Below, in pieces: positions 1-45,011 of a DNA stretch of 45,011 nucleotides (position 1 is the first letter of the stretch; every line of letters begins with the position of its first letter). The DNA comes from a virus, in the IMG/VR virus record IMGVR_UViG_3300029999_000133, positions 1 through 45,011 of that record; one strand, written 5' to 3'. The translations under genes were made by a program, and so were the position numbers. The notes under the pieces are model-generated. The model was given only the letters and a program-made list of their open reading frames with translations. It did not search any database and was not told where the DNA came from.

Positions 1-525
1 CACATCACACGTAAGCTCGTCACCATAGCGGCCGTACCTACCGCACTCGTGCTCGGCGCAGCAGGTGCTTATGCTGCCACCTCATCGAGCAGCCCCATCG
101 ACTCCTCAGGCGTCATCCATGGTTGCTACAGCACCAAGGCTTCTCATGACAGCCACACCATCACACTGCAGAATGCCGGGACCGGCTGCCCCCGGGGCAC
201 GACCGCGGTCACCTGGAATCAGAAAGGCGCAACGGGGCCAGCGGGCGCCCGAGGACCAGCAGGAGCAACGACGGCAGGTCCAGCAGGACTAAACGTCACC
301 ATCGTAGAAGCGTCATCCGCACCGGGAGGCACCTCTGCTGAGGTTGTATGCCCTAGCAGTCATCCATATGCCCTGGGTGGCGGTGGTGGCGCAAACAGCG
401 ACACCGGATTGTTGTCCGCATCTAATCCGAGCACGGTGGGCGGGATTCCGGGCGGCTGGTACGTGCGGTCTACAAATGCAGGGAAGGCTGAGGTAGTGGC
501 CTACGCGGTCTGCGCCAGGTTATGA
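1..525 (+). CDS. Secreted collagen-like protein (5' partial)
   Basis: The frame is open from the first base of the window, so the true start lies upstream. A GTG at 49 is inside the signal peptide and is unlikely to be the start. The visible N-terminus is a Lys followed by a hydrophobic stretch ending in A-G-A-Y-A-A, a plausible Sec signal with cleavage near AYA|A. Around residues 60-85 there is a short Gly-X-Y run (GATGPAGARGPAGA), like collagen-type phage and actinobacterial surface proteins. The C-terminal part is Gly/Ser-rich with several Cys (VCPSSH, VCARL). The stop overlaps the start of the GT2 gene (ATGA), so the two are probably co-translated. It may be an exported substrate for sugar modification, but that is inference. 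Confidence 0.75.
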   Translation, partial: HITRKLVTIAAVPTALVLGAAGAYAATSSSSPIDSSGVIHGCYSTKASHDSHTITLQNAGTGCPRGTTAVTWNQKGATGPAGARGPAGATTAGPAGLNVTIVEASSAPGGTSAEVVCPSSHPYALGGGGGANSDTGLLSASNPSTVGGIPGGWYVRSTNAGKAEVVAYAVCARL

Positions 526-1298
526 AGATCCGCGAGGCCGTAACCGTGACAGAGCCCACTACACCCCCCAGCCAGCGCGTCGCCGTCATCATGCCAACCT
601 ACGAGGAACGGGAGAATCTGGAGGTCATCGCTGACCGGCTGCGCGTTGCGGCCCCGGATGCCACCCTTCTCGTCGTGGACGACAACAGCCCCGACGGCAC
701 CGGTGACCTGGCCGACAAGCTGTCCGAGGCCGACCCGTACATTCAGGTTCTGCACCGCACCGGAAAGGAGGGGCTCGGCCCGGCCTACATCGCCGGCTTC
801 CACTGGGCCATGGAACGCGGCTGCGACATCGTGGTCGAGATGGACGCGGACGGCTCACACCAGCCCGAGCAGCTCCCGGACCTGCTGGCCGCGCTGCTGA
901 GGGCAGGCGTGGACGGGGTGATCGGTTCCCGCTGGGTACCGGGCGGCCGGACAGTCAACTGGCCGAAGTCCCGGCAGCTCCTGTCCCGGGCCGGGAACTC
1001 GTATGCGCGCGTCATGCTGGGTGTCCCATTGCGGGACATAACCGGCGGCTACCGCGCCTACCGCACCTCCGCGCTGCAGGCGATCAGCCTGGACACGGTG
1101 GAGTCAGCGGGCTACTGCTTTCAGATCGACGTGGCCCTGCGCATGATCCAGGAGGGCTTGCGCATCGTGGAGGTGCCCATCACGTTCGTGGAACGCGAGC
1201 GGGGAGCGAGCAAGATGAGCCGGGCCATCATCGGCGAGGCGTTCCTGCGCGTGACCCGGTGGGGCGTTGGTGCCCGGCTGCGGAAGCTGCGGGTCTGA
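522..1298 (+). CDS. GT2 glycosyltransferase, polyprenol-phosphate mannose synthase-like
   Basis: A 258-residue GT-A fold protein. The N-terminus has the MPTYEERENL signature, then LLVVDDNSPDGTG, and the catalytic metal-binding region EMDADGSHQPE. GSRWVPGG and DITGGYRAY follow, as in dolichol/polyprenol monophosphomannose synthases (DPM1/Ppm1). Family knowledge: these load mannose from GDP-mannose onto a polyprenyl phosphate at the membrane face. No C-terminal membrane domain is present, so it resembles the catalytic half only. The ATG at 522 overlaps the previous stop; a GTG at 546 is an alternative start that fits the domain equally well. Its partners next door are a secreted protein and an epimerase, which suggests extracytoplasmic glycosylation (inference). 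Confidence 0.85.
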   Translation: MKIREAVTVTEPTTPPSQRVAVIMPTYEERENLEVIADRLRVAAPDATLLVVDDNSPDGTGDLADKLSEADPYIQVLHRTGKEGLGPAYIAGFHWAMERGCDIVVEMDADGSHQPEQLPDLLAALLRAGVDGVIGSRWVPGGRTVNWPKSRQLLSRAGNSYARVMLGVPLRDITGGYRAYRTSALQAISLDTVESAGYCFQIDVALRMIQEGLRIVEVPITFVERERGASKMSRAIIGEAFLRVTRWGVGARLRKLRV

Positions 1299-2689
1299 TG
1301 AGCAGACCCGAATGTGAAATCCTCGCAGCCATGCGCCTGGCAGCGCCGCCAGGGCAGGGCCTACTCAGCGACGCCACAGTGCGGGAACTGAGAAGCCTCA
1401 CCGGGCAGCTAATCGCTGCGAAGGAAGGCGCCACCGGGGAGTACGAACGGTTCCAGGGGGTGTCCCAGCGGGGCCTGTGCCTGCCCGTAGCTAACCTGAC
1501 CGGCTGGCTGGGCGGCAAGACAGTACTGGTGACCGGCGGCACCGGCTGTATCGGCACGGCCCTGCTGGGCCAGCTCGCCCGCCTCGGGCCGGGCCGGCTG
1601 ATCAGTGTGAGCCGTGGCATCACCAGCGGCTACCCCGAGGCAATGAACGTCACGTATTACCTGGGCGGGGACATCCGGGACCGGCCGCACCTGGAAACCC
1701 TGTTCCGCCACATCAAACCCGATGTCATCTTCCACGTCGCCGCGCAACGTAACCCCGGCCAGGCTGAGGTGGAAGTGCACCGCACCGTCACCACCAACAT
1801 CCTCGGCACACGAAACGTGCTCGCCGCAGCAGCCAGCGCCAGAGTTCCGCAGGTCGTAATCGCCTCCACCGGTAAGGCGGTACGCCCCTACTCACCAGAG
1901 ATTTACACAGCCTCCAAACGGAACATGGAATGGGCCGCCTCCACCATGACCACCATGACCAGCAGCGCCATGCTGGTCTCCGCAGCACGATTCACCCACG
2001 TCATCGACAACTCGATCATCGTCAAACGGCTGCATGAATGGGCGGCGAGCGGCGGCACCGTCAGGCTGCACAGCACAGACATCGCGTTCTACGTCCAATC
2101 CGCGCTGGAATCAGCCCAGCTACTCCTCATCGCGGGCCTCGGCGCCGTCCCGGGTGCGCTGCGCGTACACGCCATCGCCGACCTGGGCTGCCCAGTGAGC
2201 CTCCTCGACCTGGCGGTCGGGGTCCTGGCTAAGACCAGCTCAAACGCCCCGGTCTACATCAGCGGCTACGACCGCGGGTATGAGGAAGTCCCCTTCCCGG
2301 CGCTGTACGACCCGGCGACCGCCGGTGATGTGAGCCCGCTGCTGAACGCCTTCGAAGCGCTGGCAGCCGGTCCCTCACCTTGCCTGGCAGTGGATTCTTT
2401 CCCCGTCCAGGTGTGCCCGGACCCTGACCCGGCCAGCGCTTTCCGCGAACTGGAGAAAGTCTGCGAGGTGAGCCGCGACCCGGCCACGGTACGCGCAGCG
2501 CTCGATAAGCTCTCCTGGGCACTGCTGGATGCCACCCTCGCCGCGGTGCCCGCCGGTCAGCTGGCCAGGTCAGCTGCACTCGCTGAACCGCACCGCGACA
2601 GCCTGAGGCCTGAGCATCAGCGCATGCTCACCGCGATCAGGCAGGCCGCCGGCCTGGACGTACCCGGCAGGAGACCAGCCCATGTGTGA
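1298..2689 (+). CDS. NAD-dependent nucleotide-sugar epimerase/dehydratase, extended
   Basis: 463 residues from the ATG that overlaps the GT2 stop (TGATG); an in-frame start further upstream inside the GT2 gene is less likely. After a 70-residue N-terminal extension, the Rossmann glycine motif TGGTGCIG lies at about 79-86. The SDR active site has IASTGKAVRP with Y203 and K207 (YTASK). The STGKAV-type block resembles the CapD/FlaA1 polysaccharide-biosynthesis group. Such enzymes epimerise or dehydrate UDP/GDP sugars. Residues after about 320 form a non-SDR C-terminal region of unknown role, so the protein is longer than the usual 300-350 residues. Exact substrate cannot be read from sequence. 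Confidence 0.8.
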   Translation: MSRPECEILAAMRLAAPPGQGLLSDATVRELRSLTGQLIAAKEGATGEYERFQGVSQRGLCLPVANLTGWLGGKTVLVTGGTGCIGTALLGQLARLGPGRLISVSRGITSGYPEAMNVTYYLGGDIRDRPHLETLFRHIKPDVIFHVAAQRNPGQAEVEVHRTVTTNILGTRNVLAAAASARVPQVVIASTGKAVRPYSPEIYTASKRNMEWAASTMTTMTSSAMLVSAARFTHVIDNSIIVKRLHEWAASGGTVRLHSTDIAFYVQSALESAQLLLIAGLGAVPGALRVHAIADLGCPVSLLDLAVGVLAKTSSNAPVYISGYDRGYEEVPFPALYDPATAGDVSPLLNAFEALAAGPSPCLAVDSFPVQVCPDPDPASAFRELEKVCEVSRDPATVRAALDKLSWALLDATLAAVPAGQLARSAALAEPHRDSLRPEHQRMLTAIRQAAGLDVPGRRPAHV

Positions 2690-2858
2690 ACGCTGCGGCC
2701 ACGACCGCACCCTCCATGAGCATTACCGCCAAGGTTTGGATTGTGCCGCCCGGCGCTGCGGATGCCCGGAGTACCTGAAGCCAGCCGGGGCCATAGGCGC
2801 ATGGGGCAGGTGGCTCACCGCAATGACTCCCGCACGGTCCCGGACGCTTGCGACTTAG
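2682..2858 (+). CDS. Small zinc-ribbon-like protein, 58 aa
   Basis: This short frame starts at an ATG inside the end of the epimerase gene (8-nt overlap) and ends in TAG. The protein begins MCERCGHDRTLHEHY and continues with DCAARRCGCPEYL, so it has a CxxC pair plus a second Cys cluster and several His, consistent with one zinc knuckle. The rest is basic and Trp-containing. The overlap with the upstream gene and the Cys/His pattern argue for a real gene. No function can be assigned. Confidence 0.55.
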   Translation: MCERCGHDRTLHEHYRQGLDCAARRCGCPEYLKPAGAIGAWGRWLTAMTPARSRTLAT

Positions 2859-3025
2859 GGGGCGGCCTCCGGGACCGCGCGGGCATCATAAAGAAATCAC
2901 ACAGTCACTTCAGCGGCAATCAGTGTGCTATGAAGGAAATTTGTGAAACAAAAAACTGCCCGGCCGCTCAGCGGGAGCGGCCAGACAGCGAGGCAAACAG
3001 CAACACGGACAACAGGAGATTACCA

Positions 3026-3952
3026 GTGACCACCGACGTTCTGAACACCCCATTCCAGCCGTCCAGACAGGCACCCGCCAACGGCACCCACCGGCCAGAA
3101 GACGACGATCCGCCACCCGCCACGGTCATGACCATCACCCCCGAGATGGCCGCCGAGTTCATGGGCCGCAACGTCAAGAACCGCAAGGGCATCCGCGCCG
3201 ACGACGTAAATAAGTACGCCCGCGACATAGTTGCCGGGGCGTGGATCGTCAACGGCGAGACGATCAAAGTCGCCCGCAACGGGCACGTCCTCGACGGCCA
3301 GCACCGTTTCCTCGGATGCATGCGCGCCGGCATGCCGTTCCGGTCCTACATCGTCACCGGCCTGCCACCCGAAGCGCAGGACACCATTGACTGCGGGATC
3401 ACCCGGACCGCCGCCGACCAGCTCGACCTGCACGACGAATATCAGCCGAAGTCCCTCGCCGCGATCAGCAGGTGGGCGATCCGGTGGGCGGCGGGCGCCC
3501 GGGGCCGGTCCGTCAAGGGGACCATCAAGCCGTCCCATTCGGAGATCATCGGGTTCGTGCGGGTCAACCCCGAGATCCGGGACGCCACCAGGTTTGGGAT
3601 CAACGCCCGCGGCCGGTACAAGCTGGTCCGCGTGTCGGTCTACGGGATGGCGTGGTGGCTGTTCACCCACATCGACGGCGGCGTGTACAGCGACCTGTCC
3701 AGGCACCGGGCGGAAGACTTCCTCGAGAAAGCCGTCACCGGCGCCGACGTCGGAATCGGCAACCCGGCCTACTCGCTGCGGGAACGGTTCCGCCGCGCCT
3801 CCCCCCTGGAAATGGACGAGCGCCTCAACGAGTACGAGCAGCTCGCCTTGTTCATCACCGCATGGAACGGATGGCGGGACGGCAAGGAGATGCGGCGGAT
3901 CCCCCTCCCGCACGGGGGCCTGACGACCAGGAACTTCCCCGAGCCGAAGTAA
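3026..3952 (+). CDS. ParB/Srx-like DGQHR-type protein
   Basis: The frame is open from further upstream, but the GTG at 3026 has an AGGAG at 3014-3018 with 7-nt spacing, so I take it as the start (308 residues). The hallmark is GHVLDGQHRFLG at about 85-100, preceded by MTITPEMAAEFM and KYARDIVAGAWIVNGE. This resembles the ParB/sulfiredoxin-superfamily DGQHR proteins of plasmids and phages. Such proteins bind DNA, act as nucleases or serve in partition; which of these holds here is unknown. The gene stands apart from the sugar genes, with a 167-nt leader (2859-3025) that is AT-richer than the surroundings and probably holds its promoter. Confidence 0.65.
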   Translation: MTTDVLNTPFQPSRQAPANGTHRPEDDDPPPATVMTITPEMAAEFMGRNVKNRKGIRADDVNKYARDIVAGAWIVNGETIKVARNGHVLDGQHRFLGCMRAGMPFRSYIVTGLPPEAQDTIDCGITRTAADQLDLHDEYQPKSLAAISRWAIRWAAGARGRSVKGTIKPSHSEIIGFVRVNPEIRDATRFGINARGRYKLVRVSVYGMAWWLFTHIDGGVYSDLSRHRAEDFLEKAVTGADVGIGNPAYSLRERFRRASPLEMDERLNEYEQLALFITAWNGWRDGKEMRRIPLPHGGLTTRNFPEPK

Positions 3953-3968
3953 CCCCGGGCTAGCCCGC

Positions 3969-4154
3969 CTACTCCAGCTTCTCCAGCCTTTCCATCAGGC
4001 TGATCAGCTGCATCGCCTTAACTTCCGTTGCACCGCCGTCCAGCCGGACCCGCCACATCGGATCATGCTCACACGGCGGGAAGAACTCGGCGTCGGGATG
4101 GAGCAGCTGGTAACGCAGCTTCCGCGGCACCTGATCCTGAAGGTCAACAGTCAC
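3969..4154 (-). CDS. Small hypothetical protein, 61 aa
   Basis: Starts at GTG with a GGAGG-containing leader about a dozen bases upstream. The product begins MTVDLQDQVPRKLRYQLL and ends in an acidic, helical tail (LISLMERLEKLE). Charged and soluble, no Cys pattern, no recognisable domain. It converges with the DGQHR gene with a 16-nt gap. Moderately likely to be real because of codon usage and ribosome site. Confidence 0.5.
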   Translation of the reverse strand: MTVDLQDQVPRKLRYQLLHPDAEFFPPCEHDPMWRVRLDGGATEVKAMQLISLMERLEKLE

Positions 4155-4266
4155 CGGGTCACTTCCCCTCCAGGCCCACGCTCAGGTGCGCAGGCTGGAA
4201 GGTCTAGGGGAAGACGGCAATTACCAGGTGGGCCGGAAGGCCCAAACCGGACTCAACACACAAAGC

Positions 4267-4306
4267 GCCCGCCCAGCCCCGCCGCGGGGGCGGGGGCTGG
4301 GCGGGC
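4267..4306. terminator. Strong GC-rich hairpin, likely terminator
   Basis: Arms 4267-4280 (gcccgcccagcccc) and 4293-4306 are exact reverse complements, with a 12-nt GC-rich loop. There is no clear T-run on either side, so it may terminate in the high-GC actinomycete manner, possibly in both directions. It sits downstream of the integrase/endonuclease VII pair. Confidence 0.5.
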
Positions 4307-4335
4307 TACTGGTTATGCGAAGGAATCGACGGCCG

Positions 4336-4357
4336 CCCAGTCCCCATGGGGACTGGG
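4336..4357. repeat. Perfect 22-nt palindrome
   Basis: cccagtcccc joined by AT to its exact reverse complement. With no loop it looks more like a dimeric protein-binding site than an RNA hairpin. It lies in the non-coding region behind the recombination genes. Confidence 0.5.
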
Positions 4358-4534
4358 GGCGATGGGCAAGGGGACGCTGCGTCGTGCCGGCGTTCCCGGC
4401 GTGCCTGCCAGCACGTGGCCTCCGGGAAAACGCCGATCGGTGAGCTGGAGTTACTTTCACCAAGGCCAGCGCTAGGCCTCAGTCACGTAGGTGATACCCG
4501 CGGTAGCAGGGACGCGAAACCTGGGCATGCGAAA

Positions 4535-5176
4535 TCACAGCCCGGCTCCCTTCAGCGGGTTGTCGGTCCACGGGTCATAGGGTGGCGGCGGTCCGGCGAG
4601 TTCCCCTGTGAGCGAGTTCCGGTACCGCACACGCAGTCCGCAGATGACCGCCGGGTTTAGCTCCCGGTATTTGGCGAAGATGCCCTCGCAGCCCATCCCT
4701 TCCGAGATGTTGCAGGAGCGGCATAGCAAGCCCCTGATGTAGCCCGACGAGTGGGAGTGGTCCCTGACGAGGGGCTGACGGTGACCGCAGATGGCGCACC
4801 GGCCGGCCTGCCATTCATCCAGCAGAAGCTCGGCCCAGTCTTCGTTGCTTATGTACTGACGGGCAATTTCCGGGATCAGCGTCTTGACGCGCTCCATGTC
4901 GGCACTGGTGGTCGGCCCCCATGACCAGCAGGCGGGCTCGGTGGGCGGTGGGTTCGTCGCGACGAGGTAAGCGAAGAACGAGACTTCCCGGCTCTTGGCT
5001 TCCCCGTAAACCCGTCGCTCTTCCGTGCTCAGATGAGTTCGGCACACCTCAGGGGGCGTGCCCGGGATGGGCACCCACTCCACGCCGTTCGCCACACGCC
5101 AGTCCACGCATCCGTACTTGCAGCGTTTCTTCGTCCTCGCGGCCATCGCGGTGCACCGTCGGCTCTCCGGTTCCAT
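4535..5176 (-). CDS. Recombination endonuclease VII family protein
   Basis: 213 residues. The core at about 127-156 reads CAICG, then VRDHSHSSGYIRGLL, then CRSCN, the CxxC-DH-CxxC His-Me finger pattern of endonuclease VII (T4 gp49 family). In T4 this resolves Holliday junctions and branched DNA before packaging. A second N-terminal Cys cluster (CTAM...RCKYGC, then C and H near residue 45) probably binds zinc. The ATG overlaps the integrase stop (TGATG), so the two are translated together. Many phages carry such a nuclease in the late region; being coupled to an integrase is less usual. Confidence 0.85.
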   Translation of the reverse strand: MEPESRRCTAMAARTKKRCKYGCVDWRVANGVEWVPIPGTPPEVCRTHLSTEERRVYGEAKSREVSFFAYLVATNPPPTEPACWSWGPTTSADMERVKTLIPEIARQYISNEDWAELLLDEWQAGRCAICGHRQPLVRDHSHSSGYIRGLLCRSCNISEGMGCEGIFAKYRELNPAVICGLRVRYRNSLTGELAGPPPPYDPWTDNPLKGAGL

Positions 5177-6213
5177 CAGGAATCATCCCCGGGCAGGGCG
5201 GGCACGACGATCTTCATCCGGTCCACTGCGTCACGGAGCCCGCGCTGGCCGCGCCGATCATAGCTGGCGGTAGTGACAGGCGATGCGTGCCCGGCCAGCT
5301 TCTGCGCCTGCACAAGATCACCACCCGACTCGATGAAGTTGTCGATGAAGGTGCGGCGGAAGTCATGGGTGGACATCAGCTGCAATCCGGCTTGCTTATG
5401 GCGCTTCTGGATGACGCGGTAAATAGCGTTCGGCTCCATCGACTCGCCGATGTGGCTGTGCTTGTCTATCGACCGGAACATTGGGCCGCGGCGCTCGTTC
5501 AGCAGGGCGAGCCAGCGCTCCAGGTGCGGCACGGCGTCCTTGTGGATGGGGACAGTGCGTTCCTTGCGCCCCTTGCCGGTGATCTTCAGCCAGCGCCCGC
5601 GCGCATCGTAGTTCTCGATCAGCGCCTCGGCTGCTTCCGCGCGCCGCATTCCCGTGCACTGGAGGATGGTGATCAACGCGGAGTCCCGTTCCTGCAGCGG
5701 ACTGGGCGACCCAGCGCAGGCGGCAAGCAGTTTCTCGATCTCATCGCCGTGAACCTCGCGGCCCGCCGGCTCACGGTGAATCGTCTCATCCGGGATGTCC
5801 ACCGCGCTCACATAATCCTCGGCGCTCATCAGCCGGAGTCGCCGGCACTCCTTGAGTACTCTGCGGAGCGCGGCGAGGTGCTTGTTGACTGAGGATGTGG
5901 CGTATCCGTGCTCTATCAGGAGCGCCTTTATGCGGGTGGTGTGCTCGTAGCGGAGCAACCACCATGCGCGACCGCGCGGATTCGGGTAACGCTGATCCAG
6001 GGGAAGCGGCTCGCCGCGCTCAGTCTCGATCACCATGACAAGGATCTGGCGGAGGCAGCCTTCCATCACGCGCTTGGAGTCGGGGCTGCGGAGGCTGTCC
6101 AGGTACACCTGAACCGGGTCGGCGGGCAGGGTGCTCGCGTCATGGGCCGGCAGGAGGTCGCTCGTATAGATCGGGTCGGGTTCGCCCTGCGGGACGTAAG
6201 GCTGGATGCTCAT
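5176..6213 (-). CDS. int: Tyrosine integrase
   Basis: 345 residues with all catalytic positions of the tyrosine recombinase family: R190 in CTGMRRAEA, Lys near 211 in TGKGRKER, H283 and R286 in HDFRR, H309 in AGHASP and nucleophile Y318 in TASYDRR. The N-terminal 150 residues hold the core-binding SAM-like region. It would insert and excise the phage at a host att site, which marks the element as temperate. AGGGGAC lies directly before the ATG. The 167-nt region upstream (6214-6380) is AT-rich for this window and is the likely control region; I could not identify attP. Confidence 0.93.
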   Translation of the reverse strand: MSIQPYVPQGEPDPIYTSDLLPAHDASTLPADPVQVYLDSLRSPDSKRVMEGCLRQILVMVIETERGEPLPLDQRYPNPRGRAWWLLRYEHTTRIKALLIEHGYATSSVNKHLAALRRVLKECRRLRLMSAEDYVSAVDIPDETIHREPAGREVHGDEIEKLLAACAGSPSPLQERDSALITILQCTGMRRAEAAEALIENYDARGRWLKITGKGRKERTVPIHKDAVPHLERWLALLNERRGPMFRSIDKHSHIGESMEPNAIYRVIQKRHKQAGLQLMSTHDFRRTFIDNFIESGGDLVQAQKLAGHASPVTTASYDRRGQRGLRDAVDRMKIVVPALPGDDS

Positions 6214-6240
6214 GTCCCCTACATTACATGATCAAAGCCT

Positions 6241-6256
6241 GAGAAGTATCATTCTC
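6241..6256. promoter_or_regulatory. Candidate operator near integrase promoter
   Basis: gagaa and ttctc half-sites face each other across 6 nt in the AT-rich gap between the divergent integrase and GT4 genes. The position suits control of integrase expression. This is pattern only; no repressor gene is visible in the window. Confidence 0.3.
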
Positions 6257-6380
6257 TGCCCCTAGAATTTCAGACTCGGGGGAGCGGCATCCGAGGCAGG
6301 GCGAACCGGGGCGAGTCATTGTCTTCTACACGTCGTAGTTCCCGCTAGCCTTCTCCCATGACGATCACGTCCACCCGGCG

Positions 6381-7547
6381 GTGGTCCCGGTAAAGATCTT
6401 GTGGCATAGTAACGGGCCGACAATAACCGGTTACGGACAGCAAACACAGACCTGGGTGCCGCGTCTCGCTTCTCTCGGCCACCAGATGATCGTGTCGGCG
6501 TTCTACGGCATTCAGGGCATGTCGATTTCGTGGAACGGTGTCCCGATGCTGCCGGGCGCGAGCGACCCGTACGGGAACGACATTCTGGGTGAGCATGCCC
6601 GCCGCGTGGGCGCGGACATGATCATCACGCTGATGGATGCGTGGGTGCTGTCCCCGGAGCAGACGCAGGGCCTGAAGGTCGCGAACTGGATGCCGGTGGA
6701 CTGTGACCCGCTTGGGGTGATGGACCGGAGCTACCTGCAGCGCTCGGGGTCGGTGCCGATCACGATGAGCCGGTATGGGCAGAAAGCGATCGAGACCGCC
6801 GGGTTCAAGGCTCTCTACGTCCCGCACGGTGTCGACATGCAGAACATCTTCCGGCCGGTGAAGGACCGGATGCAGGTCCGCCGTGACCTTGGCCTGCCCG
6901 AGGATGCGTTCATCATCGGGATCAACGGTGCGAACAAGGACACGATCCGCAAGTCGTATCCGGCGCAGTTGCGGGCGTTCGCGGAGTTCCGCCGCCGGCA
7001 TCCCGAAGCGAACGCGATGCTACTCATCCACGCTTTGCCGCGGGCGCCGGGGGCGCTGGACCTGAACGCGATCATCGAGGATCAGGGCCTGTCCCAGTCG
7101 GTGCGGTTCTCCGACTGGTACACGTATGTGACGGGGCAGATCCAGCCGCCGAACCTGGCGGTCTGGTACAACTGCCTGGACCTGCTGAGCAACGCTTCCC
7201 ATGGGGAAGGGTTCGGCCTGCCGATCATTGAAAGTCAGGCATGTGGGACGCCCCCAGTCGTCACCGATCATTCAGCGATGACGGAACTGTGCGGTGCCGG
7301 GTGGATGGTGGGCGGGGAACCATTCTGGAATGGGCAGCTCGCCGGGATCACCGGGCATAACGCCTGGTGGAAAACCCCGTACGCCGATGAGATCACCGCA
7401 GCGTATGAGGCGGCGTACGCGGAGAAGGTCAGCGGTGAGGCGGACGTTCGGCGGAAGCAGGCCCGCGAGTTCGCGCTAGCGTTCGATGCGGACGTCGTTT
7501 TGGAAAAATACTGGAAGCCGGTGCTCAAAGAACTGGAAGAGATGTAG
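6381..7547 (+). CDS. GT4-type glycosyltransferase (GT-B fold)
   Basis: 388 residues. The N-terminal Rossmann half begins VKILWHSNGP with ITGYGQQT. The C-terminal half holds HGEGFGLPIIESQACGTP, the E-x7-E type nucleotide-sugar site of retaining GT4 enzymes. VPHGVD before the linker also fits the family. It transfers a sugar from a nucleotide donor; the acceptor is unknown. The GTG start at 6381 has only a weak ribosome site. The gene lies alone on the plus strand between the integrase and the glycan operon and converges on the latter with a 7-nt gap. Similar phage-borne enzymes modify DNA, virion proteins or host surface. Confidence 0.85.
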   Translation: MVPVKILWHSNGPTITGYGQQTQTWVPRLASLGHQMIVSAFYGIQGMSISWNGVPMLPGASDPYGNDILGEHARRVGADMIITLMDAWVLSPEQTQGLKVANWMPVDCDPLGVMDRSYLQRSGSVPITMSRYGQKAIETAGFKALYVPHGVDMQNIFRPVKDRMQVRRDLGLPEDAFIIGINGANKDTIRKSYPAQLRAFAEFRRRHPEANAMLLIHALPRAPGALDLNAIIEDQGLSQSVRFSDWYTYVTGQIQPPNLAVWYNCLDLLSNASHGEGFGLPIIESQACGTPPVVTDHSAMTELCGAGWMVGGEPFWNGQLAGITGHNAWWKTPYADEITAAYEAAYAEKVSGEADVRRKQAREFALAFDADVVLEKYWKPVLKELEEM

Positions 7548-7554
7548 CGGGAGC

Positions 7555-7971
7555 CTATTCTTCCCGGTAGCCGGGCTGGTGCTTGTAGGCCGAGCCGAGC
7601 AGGCGGACGGCGCTGGCCAGCGTCCACGCCCGGTCTTCCTGCATGGCGTTCTCACCGGCCTTGGCTGACTGTTCCTCGTACAGATCCAGGATCGCCAGTT
7701 CCGCTTCGCAGCGGGCGATGGTGTCGCGTGGGTCGTTAGCCTCCATGAGCCGGGTGAGCGTCGAGTCCCCCATCGCCCACATGCCGTGCCAGTGGTCCGC
7801 CTCGGTGCCGTCCCCGGTCAGCAGGACGCCGCTGCTCAGCTCCTGCCACTCGGCGGCGTTGCCGAGCTCGATGGTGCCCCGTGCGAGCGCTAGCCGCGCC
7901 TGGATCCGCTGCCGGAGCCATGCCGTGAAGTCGTCCACGTGCCCATCATTGCGCACCAGATCTCTCGCCAT
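7555..7971 (-). CDS. DUF6221-like protein
   Basis: 138 residues from the ATG that overlaps the metallophosphoesterase gene by 26 nt; a GTG at 7938 (VDDFTAWLRQ) is an equally good start. Features that recall actinobacterial DUF6221: VDDFTAWLRQRI at the start, an Arg/Asp-rich middle (NDPRDTIARCEAELAILD), and the ending LLGSAYKHQPGYREE. Function unknown. Last gene of the minus-strand glycan operon. Confidence 0.7.
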   Translation of the reverse strand: MARDLVRNDGHVDDFTAWLRQRIQARLALARGTIELGNAAEWQELSSGVLLTGDGTEADHWHGMWAMGDSTLTRLMEANDPRDTIARCEAELAILDLYEEQSAKAGENAMQEDRAWTLASAVRLLGSAYKHQPGYREE

Positions 7972-8572
7972 GTTCCTTTATCTGCGCCAGCACATCGGCT
8001 TCACTAACTGGGTGCAGGTCCCAGGCATCCACACCGACATGAAGTTGCCGCCCTTGATAGAAGGGTTCCCCGTTGAACGTGACGACCGGCAGCATGAAGG
8101 GGCCGAGCTTCTCCCTGCTGTGCGTGTGGCCGTGCAGTAGCCAGAGCCCCTGATCCTTCAGCCGGTACTGGCTGTGCCGGTCCAGTGCCGTGTGATCCCC
8201 GTAATACGGGAAGTGAGACAGCAGCACCGGCCGGCCGTCGATCCTGATCCGGGCGAACGCCTGCACTGACTCGAACACCTCAAACCAGCGGCGCTGACGG
8301 GACCGGGCGCCCCGGTTGCCGGGCCAGCATGAGTCATGGTTGCCGGTGATGAGCTGCTTGCGGCCGTTCAGCCGCGCGGCTATCTCCAGGATGTGCGTCT
8401 CGTTGCCGAGCCCCACATCCCCGAGGTGCCACACGAGGTCATCGCGGCGGATGGTCTTGTTCCATCGCTCAATGATGAGTTCGTCATGCTCCGCGGGGTC
8501 AGTGAAGCCACGCAGTCCTGCGACCATGCCGTGCAGGAAATGCGTGTCTGAGGTGAAGAAGACCGCGCTCAC
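7946..8572 (-). CDS. Calcineurin-like metallophosphoesterase
   Basis: 208 residues from a GTG that overlaps the upstream stop (GTGA); the ATG at 8593 is less likely. The five metal-binding motifs are all visible: SDTHF near 9, HLGDVG, TGNHD, SHFPY and HGHTH. These make up a complete two-metal phosphoesterase site. Members cleave phosphomonoesters or diesters, including nucleotides and nucleic acids; this compact, phage-type form has no extra domain. In this operon it could act on sugar phosphates, nucleotide-sugars or RNA, but sequence does not decide. Confidence 0.88.
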   Translation of the reverse strand: MSAVFFTSDTHFLHGMVAGLRGFTDPAEHDELIIERWNKTIRRDDLVWHLGDVGLGNETHILEIAARLNGRKQLITGNHDSCWPGNRGARSRQRRWFEVFESVQAFARIRIDGRPVLLSHFPYYGDHTALDRHSQYRLKDQGLWLLHGHTHSREKLGPFMLPVVTFNGEPFYQGRQLHVGVDAWDLHPVSEADVLAQIKEHGERSGAQ

Positions 8573-8916
8573 GGCCGCCAGTTCTTCATCCATCCCTGGA
8601 CGCGCGACGGATCGATCACCAGTCCGTGGTCAGTCGCGCGGACGCCGGGGAATCGCTGCTCCAGGTCTTCGCAGAGTTGCCCGGCCTCATCGACGCAGGC
8701 GGCTTGATACTGCTCGGCGGTGATGATGCCTTTCTTGATCAGCAGGCCAGATAGGGCGGTGATCTCGCAGCGCTGGATCAGCGTGGCCTCGCGATGGTCG
8801 CGTACCGCGTCTGATTCCGGGTCACCCTTCGGCCGTGTGCCGAGCTGCCAGCCGGTGAACAGTCCGCGCCACTTCGCTAGCCGGTTCATGGCGGCTAGGT
8901 ACTTTTCGCTGCTCAA
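8569..8916 (-). CDS. Conserved actinophage-type hypothetical protein, 115 aa
   Basis: Helical, charged protein starting MSSEKYLAAMNRLAKWRG and including GWQLGTRPKGDPE and RDHREATLIQRCEITAL. I recall similar KWR...GWQLGTR proteins in actinobacterial phages and prophages, without a function. No catalytic motif is visible. Overlaps both neighbours by 4 nt, so it is translated as part of the operon. Confidence 0.7.
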   Translation of the reverse strand: MSSEKYLAAMNRLAKWRGLFTGWQLGTRPKGDPESDAVRDHREATLIQRCEITALSGLLIKKGIITAEQYQAACVDEAGQLCEDLEQRFPGVRATDHGLVIDPSRVQGWMKNWRP

Positions 8917-9677
8917 CTCTGATGCTCCTTAACGCATAGCCGGTACTCCACTTCCCCGAACTTCTCCCGGAACGACGGGTTCAGCGTGCCCTCGTACCCG
9001 CTCGCGTCGGCGTGGACGCCCTCAAACTTTCCCTTGTTCTGTGACCGGGATGCGAGCGGCAGCGCGCACACGTACCCGCCCTGGGGGATGACCCGCAGGT
9101 CGATGTTGTAGTCGAAGCCGACTTCGGGATGCTCGGGTGTGCCGGTGGAGTAGTTCCGGTCCCAGGCCGGTGCGAGGGTGTGGAACCACCGGTCCCGCCA
9201 GGTGGCCCAGATCCAGCACCGGAACCGTGGCAGCAGCACCACCGCGGCGGGGTCGGCGTCCAGGCGGGGGTTGTCCGGTGAGTGGGCGCAGTTGATGAGT
9301 ACGCCCGGGGTGTCGCGGAAGGTCTCATTCGCCCAGGACAGGTAGCGGAGGGTGTCGTCGGCGACCGCGAGGTCTTCCTCAGCCATGACAACGTAGTCCA
9401 CGTCGGGGTACTCATTGAACACGGCGGTGCCGCCCTCGACGGGGTTGACGGAGACGCCGAGGTGGCGGGTGTTGACGCGGGCGGTGATGTCCAGGCCATA
9501 CTCCCCGCGTGCTTCGGCGACGACGGCGAGCATCTTCTCCAGCCGGTCGGACGGGTCGATGGCGATACTGAACGCGGCCACATCCTGGATGCCGTCCACA
9601 GCTGCCCATGAGGCGAGGGTCTGGCGGAGGTACTGGGGACGCCGCCAGGCCGTCATCATTATCGCGGTGCTGTTCAT
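8913..9677 (-). CDS. GNT-I-like glycosyltransferase, paralog A
   Basis: 254 residues from the ATG at 9677, which overlaps the preceding stop (ATGA). The start AIMMTAWRRPQYLRQTL resembles GT-A enzymes of the alpha-1,3-mannosyl-glycoprotein GlcNAc-transferase (GT13/POMGNT) type. The likely metal-binding triad is EED in VVMAEEDLAV at about 100, followed by LPRFRCWIWATWRDRWF and the C-terminal ASRSQNKGKFEGVH. It is clearly homologous along its whole length to the gene at 10053-10808. Inference: the two add successive or alternative sugars to the same acceptor. Confidence 0.75.
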   Translation of the reverse strand: MNSTAIMMTAWRRPQYLRQTLASWAAVDGIQDVAAFSIAIDPSDRLEKMLAVVAEARGEYGLDITARVNTRHLGVSVNPVEGGTAVFNEYPDVDYVVMAEEDLAVADDTLRYLSWANETFRDTPGVLINCAHSPDNPRLDADPAAVVLLPRFRCWIWATWRDRWFHTLAPAWDRNYSTGTPEHPEVGFDYNIDLRVIPQGGYVCALPLASRSQNKGKFEGVHADASGYEGTLNPSFREKFGEVEYRLCVKEHQS

Positions 9678-9874
9678 AGCAGGTGCCCCGGCATGTTCAC
9701 CTGCGCCCAGGCCATGATCTGGCGGAAACAGTTGTCGCACACGATGCCCGTTTCCTCCAGATCTTGCGCCGGGTACAGGGACTCAGATTCGGCCCACGCT
9801 TCTTCGTCACTCCAGATCTTCGTGAACGTGCCGCCGCAGTTCTCGCAGGTATAGGACTCCCTGATGCCGGTCAC
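9674..9874 (-). CDS. Small zinc-ribbon protein, 66 aa
   Basis: Starts at a GTG (MTGIRESYTC) that overlaps the upstream stop as GTGA. Contains CENCGGTF and, 30 residues later, CDNCFRQI: a two-CxxC zinc ribbon. Between them is an acidic, aromatic stretch (WSDEEAWAESESLY). Placed between the two paralogous transferases and coupled to both sides, so it may serve as an adaptor or regulator; function unknown. Confidence 0.65.
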   Translation of the reverse strand: MTGIRESYTCENCGGTFTKIWSDEEAWAESESLYPAQDLEETGIVCDNCFRQIMAWAQVNMPGHLL

Positions 9875-10056
9875 GGCAGTGGCCTCCGTTCGCATTCCAG
9901 CCGGAGTTCCAGCGTGTCCGCGTACGGCATCTCGCGGCGCATCTCATCCAGCTCAAGCAAGACAGCCTGCTTCCAGCCGAGCGCGAAGCTGTCGGCCAGG
10001 GTCGTCAGGTCAACCCGGCGGGTCAGGCTGGCATGCGCGGTCTCATCCCCGCTCAC
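9871..10056 (-). CDS. Small hypothetical protein, 61 aa
   Basis: A longer frame exists, but the GTG at 10056 overlaps the upstream stop (GTGA) and the sequence before it is a shadow of the transferase gene. The product MSGDETAHASLTRRVDLTTL is helical, with a charged end (LELRLECERRPLP). No domain recognised. Both ends overlap neighbours by 4 nt, matching the rest of the operon. Confidence 0.6.
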   Translation of the reverse strand: MSGDETAHASLTRRVDLTTLADSFALGWKQAVLLELDEMRREMPYADTLELRLECERRPLP

Positions 10057-10808
10057 GGCGCCTCCCCCGTCAGCACATACTCGACTTTGCCGCGCTCCTC
10101 CCGGAACGACGGGTCCTGGGTGGCGCGGAACTCGCCGGGCTGGGCGTGGACGCCTTCGAACTGGCCGATGTTCTGCGATCGGCTGGCATGGGGGAACACG
10201 CACCGCAGGCCCCGGTCGGGCACCACACGCAGGTCGAGGTTCCAGTCGTACCCCGACGGGTTGCCGGTGGAGTAGTCCCGGTCCCAGGTTGGTACGGCGA
10301 CATCAAACCACCTGTCTCTCCAGGTCCCCCAGATCCATGTGCGGAAGCGGGGCAGCAGATGCACCGCTTCGATGTCCGCGTCCTCTGGGGTGTTCTCCGC
10401 GGTGTGGGCGCAGACAGCGAACACGCTCTGGTCATCCTCGAACTTCGTGGCTGCCCATTCCATGTAGCGGAGCAGATCATCGGATAGCAGCATGTCCTCA
10501 TCCATCGCGATGAGGAACCTGGCGCCCGGGTCCTCGTCCAGGATGTGGCTGCCGGACACGACCGGGTTGACCAGCACGCCGAGCAGTTCCGGGTTGTGCC
10601 GCACGACCAGGGGCAGGCCGTACTCGTCCCGGGCGTGGTCGATGACGGCCAGCATGTCCGGCTCACGTTCAGACGGCTCAAGGGCGATGGTGATGGCCCG
10701 CAGGTCCCGCACGCCGTCCACCTGAGCCCAGGACGCCAGCGTGCGGCGCAGGTATTGGGGGCGGCGCCAGCACCACATGCCCACCGTCATGTCACTGATG
10801 GCTACCAT
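10053..10808 (-). CDS. GNT-I-like glycosyltransferase, paralog B
   Basis: 251 residues, homologous to the gene at 8913-9677 from WRRPQYLRRTLASW to ASRSQNIGQFEGVHA. The putative metal site is MDEDMLLSDD (DED in place of EED in the paralog). LPRFRTWIWGTWRDRWF is nearly identical in both, while the segments after residues 50 and 125 differ, which suggests a change of donor or acceptor. TGATG overlap with the methyltransferase stop sets the start. The pair arose by tandem duplication, with two small genes now between the copies. Confidence 0.75.
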   Translation of the reverse strand: MVAISDMTVGMWCWRRPQYLRRTLASWAQVDGVRDLRAITIALEPSEREPDMLAVIDHARDEYGLPLVVRHNPELLGVLVNPVVSGSHILDEDPGARFLIAMDEDMLLSDDLLRYMEWAATKFEDDQSVFAVCAHTAENTPEDADIEAVHLLPRFRTWIWGTWRDRWFDVAVPTWDRDYSTGNPSGYDWNLDLRVVPDRGLRCVFPHASRSQNIGQFEGVHAQPGEFRATQDPSFREERGKVEYVLTGEAP

Positions 10809-11245
10809 CAGATCCGCCGCAGGACGACTTCGAGCTCACCGTTGGCCGGCGCTACCTTGATCTTCTCGAACAGCCGGCCCTCGGTTTTATGCGAATACTC
10901 CCGGTGCATGTGCGTCCCCGGGATCCAGTAGTCGAACGATTCCTCGGTGGGGAAATGCTTGTGATCCAGGTCGGTGAACGCATTCTGGGACCGCCAGTAG
11001 CAGGTCCGCAGATTGAGGATGCCACCGGGTTTGAGGATCCGGGCGCACTCGTTCACGAATCCGTCCGCGTTGACGACATGCTCGAGGACGTCGATGCCGA
11101 CGATCTCATCGTGGGTCTCGGTGTCGAACGGCCACGGGAACTCGTCCAGGTTGTGCACCACGTCCACGCCGGGCAGCGGGTACTTGTCGACGTTGGTGTA
11201 CAGGGGCTTCGGGTGCTTCCCGCACCCGAGATGCAGTCTTTTCAC
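10808..11245 (-). CDS. Small SAM-dependent methyltransferase
   Basis: 145 residues, class I methyltransferase fold. LHLGCGKHPK at the N-terminus is motif I, YTNVDKYPLPGVD provides the acidic ribose-binding residue, and IVGIDVLEHV plus ARILKPGGILNLRT are motifs IV-VI. Compact form like those found in glycan clusters, where they methylate a sugar hydroxyl or carboxyl. Here the neighbours are a sugar epimerase and two transferases, so a sugar methyltransferase is the most likely role (inference). Confidence 0.85.
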   Translation of the reverse strand: MKRLHLGCGKHPKPLYTNVDKYPLPGVDVVHNLDEFPWPFDTETHDEIVGIDVLEHVVNADGFVNECARILKPGGILNLRTCYWRSQNAFTDLDHKHFPTEESFDYWIPGTHMHREYSHKTEGRLFEKIKVAPANGELEVVLRRI

Positions 11246-12093
11246 GCTGCGATCCCCTGCCCGGTCAGGTGCCCGCGGTACGCCTCGATCGTCTCAGTGA
11301 GCCGCCATGGCCACGGGTGAGCCGCGCATGCCGGGTCCGCTGCGACCACGGTGGCGCCTTCCGGTTCACCATCGCGGCCCGGGAGAAGCTCGATCTGCGA
11401 ACGCGACCCGCACCGCTCGATCACCTTAGTGGCGGCAGCATAAACAGACGTCGCCTTCCCCGTCCCCGCCTCGGTTACTATCCCGTACGGGCCGCCGATC
11501 GCGGCGACCAGCACATCCGCGACGTCGGCGACGTGCACGAGGTCGATGAGCTGGGTGCCGTCCCCGTTGAGCTCCACCGGCATCCCGGTCAGCGCCCGGC
11601 AGATGAACGACGGGATGATCTTGCGCACTCGCGAATGGCCGTGCGGCGGGAACGCTTTCTGCCCGGCCCCGTAGGCGTGGTAGGCGCGAACCACCGTGAT
11701 CCGTTCCCCTTTCCACTGCGCCCGGGCGAGCGCGAGGTCTTCCGCGGCACCTTTGGTGATGGCGTAAGGGTTCGGCTGGCCTTTGTGCCCGGTGCCGATC
11801 TGCACGACCGGGATCCCCGCCAGCGCCGCTGCGTCGAAGATGGTGACGGCGCCGACGATGTTGACGTCGGCGGCGCGCCGTTCCCCATCCCCGAACGTCT
11901 CGGAAGTGCCGAGGACACCGGCGAGGTTGATGACCGCTTCCACGTTGTCATCCCGGATTGCTCTGGCAACGCCGATTAGATCCCGGACGTCCTGGTCCCC
12001 GTCGAAGGGGATCATGGTGTGCCCGTCGCGGTGCAGGGCGTCACGGACATATGCGCCGATGAACCCGGCCGAGCCGGTCACCAGGACGTTCAT
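11242..12093 (-). CDS. NAD-dependent nucleotide-sugar epimerase
   Basis: 283 residues from the ATG at 12093, which overlaps the upstream stop (ATGA). GSAGFIG at 7-13 is the NAD-binding turn, NLAGVLGTSE is the usual active-site loop, and the catalytic pair is Y110/K114 (YAITK). DLVHVADVADVL is the conserved C-terminal SDR-extended motif. GalE-like family: interconverts UDP- or dTDP-hexoses. It would supply a donor for the transferases of the same operon. It is not closely alike to the epimerase at 1298-2689. Confidence 0.88.
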   Translation of the reverse strand: MNVLVTGSAGFIGAYVRDALHRDGHTMIPFDGDQDVRDLIGVARAIRDDNVEAVINLAGVLGTSETFGDGERRAADVNIVGAVTIFDAAALAGIPVVQIGTGHKGQPNPYAITKGAAEDLALARAQWKGERITVVRAYHAYGAGQKAFPPHGHSRVRKIIPSFICRALTGMPVELNGDGTQLIDLVHVADVADVLVAAIGGPYGIVTEAGTGKATSVYAAATKVIERCGSRSQIELLPGRDGEPEGATVVAADPACAAHPWPWRLTETIEAYRGHLTGQGIAA

Positions 12094-12737
12094 TGTTCTT
12101 CGTTCTCCTCGTGTGCACAGTTGAAGACGGTGTGAGCCCCGAGAACTTCCGTCGTTTTGGCCTGGAGCGCCTCGGCGTTGCCGGGATCTGCGGTCCATTC
12201 CGCCATCGGTTCCCCGTGCCGCTCGCGGATCAATGTGATGGTGCTGGCTGCGCTTTCGCGGGTGACGCCCCACGCGATGCTGGTCCAGCTGCCGTCCTCA
12301 TTGACGAAACCGATGCTGATGCTCGCGTCAGGGTGGTCGGTCTCAATGTTGATCCCGTCCGCCATCGAGTCGCCTCGCCGGAACATCCCGATCTGCTCCG
12401 GAGGCAGCCCGATAGTCAGTGAGGGTGTCCGCTGTATCTCACCCCCGGGCACGACAAGCGCACTGATCTGCACCAACTCCTCAACGCGCCCGCCTTTCAG
12501 GCCTCGGAAGCCTTTCAGTGTGCCGTCCTCAACGATCGGCTCCCAGCCGTCACCCAGCACCGAGACGGTGCCATCAGGGTCAACCTGCCACCCGCATGTG
12601 GAGACGTAATTCTGGGCGGGCACATCCCAGACGTAGCTGTACTGCTTCACAGGCTCGCCCCCTGTGCGGGCTTTCTCTGCAAGCGGGGCGATCTCAATGC
12701 CCGGGAGTGTGTGCCAGCCCGGCCAGCGACGACTCAT
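12090..12737 (-). CDS. Hypothetical protein, 215 aa
   Basis: Starts at the ATG overlapping the GT17-like stop (ATGA); the open frame before it is a shadow. The product begins MSRRWPGWHTLPGIEIAPL. Its middle alternates short strands and glycines (SYVWDVPAQNYVSTCGW, GFRGLKGGRVEE), and the end has CAHEENEEQ. No known domain recognised. Its position between the GT17-like transferase and the epimerase, with overlaps on both sides, ties it to the glycan operon. Confidence 0.65.
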   Translation of the reverse strand: MSRRWPGWHTLPGIEIAPLAEKARTGGEPVKQYSYVWDVPAQNYVSTCGWQVDPDGTVSVLGDGWEPIVEDGTLKGFRGLKGGRVEELVQISALVVPGGEIQRTPSLTIGLPPEQIGMFRRGDSMADGINIETDHPDASISIGFVNEDGSWTSIAWGVTRESAASTITLIRERHGEPMAEWTADPGNAEALQAKTTEVLGAHTVFNCAHEENEEQ

Positions 12738-13555
12738 AATGCCTCCTTCGGCCGGAACCATGATGGAGGACATTGCCGTTCGTACACCCATCGGGGCCAG
12801 GTTTCGTCCACGTCGACGGGCTCGAGCTTGTGCCCGTCGCTGTGCTGGCCGTCCCGAAGCCACTCCCCCGACTGCAAGGCTTCTTTGGTGGCCTCCGTCA
12901 TCTCCAGGTGGCAATGCGTTTCGAGCTTGGCCCGGTGCGCTTCGGTACCGCCCATCCACGACAGGTGCGACCCGCCGTCCATGATGGTCGGCAGACTGTT
13001 CCGCATCCCCCGCAGCTGCGCGAACGACCCCACTGACCGCACCTTCGTGCGGATCGTCCCATGCCACGGCAACGGGTGCAGCCAGTCCACCGCATACATG
13101 CAGAGCCGCATCTGGAACACGCAGGGGAACGGCAGTTCCTTTCCCGCGGACAGTGCGGCGACCGCACCCAGGCGGGGAATCTCATCCGCATCACCGTGCA
13201 GGATGATGTCGTCCGGGTCGGCCTCGTCCAGGCCGGCGTGGCAGTATTCCCGCTGCGCATGCTCCCGGGACCACGCCAGTCGCCGGGCAGCATCAACGTC
13301 AGTGGGGTCCGGGTTCTCCGTGGCGGACGGGAGCGCATCGGCGGGTACCCGGACGTAGGTGATCCGCTCGTTCCACGGGCTGAACCGTTCCTCGTGTTTC
13401 TTGAACCACAGCGGTTTCAGGTCACCGCGGTGCGTGACCTCAGCTTCCACGATGACGTGGTGCAGATTCGGGATGCTCTCCAGCTCACGCAGCCGGCATT
13501 CGAGCATGTCGATCTCGCTCTCGGCGCTCCCGAACATGAAGCAATCCCAGATCAT
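12734..13555 (-). CDS. GT17-type glycosyltransferase (GnT-III-like)
   Basis: 273 residues. MIWDCFMFGSAESEIDMLE at the start and HHVIVEAEVTHRG shortly after are typical of family GT17 (beta-1,4-mannosyl-glycoprotein GlcNAc-transferase type). The metal site is DADE at 122-125 in HGDADEIPR. LSWMGG and an acidic C-terminus follow. First gene of the minus-strand glycan operon; GGAAGG lies 6 nt before the ATG. Only about 35 nt separate it from the upstream terminator, so its promoter must overlap that hairpin or transcription must partly read through. Bacterial and viral GT17 proteins occur in surface-glycan clusters. Confidence 0.85.
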   Translation of the reverse strand: MIWDCFMFGSAESEIDMLECRLRELESIPNLHHVIVEAEVTHRGDLKPLWFKKHEERFSPWNERITYVRVPADALPSATENPDPTDVDAARRLAWSREHAQREYCHAGLDEADPDDIILHGDADEIPRLGAVAALSAGKELPFPCVFQMRLCMYAVDWLHPLPWHGTIRTKVRSVGSFAQLRGMRNSLPTIMDGGSHLSWMGGTEAHRAKLETHCHLEMTEATKEALQSGEWLRDGQHSDGHKLEPVDVDETWPRWVYERQCPPSWFRPKEAL

Positions 13556-13589
13556 CGCGCCCTTCCGTGCCGCCAGAAATAAGAGGAGC

Positions 13590-13623
13590 GCCCGCCTCGT
13601 CCCGGACAGGGGACGAGGCGGGC
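13590..13623 (-). terminator. Terminator after the structural/lysis operon
   Basis: Arms 13590-13603 (gcccgcctcgtccc) and 13610-13623 pair perfectly over 14 bp with a 6-nt loop. On the minus strand the hairpin is followed by a T-rich stretch (CTCCTCTTATTTC). It closes the lysis operon just before the glycan operon. Confidence 0.75.
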
Positions 13624-13669
13624 ATCATGAGGCTAAGTGTGGCATCGCGCGGCAGCCTACAAGTGCGGG

Positions 13670-13804
13670 TTACTCACCGTTGCTGCCACGTTTTTCCTTC
13701 GGCTGCCATCCGAGCGCGGTCAGCCACTCGAACACCTGATCCCCGAGGAACAGGAACAGGAGCCGCAGCCGCCCCGGCGGGTGGTACTGGCTGGGATCGC
13801 TCAT
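13670..13804 (-). CDS. Small hypothetical protein, 44 aa
   Basis: The ATG overlaps the holin-like stop (ATGA); the frame ends in TAA just before the terminator. The product starts MSDPSQYHPPGRLRLLFLF and then reads LGDQVFEWLTALGWQPKEK. It has an amphipathic, partly hydrophobic middle. Last gene of the lysis/structural transcript. No function recognised. Confidence 0.5.
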   Translation of the reverse strand: MSDPSQYHPPGRLRLLFLFLGDQVFEWLTALGWQPKEKRGSNGE

Positions 13805-14016
13805 GGGAACACCTGCGCTTTCTTGACTTCCCGCGCTGTTGCGGCGTCGACCTTCTGGCCGGCGATGAAGCTGACCGCCGCTGACAGGACCACACCCACG
13901 ATGGCGATGAGCAGTGGCCGGCCCGTCAGGTCGTTCGGCTGGGCGAGGTAAGCGCCGACCGCAACAACGATCGCCTGGAGCAGGCCGAAGGCGTAGACGA
14001 GGTTCTTGGGGATCAT
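13801..14016 (-). CDS. Holin-like small membrane protein, 71 aa
   Basis: Two hydrophobic segments, about 7-25 (VYAFGLLQAIVVAVGAYLA) and 34-53 (PLLIAIVGVVLSAAVSFIAG), separated by a short polar turn, then a charged tail with several Lys. This class II holin-like layout and the place near the endolysin support a holin role. AGGAGG precedes the ATG. Other small membrane proteins in the cassette are rivals for the holin title. Confidence 0.6.
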   Translation of the reverse strand: MIPKNLVYAFGLLQAIVVAVGAYLAQPNDLTGRPLLIAIVGVVLSAAVSFIAGQKVDAATAREVKKAQVFP

Positions 14017-14025
14017 GGCGGCCTC

Positions 14026-14940
14026 CTACAGGCCGTGACTGGCCAGGAAGGCGAGCAGTTCGGTGACGTCCTTCTCCCCTGAGGTGGCGACGGAGCGGAT
14101 GGCCTCAGCGATCTCCTCGAGCAGATCCGCAGGGTCGCTGGGCGCGGGAGCCGGTGCGGGGGTTCCGTTGCCGCCCGTGCCGTGCAGCGCCTCAATGTCG
14201 GCGATCAGCGCGTCCATGTTGACCTTGGCGGCCTCATCCTCGGTCGTGATGATGACCCAGCCTTCCTCAAGGCAGGCTGCGGACCAGTCCCGGGTGGCGG
14301 GCTGCTCCGCGCCCCAGGTCACATACCCGTCGAACTCGCTCCCGTCCGCTTTGACCTTGACGATGCAATGCCCTTCGCTGGGGTCTGGCTGCTCACCGTT
14401 GGCCACTGTCCACGGCTGGCTCTCGCCGAACAGCTGGTCCGCGTCGTCAGTGAGGTCAACGCCCACGTAGACGCCCTTGAACGCCTCCATGGCTGAGTCG
14501 ATGGCGGCCGGGCTGGTGTGGTCGACCGGGGCGAACGCCTTGATCGTGCCAGCGTTGTACCAGAACAAGAGCAGGTCGGCGAGGTTCGCGCCGACGTCCT
14601 GGCCGTGGTCGTAGGAGAAGTATTCGGCGACGAGGGCGTTGCTGGATTCCCAGAACTCATCCAGGCCGTAGCAGGCTGCCTTGGCCATCTTGTAGTGCAG
14701 CTCCCCGGCAAAGGAACAGTCTCCAACGCCGTCTGGGTAGGTGGTGCATGTCGGGTCGGGACCATTGCCGGCCATCCCCCACGAGGTGTCACCGATCCCG
14801 CCGGTCACGTCGATCGGGTAGGCCGGGGCCGGAAGCTGCTCCCGCAGGTACTCGTGCACGTACTTGATAGCGAATCTCTCGCCCGGCGGCTTGACGGGGA
14901 GCCGGCCGCGCAGACCGGGTACGCGAACGGGGTTGGTCAC
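14026..14940 (-). CDS. Candidate papain/C39-like cysteine peptidase of phage
   Basis: 304 residues from a GTG with GGAGG 4 nt upstream; the longer frame is rejected. Key positions: Cys in DGVGDCSFAGELHY (about 90), His in SEGHCIVKVKADG, and a following VTWG. This C...H...(N/D) order with the GDC context resembles papain-like and C39-like peptidases; the assignment is inference. The tail after residue 250 is a Pro/Ala linker and a helical region. In the lysis cassette it could cut cell-wall peptides, or it could process virion proteins. Similar proteins occur in actinophage genomes as hypotheticals. Confidence 0.5.
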   Translation of the reverse strand: MTNPVRVPGLRGRLPVKPPGERFAIKYVHEYLREQLPAPAYPIDVTGGIGDTSWGMAGNGPDPTCTTYPDGVGDCSFAGELHYKMAKAACYGLDEFWESSNALVAEYFSYDHGQDVGANLADLLLFWYNAGTIKAFAPVDHTSPAAIDSAMEAFKGVYVGVDLTDDADQLFGESQPWTVANGEQPDPSEGHCIVKVKADGSEFDGYVTWGAEQPATRDWSAACLEEGWVIITTEDEAAKVNMDALIADIEALHGTGGNGTPAPAPAPSDPADLLEEIAEAIRSVATSGEKDVTELLAFLASHGL

Positions 14941-14950
14941 GATGCCTCCG

Positions 14951-15328
14951 TTAGTTGGTCGCGCTGACGGTGTAGCCGCTGCCCATGACCGTCGCGCCGG
15001 CCGGGCCGGCATAGACGGACTCGCCCCATACCGGCGTGCCGGATGCCGCGAGAGTGCCCGTGGACACGGGCTGGTTGGTCACGTAACTGGCGCCGCTGTC
15101 GCAGGTGACGACATACGGCTGGATCGGGTACGTCTGCCACCAGCCGGGATTGGTGTGAATGTGTGTGTGCGTGCAGCCGCAGTGCCCGGCGCGCTCGGCG
15201 CGCTCGGCGCGGAGCTTCTCGACCTCGGTGCGCAGTTCCCGCACAGTCTCGGCCAGTTCGCGGTCGCGAAGCTCGCGGACGGCAGCGGTCAGTTCGGTTA
15301 CCTCGTCGTGCAGGCTCTTATCAGTCAT
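14951..15328 (-). CDS. Coiled-coil protein with Cys/His-rich middle, 125 aa
   Basis: Starts at the ATG with AGGAGG upstream. Residues 1-50 form a regular coiled coil (LTAAVRELRDRELAETVREL, EVEKLRAERAERA). Then comes a short Cys/His segment (GHCGCTHTHIHTN), possibly metal binding, and a C-terminal part rich in Gly, Ser and Tyr. The layout suggests an oligomeric, virion- or envelope-associated small protein. No family recognised. Confidence 0.6.
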   Translation of the reverse strand: MTDKSLHDEVTELTAAVRELRDRELAETVRELRTEVEKLRAERAERAGHCGCTHTHIHTNPGWWQTYPIQPYVVTCDSGASYVTNQPVSTGTLAASGTPVWGESVYAGPAGATVMGSGYTVSATN

Positions 15329-15394
15329 TCGCGATGCCTCCTGGGCGTGAAAAAGCCCCGGCGGCAACCGGGGCAGAGTGAGGGTCAGGGCAAG

Positions 15395-15550
15395 CTAGAA
15401 GTAGTGCCGGCGCCCGCCAACCGCATGCCCGATCGAGCCGAGCAGCAGCAGGATGAGCCCGATCACGAGTACGACGATGCCGATGGTCCAGAGGATCGCC
15501 ACCTTCAGCAGGAAGCCGACGAGTAGCAGCACAATGCCGAGCACGATCAT
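15395..15550 (-). CDS. DUF6131-like small membrane protein, 51 aa
   Basis: Starts at the ATG (15550) with AGGAGG upstream. Nearly the whole protein is two membrane segments (VLGIVLLLVGFLLKVAILW and TIGIVVLVIGLILLLLGS), ending with HAVGGRRHYF. This matches what I know of the actinobacterial DUF6131 family, also found in phages near lysis genes. It may be a holin or antiholin; no experiment is implied by the sequence. Confidence 0.75.
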   Translation of the reverse strand: MIVLGIVLLLVGFLLKVAILWTIGIVVLVIGLILLLLGSIGHAVGGRRHYF

Positions 15551-15576
15551 GTGAGCCTCCTGTGCGGGGGTGAGGT

Positions 15577-16326
15577 CTAGACGTCCATTAGCGCGGGCCA
15601 GGTCTGCGGTCCCACAACCCCGTCGGCGCTCAGGTGCGCGTTTCCCTGGAACCGCTCGACGGTGGCTTGGGTCGCCGGGCCGAACACCCCATCGAGAGTG
15701 ACCGAGTACCCCCGGGCCTGCAGCAGGCCCTGCACGGTGCGGACCTGTGCGCCGGCCGCATCCTTCTGGAGCGTGGGGAGTGCGAGCATCATCGTCTCCT
15801 GCCATGAGGTCGGGGTTGGATCAGGTGTTCCGCCGAAGAAGTCATCGAGCAGCAGTGAGGCGTCGATTTGTGAGCCGCCCACGCCGGGCGCGGTGTCGGT
15901 CCACTGGGTGCCGTCCATGGGCACGCTGACGTTGCATGTGCCCGGCCCGCAGATGTGCTCCCCGGCCCCGTAGTGGGCGCTCAGGAGCCGCACGGACGCG
16001 CGGGCTATCTTCAGCTTGGCCAGCTCGGCGAGGACGTCATCCATGTTGCTCACGTCGGCGTACTGGACCGGCCGCCACTGCCCGGCCGCCAGGCGCCGCG
16101 CCGCGTACGCCGCGCCGCTCTCCGGGCTGAGGTCGCCGTTCTCGATGTCGCAGCCGTCCGCCACGTCCGTGCCGCCGAACACCGTCAGGGACAGGATGTG
16201 CGCGCCAGGGAACCGTGCCACTTCGGCCTGGAAGTCCGGCCATGAGCCGTCCACGTAGCCGAGGTAGGCGTTATAGCCGCCGGGCAGGTTCGCCGGGGTG
16301 ATGCTGTCGGCCATGGTCAGGGTCAT
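15577..16326 (-). CDS. Endolysin: GH-like N-terminus plus peptidoglycan-binding domain
   Basis: 249 residues from the ATG overlapping the 36-residue gene. The C-terminal 65 residues are a PG_binding_1 domain: VRTVQGLLQARG, then DGVFGPATQATVERFQ and ADGVVGPQTWPALM. The first 170 residues resemble the GH25/DUF1906-type TIM-barrel: GYNAYLGYVDG, YADVSNMDDVLAEL, LSAHYGAG and DGTQW, with acidic residues D and E near strand ends. Likely cleaves glycan strands for host lysis. A Cys pair (HICGPGTCN) may form a disulfide. The best endolysin candidate in the window. Confidence 0.78.
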   Translation of the reverse strand: MTLTMADSITPANLPGGYNAYLGYVDGSWPDFQAEVARFPGAHILSLTVFGGTDVADGCDIENGDLSPESGAAYAARRLAAGQWRPVQYADVSNMDDVLAELAKLKIARASVRLLSAHYGAGEHICGPGTCNVSVPMDGTQWTDTAPGVGGSQIDASLLLDDFFGGTPDPTPTSWQETMMLALPTLQKDAAGAQVRTVQGLLQARGYSVTLDGVFGPATQATVERFQGNAHLSADGVVGPQTWPALMDV

Positions 16327-16433
16327 CGTGTCCCCTTCGCTGTTGTCTCCCAAGCGCCCGTGCATCTGGCGCACCAGTACGTGATCCGGTTGAGCAGCCG
16401 CCAGCGGCCACATTGAGCGCAGTAGTGAGTCAC
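16323..16433 (-). CDS. Micro-protein with zinc ribbon, 36 aa
   Basis: GTG overlapping the previous stop (GTGA) and TGA overlapping the endolysin ATG (ATGA) define it exactly. The product MTHYCAQCGRWRLLNRITYW continues with CARCTGAWE, so two CxxC pairs 15 residues apart make a complete minimal zinc ribbon. Below the usual annotation limit, but the double overlap and motif make it convincing. Function unknown. Confidence 0.65.
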   Translation of the reverse strand: MTHYCAQCGRWRLLNRITYWCARCTGAWETTAKGTR

Positions 16434-16990
16434 TGGCGTCCGCGGGGGCCGCCGGCTGGTGGCGTCTTCGCGGCCGGTTTACGTGCGGCTGGTTTACGCT
16501 GCGGCATGGGTGTGGTGGGGGTCAGGGCGTCGAGTATGGCCCTGAGGCCACCCGCGGTGCTGATGTCCAGCCGGTCGAGGGCGACGATCAGGTCTGACTT
16601 GACCGCCTCGACGTCCTCGAACGTTTTCGCGGCCCTGGCGTCGGCGGCCTGGTTCTGGAGGTTCTGGCCCACCATCAGCGCCGGGAGAAGCACCAGCTGG
16701 ATCATCGTCTGAGCGACCCAGGCGACCAAGGCGATGATGCTTACCTTCACCATCCATGCAGGAAACGTGTGGGTGAATGGTGAGAACGCCGACAGTACGG
16801 ACGGCAGGCTGCACAGGGCCAGCAGGCAGAATAGCCAGAACGTGGTCATGGTCCCGACGCTCCGGGTGAGCAGGAGCGCTACGGCGCGGTTGAACCGCTG
16901 GTATCCGCTGTCTGCGGGATGGTGGTCGATGGTGTGCTGGTGGACCGCCTGGCCGGTCTTGGTGTAACCGAAACGGGGATGCTTGCTCAT
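16430..16990 (-). CDS. Two-TM membrane protein, 186 aa
   Basis: Starts at the ATG overlapping the VIT-like stop (ATGA). Residues 1-45 are polar and His-rich (HQHTIDHHPAD). Two membrane helices follow, about 48-70 (MTTFWLFCLLALCSLPSVLS) and 80-105 (VKVSIIALVAWVAQTMIQLV). Then comes a helical region (AADARAAKTFEDVEAVKSD) and a Lys/Ala/Pro-rich tail (PQRKPAARKPAAKTPPAGG). The overall plan recalls DUF1003-like or phage envelope proteins. Possibly a holin partner or spanin-like factor; uncertain. Confidence 0.6.
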   Translation of the reverse strand: MSKHPRFGYTKTGQAVHQHTIDHHPADSGYQRFNRAVALLLTRSVGTMTTFWLFCLLALCSLPSVLSAFSPFTHTFPAWMVKVSIIALVAWVAQTMIQLVLLPALMVGQNLQNQAADARAAKTFEDVEAVKSDLIVALDRLDISTAGGLRAILDALTPTTPMPQRKPAARKPAAKTPPAGGPRGRQ

Positions 16991-17421
16991 GCGGCACTCC
17001 CTGGCAGGAAAAGCCCGCAGGCTAGGACGACAAGGAAAATCGCGCCGAGGACAGCGTAGGTTTCGGCGAGGGCGAGCATCCGGCTCCGGTTGGGCCGCAT
17101 CAAGGCGACGACAGCACCGATGAGGACACAGATTGTGATGGAGCATGTGATGGCTGTAACGCCACTGGTGAAGGCGTACGGGAGCGCGGGGAGGATCGCG
17201 CCGAGCCCGGTTGCGGCACCCATGACGCAGGACGCGCCGAGCCCGTTATCGGAGTCGGACAGCCATTCGCCGCCGGCCATGCTGAGCGAGCTGGAGATCC
17301 CCCCGGATACGGCCGCGGGGAAGATAAGCGCCGGGTGGCCAAGAAGGTACAGCACGACACCGAGCAAACTCATGGTGCCGTCGGCCAAACCGAAGATCGC
17401 CGGACGGGTGAGGTTGCTCAC
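16987..17421 (-). CDS. VIT1/CCC1-like membrane protein, 144 aa
   Basis: Four to five hydrophobic segments. The start FGLADGTMSLLGVVLYL and the later SSLSMAGGEWLSDSDNG and GLGAILPALPYAF match the layout of VIT/CCC1 transporters (GLxDGxxS, SMAxGEYxS, PLLPY). In cellular homologues these carry iron and manganese. Here the protein is shorter than the usual 220-240 residues and lacks the cytosolic metal-binding domain, so transport may be lost. A VIT-like protein in a lysis cassette is odd. Overlaps both neighbours by 4 nt. Confidence 0.65.
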   Translation of the reverse strand: MSNLTRPAIFGLADGTMSLLGVVLYLLGHPALIFPAAVSGGISSSLSMAGGEWLSDSDNGLGASCVMGAATGLGAILPALPYAFTSGVTAITCSITICVLIGAVVALMRPNRSRMLALAETYAVLGAIFLVVLACGLFLPGSAA

Positions 17422-17831
17422 TTGGCCTCAGGGTCGTCGCGATTGTGGCGCTGGGTTTCCAACTGCTCCATCCGGGCACGCATCCCCGCCTGCTCGGCCC
17501 GCATCCCCGCTTGGTCGGTCCTGATCTCGTCAACTGACCGTTCGGTGCGGGCCAGGACGTCATGCAGTGACGTGCCCTTGTTCGGCATGGTCTCTTTGGA
17601 GACCTTGGCTAGTTCGCTGGCGACATGGCCGACTGCATCCTCGACGGATTTGAGGCGGGCCATGATGCCGGGTCTGGCTGGGAGGCCGTCGCGTGGCGGC
17701 TCACCGAAGTAGTCATCGAGGAAATGGTTGGTGCGGCGGAAAAGACGCCATGTGAAGCGCACTACCCAGCCCGCGAGGCCGAAGATGGCAGCGACGAGCG
17801 CGGTGAGGGAGGCAACCCATGCCGGGTTCAC
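17418..17831 (-). CDS. One-TM coiled-coil protein A (lysis/membrane cassette)
   Basis: 137 residues. One N-terminal membrane helix (SLTALVAAIFGLAGWVV), then a basic patch (RFTWRLFRR), a linker with EPPRDGLPARPGIMARL, and coiled coil with repeated RAEQAGMRA heptads. Plan and linker resemble the next gene (17828-18094), so the two are paralogs or share a module. Similar proteins appear near holins in actinophages. Probably inner-membrane. Confidence 0.65.
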   Translation of the reverse strand: MNPAWVASLTALVAAIFGLAGWVVRFTWRLFRRTNHFLDDYFGEPPRDGLPARPGIMARLKSVEDAVGHVASELAKVSKETMPNKGTSLHDVLARTERSVDEIRTDQAGMRAEQAGMRARMEQLETQRHNRDDPEAK

Positions 17832-18094
17832 GGCCGGCGTTTGAGTTTGCCGAGTTCAGCCCTGATCTCCGCGAGCTGGGTGTCCTGGGTGGCGAGGTGC
17901 TGATCCTGGGTGGTGAGCCGTTCCATCACCCCCGGCTGGGCGGGGTGGCCGTCCCCGGCGGGTACGCCGTTGACGGTGCGCCAGATCGCGATGAGACCAC
18001 GCTCCATCCGGTGCACGGGGGCGACGAAGGTGACGAGCGCGGCGGCTCCCCCGGCGGCAGCACCAAACGCCACACAAGCGTCGAGGATGTTCAT
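17828..18094 (-). CDS. One-TM coiled-coil protein B, 88 aa
   Basis: Starts at the ATG overlapping the fibre stop (ATGA). N-terminal membrane helix (FGAAAGGAAALVTFVAPV), then a segment with VNGVPAGDGHPAQPGVMERL matching the linker of the previous protein, then coiled coil (TTQDQHLATQDTQLAEI) and a basic end (KLKRRP). Short form of the same architecture; might regulate the longer one by mixed oligomers (inference). Confidence 0.6.
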   Translation of the reverse strand: MNILDACVAFGAAAGGAAALVTFVAPVHRMERGLIAIWRTVNGVPAGDGHPAQPGVMERLTTQDQHLATQDTQLAEIRAELGKLKRRP

Positions 18095-20364
18095 TCGCTG
18101 ATCCAGAGCACACTGAACTGTGACCTTGTGGCTGCCGCTGACGCCGTGCTCCAGGTGCTCCCGGACCAGCCTTGTGTGAGCGCTACCGGCTGCACGGTCT
18201 CCCCCGCGTTCAGGTAGTAGCAGCCGACCGCCGCGGCGCCGGGTACCGGCCCGGACTCGAGCGGGAAGTACACGGTCTGATACACGTCCGGGGAAGTGAC
18301 CGGTGTGATCCCCCCGGAGGTGGGCACCTTGATCCCGGCTGAGAGATACCCGGTGGTCAGGGACGGCAGCGCCGCGTACACCTCGCTGATGACGAGGTAC
18401 CAGCCGGCGACGGGGGCCGCATAGTTGTTGTCGTAGGCGGACCAGCCGGCGTAGTCGTCGCCAGCCGAGCCGTGGATCAGCCCGGCTACTGTGTCGATCG
18501 TGACCGCCGTCCATGTGCCGACGGTGAGACCGGTCTGGGCGGTGGCCTGATACCCGGTGAAGTAGGGCCGGTTGACCAGGAAGTTCAGGTCGTTGCCCAG
18601 GTGCTCGGTGAGCAGGCCGGGAATGGATGAGGCAGGGAACCCGGCCATCCAGTGGAACGCTGCCGCGGGCGGGGTGAAGGAGTTCACTCCCCCAGCCGAA
18701 TACGGGCACAGGTACAGCATGCAGAGACGGGACGCCCATGTTCCGCCGCCGAGCGCGAGGTTCCCGCCGGAGTTCTGGTAGGCGGTCGCTTTCACCGTGT
18801 CCCCGGCGTTCAGGTCAAGGACCCGGACCCCGGTGACGGACATCGCCCCAGCCCCGGATGCGGCGTAGGCGGGGCCCTGGAGGGCGGTGGTGACCGTACC
18901 GGAGGTCACCGACAATCCCGCATACCTGGCCCCGGTGCCATTGGACGCGAAGCTGATGGTGGGGAACGTCAGATACAGGCCGGCGAGCGGCGCGGTGTAG
19001 GCGGAGGTGGCGGTCCCGAACGCGGAATAGGTGTCGGTTGTCCCCGCCACTGTGAACGGCACCGTCGTCGGGGTCGCGGTGGTCAGTGAGGTGGTGAGCG
19101 CCTGGGATACCCGCAGCGCCGGCGGATTGTTCAGCAGGGTCAGGGCCTGCACGGGGCCACTGGGCCCGTTCATCAGGGTTGAGGTGACCGGCCCGGTCCA
19201 TGACTGCTGCGGGGTGGGAACATTCCCGATGACGGCGATCCCGGCGATGTAGCAGTTCAGTGATGATGGGACATCACCGCTTTCAGCGGCGACCCCGGAC
19301 CACGGTTTCCCGGTGACCGCACCGGAAGGGGCGGTCGCCAAGCAGGTCACCGATGTCCATGTGGTCGCGTCCACGCCCACCGTCACATCCGAGGTGGAAA
19401 TGTACGTGCCGCTGGTGTTGTACCAGTCGACGCCGACGCTGCCCTCATAGAGGGTGGACAGGTAAAGGGTGCCGGTGATCTGGTACTGGGTGCCTGCCGT
19501 ACAGGTGAAGGACCCGCTGTAGGCGTGCGCGTCCGGGGCTGTCCCGCTGGCGTTGAACAGCACCCCGGACGGCTGCGGTGGTGCTGTTCCCGGCAGCGGG
19601 GAAGCGGCCTGGATGGATCCGTTGTAAGTGGACCAGCCGGCCAGGTTCCCGCTTGCGGCGTACGGGTTGGTGTTCTGGGTGACGAGCTGCCCGCTGGTGG
19701 TCACGCTCGCCCACACCCACAGGTTCCGGGGCACAAACCCGGCCGTGTCAGTGGAGCTCGTCGCAGGCGTTTCGGTGGTCAGGGAATCATCAGCGTAGAA
19801 CCCGGCCGGCTGCCACGTGTTGTTGTTCGTGCCCGTGTTGACCAGATCCAGGTACATCGACTGGGCGGTGTGCTGGGTGCTGTGAGCCTGAATGACACCC
19901 TGCGCGCTGAACACTGATGCGCTGGTACCAGCCTGAACGTACATTCCCGCGCCGCACGCGGCGGGGGTGGCCCCGGCCACGGCGGCGGTGGCGAAGTGCG
20001 CGGCGAGGTAGTTCCCGCCGGTCGCCGCGGAGGTCGTGCCCCCGTACCCGTTCGCGCCGAGAGCCTGCGGCACGAAATGGTAGACGGCGTAGATACCGGG
20101 GTATTCGGCGCCGAGCCCGAACAGGCATGCGGTGTCGAGGATGTTGAACGCGGTGGTCGCGGACCCCTGGAAGATGTTCCATGTCCCGCCCGTGGACACG
20201 GTGAGCACCCGGCATGCGGTCATCGACTCGGCCATGATCAGCCGGTGGGCGTGGAACAGGATGCCCGTCGACCCATACCCGGAACCATCGTACGAATACA
20301 TATTCAAATTGAGCTGCTGCGGTGACAGCGGCCCCGAATACCAGGGACTAGGCTGCGTCGGCAT
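18091..20364 (-). CDS. Tail fibre/receptor-binding protein with C1q-like domains, 757 aa
   Basis: GTGAGG precedes the ATG. The N-terminal 200 residues (begins MPTQPSPWYSGPLSPQQLNL) are Gly/Thr/Ala-rich strands. Around 270-400 is a jelly-roll, carbohydrate-binding-module-like segment (FTCTAGTQYQITGTLYL, VDWYNTSGTYIS). Two C1q/TNF-like beta domains follow: about 440-560 (YTAPLAGLYLTFPTISF, LNAGDTVKATAYQNSGG) and 620-757 (YAAPVAGWYLVISEVYA, LNAGETVQPVALTQGW). Phage fibres often end in such trimeric heads. Placed right after the large tip protein, so a host-binding tip is likely. Confidence 0.75.
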   Translation of the reverse strand: MPTQPSPWYSGPLSPQQLNLNMYSYDGSGYGSTGILFHAHRLIMAESMTACRVLTVSTGGTWNIFQGSATTAFNILDTACLFGLGAEYPGIYAVYHFVPQALGANGYGGTTSAATGGNYLAAHFATAAVAGATPAACGAGMYVQAGTSASVFSAQGVIQAHSTQHTAQSMYLDLVNTGTNNNTWQPAGFYADDSLTTETPATSSTDTAGFVPRNLWVWASVTTSGQLVTQNTNPYAASGNLAGWSTYNGSIQAASPLPGTAPPQPSGVLFNASGTAPDAHAYSGSFTCTAGTQYQITGTLYLSTLYEGSVGVDWYNTSGTYISTSDVTVGVDATTWTSVTCLATAPSGAVTGKPWSGVAAESGDVPSSLNCYIAGIAVIGNVPTPQQSWTGPVTSTLMNGPSGPVQALTLLNNPPALRVSQALTTSLTTATPTTVPFTVAGTTDTYSAFGTATSAYTAPLAGLYLTFPTISFASNGTGARYAGLSVTSGTVTTALQGPAYAASGAGAMSVTGVRVLDLNAGDTVKATAYQNSGGNLALGGGTWASRLCMLYLCPYSAGGVNSFTPPAAAFHWMAGFPASSIPGLLTEHLGNDLNFLVNRPYFTGYQATAQTGLTVGTWTAVTIDTVAGLIHGSAGDDYAGWSAYDNNYAAPVAGWYLVISEVYAALPSLTTGYLSAGIKVPTSGGITPVTSPDVYQTVYFPLESGPVPGAAAVGCYYLNAGETVQPVALTQGWSGSTWSTASAAATRSQFSVLWISE

Positions 20365-20370
20365 CGTGCC

Positions 20371-23300
20371 TCACCACCCCAGGACGCCAGAGCCTGGCGT
20401 GTTCTCCGTCCCGTCCACCGTCATCACTGCTGCTTCCGGGGTGTACGGGGACAGCTGGTAGGTGACCGTCCACTTCTGCGCGCCGATCTGATGCTGGACC
20501 CGTTCGATGATCCCCGTCTCGGAGATCACCGCCCCGCCGATCGGCCGCCGGGTCACCTGCACCACATCCCCGATGTCCAAAGCGAGCACCGTCGGGAACG
20601 CGATCTGCGGGCATGAGTCCGCGTCGATGATCAGCTGGGACAGGTGAATGGACGGTTCCCCGTATTTCGCCAGCGACCAGGACGCCAGATCCGTCACGTC
20701 ATACGGGGAAACAACCTCACTGGTGTAGGTGAGCGCGCTGCGGCGGAAGTACTCAGCCGCGGAGGTGGTGTTCCGCTCGTCGGCGATGACCAGCTGGTTG
20801 GGGCCTTGCTGCTGGGTCACCTGTGTCTCGTTGTACAGGTAGGTGTTGTCGTAGTCGAACGCGGTGTCTTTCAGGAACGGGATTTCCGGGGATCCTGCGA
20901 GCAGGCTCGCCAGCCCGATGTACAGCACGTTCCCCTGCTCCGGGGTGCCCGCTTCCCCCAGATACAGGGAACCGGAGGTGACATTCTGCCCGGTCGGCGC
21001 GGTGAGGTTCCCGGAGGAGATGTACACCCACGCGGCGGGCGGGATGCTGACGGTGGTGATGCTGGTCGAAATGTACCCGGATGGGCTGTACCAGTTCACG
21101 CCGATCTGGACACTGCCCCAGCCTGTCGGGGAGTACACCCATGCCCCCGCCGCATATAGTGCGCCTGCGGTGACCGGCACCGTGTCCCCGGTCGCCCACA
21201 CGGAACTGGACACACCTACCGGGGTCAGCAGTCCCGAGTAGCTGCTCCCGTATGTTTGCGCCGCGGTGAGGGTGAGCGTCCCGTTCGTGACGGTCCAGCC
21301 GCCGAGGGAACCCTGCGGGAATGGGGACGTGTCCAGGATCGCTGGGCCGCCGGTCGCATCATCCCCGAAGTAGGCGACGACGGGCTTGTTGTAACCGGCC
21401 CACCGTTCGGTGTACACGTAGGAACCGTTCGCCTGCGTGTTGGACCGGCCGCCTTCTTCCTGCGCCACCGCGTTGATCCCGTCCGCGGCGGATGAGCCGG
21501 ACAGGGCGTAGGCGGGGCCGATCTGGGTGATTTCCGGCTGCCCGGTGGCGTCCTGCCACCAGTACACGCCGCGTTTCAATCCCAGACCACCCCAGGTGAG
21601 GATCTGCGCGAACCGTTCCGCCGCGGTCACCCCGGCGGCGCCGAGCGCCCCGGTGGTGTAGTGGGCGGCGATCCGCTCAGCGGTCAGCTGGTAGGCGTAG
21701 ATCGCCAGATGCGCGGCGACATAGTTGTAGCTCTCATAGGAGTAGGCGTTGGCGCAGTCATAGGAGTACCGGGATGGGCCGAGCGCGATGGCAGCGAACT
21801 CGGTCATCACCCCCAGTGTGACCTGCCCTTGCGAGACGCCGTTGAAGTAAACATCCGACAGGCCGTTGGACGTGGACATGGTGATCGCCACGTGCATCGG
21901 ATTGTTCGCATTGGGGGTGAACGGGAAGTTCAGGGTCGCCCCGGCCGGGCCGAGGACGGTGATCGTCCCGGCCAGCCCGCCAGTGAACGCGGTCCCGGAA
22001 TACCCGGTCGCGTACACCGTCGCGATAGCCCCGTTCCCCGACCCGGTGGGGGCCTTGAACGAGCTCGGCGCCCCGTACATCGTCAGCAGCGTGCACGTCT
22101 GCGCGGTGCCGCCGTACAGGAACCAGAACTCGGTGGTGATGCCGCTGCCGGTGGAGTTGGCGGGCAGGTTCTGGTCGTAGTAGAACAATCCGGCGCCGCG
22201 GTCCCCGGAGTCCTGCACCTGGTAACTGGAGGTGCCCATGCCGGTGTTCTCATCGCCGAGCAGGTTGATCGCCAGGCCCGTGTTCACCTGCGCGGTCAGC
22301 CCGTCCCCGTAAATGCCGGGGACCTGGTTGGGGGTGGCGTAGTCGACCGCGATCAGCCCGTTCGCGTCCACGGGCGTGTAGTAAACCGTCTCCCCCTCGG
22401 ACGCCGACGTGTACTGCTCGTTGCAGGGCAGGTAGGCGTACGGCTGGTCGGCGAGGATGTCGCCCTGCACCGCGGAGTACATGTTCGCGACCGCGGCGAC
22501 CGCGACCGCATCGGTGGCGGTGATCTGGCAGAACCCCCATTGCGGCAGGTCCGGCCACGTCTGCGGGTACCGCTCGATGTACCCGAACCAGATCGGGTAC
22601 TGGTGCCCGTTCCACCATGCGGTCACCCGCGCCGGGGTCAGCAGCCGCACCAGCCCGGTTTGCACCATGACCGGGCCGGCGACCAGTGCCGCCTCCGCGA
22701 GGTAGAACACCGCTGAGGCGGGCGGGGCGCCGGCAAGGGATGCGATGATCTGCCCGTACGCCGCCCCCGTGGGAGGGGACACGTTCAGGTTTTCCACCAG
22801 TGTCCATGCCGCGGCGGGCAGGGCGGTGACCGTGCCGGTGGTGGTGGTCAGGAGCACCTGACTAGAGTTGTACCAGGCGATGTCCACCTGCGCGCCGCTC
22901 GCCCACCCGGCCGGGGAGTAGAACCAGGCTGAGGCGGATATGGCCCCATTGGGGGTGTAGGTGAGCCGGATCTGCCCGGACGCACCGAACGCACCTGAGG
23001 TGAATCCGGCGTTCTCCGCCCCGCCGCCACCGGCACCGCCGGCGATCTGCGGGGAGGTGGCCGGGACACCGGTACCGGCGACGAGCGCACCGTTCCCGCC
23101 GGGTGCACCCCCGGTAACCCCAAGGGCGCCCTGGTCGCCGCTGGCCGCGTTCCCGCCTGAGGCGGTGCCACCGGATCCGCCGCCGCCACCACCGTAACCG
23201 GTGGCATTGACACCTGCCGCACCTGCCCCGCCGTCAAAATGGACAGCGTTCGAGGAACCGGTCCCCCCGGCACCGGCGGCACCATCATCGCCGGTGAGCC

Positions 23301-26300
23301 CCACCGAGCCGCCCGCGCCGCCGTGGGCGACAACCGAGGACGTATTGAACGTGCTGTTCCCGCCCGCAGTGCCGTTGCTGGGGGTCGAGGAAGTCGTGTA
23401 GGTGACGCGGACTTGCCCGTTCGCACCGGGCGCACCGAAGTTGATGACACCGCCGCCACCACCACCGCCGGGCGCGGAACCGCCCTGGGCGGGGGTGGTC
23501 TGAACACCGCCGTTACCGCCGCCGCCGCCGTTCGCGAGCGCCGTACCGCCCTTACCGCCCACGGTCAGGCTGGTGCTGGTGCCGCCCGCGTTCCCCGCCC
23601 CGCCCGGCGCACCTGAGCCGCCACCGCCGGCGCCGACGGGGATGTCAAGAATGTTGCTGTAGGAGTAGGAGATCCACCCGGATCCGCCACCACCACCGTG
23701 GTATCCGCTGTTGTACGCGGTACCGCCACCACCACCGCCACCGCCACCGCCGAGCTCGTTCGATGCGGTCCCATCGCCGCCCAGGCCGCCACCGGTGCCG
23801 CCGGCGCCGTTGACGTTCCCGTAGCCGCCGCCGGAACCATTGCCGCCGCCACCACCGGGAACCCACTCGTAGGCGTTCCCGCCACCACCATTCCCGCGGC
23901 CACCACCGCCGCCGCCGCCGCCGGCACCGAACCAGTTGGCACCTTCGGCGGCACCGTAACCGCCACCGGATCCGCCGATCGCGTACCCGCCGCCAGCCCC
24001 GGATGCGGTACCCCCGGACCCGCCGGCTCCTTCGCTCCGGCCACCACCACCACCACCAGCGGTGACGGTGCCAGTGTCCCCGCTGAACGAAGAAGCAGCC
24101 CCGGCGCCGCCGTCACCGCCGTCGTTGTCACCGTCGCCGCCGTTGCCGTAGTACAGCGTGTAGCTCGAGCCGGCGGTGACAGCGCACGTCCCGCTGGCGT
24201 AACCCCCGCCGCCCCCGCCGCCGCCACCGTGGCCGTTGGAGAACGCGCCGCCGCCCTGCCCGCCGCCGCCGCCGCCACCACACGCGATGGTGATGGAGGT
24301 GATGCCGTTGCCCGCAGCGTTCAGCGTTGCCGGGATGGTGAGGTTCGCGCTGTTCTGGGTGCCGTCGTTGCCGTCGGTTGTGGAACTTTCGGTGCCGTTG
24401 TGGGAGCCGCTGCCGGAGACACCGGAAACGTTGTACTGGCCGGTGGCGCCCGCACCGCCGTTGTGATGGGTGGTGTTGGTGCTGCCGGTGCCGCCGGCGC
24501 CGCCGAGGCCGCCGCTGGGATCTTTGCCGCCGTGAGCGGTGACGGTCACGCTTGCGCCGGGGAACGTGGAGTTCGTGGCGGGCCCGCCGACGGTCACTGA
24601 GTACGTATTACCCGGGACTACTGTGAGCGCCGGCTCGGCGGCGTACTCACCGCCGCCACCGCCACTGCCGCCGGTTACGCCGTTGATCCCGGAGCCGGTT
24701 CCCCCACCGCCCCAGCACTCGGCTTTGATCGACGTCACCCCGGCCGGGGCGGTCCAGTAACCCGACGCTGAGAACACCTGCACGACCTGCTGGCCGCCCG
24801 CACCTCCGCCACCCGACCCGGGGGAACCCGCCGTGTACCCGTAGGAGTCACCGGCGGTGACCGCGATCGTGTCCCGCGCGTACTCCCCGCCGCCACCACC
24901 GCCACCAGCGGAGTTCGCGGTCCCGTCCGCCCCGCCGCCACCACCGCCGGCGCCCCAGCATTCGACACCAACCGAGGTGATCCCCGGTGGGGCCGTCCAG
25001 GTCCCGGAGGTCGCGAACACCACGGAGGCGGCCTGCTGGGAAGCGATCCGGCCCGCGGTCGTGGTGATGCTGACCAGTTCAGAAGCCGCACCAGGGTTCT
25101 CCGCTGATGTTGCGGCTGTTCCCGGGTAGGCGGGCGGCATCGCACCGGGGAAAGCAGCACCAGGGGTGGCGGAGAACGGTGAGTCCGCGCCGCCGCTGGC
25201 GGGGGTCACCTGCAAGCTTGTGGTGGCACTGCCAGCCGACGCGAACGCATACGCGCTGGACAGGGCCAGCGCCGCGCCGCCCACAGGCGTCCACGGGGGG
25301 GCGGCCAGCTGAAACGACATGTTCGCGTTCAGGGCGTTGCTGTAATACGGCGAACCCGGGTACCCGGGTGTGAACGCCCCATCATGGTTGTCGAGATAGG
25401 CGGTGAGTTCCCCGGCTTCCTCCTGGGACAGTTCGTACTGGCGTCCCCGGGACGCGCTGATCCGCGAATCCCCCGCATCACCGAGGACCCGCGCGGAAAT
25501 GTCAGTCCAGAAAATGGACTCGTTGTCGGCGAGATAGTCGACTGATTTGGTGATGTCGCCGGGTTGCGCCCCGAACGCCGCCTCGGTGACAACGAGGGGG
25601 AAGTTCTGGTTCGGCTGCACTGGCGGCTGCGCGGACGATGACACGCCCGTGACGATGCCCGCCATCACATCCGGGGTACTGATGTCATAACCGGCGGTGA
25701 CCCCGCCCGCCGGGGTAGTGGCCTGCCAGTACGGGTAGATCGCGATCCCGCTGCCCAGCGACGCTCCCGCCGCCGCCGTGTCAAGCGCCGTGAACCCGGA
25801 CGGCCCCGACGTGACCGACGGGCTGAGGCTGCTGGTCGTGGGCAATGCCAGCATCGAGAACACCACGTCAGCGCCGGTTGCGGTACCGACCAGCGACAGG
25901 GTGTCCACCGGCAGCGGCGCCGAGGTGTCATTGCTGGAAAAGTCCAGCCCCACCTGCTGCGGCATGTTCGTGATCTCCGCGAGCACCCACGCCGCGGACG
26001 CCACATACCCGGTCGTGCACACCGACACCCACGACACCGGCTCAGCGTTCATCGCGATCCAGATCGCGGCCCGCGCCGAATAACCGTTGGAGACGGTGAT
26101 CCCGAGCTGCTGCCACAGGTTCCCCGCCGAGTCCGTGACGTTCACGGCGGGGACGTTCGGGGCCGGGGACGGCGGCTCGGTCAGCGACAGGGACGTGTTG
26201 ATCGTGTCCCAGCCGATGAACGCCACCAGGGCGTTCCCGTCGCTGGTTTCGATCAGGGTCGTGCCCGCCCCGTACCCGGAGTTGACGGTGCCGGTGACCT

Positions 26301-26409
26301 GCTGAACGAGCTGCGCGCTGGTCCCCGACGCACCCGACGCGCCACCCGGGCTGCCCGGGTTCGCGAGGCCGGGGCGCGTGATTCCCGGAACGGAAGAAAA
26401 GGATGCCAC
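20371..26409 (-). CDS. Giant tail-tip protein with glycine-rich core, 2012 aa
   Basis: GTG start with a G-rich leader. Layout: about 1-300, strands with Ser/Thr/Ala (tail-attachment type); 300-450, segment starting SILWTDISARVLGDA-like (FWTDISARVLGDAGDSRI) typical of actinophage tip proteins; about 460-1150, glycine-rich core with repeated WTAP(P/A)G(I/V)TS units and CWGAGGGGGG; 1150-1300, jelly-roll (SAWFYSPAGW); 1310-1600, GFCQITATDAVAV plus a LamG-like segment (MHVAITMSTSNGLSDVYFNG); 1600-2012, tail-hub-like end (VLALDIGDVVQVTRRPIGG). Probably spans hub and side fibre. The glycine-rich part may fold as a polyglycine-II sandwich as in some phage adhesins. Confidence 0.8.
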   Translation of the reverse strand: MASFSSVPGITRPGLANPGSPGGASGASGTSAQLVQQVTGTVNSGYGAGTTLIETSDGNALVAFIGWDTINTSLSLTEPPSPAPNVPAVNVTDSAGNLWQQLGITVSNGYSARAAIWIAMNAEPVSWVSVCTTGYVASAAWVLAEITNMPQQVGLDFSSNDTSAPLPVDTLSLVGTATGADVVFSMLALPTTSSLSPSVTSGPSGFTALDTAAAGASLGSGIAIYPYWQATTPAGGVTAGYDISTPDVMAGIVTGVSSSAQPPVQPNQNFPLVVTEAAFGAQPGDITKSVDYLADNESIFWTDISARVLGDAGDSRISASRGRQYELSQEEAGELTAYLDNHDGAFTPGYPGSPYYSNALNANMSFQLAAPPWTPVGGAALALSSAYAFASAGSATTSLQVTPASGGADSPFSATPGAAFPGAMPPAYPGTAATSAENPGAASELVSITTTAGRIASQQAASVVFATSGTWTAPPGITSVGVECWGAGGGGGGADGTANSAGGGGGGGEYARDTIAVTAGDSYGYTAGSPGSGGGGAGGQQVVQVFSASGYWTAPAGVTSIKAECWGGGGTGSGINGVTGGSGGGGGEYAAEPALTVVPGNTYSVTVGGPATNSTFPGASVTVTAHGGKDPSGGLGGAGGTGSTNTTHHNGGAGATGQYNVSGVSGSGSHNGTESSTTDGNDGTQNSANLTIPATLNAAGNGITSITIACGGGGGGGQGGGAFSNGHGGGGGGGGGYASGTCAVTAGSSYTLYYGNGGDGDNDGGDGGAGAASSFSGDTGTVTAGGGGGGRSEGAGGSGGTASGAGGGYAIGGSGGGYGAAEGANWFGAGGGGGGGGRGNGGGGNAYEWVPGGGGGNGSGGGYGNVNGAGGTGGGLGGDGTASNELGGGGGGGGGGTAYNSGYHGGGGGSGWISYSYSNILDIPVGAGGGGSGAPGGAGNAGGTSTSLTVGGKGGTALANGGGGGNGGVQTTPAQGGSAPGGGGGGGVINFGAPGANGQVRVTYTTSSTPSNGTAGGNSTFNTSSVVAHGGAGGSVGLTGDDGAAGAGGTGSSNAVHFDGGAGAAGVNATGYGGGGGGSGGTASGGNAASGDQGALGVTGGAPGGNGALVAGTGVPATSPQIAGGAGGGGAENAGFTSGAFGASGQIRLTYTPNGAISASAWFYSPAGWASGAQVDIAWYNSSQVLLTTTTGTVTALPAAAWTLVENLNVSPPTGAAYGQIIASLAGAPPASAVFYLAEAALVAGPVMVQTGLVRLLTPARVTAWWNGHQYPIWFGYIERYPQTWPDLPQWGFCQITATDAVAVAAVANMYSAVQGDILADQPYAYLPCNEQYTSASEGETVYYTPVDANGLIAVDYATPNQVPGIYGDGLTAQVNTGLAINLLGDENTGMGTSSYQVQDSGDRGAGLFYYDQNLPANSTGSGITTEFWFLYGGTAQTCTLLTMYGAPSSFKAPTGSGNGAIATVYATGYSGTAFTGGLAGTITVLGPAGATLNFPFTPNANNPMHVAITMSTSNGLSDVYFNGVSQGQVTLGVMTEFAAIALGPSRYSYDCANAYSYESYNYVAAHLAIYAYQLTAERIAAHYTTGALGAAGVTAAERFAQILTWGGLGLKRGVYWWQDATGQPEITQIGPAYALSGSSAADGINAVAQEEGGRSNTQANGSYVYTERWAGYNKPVVAYFGDDATGGPAILDTSPFPQGSLGGWTVTNGTLTLTAAQTYGSSYSGLLTPVGVSSSVWATGDTVPVTAGALYAAGAWVYSPTGWGSVQIGVNWYSPSGYISTSITTVSIPPAAWVYISSGNLTAPTGQNVTSGSLYLGEAGTPEQGNVLYIGLASLLAGSPEIPFLKDTAFDYDNTYLYNETQVTQQQGPNQLVIADERNTTSAAEYFRRSALTYTSEVVSPYDVTDLASWSLAKYGEPSIHLSQLIIDADSCPQIAFPTVLALDIGDVVQVTRRPIGGAVISETGIIERVQHQIGAQKWTVTYQLSPYTPEAAVMTVDGTENTPGSGVLGW
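22960..25030 (-). repeat. Glycine-codon repeat tract in tail-tip gene
   Basis: About 2 kb coding for runs of four to eleven Gly separated by Ala, Ser, Asn and Tyr, written almost wholly in GGN codons. Three WTAP-type repeat units head the tract. The nucleotide repeats (cgccgccacc and similar on the plus strand) should recombine easily, so length may vary among relatives. They also create long false frames on the other strand. Confidence 0.75.
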
Positions 26410-26478
26410 CCTGCCCCCTTTTGCGGTTGCAGGGTGATGCCGTTCAGGGGGTTCAGGTGAGAAGGCGCCGGGCTGCGG

Positions 26479-29400
26479 CTAGACGGGCTTCCAGACCCCC
26501 GTGGCTTTCCCGGAGTTACGCACGGCGTAACGGCCGTTCGCGGCTGTCAGGGACGGGATGAGCGCCGAGGCGACCTGGGTGCCGTTCATCTCCACATGCA
26601 CATGGATCGGCCGGTCACCCCCACCACCGAAACTGCCGTAACCACCGTCGGAACCCATGATCCCGCCACCGTCGAACCCGGGGACACCGTGAGCTTTCAG
26701 GAACGGCGCCACCGTGGGAGTCAGATGCTTGGGGACAACCGCCTCACCGCCTTCCAGCATCGCCGGGTGCACATCGCCGCCGCCGTACCCGGGGACACGG
26801 TAACCAGCCGCATGACCGCTCAGGGTGGGGAGAATGCCACCAGCCCCAACTGTTCCCGTCAGTGCTTCCTGGACGTTGACGTACACGTTTTTGGAGTTCG
26901 GGATGTCGTTGATATTCATTGCCAGCTGATACGCCGCGCCAGCCGCACCGTGCATGGAACCTTCAAGGCCATCCATGTTCCCGGAGGTGCTGTGCGCGGC
27001 GTTCCCGGCCCCGTGAATGTTGTTCATCGCCGTGGTCATCTCACCGGCGAGCCCCTGCGCCTGGTTCTTGGTGAGACCCTGGTCGATACCAAGCTGGTAG
27101 ATGAGGCTCGCAGCGGACTGGGCGTTCATCCCGGAGTGGTAGAACTGGCCGGCCATCTGGTCAATGTCGGTCGTCACAGCCTTCGACTGCGGCTGGTTGT
27201 GCTGCAGCGCGGTCGTGAAGTTCTGCGTGTCCTTGGTGACTTGGTTCAGGTTCACCGACCCGGCCGCGACCGCCTGCGCCACATCAGACTGGAGGGTCTG
27301 GGAGAACTGCTGCGCCGCCTGCGACACGTTCGACAACTGGGCCGTCGCGTTGCCGAGCAGGGTGTTGTATTTGGACTGCGACACGGCGTTCTGATCGGTC
27401 CAGGTCTTCAGGGTCTGATAGTTCTGCGCCAGCGACTTCGAGGCGTTGTACGCCGGGCCGCCCGCCTCCTGCGCGAGCGCCATCGTCTCCGCAAGCGCCG
27501 CCTTGCTGCTCCCCACATACGGCACAAACTGCGCCGTTGTCGTGGCAATCGCCTCAGTGAGCTGCTTACTGTTCGTGGCACCCGACGCGGCAGAGGTACG
27601 CCACCAGTCCGTCACCGTGTTCGCCTGCGTCAGGGCAGCGTCAAAGTTCTGCCACACCTGCGCGCTCGTGCCGCCGAACGATTTAAGCGACTGGCCGATC
27701 TGCTGCATCCCCTGCACTGAAGTGCCAGTGAACGCCTGAATTTTGCCGCCCACAGTGCTAGCGGTGTTACCTAGCTGCTGCAGGTCATCGGACAAACTCG
27801 CCCACGCCGCCGTGCCCCCGGTGACGACGCTCATGAAGTTGTCCCACGCCGAGTTCAGCTTCGACACCTGCGAGCCCTGCAACCCAAGCTGGTAGTTCAC
27901 CGCGTTGATGTTGTTACCCAGGGCGCTGCTGTTCCCGGACATGATCTGGAGGCCCTGGATGTAGTTCTGGATCTGCTGCAAGGCGACCTTGGTGAGCTGA
28001 CCCTGGCTGTTGAACATGGTGCCGACCTTCAGCCCGGCGTTGTCCGCCGCGCTGAACGCCGCCGGGACACTGAGACCCCACTTGCTGGAGATCTCCGCGC
28101 CGGCGGCGATGACGTCCGCGGCCTGCCCGGTCAGCTGCGTCTGCGCGGTCTTGTAGGTGTTGACGGCCTGCACCGCTGTACTGACCGAACTGTCGAGCCC
28201 CTTGAACGACGAACCGGAGGCTGTGACCAGCGTCCCGGTCGTCTTGGCAGCCTCACCGGTCTCGGTGAGCTTGGTCTGCACGGCAGTAAGACCGGCGGTT
28301 ATGTCGGAGAAACCCTGCGTCACATTCGCGCCGTTGATCGCCTGTTCCAGGCCGGAGACGAACTGCTGCGCCGCACTCTTGGCCTCTGAGATCCTCATGA
28401 TGAGCAACGTCAGGCCGGCTGCGGCCCCAATAATGACCCAGCCCCACGGGCCGGACAGGACCGCACCAGCGGACTCAAGACCCCCAGCGAGCCCAAGCGC
28501 ACCCTCACTGGCCCCGGCCGCCGCTGCCCGCCAGCCGGTCAGCGCCTCCTCGCTATCCTCGGCGTCCCGCCCGAAGTTGGACAGGCTCTCCAGGCCGGTA
28601 GCCAGGCTGAGCCCGAAACCGCTGGCCTTGGTAGTGACCGAGCCCAGCATGTTGGACAGCAGGCCGCCCCACCGCCAGGATTCCTCCACACCCATCGCGA
28701 AAGTCGTCAACGGCCCCGCAGCACCGATCAGTGCCGCCGCGAACCCGGTCGTGCCAGACAGAAGCTTCAGCAGCACCTCAGCCAGCCCCGGCATTTCAGA
28801 AGCAAGGTTCGCGATCAGGTGACCGACATTCCCGAGCACCTGACCGAACTCCGTCAGGTCAGTGGCACCCTCTTTCATGAGCCCTGTCAGCTGCCCACCG
28901 AACGCCCCGGCCAGTTCCACATCCACGGCGGCAGCAAACCGGTCCAGGGTGCCGATGACCTGCGTGCCCATCTGGACGAAACTGCCGCTCGTGTCCTTCA
29001 CACCGTTGATCGCGGCGCCGAGCAACTCCCATATCTCCGGGTCAGCGGCATTCTGGGCAGCCTGAAGGTTTCCCTTCAGCCCCAGAGCCTCACCACCGGT
29101 CGTGTTGAACGCCCCACCCAAAGACTCGGTGACCGTGTACACCGACTCGAGCCGCTGCCCGGTCTCCACCGCCCCCTGCAAACCCACATCCGCCGCGGCA
29201 CCGAACGCGACCAGGGCCGGGACAGCGACCGCCGCGAGCTCCATCGAGCCCATCACGATCCAGTGCAGGGCATTCAGCGACAAGCCCCACACGACGTTCG
29301 TGTTCTTCCAGGTCTCCTCAACACTGGCGAACCCGTTCACTACCGCATTGGCGGCCGACCCGAGCAAGCCGAAACCACCAGCCGTTTCCTCGGCGTCAGC

Positions 29401-30312
29401 ACCGGCCCGTACAAGATCATCCCCTACCGCAGCGAACGAGACCGTCGCATCACGGGCGGCGAGACCAAGCGCGGTGAACGGGACCGTAGCCACCTCTGCG
29501 GCATTACCGACCGCGCCGAGATGCTCCGCGTCAGTTAGAGCAGCGTCACCAGCAGAAGAAAGCGCCTCACTGGTGGCGCCGATCCTGGTGTACTGCGCCG
29601 CCCACGCGGCATCCGCCGGCGCAAGACCCTGATCGATCAGCGACTCGTAAGCCGCCCGCGTCTCATCGGCCGCATCCCCGGCTCCCCGCAAAGCGGAATC
29701 CGCAGGCAGAATCCCCTGCTCAACCATCTCCCGGTAGGACAGGCCCACCTCATCGAGGGATTCAGCCGCACGGCCAGCACCGACGTCAACTTCCTCCCAG
29801 TCGCCACCCTGCTCTTTCAGTATTTCGTCAAGCCGCGCGAACGCAGCTTCGCCCGTATAAGCGTTCTCACCTGCCCGCGCGAAGCCGGCGCCCGCATCCT
29901 CAGCAGCGGCCCGCAGTGCCTCTTGTGCCGCCGCATCCCGCAAAGCTGCGGCAGCGTTGGCATCCTCCGCCTCCGACAGCAGGCGGACTTTCGCATCCGC
30001 CTCATCAGCGGCATCCCCAACCGCCTCATCGGCTGCCGCCTCAGCAGCCATCCCGGCAGTGTCCGGGGCCACGTTCCCGGTCCCTGCAGCTGCGGCGGCA
30101 GCTTCCGGCATCCCGGTCGTGTCCACGTTGAGGTGGATCGTCTTCTCGTCCGGCAGGGCACGAATCGCGGCGTTCAGCGCATCAACATCGCTGATCGCAT
30201 TATTTACTTCTTCGGCGAACTTTTGGGTCGCCTCGATCATCAGCGCGATGCCGTCCAGGTATGGCTGGACGTCGGCGTCGAACTCTTGGGTAACTTCGGG
30301 AAGTTCAGGCAC
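26479..30312 (-). CDS. Tape measure protein, 1277 aa
   Basis: GTG start with GAGGTG upstream. Residues 1-330 are Ala/Asp/Glu helical repeats (AEDANAAAALRDAAAQEAL). Two membrane-type helices lie near 345-370 (SMELAAVAVPALVAFGAAA) and 620-645 (WGWVIIGAAAGLTLLIMRI), a family hallmark. Helical, Gln/Asn-rich repeats continue to 1130 (AQTQLTGQAADVIAAGAEIS). The end has GYRVPGYGGGDVHPAMLEGG and VVPKHL, as in many actinophage tape measures. It sets tail length and may help DNA pass through the membrane. Longest gene but one in the window, as expected after the chaperones. Confidence 0.93.
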   Translation of the reverse strand: MPELPEVTQEFDADVQPYLDGIALMIEATQKFAEEVNNAISDVDALNAAIRALPDEKTIHLNVDTTGMPEAAAAAAGTGNVAPDTAGMAAEAAADEAVGDAADEADAKVRLLSEAEDANAAAALRDAAAQEALRAAAEDAGAGFARAGENAYTGEAAFARLDEILKEQGGDWEEVDVGAGRAAESLDEVGLSYREMVEQGILPADSALRGAGDAADETRAAYESLIDQGLAPADAAWAAQYTRIGATSEALSSAGDAALTDAEHLGAVGNAAEVATVPFTALGLAARDATVSFAAVGDDLVRAGADAEETAGGFGLLGSAANAVVNGFASVEETWKNTNVVWGLSLNALHWIVMGSMELAAVAVPALVAFGAAADVGLQGAVETGQRLESVYTVTESLGGAFNTTGGEALGLKGNLQAAQNAADPEIWELLGAAINGVKDTSGSFVQMGTQVIGTLDRFAAAVDVELAGAFGGQLTGLMKEGATDLTEFGQVLGNVGHLIANLASEMPGLAEVLLKLLSGTTGFAAALIGAAGPLTTFAMGVEESWRWGGLLSNMLGSVTTKASGFGLSLATGLESLSNFGRDAEDSEEALTGWRAAAAGASEGALGLAGGLESAGAVLSGPWGWVIIGAAAGLTLLIMRISEAKSAAQQFVSGLEQAINGANVTQGFSDITAGLTAVQTKLTETGEAAKTTGTLVTASGSSFKGLDSSVSTAVQAVNTYKTAQTQLTGQAADVIAAGAEISSKWGLSVPAAFSAADNAGLKVGTMFNSQGQLTKVALQQIQNYIQGLQIMSGNSSALGNNINAVNYQLGLQGSQVSKLNSAWDNFMSVVTGGTAAWASLSDDLQQLGNTASTVGGKIQAFTGTSVQGMQQIGQSLKSFGGTSAQVWQNFDAALTQANTVTDWWRTSAASGATNSKQLTEAIATTTAQFVPYVGSSKAALAETMALAQEAGGPAYNASKSLAQNYQTLKTWTDQNAVSQSKYNTLLGNATAQLSNVSQAAQQFSQTLQSDVAQAVAAGSVNLNQVTKDTQNFTTALQHNQPQSKAVTTDIDQMAGQFYHSGMNAQSAASLIYQLGIDQGLTKNQAQGLAGEMTTAMNNIHGAGNAAHSTSGNMDGLEGSMHGAAGAAYQLAMNINDIPNSKNVYVNVQEALTGTVGAGGILPTLSGHAAGYRVPGYGGGDVHPAMLEGGEAVVPKHLTPTVAPFLKAHGVPGFDGGGIMGSDGGYGSFGGGGDRPIHVHVEMNGTQVASALIPSLTAANGRYAVRNSGKATGVWKPV

Positions 30313-30333
30313 GATTCACCTCACCCGTCACCG

Positions 30334-30822
30334 CTAAAGCCCCATGATCGAGACGAACTTGCCCATCGCCGCCCGCGTCAGCGACCCGTCCGCGATGGTC
30401 TCGTCCCGGGCGGTACGCATGTACGGCCGCTGCGGGATATCGACCCGCTTCTTCCACCACTCCCCGCCGGAGTTGATCCAGTGCATGTACTCACGGGTGC
30501 GGCGGTAGTGGATCTCCCCCCACTCCTGCGTCACCGCGTAGATCGTGTGCGGTGCCACGAATGCGGTCCCCACACCCCCGTCCGATCCGCCGCCCCAGGA
30601 CGTCACCGACGCGGCCAGCCGCCCCGTACGGGACGCCACAGGCCCCTCCTCCGCCGGGGATGGGGTGCCGAACTGGCCCGGTGCCGAGTGGTACCGCTGC
30701 AACGTCACCCGGGTCAGGTGCGTCTTGTACTCGTCGGCCATCGCTTTCGCGCACGGCCCGGGTGTCGCCATGGCCCGATCCCGGATCCCGGCAAGAAACC
30801 CAGGTAGCTCGTCAGGGGTCAT
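30334..30822 (-). CDS. HK97 gp10-like tail component
   Basis: 162 residues. Features: basic N-terminal helix (TPDELPGFLAGIRDRAM), TGRLAASVTSWGG, YAVTQEWGEIHY and RPYMRTARDETI, the usual pattern of HK97-gp10/minor tail proteins that sit at the neck or tail. G-rich leader GGGGGTGAGCG before the ATG. Unusual place: in most siphoviruses it is encoded before the major tail protein, here it is between the chaperones and the tape measure. Confidence 0.75.
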   Translation of the reverse strand: MTPDELPGFLAGIRDRAMATPGPCAKAMADEYKTHLTRVTLQRYHSAPGQFGTPSPAEEGPVASRTGRLAASVTSWGGGSDGGVGTAFVAPHTIYAVTQEWGEIHYRRTREYMHWINSGGEWWKKRVDIPQRPYMRTARDETIADGSLTRAAMGKFVSIMGL

Positions 30823-30825
30823 CGC

Positions 30826-31442
30826 TCACCCCCGCATCCGCTGCGCCTGCCGCCGCCTGATGTCGGCCGCCTCGTTATGCGCCCGCCTGATCACCGGGTA
30901 CCACTGATAGGCCTCCAGTGGCATGTCCGCGACCTCCTGCGGCGTGAACCCGTAGGTGTCCGCGAACCACTCATCAAGCAGCGCATCCGACGGCATCCCC
31001 TCCGGGGGGCTGCCCGTCTTCCCGTTGCTGTACAGGTAGCCGGTCAGGCGGCTGACGGCCGCCTCGAATTTGGGCGGCGGCTCGGGTTCACCTTCTCCAT
31101 CAGCGGCGCGATCTTGTCATCGATCTCCGCCCAGTCATCCAGGTCCGAGATCACCGACTCCACCGCAGCCACGCCGGCGAGGTTGCCCGCCGGGATCGGG
31201 ATCCCCTGTTCCGCCCATGACCAGTTCGTGATGATCCGGGCCAGCAGCGCTGTCCGCCGGGCCAGCGCATGATCACCGGGGAGGCGGGCGACACTGTTCC
31301 CGTCCCCGTCGCTGCGGATCTCCACATCCACGGCGCCCTGCACCGCACGCTGATCCTCAACCGTCATTTTCGACCGGATCTGTATCCACCCGCCGGATGG
31401 GAGGTCGATACGCCAGACGTCGCCGGTCAGTTCATTGCCCAC
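30826..31442 (-). CDS. Tail assembly chaperone GT (product of -1 frameshift)
   Basis: A second frame, open from about 31103 to the TGA at 30826-30828, has no start of its own and encodes FEAAVSRLTGYLYSNGK, then DEWFADTYGFTPQEVADMPL and ends HNEAADIRRRQAQRMRG. A slip at the CCCAAAT heptamer (31068-31074) joins it to G, giving a fusion of about 205 residues. The T part would recruit the major tail protein. The stop lies 3 nt before the next ATG. Frameshift product is inferred from layout, which is nearly universal in siphoviruses. Confidence 0.82.
31044..31442 (-). CDS. Tail assembly chaperone G
   Basis: 132 residues; GTG start with AAGGAGG 7 nt upstream. Product starts MGNELTGDVWRIDLPSGGW and ends KVNPSRRPNSRRPSAA in its own frame. 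It contains strands then helices (SKMTVEDQRAVQGAVDVEI, VESVISDLDDWAEID). Position just before the tape measure and overlap with a second frame identify it as the G protein, which coats the tape measure during tail assembly. Confidence 0.85.
   Translation of the reverse strand: MGNELTGDVWRIDLPSGGWIQIRSKMTVEDQRAVQGAVDVEIRSDGDGNSVARLPGDHALARRTALLARIITNWSWAEQGIPIPAGNLAGVAAVESVISDLDDWAEIDDKIAPLMEKVNPSRRPNSRRPSAA
31047..31074 (-). promoter_or_regulatory. -1 frameshift signal: slippery CCCAAAT plus hairpin
   Basis: On the minus strand the 0 frame reads CGC CCA AAT, so C-CCA-AAT matches the X-XXY-YYZ rule. Four bases later GGCGGC and GCCGCC (31058-31063 and 31047-31052) form a 6-bp stem with a 5-nt loop, which could stall the ribosome. 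Confidence 0.8.
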
Positions 31443-31477
31443 TCAGGGGCCTCCTTGTAGAATTTGGGTACGAAAAC

Positions 31478-31509
31478 GCCCCGGCAGATGGTGGAACATC
31501 TACCGGGGC
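31478..31509 (-). terminator. Intrinsic terminator after the major tail gene
   Basis: Arms 31478-31490 and 31497-31509 pair over 13 bp with one mismatch. On the minus strand the hairpin is followed by GTTTTCG. It lies between the HNH endonuclease and chaperone G and would limit or tune minus-strand transcription into the tail chaperone and tape-measure genes. Confidence 0.65.
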
Positions 31510-31538
31510 TACGCCGAACCTGAGGAAGCAGGTCCGAC

Positions 31539-32072
31539 ATGAATGAGTCTAACGAGCGCTGGCTGCCCGTCCCCGATTACGAGGGGCTATACGAGGTCAG
31601 TAGCCACGGCAACGTGTGGAGTGCGCCGAGGGCGACCACTCCCGGCGGCATCCTGAAACCCCAGAAGGTCAACAAGTGGGGACATCTTGACGTCAGCCTG
31701 TGCGCGAATGGCATCGTGGAGCGTCACCTGCTCCATCGCCTCGTAATGGAGGCATTCGTCGGCCCATGCCCCGAGGGGCAGGAGGTTCGCCACCTCGACG
31801 GGAATCCCGGTAACAATCGATGGGAACCGGGCGACGAGGAGACCACCCGCAGGGCGGGTGGGAACCTGATCTACGGCACGCGCAGGAAGAACGTGTTCGA
31901 TGCCGTCGGGCATAATACGCACTTCAATGCCAGTAAGACCCATTGCCCGCGAGGTCACGAGTACACGCCCGAGAACACCTACGTCATGTACCGGCGTGAC
32001 CGTGACTGCACGAGCCGGGTTTGCCGGACCTGCGAATCCGACCGGAAGAAGGCGAAAAGGGCGGGCGCCTGA
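31539..32072 (+). CDS. Free-standing NUMOD4/HNH homing endonuclease
   Basis: 177 residues on the strand opposite the structural genes. NUMOD4 at 6-30 (RWLPVPDYEGLYEVSSHG), then HNH_3 with LLHRLVMEAFVGP and VRHLDGNPGNNRWE: His, Asp and Asn of the active site are in place. A C-terminal zinc motif follows (CPRGHEY ... CRTCESD). Such enzymes cut a specific DNA site and spread by repair. It sits in the gap between the major tail gene and chaperone G. I found no intron or intein features around it. Confidence 0.9.
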   Translation: MNESNERWLPVPDYEGLYEVSSHGNVWSAPRATTPGGILKPQKVNKWGHLDVSLCANGIVERHLLHRLVMEAFVGPCPEGQEVRHLDGNPGNNRWEPGDEETTRRAGGNLIYGTRRKNVFDAVGHNTHFNASKTHCPRGHEYTPENTYVMYRRDRDCTSRVCRTCESDRKKAKRAGA

Positions 32073-32078
32073 CCATTC

Positions 32079-33359
32079 TCAATATGTGGGAAGGGCATTC
32101 ACAAGCTGAACCTTTACCGGGCCAAGCCCACCAGTTCCCCCAGTATTGGTCGTGTTAGCGATACATTCGCCCGTGTTATCGAAGTCCATTAGGACTGCCG
32201 AGCGACCCGGCTTGCTCTTCACGAACTGCACATTTTGTGCGTCGATCGTCATCGACAGGGCCGTGCCGCCCGCGTTACCGCTGTTGAGGTTGATGTGCAC
32301 CCACTGGGGGCCGTCGTACAGCATCCAGGCGAGGGGGGTTTCATCAGATGGCGCCGTCAGCTTCATCGACAGCATCGCGCTGAGCGGCCCGCGGGCGATG
32401 ATGTACGGCGAAATGGTGCCCTGCGACGTCCAGTACACCTGCAGCTGGCGTTTGATGTTGACGGCCCATTCACCGTTCGTGGTGATCAGGTTGGCGGCGG
32501 CCGTCCCCCCGACGTACAGCTGGGATTTCCAGTTCGCCTGCGGGATGATGTTGGAGATCGTGTTCGTCGGGGTCACCGCCGCCGGCTGGGACGGCCACGA
32601 GTTCCCGGTGACTTTGAAGTCGAGGAGCTGCTCAACGTTGCCGCTGATGTCCACGGCGGACACGCACGCGGAGGCGTAGGCGCGGGCACCGGACGTGTTC
32701 GTGCCGGGGGTGCCGCCGTAGTTCAGGTTGGTGTTGTCGGTCAGGGTAAGCGTCGGCGGCTGTGCACCCGGCACTCCCCCATAGCCGAGCTGACTGTTGA
32801 GCAGCGAGAAGTTGTGGGTGAACGGGGCCACCACCGTGAACACGGTCCCTGAGGCGCCGTGAGCGAACCGGAGCGGGTTGTTACCGAACCCGATGCTCGT
32901 GCTGGCCGCCACGGTCAATGTCACGACCTCGGAGATGCTGCCGGTGTCGATCTGGACGTTCTGCCCGACGGTGAACGTGGTCCCGTTCCCCACGGTGACC
33001 ACGGTCGCCCCTACGGCGGGGGAGCCGGAGAACGCGGTCGACGTGCCCGCCGATACGGTGCCCGTCGTGGACAGGTCCCCGAAAATGTTGTCGAGGAAGA
33101 ATCCGTGCGTGTCCAGGAACGCGGGCCCGCCGAAGGAGAACGTGGCGTCCGCTGGGCCGATGATGTCCTCATACAGCATCGCCATGCTGCCGCGGATCGC
33201 CTCATCCGGAAGGAACTTCGGGGTGTCCTCCGGCGAGTAGGACTTGGCGTCCATCGGGATTGTGTTCGTCGGGCCCACGGGGGTGCCTGCGACGAGCTCA
33301 CGGGCGACACCGAGCCAGGACCGGGTGGATGGGGCAACGGAAGGGCCACCGATAGGCAT
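32079..33359 (-). CDS. Major tail (tube) protein, 426 aa
   Basis: GAGGAG before the ATG. Beta-rich, Thr/Ser/Gly-rich protein. The first 75 residues (RSWLGVARELVAGTPVGPTN, then IGPADATFSFGG) and the last 100 (WVHINLNSGNAGGTALSMTI, VKVQLVNALPTY) fit tube proteins of actinophages; a central insert at about 95-180 looks like an added surface domain. Its place just ahead of the chaperone pair supports the call. A gene of the minus-strand structural operon. Confidence 0.82.
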   Translation of the reverse strand: MPIGGPSVAPSTRSWLGVARELVAGTPVGPTNTIPMDAKSYSPEDTPKFLPDEAIRGSMAMLYEDIIGPADATFSFGGPAFLDTHGFFLDNIFGDLSTTGTVSAGTSTAFSGSPAVGATVVTVGNGTTFTVGQNVQIDTGSISEVVTLTVAASTSIGFGNNPLRFAHGASGTVFTVVAPFTHNFSLLNSQLGYGGVPGAQPPTLTLTDNTNLNYGGTPGTNTSGARAYASACVSAVDISGNVEQLLDFKVTGNSWPSQPAAVTPTNTISNIIPQANWKSQLYVGGTAAANLITTNGEWAVNIKRQLQVYWTSQGTISPYIIARGPLSAMLSMKLTAPSDETPLAWMLYDGPQWVHINLNSGNAGGTALSMTIDAQNVQFVKSKPGRSAVLMDFDNTGECIANTTNTGGTGGLGPVKVQLVNALPTY

Positions 33360-33361
33360 GG

Positions 33362-33754
33362 TCAGCTCTCCTCTTCTGCCGGCACGCCGGCCTCTTCGGG
33401 TGTGTCTGGCGCGGCAGGCTCAGGCTCAGCCGCGGGAACAGGGGGTGCGGGTTCCTCCGCAGCGGGCGGGGCGGCCTCCGCAGGTGCCGGGGTCTCGATC
33501 TCCCCGTCCTGTGCGGGCGGGGTCTCCTCGTCCTGTGCGGGTGCGGCCAGCCAGCGACCGTGGTCATCCCGGGCAGCCGAGGCCGCGACCACCCAGCGGC
33601 CATCACCAGGAGGCAGCGGGAGACCCGCGGCCTGCCCGGACGCGACCTCGATGTCGTACGAGCCGCCGGGGCTGACCTCAAGGACCCGGCCCGTGCCCGC
33701 GTCCCGGTAATCCAGGTACTTGCGCTGGTCGGTGCCGATGTAATTGCAGAGCAC
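33362..33754 (-). CDS. Hypothetical virion-associated protein with Pro/Ala/Glu tail
   Basis: 130 residues from a GTG with GGAGG 5 nt upstream; the frame extends further but the earlier part lies under the plus-strand gene at 33780. A small beta domain (YRDAGTGRVLEVSPGGSYDI, LPPGDGRWVVA) of about 60 residues is followed by an acidic low-complexity tail (PAPAEAAPPAAEEPAPPVPA). Placed between tail terminator and major tail protein; could be a minor tail or assembly factor. Function unknown. Confidence 0.6.
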   Translation of the reverse strand: MLCNYIGTDQRKYLDYRDAGTGRVLEVSPGGSYDIEVASGQAAGLPLPPGDGRWVVAASAARDDHGRWLAAPAQDEETPPAQDGEIETPAPAEAAPPAAEEPAPPVPAAEPEPAAPDTPEEAGVPAEEES

Positions 33755-33779
33755 GCGCGCCTCCGGGGCATGAGGAAAT

Positions 33780-33962
33780 ATGTTGTGCTGTATGGCTGAC
33801 GAGGACATTGCGCGCTTCGCACTAAGCGGCGACTGGACACCCATTGCGCCAGGTATGGAGGTGCGATTGCAGGACGCCCCCAACGAGGAGGACATGGCCC
33901 ACTATGACCCGCAGGGCGTGGTCATCCTGCAACTGCGCTGCGGCCCGGTCAGGCGAAGATAA
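33780..33962 (+). CDS. Small plus-strand protein, 60 aa (moron-like)
   Basis: GAGG lies 4 nt before the ATG at 33780; the ATG at 33792 (MADEDIARFALSGDW) is another choice. Acidic protein with alternating hydrophobics (EDIARFALSGDWTPIAPGME, VVILQLRCGPV). It is divergent from the gene at 33754 and overlaps the tail-terminator gene tail-to-tail by 14 nt. Strand and position mark it as an independent insert in the operon. Function unknown. Confidence 0.5.
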   Translation: MLCCMADEDIARFALSGDWTPIAPGMEVRLQDAPNEEDMAHYDPQGVVILQLRCGPVRRR

Positions 33963-34467
33963 GCTCAAACATCTTGCAGGTCAGAAGACAGTCGTACCTG
34001 TTGAAAGCCTGATCCTCGACCGCGTTGATCACGATCTCCCAGGACATGCTTTCCCCGACGTCCACGAACGTGGACACCACACCCGAGTACGGGTCGCTCA
34101 CCTGCGCCGGGTCCGGGGAGGTCCGCAGGGCTTGCATGACTGCTTCCACGATCCCCGGGAACAGGGTGTCTGATTCGGTGTCGTCGTTCTGCCCGAAGTA
34201 GACGAGGAAGATTTCCAGGCTGTGCTCGAGCGGTTTCAGCCCCGAGGGGGTGCCAGGCCCGGTGTTGCGGGGGATCGTGCCACCCAGCGCCATGTTGCGG
34301 GACTCAACGCCACGGGTCGGCCAGATGTACGCGGTAGGTACCGCCGCGGTGTCGACGTTGGGGTCCGGGGGGGTGATCACCGCGCTCAGGTTCGCGGTGC
34401 CATCACCCGGCAGCGGCAGGTCATCGAGCAGCGACTGGATAAACAATTGAGCTGTGTTCAAGGACAT
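33949..34467 (-). CDS. Tail terminator/completion protein
   Basis: 172 residues: MSLNTAQLFIQSLLDDLPLP start, strand-turn-strand middle (VPTAYIWPTRGVESRNM), HSLEIFLVYFGQNDD and a C-terminal WEIVINAVEDQAFNRYD. The mix of an N-terminal helix and one beta sheet fits lambda gpU/tail-terminator proteins, as does the place between connector and major tail protein. Specific family not certain. Confidence 0.6.
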   Translation of the reverse strand: MSLNTAQLFIQSLLDDLPLPGDGTANLSAVITPPDPNVDTAAVPTAYIWPTRGVESRNMALGGTIPRNTGPGTPSGLKPLEHSLEIFLVYFGQNDDTESDTLFPGIVEAVMQALRTSPDPAQVSDPYSGVVSTFVDVGESMSWEIVINAVEDQAFNRYDCLLTCKMFELIFA

Positions 34468-34502
34468 TTGACCGCGCCACCCGCCCTGACATCATGAGGG
34501 GC

Positions 34503-34667
34503 ATGAGCGACAACCTGGACCGATGGCAGCCGTTCACGTTGGAGTGGCCGGGCGAGCCGCCATGGACACCGTTCCGGAACGTCTTCGCCCGCTGGCATTC
34601 AGGGAAGGTCTGCTACGCGCTGCCGTCCGGGAACATGGTGCACGTCAAGCCGGATTGCCGCTGCTAG
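34503..34667 (+). CDS. Small plus-strand protein, 54 aa (moron-like)
   Basis: ATG at 34503, with a second in-frame ATG at 34494, and GAGGGG right before it. The product MSDNLDRWQPFTLEWPGEPP is rich in Trp, Pro and Arg and ends MVHVKPDCRC, with two Cys near the end. Its TAG shares the palindrome CTAG with the TAG of the connector gene on the other strand. A plus-strand insert like the one at 33780. Function unknown. Confidence 0.5.
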   Translation: MSDNLDRWQPFTLEWPGEPPWTPFRNVFARWHSGKVCYALPSGNMVHVKPDCRC

Positions 34668-35616
34668 ATCGTCCGGCGCAGCGGATCCAGCAAACACTTG
34701 GCGTGAGAGACAAGATCCCCATGCCCCTTCTCCGCGCCACCGGTACCGCCCGGAATCTGGTGGATCGTTGTGCTCGTAGAACCGCGGACGAGGGCCTGCG
34801 CTGAGGCGAACAGGATCGTCGCCCAGATCACCGACTGCGGCAGCGTCGTCACCATCGTTCCGGCGACATGCCCGAACGTGAGCGCCGGGACAGTCAGGTT
34901 CCCCGGCCCCGACGGCACCGACGCGGCGCTGACCTGGATTGTTTCCTGCTGCCCGGAGTCGTAGATGGTTCCGGCCGCACCCACGTTCCCGAACTCGCCG
35001 GTGATCGCCCAGCCGGTGCAGTCATCGACCGGCAGGGATGTCGCACCGATCGCAACATCTGCGGTCAGGCTCGTATGTGGCCATCCATTGAGATACTGGA
35101 CCCGCAGCAGGACACCGTTCCGGCCACCGCCCCAGGTCACGTAGCCCGGTGCGATGACGATCGACTGGCCGCCGTCCCCCGAATCGGAGGGGGCGATGGA
35201 CCCGTAGACGCCGATCACCGGATGCTCAATGTCGAAGTTCCCGGCCGGGACCGTCGTCCACTGCCGCGGGAACACCGCGTTCGGGGCGACCTGCACTTCG
35301 GTGATCGACAGGATCGGCCAGCGGGACAGGATCACCCGCCCGTTCCCAACCCCCGTCATCACCGTCACCCGGTAGTCAGGGCCGCTGATCTGCTCCGTGT
35401 CAGCCGTAGCCCGCAGCACCTGGTTCAGGTACACATCCACCTGCGACGTCGCCCGCATCAGGATGTTGACCTGCTCGGCGGTCTGCTGAGCTGGCGTCGT
35501 CCCCTTATACGGCGGGATCGTGCTCCATGAGATGCCGGTTCACATAAAGTCGGTGCCGCAATCAGCTCGGGAACCGTGCAATACGGGGTCTGGCCGGCTG
35601 GATACAGCAGAGACAT
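34664..35616 (-). pseudogene. Head-tail connector gene with an 11-nt frame-disrupting insert
   Basis: The start (ATG 35616) gives MSLLYPAGQTPYCTVPELIA followed by APT, after which the frame runs into unrelated residues and stops. The second frame, from GISWSTIPPYKGTTPAQQT through VDVYLNQVLRATADTEQIS to the end at 34664, has no start upstream. Removing 11 nt (35537-35547) joins APT to GISW in frame and restores a 313-residue gp6-like connector. The 264-residue frame from ATG 35458 would lack the first helix. It may be a true mutation, a sequence error, or translational recoding (see finding). Confidence 0.7.
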
Positions 35617-35687
35617 GGGCACCACCCCCTCACGCGGACGGCCCGGCATACCGGGGAAGTGAAGGGGCTATCGGCTAGGCTGAAGTT

Positions 35688-35739
35688 GGCCGCCTGGCCA
35701 CTCGGGGACTTGTCGGCAGGGATTCCCGGCCGGGCGGCC
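35688..35739. repeat. Imperfect inverted repeat between 35.6 and 35.75 kb
   Basis: ggccgcctggcc (35688-35699) faces ggccgggcggcc (35728-35739), one mismatch, 28-nt loop. No T-run follows. It lies after the 107-residue gene on the minus strand and before the connector start, so may act as a weak terminator or mRNA processing site. Confidence 0.4.
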
Positions 35740-35749
35740 TCTTGCTTAC

Positions 35750-36073
35750 CTAGACACGCTTCGGCCAGTGCCAGGTGCCGCCGATGTGCGACGCCTCGGC
35801 CCACCCGCACGAGCAGTAGCGGAAGGGGTGGCCGTGTTTCTCGGGTTCTGGGCAGTCCGGCGTACCGGGTGTCTCGGCGCCGTCGTGGTACGGGACGGCG
35901 CGGTTGAAGAACTGCCCGGTCGGGTTCAGCACGCATAGGCCCACCTGGTCAGGGTGGTTAGGATCGCCGGTCAGTTCGGTGATGATCGCGGCCCGGCATT
36001 CCTTCCCGTACTCGCCGCTCGGCGACCCGTAGCTGACGTAGTGGACGACCCGGCCGACGCTCGGGGCGGTCAC
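35750..36073 (-). CDS. Conserved actinophage hypothetical protein, 107 aa
   Basis: GTG overlapping the previous stop (GTGA). The product reads VVHYVSYGSPSGEYGKECRA, PTGQFFNRAVPYHDG and CGWAEASHIGGTWHWPKRV. I recall similar HYVSYG ... GGTWHWP proteins in Streptomyces phages and prophages as small conserved unknowns. Three Cys and several His could bind metal. No function known. Confidence 0.72.
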   Translation of the reverse strand: MTAPSVGRVVHYVSYGSPSGEYGKECRAAIITELTGDPNHPDQVGLCVLNPTGQFFNRAVPYHDGAETPGTPDCPEPEKHGHPFRYCSCGWAEASHIGGTWHWPKRV

Positions 36074-36702
36074 GCTGCTACCTGGAGCCGGGCGAGCATC
36101 TCCGGGCGCGTCCCCGAATCATCGAGGCCCTTCTCCCGGCACATCTTCCGCAGCTTCTGCGGGTGCAGCGACGCCAGATCCCGGTTAGGCGCGTCCGGGG
36201 CGCGCGGCGCAGGGGGTGCCTCGCGCCCTTCAGGCTCCCCCGCCGGCAGCGATGCGGCCGGTATCGCGTCACGCATCGGCGCCGCGCACTCGGCGCAGAA
36301 CTTCGCCCCCGGCTGGTTCGCGTGCCCGTGCGGCGGGCACAGCACCTTCACCTGCGCTGGGAGGTGCAGTTTCGACCCGTCGATCATCCGGGCGACCGTA
36401 TCGGGGACCTCACCACCGGTCATGCGGGTCAGCGCCAAGGCCATCATGGTCTGGATGTCGTTCGCGCCGCGCTTCTCGTAGTCCTCACGCTCGGACTCCT
36501 CGTCGCGGGTCTCAGGGATATCGGCGACGGTTGAGGACCACAGCGGATCGGCGCGGAGATGGTTCTCGCACGTGGGGCAGGTGAGCGCCCAGAGCTTCAC
36601 GGGTTCCCCGCCGGGTGCCGGTCGGGTATGGATCTGTCCACACCCGCCATGCGCGGCAGAGAGGTTAGTCGCGGAGAGGTCACTCCGCGCATACATAGTC
36701 AT
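36070..36702 (-). CDS. Zinc-ribbon and SAP-domain protein, 210 aa
   Basis: Start at ATG 36702 with AAGGAG 6 nt upstream; an upstream extension would run into the tRNA-like element. Layout: Cys/His near 17-24 (HGGCGQIH), CPTC at about 41-44, CPPHGHANQPGAKFCAEC near 120-137, then Pro/Ala linker, and a C-terminal SAP-like helix-turn-helix (LHPQKLRKMCREKGLDDSGT) of about 35 residues. SAP domains bind DNA or RNA. It sits in the head-to-tail gene block, so it may be a connector-region or morphogenesis protein. Confidence 0.65.
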   Translation of the reverse strand: MTMYARSDLSATNLSAAHGGCGQIHTRPAPGGEPVKLWALTCPTCENHLRADPLWSSTVADIPETRDEESEREDYEKRGANDIQTMMALALTRMTGGEVPDTVARMIDGSKLHLPAQVKVLCPPHGHANQPGAKFCAECAAPMRDAIPAASLPAGEPEGREAPPAPRAPDAPNRDLASLHPQKLRKMCREKGLDDSGTRPEMLARLQVAA

Positions 36703-36734
36703 ACGCTTCTCCTTCTGTGCTGGATAATGATCCG

Positions 36735-36868
36735 GCCACTGTCGTCTAGCGGCCCAGGACGCCGTGAGCCGCGGGGATCGAGTCCCCTTCGCGCTGTGCA
36801 CAAGCGCGTAAACCGCTCCGGCGGAATGGCCCCGGACACGGTAACCCCGGTTCAAATCCGGGCGTGGC
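36735..36868 (+). ncRNA. tRNA-like RNA with 70-nt insert in the anticodon loop
   Basis: Parts in canonical order: acceptor GCCAC (36735-36739) pairs with GTGGC (36864-36868), with one bulge; D-arm GTCT ... GGAC as in tRNA-Glu (36744-36760); anticodon stem CCGTG (36762-36766) with CACGG (36837-36841); variable TAAC; T-arm CCCGG-TTCAAAT-CCGGG (36846-36862). Between the anticodon-stem halves lie 70 nt instead of 7, folding into three hairpins (36773-36787, 36790-36808, 36813-36824). No plausible anticodon with T33 was found. Either a decayed tRNA or a tRNA mimic. Confidence 0.5.
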
Positions 36869-36890
36869 GCGAGTGCTGGATGATGGATGG

Positions 36891-37157
36891 ATGAGCACTT
36901 GGGAAGACCGGATGGCTCAGCGGTCAGCCGCCAAGGACCGGGCGCGGCAACCCGCAGACGACGAGCACGCCGGGCATCACTTGCACCTGATCGGGACGAC
37001 GGTGCAGTGCTCCTGCGGTCAGGACTTCGGCGTGACCTGCGTAGCCTTCCCGGAAGAACTCTGGAAGATGACGCTAGAACAGGTACACGAATGGTTCGGA
37101 TCCCTGTCTTGCTCGGCCTGCGGAGAGAAGGGTGTTACGGGGCCACTCGGCTCATAG
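36891..37157 (+). CDS. Plus-strand zinc-ribbon protein, 88 aa (moron-like)
   Basis: ATG at 36891 preceded by GGATGG. The product starts MSTWEDRMAQRSAAKDRARQ, followed by LHLIGTTVQCSCGQDFGV and SLSCSACGEKGV, so CxC and CxxC pairs make a zinc ribbon, with a Trp/Glu-rich helix between. Located right behind the tRNA-like element on the plus strand; the two may share a promoter. It overlaps the minus-strand gene at 37135 by 23 nt tail-to-tail. Confidence 0.6.
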   Translation: MSTWEDRMAQRSAAKDRARQPADDEHAGHHLHLIGTTVQCSCGQDFGVTCVAFPEELWKMTLEQVHEWFGSLSCSACGEKGVTGPLGS

Positions 37158-37494
37158 CCCCTGCGATAGCCGCGCACTCGCTCGGGAAGTCAGCCTTCGG
37201 CGGCACCGGCATCTCTGCCTCCGGGATCGTGTCCCGGCCGCACTTCGGGCAGACCTGCGACCACTTCTGCGCCAGGAACCGGCACGGCGCGCACCAGCGG
37301 CCGTCTTTCGTTCCCGCGAACTGGCGGAACGCCGCCGACCCGACCAGGCCCGCATCCCCGCCGACCTGCCGCTGAATGTACGAGGCGTGACCGTCAGCGA
37401 CGGTCACGCTCCCGCCCTCACGGCCCCGGTACTGGGTGCCGTCCTCCATGGTGAACCCGGCGCACCCCGGCGGGAGGGTAACGGTGCGGCTCAC
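37135..37494 (-). CDS. Hypothetical protein with zinc-ribbon, 119 aa
   Basis: GTG start overlapping the preceding mini-frame (GTGA). N-terminal strands (MSRTVTLPPGCAGFTMEDGT, GGSVTVADGHASYI), then CAPCRFLAQKWSQVCPKCG, a compact CxxC/CxxC zinc ribbon, and an end rich in Ala and Pro. Similar layouts occur in head-to-tail regions of actinophages. No function assigned. Confidence 0.65.
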   Translation of the reverse strand: MSRTVTLPPGCAGFTMEDGTQYRGREGGSVTVADGHASYIQRQVGGDAGLVGSAAFRQFAGTKDGRWCAPCRFLAQKWSQVCPKCGRDTIPEAEMPVPPKADFPSECAAIAGAMSRVAP

Positions 37495-37535
37495 CGCAGC
37501 CCTCCCACCAGAAACACCCCATGCGAACCGGTCAT
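37491..37535 (-). CDS. Possible 14-residue coupling ORF
   Basis: ATG overlaps the decoration-like stop (TGATG) and its TGA overlaps the next GTG (GTGA). Peptide MTGSHGVFLVGGLR. Too short for evidence from composition. It may simply carry ribosomes from one gene to the next, and its last codons contain the GGAGGG ribosome site for the gene at 37135-37494. Confidence 0.25.
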   Translation of the reverse strand: MTGSHGVFLVGGLR

Positions 37536-38026
37536 CAGGTCGCCCCGACGTCCGAGGACTTCACCAGCGACGGCACCGCATTGATCTGCCAGAACGTCGT
37601 CGCCGTCCCATGCGCGTACTGCAGCGCCGAGTTCGTGAACACCGAACCGGCGTTGCTGCCGTTCACCTGGGCGATCTCCTGCCGCGGTGTGCCGGACTCG
37701 ATCGCGATCCACATCCCCGCCGTGAACGACGTCCCCGCCGCATCGGTGAGGGTCGTCCCAGCCGGGAACGTCGACGTCGCACTGATCACCGTCCCCTGCG
37801 GTGAGGTCGTGTTGTACCCGGAGATCGCCCAGATCGTCCCCCCCGCATAGGGGAGGCGGATCTTGTCGTTTGGTGCCAGCGCGAGCCCCTGCTGCGTCGA
37901 CACCCCCGACCCGCCCAGGTACACCGTGCTCACGCCCTCGTTGTAGAGGAAGGCGTGCGGTGTCCCGGACGAGGTGGGGGTGTAGACGACCGTTGGGATC
38001 GTCGCCGACACCGGCGTGTGCGCCAT
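37535..38026 (-). CDS. Decoration-like head protein A, 163 aa
   Basis: Beta-rich, Thr/Ser/Gly-rich and charge-poor (TPTSSGTPHAFLYNEGVSTV, LPYAGGTIWAISGYNTTSPQ). The segment VYLGGSGVSTQQGLALAPND is alike to VYVGGTIGTQYTGIPVGPGA in the next gene, so the two share a fold. Its site right after the major capsid gene fits a head decoration or stabilising protein. Family not identified. Confidence 0.6.
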   Translation of the reverse strand: MAHTPVSATIPTVVYTPTSSGTPHAFLYNEGVSTVYLGGSGVSTQQGLALAPNDKIRLPYAGGTIWAISGYNTTSPQGTVISATSTFPAGTTLTDAAGTSFTAGMWIAIESGTPRQEIAQVNGSNAGSVFTNSALQYAHGTATTFWQINAVPSLVKSSDVGAT

Positions 38027-38029
38027 CGG

Positions 38030-38341
38030 TTAGACCACCGACGCGACAGACGCGAGCCCGGCCACCACCACTGACGTGCCGGTCGAGGTGATCCCGACCA
38101 GGGTGACCGCGGTCCCCTGCAGGGTCAGCTGCGCACCCGGGCCGACCGGGATACCCGTGTACTGGGTGCCGATCGTCCCGCCGACGTAGACGGTGTTGAC
38201 TGTGCCCTGGTTGATGATGGTGACATCCCTCGGGGAGGTGAGGGCCGTGCCACCGGGTGAGAGGTTGAAAATTGTCGACGTGCTGCCCGAGACGCATGTA
38301 GTCGTCTGGTAGGCGAGTGAACCGACATCGAAAATGGCCAC
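38030..38341 (-). CDS. Decoration-like head protein B, 103 aa
   Basis: GTG start after AGGAAGGGG. Small, beta-rich, few charges (MAIFDVGSLAYQTTTCVSGS, DVTIINQGTVNTVYVGGTIG). Shares the VYxGG...G...P module with the neighbour, which has an extra C-terminal part. First gene after the hairpin behind the capsid gene. Decoration or head-completion role is inference from place and composition. Confidence 0.6.
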   Translation of the reverse strand: MAIFDVGSLAYQTTTCVSGSTSTIFNLSPGGTALTSPRDVTIINQGTVNTVYVGGTIGTQYTGIPVGPGAQLTLQGTAVTLVGITSTGTSVVVAGLASVASVV

Positions 38342-38364
38342 GGCCGGGCCCCTTCCTGGGATGG

Positions 38365-38401
38365 CACGGCCCCGGCGGAACGACGCTCCGCCGGGGCCGT
38401 G
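38365..38401. terminator. 15-bp perfect hairpin after the capsid gene
   Basis: Arms 38365-38379 (cacggccccggcgga) and 38387-38401 pair completely, loop 7 nt. No T-run on the minus strand. Behind the highly expressed capsid gene it may attenuate transcription or protect the capsid mRNA 3' end. Confidence 0.55.
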
Positions 38402-38434
38402 GAATTGCTGACTTACCTTGGTGAGACTCCGCGT

Positions 38435-41386
38435 CTAGCTGTACGGAGTGGTGTCGCTGTTCTGGAGCCCAGACAGTTGCCCCGAGTACCAGGGGGCATG
38501 CGAAATCAGGGCCTCGTACGAGAAGATCGAGTACCTGAAGGTCGCGTCGATCACGGGCCACGCGATACTCACGTAGTCCTGAACGGTCGAAACTTCCCAG
38601 GCGTTGGCCACGTTCGTCCACGTCTGCGGAAGCTGGTAGGACAGCAGCGTCGCGTTACCCTGCGTGTACCAGGGGTGAACGACGAGCTTGAGCAGGCTCC
38701 GGGTCAGCGGGTTCTGGAACTGACTCACGGCCGCGCCGACGGTGACGTCACCGACGCCGCCCTGCTGAATGAACAGCTGGTAGTTGGTCCCCGCGCCCTG
38801 GTTGATGACGTCGTTGGACAGGTTCGCGATGTCGATACCGGAGGAGACGATCTCCGCCGGGTCCGCGCGGAACGAGCCCGGGTTGGTCGACGTCGACTGC
38901 CACAGGTTCTTCAGCGCCGTGTAAATGGCGTTGTAGGACAGGTGGGTGCCGACGTTGTTGTTGTAGTACCCGCCGATCCAGTTGGTCGGCGAGGACGGGT
39001 AGATCCCCGCGTCCGCGGACAGGCCGGACAGGGTGGGAATGACACCCTCGAACCGGGTCGACGCACCAGTCCCGGAGTCGGCGGTCGGCGGGTTCGTGCC
39101 CGACGCCGGCGGGGTGCCCTGCAGCGTGTACTTCGTGCCACCGACACCCGACGCCGCCAGGTACTCGTTCGTGTTCGACGCCGACGTGTTCGTGGACACG
39201 TAGATGTTGTAGTTCATCGCCCCGACAACCGGGACGATGGTCACGTCCACGACCTGCCCGGACGTCGTGCCACCCGTCGAGGCGACACTGGAGACGACCG
39301 TCTCACCGAAGAAGTTCGTCGCAGTGACGAACACCTTGTAGTAGGTGTTGGTGCCCACCGTGGTCTCGTTCGAGCCTGCGGTGCGGAGCGTGACGGTCGG
39401 GGTGGAAGGGGCCGTGAGGTTCGCGGACGAACCCGCGATCAGCATGTACTCTTCCGAGCTTGTTACTACCCGCTAAGCGGGCGGGCGCGTCATTTCTGCG
39501 CGCCTCTGCGTGTCTCCACGCAGTTCGGACTCTATCTTGATCTAATGCAGTACCGTTTGATACATGAGCCCAAACCCTCATCTTGTCTGCCCTGACCGCG
39601 AGACCCTGGTGCGCCTGACGTCCGAGATGAACGACAGGCAGATATCCAGGCTCTTTGGCTGCACAAGCCCCGTTATCGCCAAGTGGCGCGACCTCTATGG
39701 AATACCCAGGTCGCCGCGTCAGTCGGGGGGTAATACAACCAAGTGGAAGACCAACCGTGATTACTTTGCCGAGATTGATACGCCCGAGAAGGCGTACATT
39801 CTTGGCTTCGTCATCGCGGACGGCCACGTGCGCAAGGAGGGCTACAAGCTTGAGATCAGCGTCAAGGAGTCTGATTCGAGCATTCTGGAGGCCATCGCCC
39901 GTGAGCTTGGCTGTGACGCCCCGCTCGGGTCGATGATCAACCACTATGACGGGTCACGCATGACGCGCCTGTACCTGTGCGGCAAGAAGCTCGTCAGTGA
40001 CCTGAACGCTCTCGGCGTCTTCCATAACAAGACCACCACCGCGACGTACCCGGTCATCCCGCATAAGTTCGAGCGCGACTTGGTGCGCGGCCTCTGGGAC
40101 GGCGATGGGCATGTCGGGCAGGGGATGTTCGATCTCATCGGGACACCAGCGGTCCTAGAGGGTGTCGTCACGGCAGTCCAGCGGCACACCGGCTGCCTAC
40201 TGCGACGTAACCTCAGGGGCAGGGACAGGAAGTACCTCTACGCCTACGGCACCCGCCGTGACGCGCCTGTCTTGCGCTGGATGTATTCCGATTCGAGCAT
40301 CGCGCTCGGCCGGAAGGTAAGGGCTGCTAGCTATTGGTACTGCTCTTAGATCCCGCGTGCATAGTCTCTGAACCTTCGCGTCGGCCGCTGGCTGCGACAA
40401 GGCGCGCTCGGCTGCTGATTACCCCTGCTGGCTAAGTTTTTAGAGCCGTCACGCTCGGGCTTTCGCCCCACGTTGTGGCCTAGCCAGGTGGCACGGGCGT
40501 TCCAGCAATTCTCGCGGTTTTAGCTGGGCAAAGAGTCTCAACCCAGCATCATCTCTTGCAGCATGATCAGGCTGGCAAGAGCGCTGATGTCCTCATATCC
40601 CTGGCCCGAGAACTGCGCCAGCCAGGAGAGCTGCTCGGTGATGCCGAGGAAGCGGTAGGGGACGTTGATGGTGGTTTCGGTCTGGCTGCCCGCTCCGGGC
40701 AGGTTCAGCGGCCACGTGCCGAAGCTGGAGCCGCTGACGAGCTCGGACAGGGAGATGTCCTTGACGGACTGGCCGCCGGTCTGGGAACCGGAGATGCCGG
40801 TGATCAGCCGCTCGATGAGGCTCGCACCCTGGCCCGCGGGCCTGGGGAACTTGTTCCGGTAAACGGTATAAACCGGATAAACGAGCCGGGACGGTGCAAG
40901 GAGGTTGAAAGGGGTCAAACCGGACACGGAGCCGATACCGAGGTTACCCGCAGTAAACGACCGTGTGAGATCCGGATTCATCTGCCCGAGGATCTGCCCG
41001 AGCTGCTCCCCCATGGACGGCGCGGACAGCGCGGTCTGGAGGGCACCGAACTGGGACATGAAGCCGCCGTTGAACGACTTCACGACACCGGACTTGTTGA
41101 CGAACCCTTCCCGTACCGCCAGGCGAAGCTTGGTGGCGGCCTCGGAGGCGCGGAGGGTGATGTCGGTCGGGTCACTCAGGGGCTGGTTGCCGCCCTTGGG
41201 TGCGAAACCGGCGCCCTTCACAAGGTCGGGCATCAGGGACTTGAGAGCATCACCCGTGGTGTTGTGCTGGGCGATGTCCGCCTGGCTTACGGGCTGCGCG
41301 GAGCTCCCGTAGAGGGCGGTGGTGAGGGCATCGGTGCCTGGCTGCGGTGCGCTGTCAGGGCGGATGTCTTCGAGGAGGTCGGCCAT
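38435..41386 (-). CDS. Major capsid protein, gene split by a group I intron
   Basis: Exon 1 is 40541-41386 (282 codons) and exon 2 is 38435-39454 (339 codons plus stop); spliced product 621 residues. Exon 1 starts MADLLEDIRPDSAPQPGTDA and ends SLIMLQEMMLG; exon 2 starts EEYMLIAGSSANLTAP. Together they give LQEMMLG-EEYMLIAG, an uninterrupted HK97-like capsid region as I know it from actinophages. Helical N-terminus, then the P-domain-like and E-loop regions. Without splicing, translation ends at the TGA that begins in the intron's first base. AAGGAGA precedes the ATG. The protein forms the head shell and is likely trimmed by the neighbouring protease. Confidence 0.88.
39455..40540 (-). mobile_element. 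Group I intron in the major capsid gene
   Basis: 1086 nt. P1: exon GCTGGGT (40541-40547) pairs with intron GCCCAGC (40523-40529), giving the required U-G pair at the 5' splice site. P10: intron CTCTTT (40530-40535) pairs with exon-2 GAAGAG. Core elements: P AATTGCTGGAA, Q AATCAGCAGCC, R GTTCAGAGACTATGCACG (40356-40373), S AAGATAGAGTCC (39527-39538). P9 stem CTGCGTG/CACGCAG with GAGA loop (39506-39523), further P9.x stems, a GAAA tetraloop in the P5 region, and a terminal G at 39455. The endonuclease gene occupies the loop between R and S. Confidence 0.92.
39564..40349 (+). CDS. LAGLIDADG-type homing endonuclease, antisense inside the intron
   Basis: 261 residues. Two LAGLIDADG helices: AYILGFVIADGHV at about 80 and LVRGLWDGDGHV at about 175, each with the metal-binding acidic residue. 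An N-terminal helix-turn-helix-like part (MNDRQISRLFGCTSPVIAKW) may add DNA contact. It should cut the intron-free capsid gene and so spread the intron. The gene lies on the strand opposite the intron RNA, so it needs its own promoter and the intron RNA cannot serve as its message. Only weak ribosome site before the ATG. Codon use is less GC-biased than that of the neighbours, a sign of separate origin. Confidence 0.88.
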   Translation: MSPNPHLVCPDRETLVRLTSEMNDRQISRLFGCTSPVIAKWRDLYGIPRSPRQSGGNTTKWKTNRDYFAEIDTPEKAYILGFVIADGHVRKEGYKLEISVKESDSSILEAIARELGCDAPLGSMINHYDGSRMTRLYLCGKKLVSDLNALGVFHNKTTTATYPVIPHKFERDLVRGLWDGDGHVGQGMFDLIGTPAVLEGVVTAVQRHTGCLLRRNLRGRDRKYLYAYGTRRDAPVLRWMYSDSSIALGRKVRAASYWYCS

Positions 41387-41425
41387 TGCCGGTCTCCTTC
41401 CTATGTGTCACGCCGGCGGGCGGCG

Positions 41426-44161
41426 TCATGCGTGTGCGTTCTTGGTCAGGCCCAGGCGTTCGGTGAGGAACTTCCAGGCGTTTTCGCGTTGTTCCGGGTC
41501 AGTGCTGTTCTGCCACTGCTCGTACATGGCCTTGTAGGCCACGTCCTGCACGCCCGCCGGGCGTTCGGGACTGTCCAGCATCCCCGCCGGGGGTGCTGTG
41601 GTCTTGTTGAGGGCGACGCCGCGGTAGGCGGCGACCCTGGGGTCAGGCTGGTCAGCCATCGCGTCGAGGAGTTTCTGCTGGGCGTCGAGGCGCTCAATGA
41701 GGGGTGCCTGAGCCTCGGCGACGGCGGACTTGATGAGGTCCGGGTTGAACGCTTTGAGGGTGGCCCCGACGGCATCGCCTTCGACAACCGTGAGTGGCTC
41801 GGCGGTGTTCGCACCACCACCACCACCGGCCGCCTTGGTGACCGGCTCGGGTAGCGGCTCCATGCCAAGATCGGCCCGCGCGGAGTTGACGGGGTAGCCC
41901 TTGATGATGGCGTCGAGGAGTTCCCGCTGCTGCTTCCGGGCTGCCTTCCGGGCCGCCTTAGCGGTGGCTGCGGCCTCCTCGAACTCGGTCACGCTGTTCG
42001 CGATGACCTCATCTGCGGCTGCCTTGGTGGCGCCGTGCGGGACGGGACCGCCGACACCCGCGGGGACAGGCCGGGCGTTCGACGGGGGCTCCCCCATCCG
42101 GCCGGGGCCGGCCATGGGGCACAGGTCGGGGAAGGTGGAGGCGATGTGGTCGTGCATGTTCCTCATGGCCTGCTGGGCGTTCTGCCGTTGCACCTGCGTG
42201 TAGTACACGCGGGACGGGACACCGGGCACCTCGGGGGCCGCGAGGGGCATGGGGTGGCCGGGGTCGTTGTCCGGGGAGTCCGCGGCATGCCCGTCGGTGA
42301 TGAGGTCCCGCTGGTAGCCGGATGCGGCGATGTGCTCCGGGTGGATCGGAGACGTGTGCGGTGCGGCGTGGCCGGGGGACAGGGCACCGTGCCCGGCGGT
42401 GATGGGTGGCCGCTTGAACCGTTCCGCGGACAACTCGCCCGGGGTGGGGGCGGATCCGGGGCCGGGGTTCGCGTCCTTGAACGCCTTGAACGCCTCGTGA
42501 CGGAGTTCGTCGGCGAGGCCGGGGGTGACGGCTTTCAGGGTGACGGCGGTCTCCACGAGTTTGCCCGCTTCTTGTGCCTGCTCCAGTGCTCCCGTCGTCG
42601 CGGCTGAGAGGGTTTTGTCGAGCCACGACTGAATGTTGATCGCGGAGAAGTCCACGCCGGGGTAGCTCTTGGCGACGTCGGCGGGGGCGTACGCGGCGCA
42701 GGTGAGGTCATGGAGCGTCCCCATCTCGCTGTCCACGCCGAGCGCCTTGTGGCGGGCGGCCACAGCCATCACCGCGGCGTCATCGTCTGCTTTGACGCTG
42801 GAGTCGGGGACGGTGGGCAGGCCGGCGTCGTGCTCGAGGGATTCGATTGCGGGGCCGTCCGGTTCCCGGTGCGGCGGCGCGGGTTCGATGTGCTCACCGG
42901 TCACCCCATCGCCCGGGGTGGGCTCAGCGGCTTTCTTCGCCATCATGGGGGCGCCGCATTTGCCGCAGAACTTGGCCTTGGCCTTGTTCATGCCCTTGCA
43001 CTTGGGGCACGGGATCTTGGGCTTCTTGGCCATGTCCGGCGCGGCAGCCTTCTCTTCGGCTGCGGCCTCAGGGGTGGCGGCCTTGTCCATGGCGTCAGCG
43101 TCGGAGTCGGTGTCGTCGTCGTCCCCGTCGTTGTGGTGCAACTGCGGGGCGTCACCGCCGTCGTCCTTCACGACAGCGGCGGGGGCCGCGACGGCATCGG
43201 GCTCGGTGGGCATCGCCTTGGCGGCATCCACGTCATCGGCCTTCTTCGCGTCGTCCTCATCCAGTGGGTTAGCCACACCGAGCTCCTTAGCGCGCCGCGC
43301 GATCAGGGTCCGGGCCGCCCCGGTGTCCCCGTGGCCCGACCGGGCGAGGGTGGCGGCGTTTCCGAGATCCTCGGCGTTCTCAATCGGGTAGGACAGGTTG
43401 GGTAGTGCTTTGCCTTCGCTGGCCAGCCGGCGGCGGGTCGCAGTGTCGATGTTCCGTTTGAAAACGGCTTCCTCGGTCGCGGTCATGGCCTTGAAGACGT
43501 CCAGTTCGCGGTCCCCGGCGGTCTCGCGGTGCTTGAGCAGTTTCGCGAGGTCGCCGGGTGAGAAGGTGATCTGCGCGGACGTGGGCACGTCCACATTCAC
43601 CGTGTCGGCCTTGGTGAGCAGGTCGTCGGCGCCGATGACTTTGCCGGTGAACTCGCATGTCCCGTCCCCGGCGGCCTTGGCGATCTGCATGTAGCAGGAA
43701 CGGTTCGCGGGCCGGTCCACGAGGGAAATCTCGGCGAGCTCGCCGCCTTTGATGATGCCGTTGCGGGCTTTGCCAGTGACGTCCCGGACGATCAGCGGTT
43801 TCGCGATCCCCACGGAGAACGCCCGCAGGTGCCCCTTCCTGACGAGCCGCTGGGCGACCGGCTCATCGATGGCGGCCTTCACCCAGTGGGCGCCGTCCCC
43901 GTCCCGGTCGATCTCGACTTTGACACCGGATCCGGCGGGGTCACGCTGGGAGTTGTGCTGGACGCGCACGTTGGGGCCGGTGGAGAACCAGGATTTGAGG
44001 GCCTCACCGGACCAGTCCTTGTCGACCACCTGCTCATCCGAATCAACGTCGGGGGTGGTGGCCTTGCCGTAGACGTAGAGCGTGTCCCCGTCTTCCTCCA
44101 TCTTCTCGATGGGGAATGAGGTGTAGACGATCTCCTGGTCTGGTGCGAGGGTCGCGGTCAT
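41426..44161 (-). CDS. Prohead protease fused to scaffold-like region, 911 aa
   Basis: AAGGAGG before the ATG. Residues 1-160 are an HK97-type (S78) prohead protease: VRVQHNSQRDPAG holds the catalytic His, HLRAFSVGIAKP the catalytic Ser, and LAEISLVDRPANRSC the third conserved block. From about 165 the chain is Ala/Asp/Lys-rich and largely helical, as in scaffolds, with an acidic stretch (DDGGDAPQLHHNDGDDDD). Near 385-410 is a double CxxC zinc ribbon (CPKCKGMNKAKAKFCGKCG). The last 350 residues are helical (TATAKAARKAARKQQRELL). Fusion of protease and scaffold is known in phages; the zinc ribbon inside is unusual. Confidence 0.85.
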   Translation of the reverse strand: MTATLAPDQEIVYTSFPIEKMEEDGDTLYVYGKATTPDVDSDEQVVDKDWSGEALKSWFSTGPNVRVQHNSQRDPAGSGVKVEIDRDGDGAHWVKAAIDEPVAQRLVRKGHLRAFSVGIAKPLIVRDVTGKARNGIIKGGELAEISLVDRPANRSCYMQIAKAAGDGTCEFTGKVIGADDLLTKADTVNVDVPTSAQITFSPGDLAKLLKHRETAGDRELDVFKAMTATEEAVFKRNIDTATRRRLASEGKALPNLSYPIENAEDLGNAATLARSGHGDTGAARTLIARRAKELGVANPLDEDDAKKADDVDAAKAMPTEPDAVAAPAAVVKDDGGDAPQLHHNDGDDDDTDSDADAMDKAATPEAAAEEKAAAPDMAKKPKIPCPKCKGMNKAKAKFCGKCGAPMMAKKAAEPTPGDGVTGEHIEPAPPHREPDGPAIESLEHDAGLPTVPDSSVKADDDAAVMAVAARHKALGVDSEMGTLHDLTCAAYAPADVAKSYPGVDFSAINIQSWLDKTLSAATTGALEQAQEAGKLVETAVTLKAVTPGLADELRHEAFKAFKDANPGPGSAPTPGELSAERFKRPPITAGHGALSPGHAAPHTSPIHPEHIAASGYQRDLITDGHAADSPDNDPGHPMPLAAPEVPGVPSRVYYTQVQRQNAQQAMRNMHDHIASTFPDLCPMAGPGRMGEPPSNARPVPAGVGGPVPHGATKAAADEVIANSVTEFEEAAATAKAARKAARKQQRELLDAIIKGYPVNSARADLGMEPLPEPVTKAAGGGGGANTAEPLTVVEGDAVGATLKAFNPDLIKSAVAEAQAPLIERLDAQQKLLDAMADQPDPRVAAYRGVALNKTTAPPAGMLDSPERPAGVQDVAYKAMYEQWQNSTDPEQRENAWKFLTERLGLTKNAHA

Positions 44162-44214
44162 GCCGGCCTCCTTGCTGGGGTACGGGAAGCCCGGTGGCGG
44201 GCATGCGGCGATGA

Positions 44215-44418
44215 CTAGTCGTGGTCTGGCTGAGGCATGTGCTCGGTTCGCGCCCGTACCATCCAGCGGTGGCCGGGATGGTCATCACCGAATGGGAGCA
44301 CGTAGCCGGCGTCGGTCCAGACGATGCCGGCGTGCAGGTTCGTGATGGGGAGCCCGGCCTGTTCGGCGGCGTTCAGGGCGTCAGCGACAGCGGCGAGCAG
44401 GCGGGCAGCGTGAGTCAC
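44215..44418 (-). CDS. Small hypothetical protein, 67 aa
   Basis: GTG overlapping the upstream stop (GTGA). Product begins MTHAARLLAAVADALNAAEQ, then GLPITNLHAGIVWTDAGYVL and ends RTEHMPQPDHD. One helix followed by strands; soluble. I recall similar short proteins in actinophage head modules, without function. Confidence 0.6.
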   Translation of the reverse strand: MTHAARLLAAVADALNAAEQAGLPITNLHAGIVWTDAGYVLPFGDDHPGHRWMVRARTEHMPQPDHD

Positions 44419-45011
44419 GTTGTCCAGGCGTAGAACCGGTCACCGGCCACGTTCGTGATCGTGCCGATCGTCCCGCCTAGGCCTGGTGGGGTGGTCTGAC
44501 TGGCCGAGGAGGTGCCCTGCAGGATCGGGGCAACACCGGTCACCCCGCCGACCGCGGGTGGGCCACCCGAAAACTCCCCGGATGTGCCCGTGAATGTGAT
44601 GCACAGGGCGACGTAGTACAGGCCACCGTAGGTGGTGGTGTAGGTGCCGCCGGACGTGACAGGCAACGTGAATGTGGTGAACGTGGTTCCCCAGTTACCT
44701 GAGGTCTGATCCGCTGCGACAGCCCGCACGATGCGGCTGGAGTCCGTCAGCGCATACCAGCCGTGGGTGACGTCCACGGTGGTGAATGCGGTGCCGCCGA
44801 TCTGCATGCTGATGTTGTTGACCGGCAGGCCTTTGGGCAGCGGGATCGCCGAGACGTACACCTGCTCGGAGGTCAGGGTGCCAATGTATGTTGTCGCCTG
44901 CGCCCGGGGGAACGCTTCCCCTGTCGCCCCGCTGGGAGCGAGGTACAGGGATAGGTCAGCGTTGTTCTGGTGGACGTGCCCTGAGTCGGCCCATAGTCCG
45001 TTCGACCCGGC
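44415..45011 (-). CDS. Fibre/appendage-like virion protein (partial at window edge)
   Basis: The frame is open to the right edge, so the N-terminus is missing; 198 residues are visible. Beta-rich and Thr/Gly/Ser-rich (NNADLSLYLAPSGATGEAFP, TFTLPVTSGGTYTTTYGGLY, ALCITFTGTSGEFSGG). The pattern is like the C1q-type and jelly-roll domains of phage fibres, such as the one at 18091-20364. A fibre-like gene upstream of the prohead protease may encode a head fibre rather than a tail fibre. Family not identified. Confidence 0.6.
   Translation of the reverse strand, partial: AGSNGLWADSGHVHQNNADLSLYLAPSGATGEAFPRAQATTYIGTLTSEQVYVSAIPLPKGLPVNNISMQIGGTAFTTVDVTHGWYALTDSSRIVRAVAADQTSGNWGTTFTTFTLPVTSGGTYTTTYGGLYYVALCITFTGTSGEFSGGPPAVGGVTGVAPILQGTSSASQTTPPGLGGTIGTITNVAGDRFYAWTT

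Follow-up and report, generated by a model that had tools for sequence, protein, structure and literature searches.

In an uncultivated soil phage, the gene that probably encodes the major capsid protein is interrupted by what we read, at a probability of about 90%, as a mobile group I intron that self-splices and homes, with a LAGLIDADG endonuclease gene lying antisense in its P8 loop. The analysis covers a 45,011-nt stretch of viral DNA (hereafter, the window; its features are collected in Table 1), and relatives, designated below by L numbers, were gathered by tblastn of the joined 621-aa protein against viral contigs. In the mechanism that we propose, the guide sequence would hold the 5′ splice site in P1, and the intron RNA would splice itself out and join codons 282 and 283 into the message for the 621-aa protein; the presence of every structural requirement is what points to self-splicing. 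The endonuclease, encoded on the other strand within the P8 loop, which would leave the ribozyme core intact, would need an antisense transcript of its own and probably acts by cutting intron-free alleles at the 282/283 boundary, whereupon repair would copy the intron in. Cutting of the empty allele is suggested by the family to which the enzyme belongs, by selection acting on its protein, and by the patchy distribution of the intron.

Table 1. Coordinates in the window of the intron, its structural elements and the associated genes
Feature	Coordinates	Strand	Evidence
Group I intron, 1,086 nt	39455..40540	-	RF00028 E 1.7e-4; homologous introns at identical site
5′ exon, probable major capsid gene, codons 1-282	40541..41386	-	phrog_13692 positions 33-146, E 9.6e-13; intron-free relatives align through junction
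3′ exon, probable major capsid gene, codons 283-621 + stop	38435..39454	-	phrog_13692 positions 195-489, E 6e-37
P1 exon strand GCUGGGU, U40541.G40529 at splice site	40541..40547	-	
Internal guide sequence GCCCAGC, intron strand of P1	40523..40529	-	
P10 intron strand CUCUUU, pairs with 3′ exon GAAGAG 39454-39449	40530..40535	-	
P element GAAUUGCUGGAA, P4 5′ strand	40500..40511	-	RF00028 match, covariation
Q element GGGUAAUCAGCAGCC	40410..40424	-	RF00028 match, covariation
R element GUUCAGAGACUA, P7 5′ strand	40362..40373	-	RF00028 match
P8 5′ strand; overlaps end of antisense ORF	40336..40352	-	covariation
P8 3′ strand	39539..39554	-	covariation
S element AAGAUAGAGUCC, P7 3′ strand	39527..39538	-	RF00028 match
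LAGLIDADG homing endonuclease gene, 261 aa, in P8 loop	39564..40349	+	PF14528, phrog_4645, dN/dS
Upstream gene, 911 aa, head-protease-like N-terminus	41426..44161	-	phrog_9427 head maturation protease E 8.7e-6; phrog_617 E 6e-6

Focusing first on the junctions, the 5′ splice site falls after position 40541 (GCTGGGU^UGAG) and the 3′ splice site before position 39454 (AAGCUCG^GAAGAG), and the exons join in phase 0 between codons 282 and 283 (LQEMMLG/EEYMLIA; junction DNA GCTGGGT/GAAGAGTAC). The in-frame joining proposed in a preliminary description of this DNA was therefore recovered, with a 621-aa product that aligns with the intron-free relatives. P1 comprises 7 bp including the U.G at the splice site, P10 comprises 6-7 bp, the final intron base is G, and the P9 loop is GAGA; the P1 U-G pair, P10, the P, Q, R and S elements, the GNRA-type P9 loop and the terminal G that the preliminary description had listed were all located. 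Assignment to group I draws on a P3-P8 core with its P, Q, R and S elements, on the combination of the P1 U.G pair, P10 and terminal G, and on the restored reading frame. An intein was considered and rejected, as the frame in the window stops 3 nt past the exon (TGA), and the inserts have junctions of the U^...G^ form and contain a ribozyme core.

The covariance-model match that had been anticipated on the minus strand was obtained with one reservation: RF00028 aligns over the whole model, from first to last position, with an E value of 1.7e-4 in a 1.4-kb search, but the score of 27.0 bits is below the curated Rfam cut-off for this family (50 bits) because an 800-nt insert separates the two P8 strands. 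A scan of the whole window at the gathering cut-off listed no Rfam hit. Introns at the exact 282/283 boundary were found in five other phages (L031, 1,132 nt; L027, 311 nt; L032, 317 nt; L033, 327 nt; L034, 309 nt), of which L031 carries the same antisense ORF and the other four carry none. Three of the four ORF-less introns score 56-62 bits against RF00028, above the cut-off, and that of L032 scores 24.9 bits. With ORFs removed, the six introns at this site are 65-79% identical, and 38 of 89 consensus pairs show compensatory change, with the pair kept, in at least one of the six sequences. The identification of a group I intron in this gene is upheld by the whole-model match together with the five same-site homologues.

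A score of just 27 bits could also be expected of a decayed intron, one that has lost splicing or whose endonuclease is dead, leaving a truncated 282-aa protein or a defective phage. We judge this extremely unlikely: P1, P3-P8 and P10 are intact with covariation, the 3′ exon is open and conserved, the enzyme has a dN/dS of about 0.29 (see below), and the same sequence is present in three contigs, the two others (3300037349_000086 and 3300038465_000078) holding near-identical copies of the window region. The existence of these two further contigs likewise argues against an assembly error.

Across the viral contigs, the gene was uninterrupted in approximately 64 contigs and interrupted in approximately 20 phages. 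The intron-free relatives, for which the preliminary description had suggested looking, hold the gene in one piece and align without gaps across the 282/283 junction. The window intron shares 78% identity with its counterpart in L027, a phage whose capsid protein is 66% identical, whereas site 282 is empty in the nearest capsid relatives, L007 (90%) and L077 (88%); intron identity does not track host distance, which is the pattern of a mobile element. No relative of the capsid candidate was found among genome contigs, so we assign no host, and the phage collection contained one distant relative, in Thermoanaerobacterium phage THSA-485A (27%).

The LAGLIDADG gene that had been described as antisense within the R-S loop proved to be an ORF filling the P8 loop on the strand opposite to the capsid gene, with its stop codon inside the P8 5′ strand. 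Its product matches PF14528 (LAGLIDADG_3; E 8.6e-8) and PF05204 (Hom_end; E 1.7e-6), both over the Pfam cut-offs, as well as PHROG 4645, annotated as 'endonuclease' (E 3.5e-38), and contains the LAGLIDADG motif stretches AYILGFVIADGH and DLVRGLWDGDGH. A 63% identical version of this gene occupies the equivalent position in L031, also antisense. Differences between the two genes at the three codon positions number 72, 53 and 114, and the Nei-Gojobori estimates (dN 0.28, dS 0.96, dN/dS about 0.29) indicate that the antisense frame is selected as a protein. In L031 (6195-7058), the endonuclease frame is about 22 codons longer and extends across P8, the P3 3′ strand and the R element, a stretch that would then encode both ribozyme core and protein. 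A search of viral contigs for further relatives of the antisense enzyme returned only the three contigs already known, and a search for a sigma-70-type promoter for the antisense gene gave no match, which is weak evidence either way.

Members of the same enzyme family include the PHROG 4645 intron endonucleases of phages, for example those of Staphylococcus phages SA11 and StAP1 ('intron-encoded putative endonuclease'), which are 26-30% identical to the window enzyme over more than 90% of the length. Close relatives in Lysinibacillus phage LC76P1 and Alicyclobacillus phage KKP_3916 share a strand with the genes next to them, unlike the window gene. Sense-strand relatives with 28-34% identity to the window endonuclease are also found directly downstream of the capsid gene in L032 (2894-4195) and L031 (9298-10080), where they are apparently free-standing; these are a possible source of the intron-borne gene.

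The antisense arrangement may allow the endonuclease gene to escape the strong late expression of capsid mRNA. Such an orientation is not required, since sense genes occur in other introns. The orientation and the P8 location would equally permit the endonuclease transcript to pair with the intron and tune splicing, placing capsid output under ribozyme or antisense control, and antisense LAGLIDADG genes do recur in three unrelated cases. This regulatory role is nonetheless very improbable given that other introns in this gene carry DUF559-type genes in sense orientation and that ORF-less introns occur at the same site 282; furthermore, most relatives are intron-free, which means that the capsid gene needs no such control. 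A homing intron that carries its own endonuclease is the reading we retain.

The interrupted gene is likely to encode the major capsid protein, a call based on its protease-like upstream neighbour and a weak family link. The candidate is placed right after the head-maturation-protease-like gene, and two family members give weak matches (E 0.0017) to a PHROG of major head proteins. Both exons match a single family, phrog_13692, in order, and that family has no assigned function. A sequence search of the PDB with the candidate gave no match, AlphaFold runs with 3 or 43 sequences produced poor, low-confidence models, and Foldseek on those models returned nothing meaningful. The term 'major capsid gene' in the preliminary description is accordingly backed by gene order and the weak PHROG link, but not by a match to solved structures in sequence or fold. 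The functionless family and the poor models would also suit another structural or head gene, which we consider rather unlikely given the position directly behind the protease-like gene, the weak major head protein matches of the two family members, and a gene length, with an Ig-like insert, that suits a capsid protein. The 911-aa upstream protein (41426-44161) is far longer than the usual prohead protease and has a weak mid-region zinc-ribbon match below the Pfam cut-off. Elsewhere in the window, positions 5176-6213 match integrase (phrog_1, E 8.5e-40), suggesting that the phage may be temperate.

Across the wider phage family, we predicted further junctions by requiring a U before the insert, a G at the insert end and an uninterrupted protein. 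The predicted junctions fall at about 14 codons (150, 153, 158, 165, 166, 171, 173, 243, 269, 279, 282, 577, 578 and 583), a list that leaves out the interruptions near codon 176 (L076 and L082) and those in L075 and L085. Removal of the predicted introns yields a full-length product in 10 of 11 genes; in L033, which has three introns and the apparent start of a fourth, the contig ends within the last exon. Four introns are present in L031 (278, 1,132, 304 and 284 nt) and likewise in L017 (1665-4991 of contig 3300009698_000018), where two of the four predicted group I introns (1,345, 269, 1,044 and 323 nt) carry a DUF559-type gene in sense orientation and the exons between introns include ones of 29 and 27 nt. 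Based on blastn matches of the window intron to the cores, introns of the window type are present at sites 150, 153, 165, 166, 243, 279 and 282, with the L033 insert at site 243 giving no blastn match to the window intron. A second type comprises 12 short introns at sites 158-173 and 577-583, with compensatory change in 47 of 75 consensus pairs. One of these 12, the codon-173 insert of L032 (705-924), is missing the final portion of the core and may be either degenerate or wrongly bounded. The presence of related introns at so many other sites marks the gene as a hot spot for such elements.

The intron at site 243 of L077 (6727-7516 of contig 3300032805_000001) has a core 92% identical to that of the window intron over 124 nt, yet both its site and its enzyme differ. 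Its antisense ORF, located between Q and R, encodes 220 aa with the motif LAGILDADG, is weak in Pfam, and has a relative annotated as LAGLIDADG in Streptomyces phage Anedea; Rfam did not detect this intron when it was searched alone. At site 282 (P8 loop; window and L031) and at site 243 (L077), the LAGLIDADG genes are all antisense; the genes of the DUF559 type, found at sites 165 and 269 and near 176, are sense-oriented. Overall, the balance of these observations leans towards one group I lineage spread over at least seven sites with exchange of endonucleases, accompanied by a second type at about 158, 171, 173, 577, 578 and 583. LAGLIDADG genes would then be carried antisense and DUF559 genes in sense, and up to four introns would be spliced around exons of 27-29 nt in the most demanded transcript.

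By comparison with known systems, the layout itself is not new. Antisense endonuclease genes had been described at the outset as mainly a feature of eukaryotic nuclear introns, a statement contradicted by mycobacteriophage LittleE, whose capsid gene has a group I intron with a bottom-strand LAGLIDADG ORF, and for which RT-PCR and sequencing of the protein demonstrated splicing (Pope et al. 2013, PMC3706429). With that publication, a capsid-gene intron bearing an antisense LAGLIDADG gene is already known. In the LittleE record, gp14 lies on the minus strand inside gene 13, RF00028 matches there with an E value of 4.9e-5, and the intron, like that of the window, follows a U and ends in G. An antisense endonuclease ORF within the intron of a probable capsid gene is likewise what the window holds, and it is conserved in L031. 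The two systems differ in that the capsid sequence at the LittleE site is unrelated to that at the window site, the LittleE enzyme (177 aa) has no significant BLASTP match to the window enzyme and is unrelated, its ORF follows the intron core whereas the window ORF is in the P8 loop, and splicing is proven in LittleE and predicted here. The nuclear rDNA group I introns described in PMC9548176 also have antisense endonuclease genes, but in eukaryotic rDNA and with His-Cys box enzymes.

The arrangement in LittleE is therefore not unique: introns of probable or known capsid genes have acquired antisense LAGLIDADG genes on at least three occasions, and in three places, the P8 loop (window), between Q and R (L077), and after the core (LittleE). 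At one codon boundary, the present family adds a natural series that runs from the empty site through introns lacking an enzyme gene to introns that carry one; it also has nearly identical ribozyme cores that occupy different sites in a single gene. Together these allow direct tests of the routes by which group I introns colonize further sites and of the way in which a phage copes with multiple ribozymes in a late structural gene. The occurrence of more than one group I intron within a single essential phage gene is shared with Twort, where one gene has three introns (according to a title cited in PMC11878797), with the Bastillevirinae, whose polymerase and terminase genes have two or three, and with the Jug phages, where terL is in 2-3 fragments; in the open-access literature that we found, single phage genes were reported with two or three introns. 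Unlike these cases, the gene affected here is a probable capsid gene, which in L017 and L031 has four introns and in L017 has exons of 27-29 nt. The family-wide pattern, with about 14 sites, four introns per gene in two phages, exons of 27-29 nt and a single intron lineage at seven sites that has differing endonucleases or none, goes beyond that literature.
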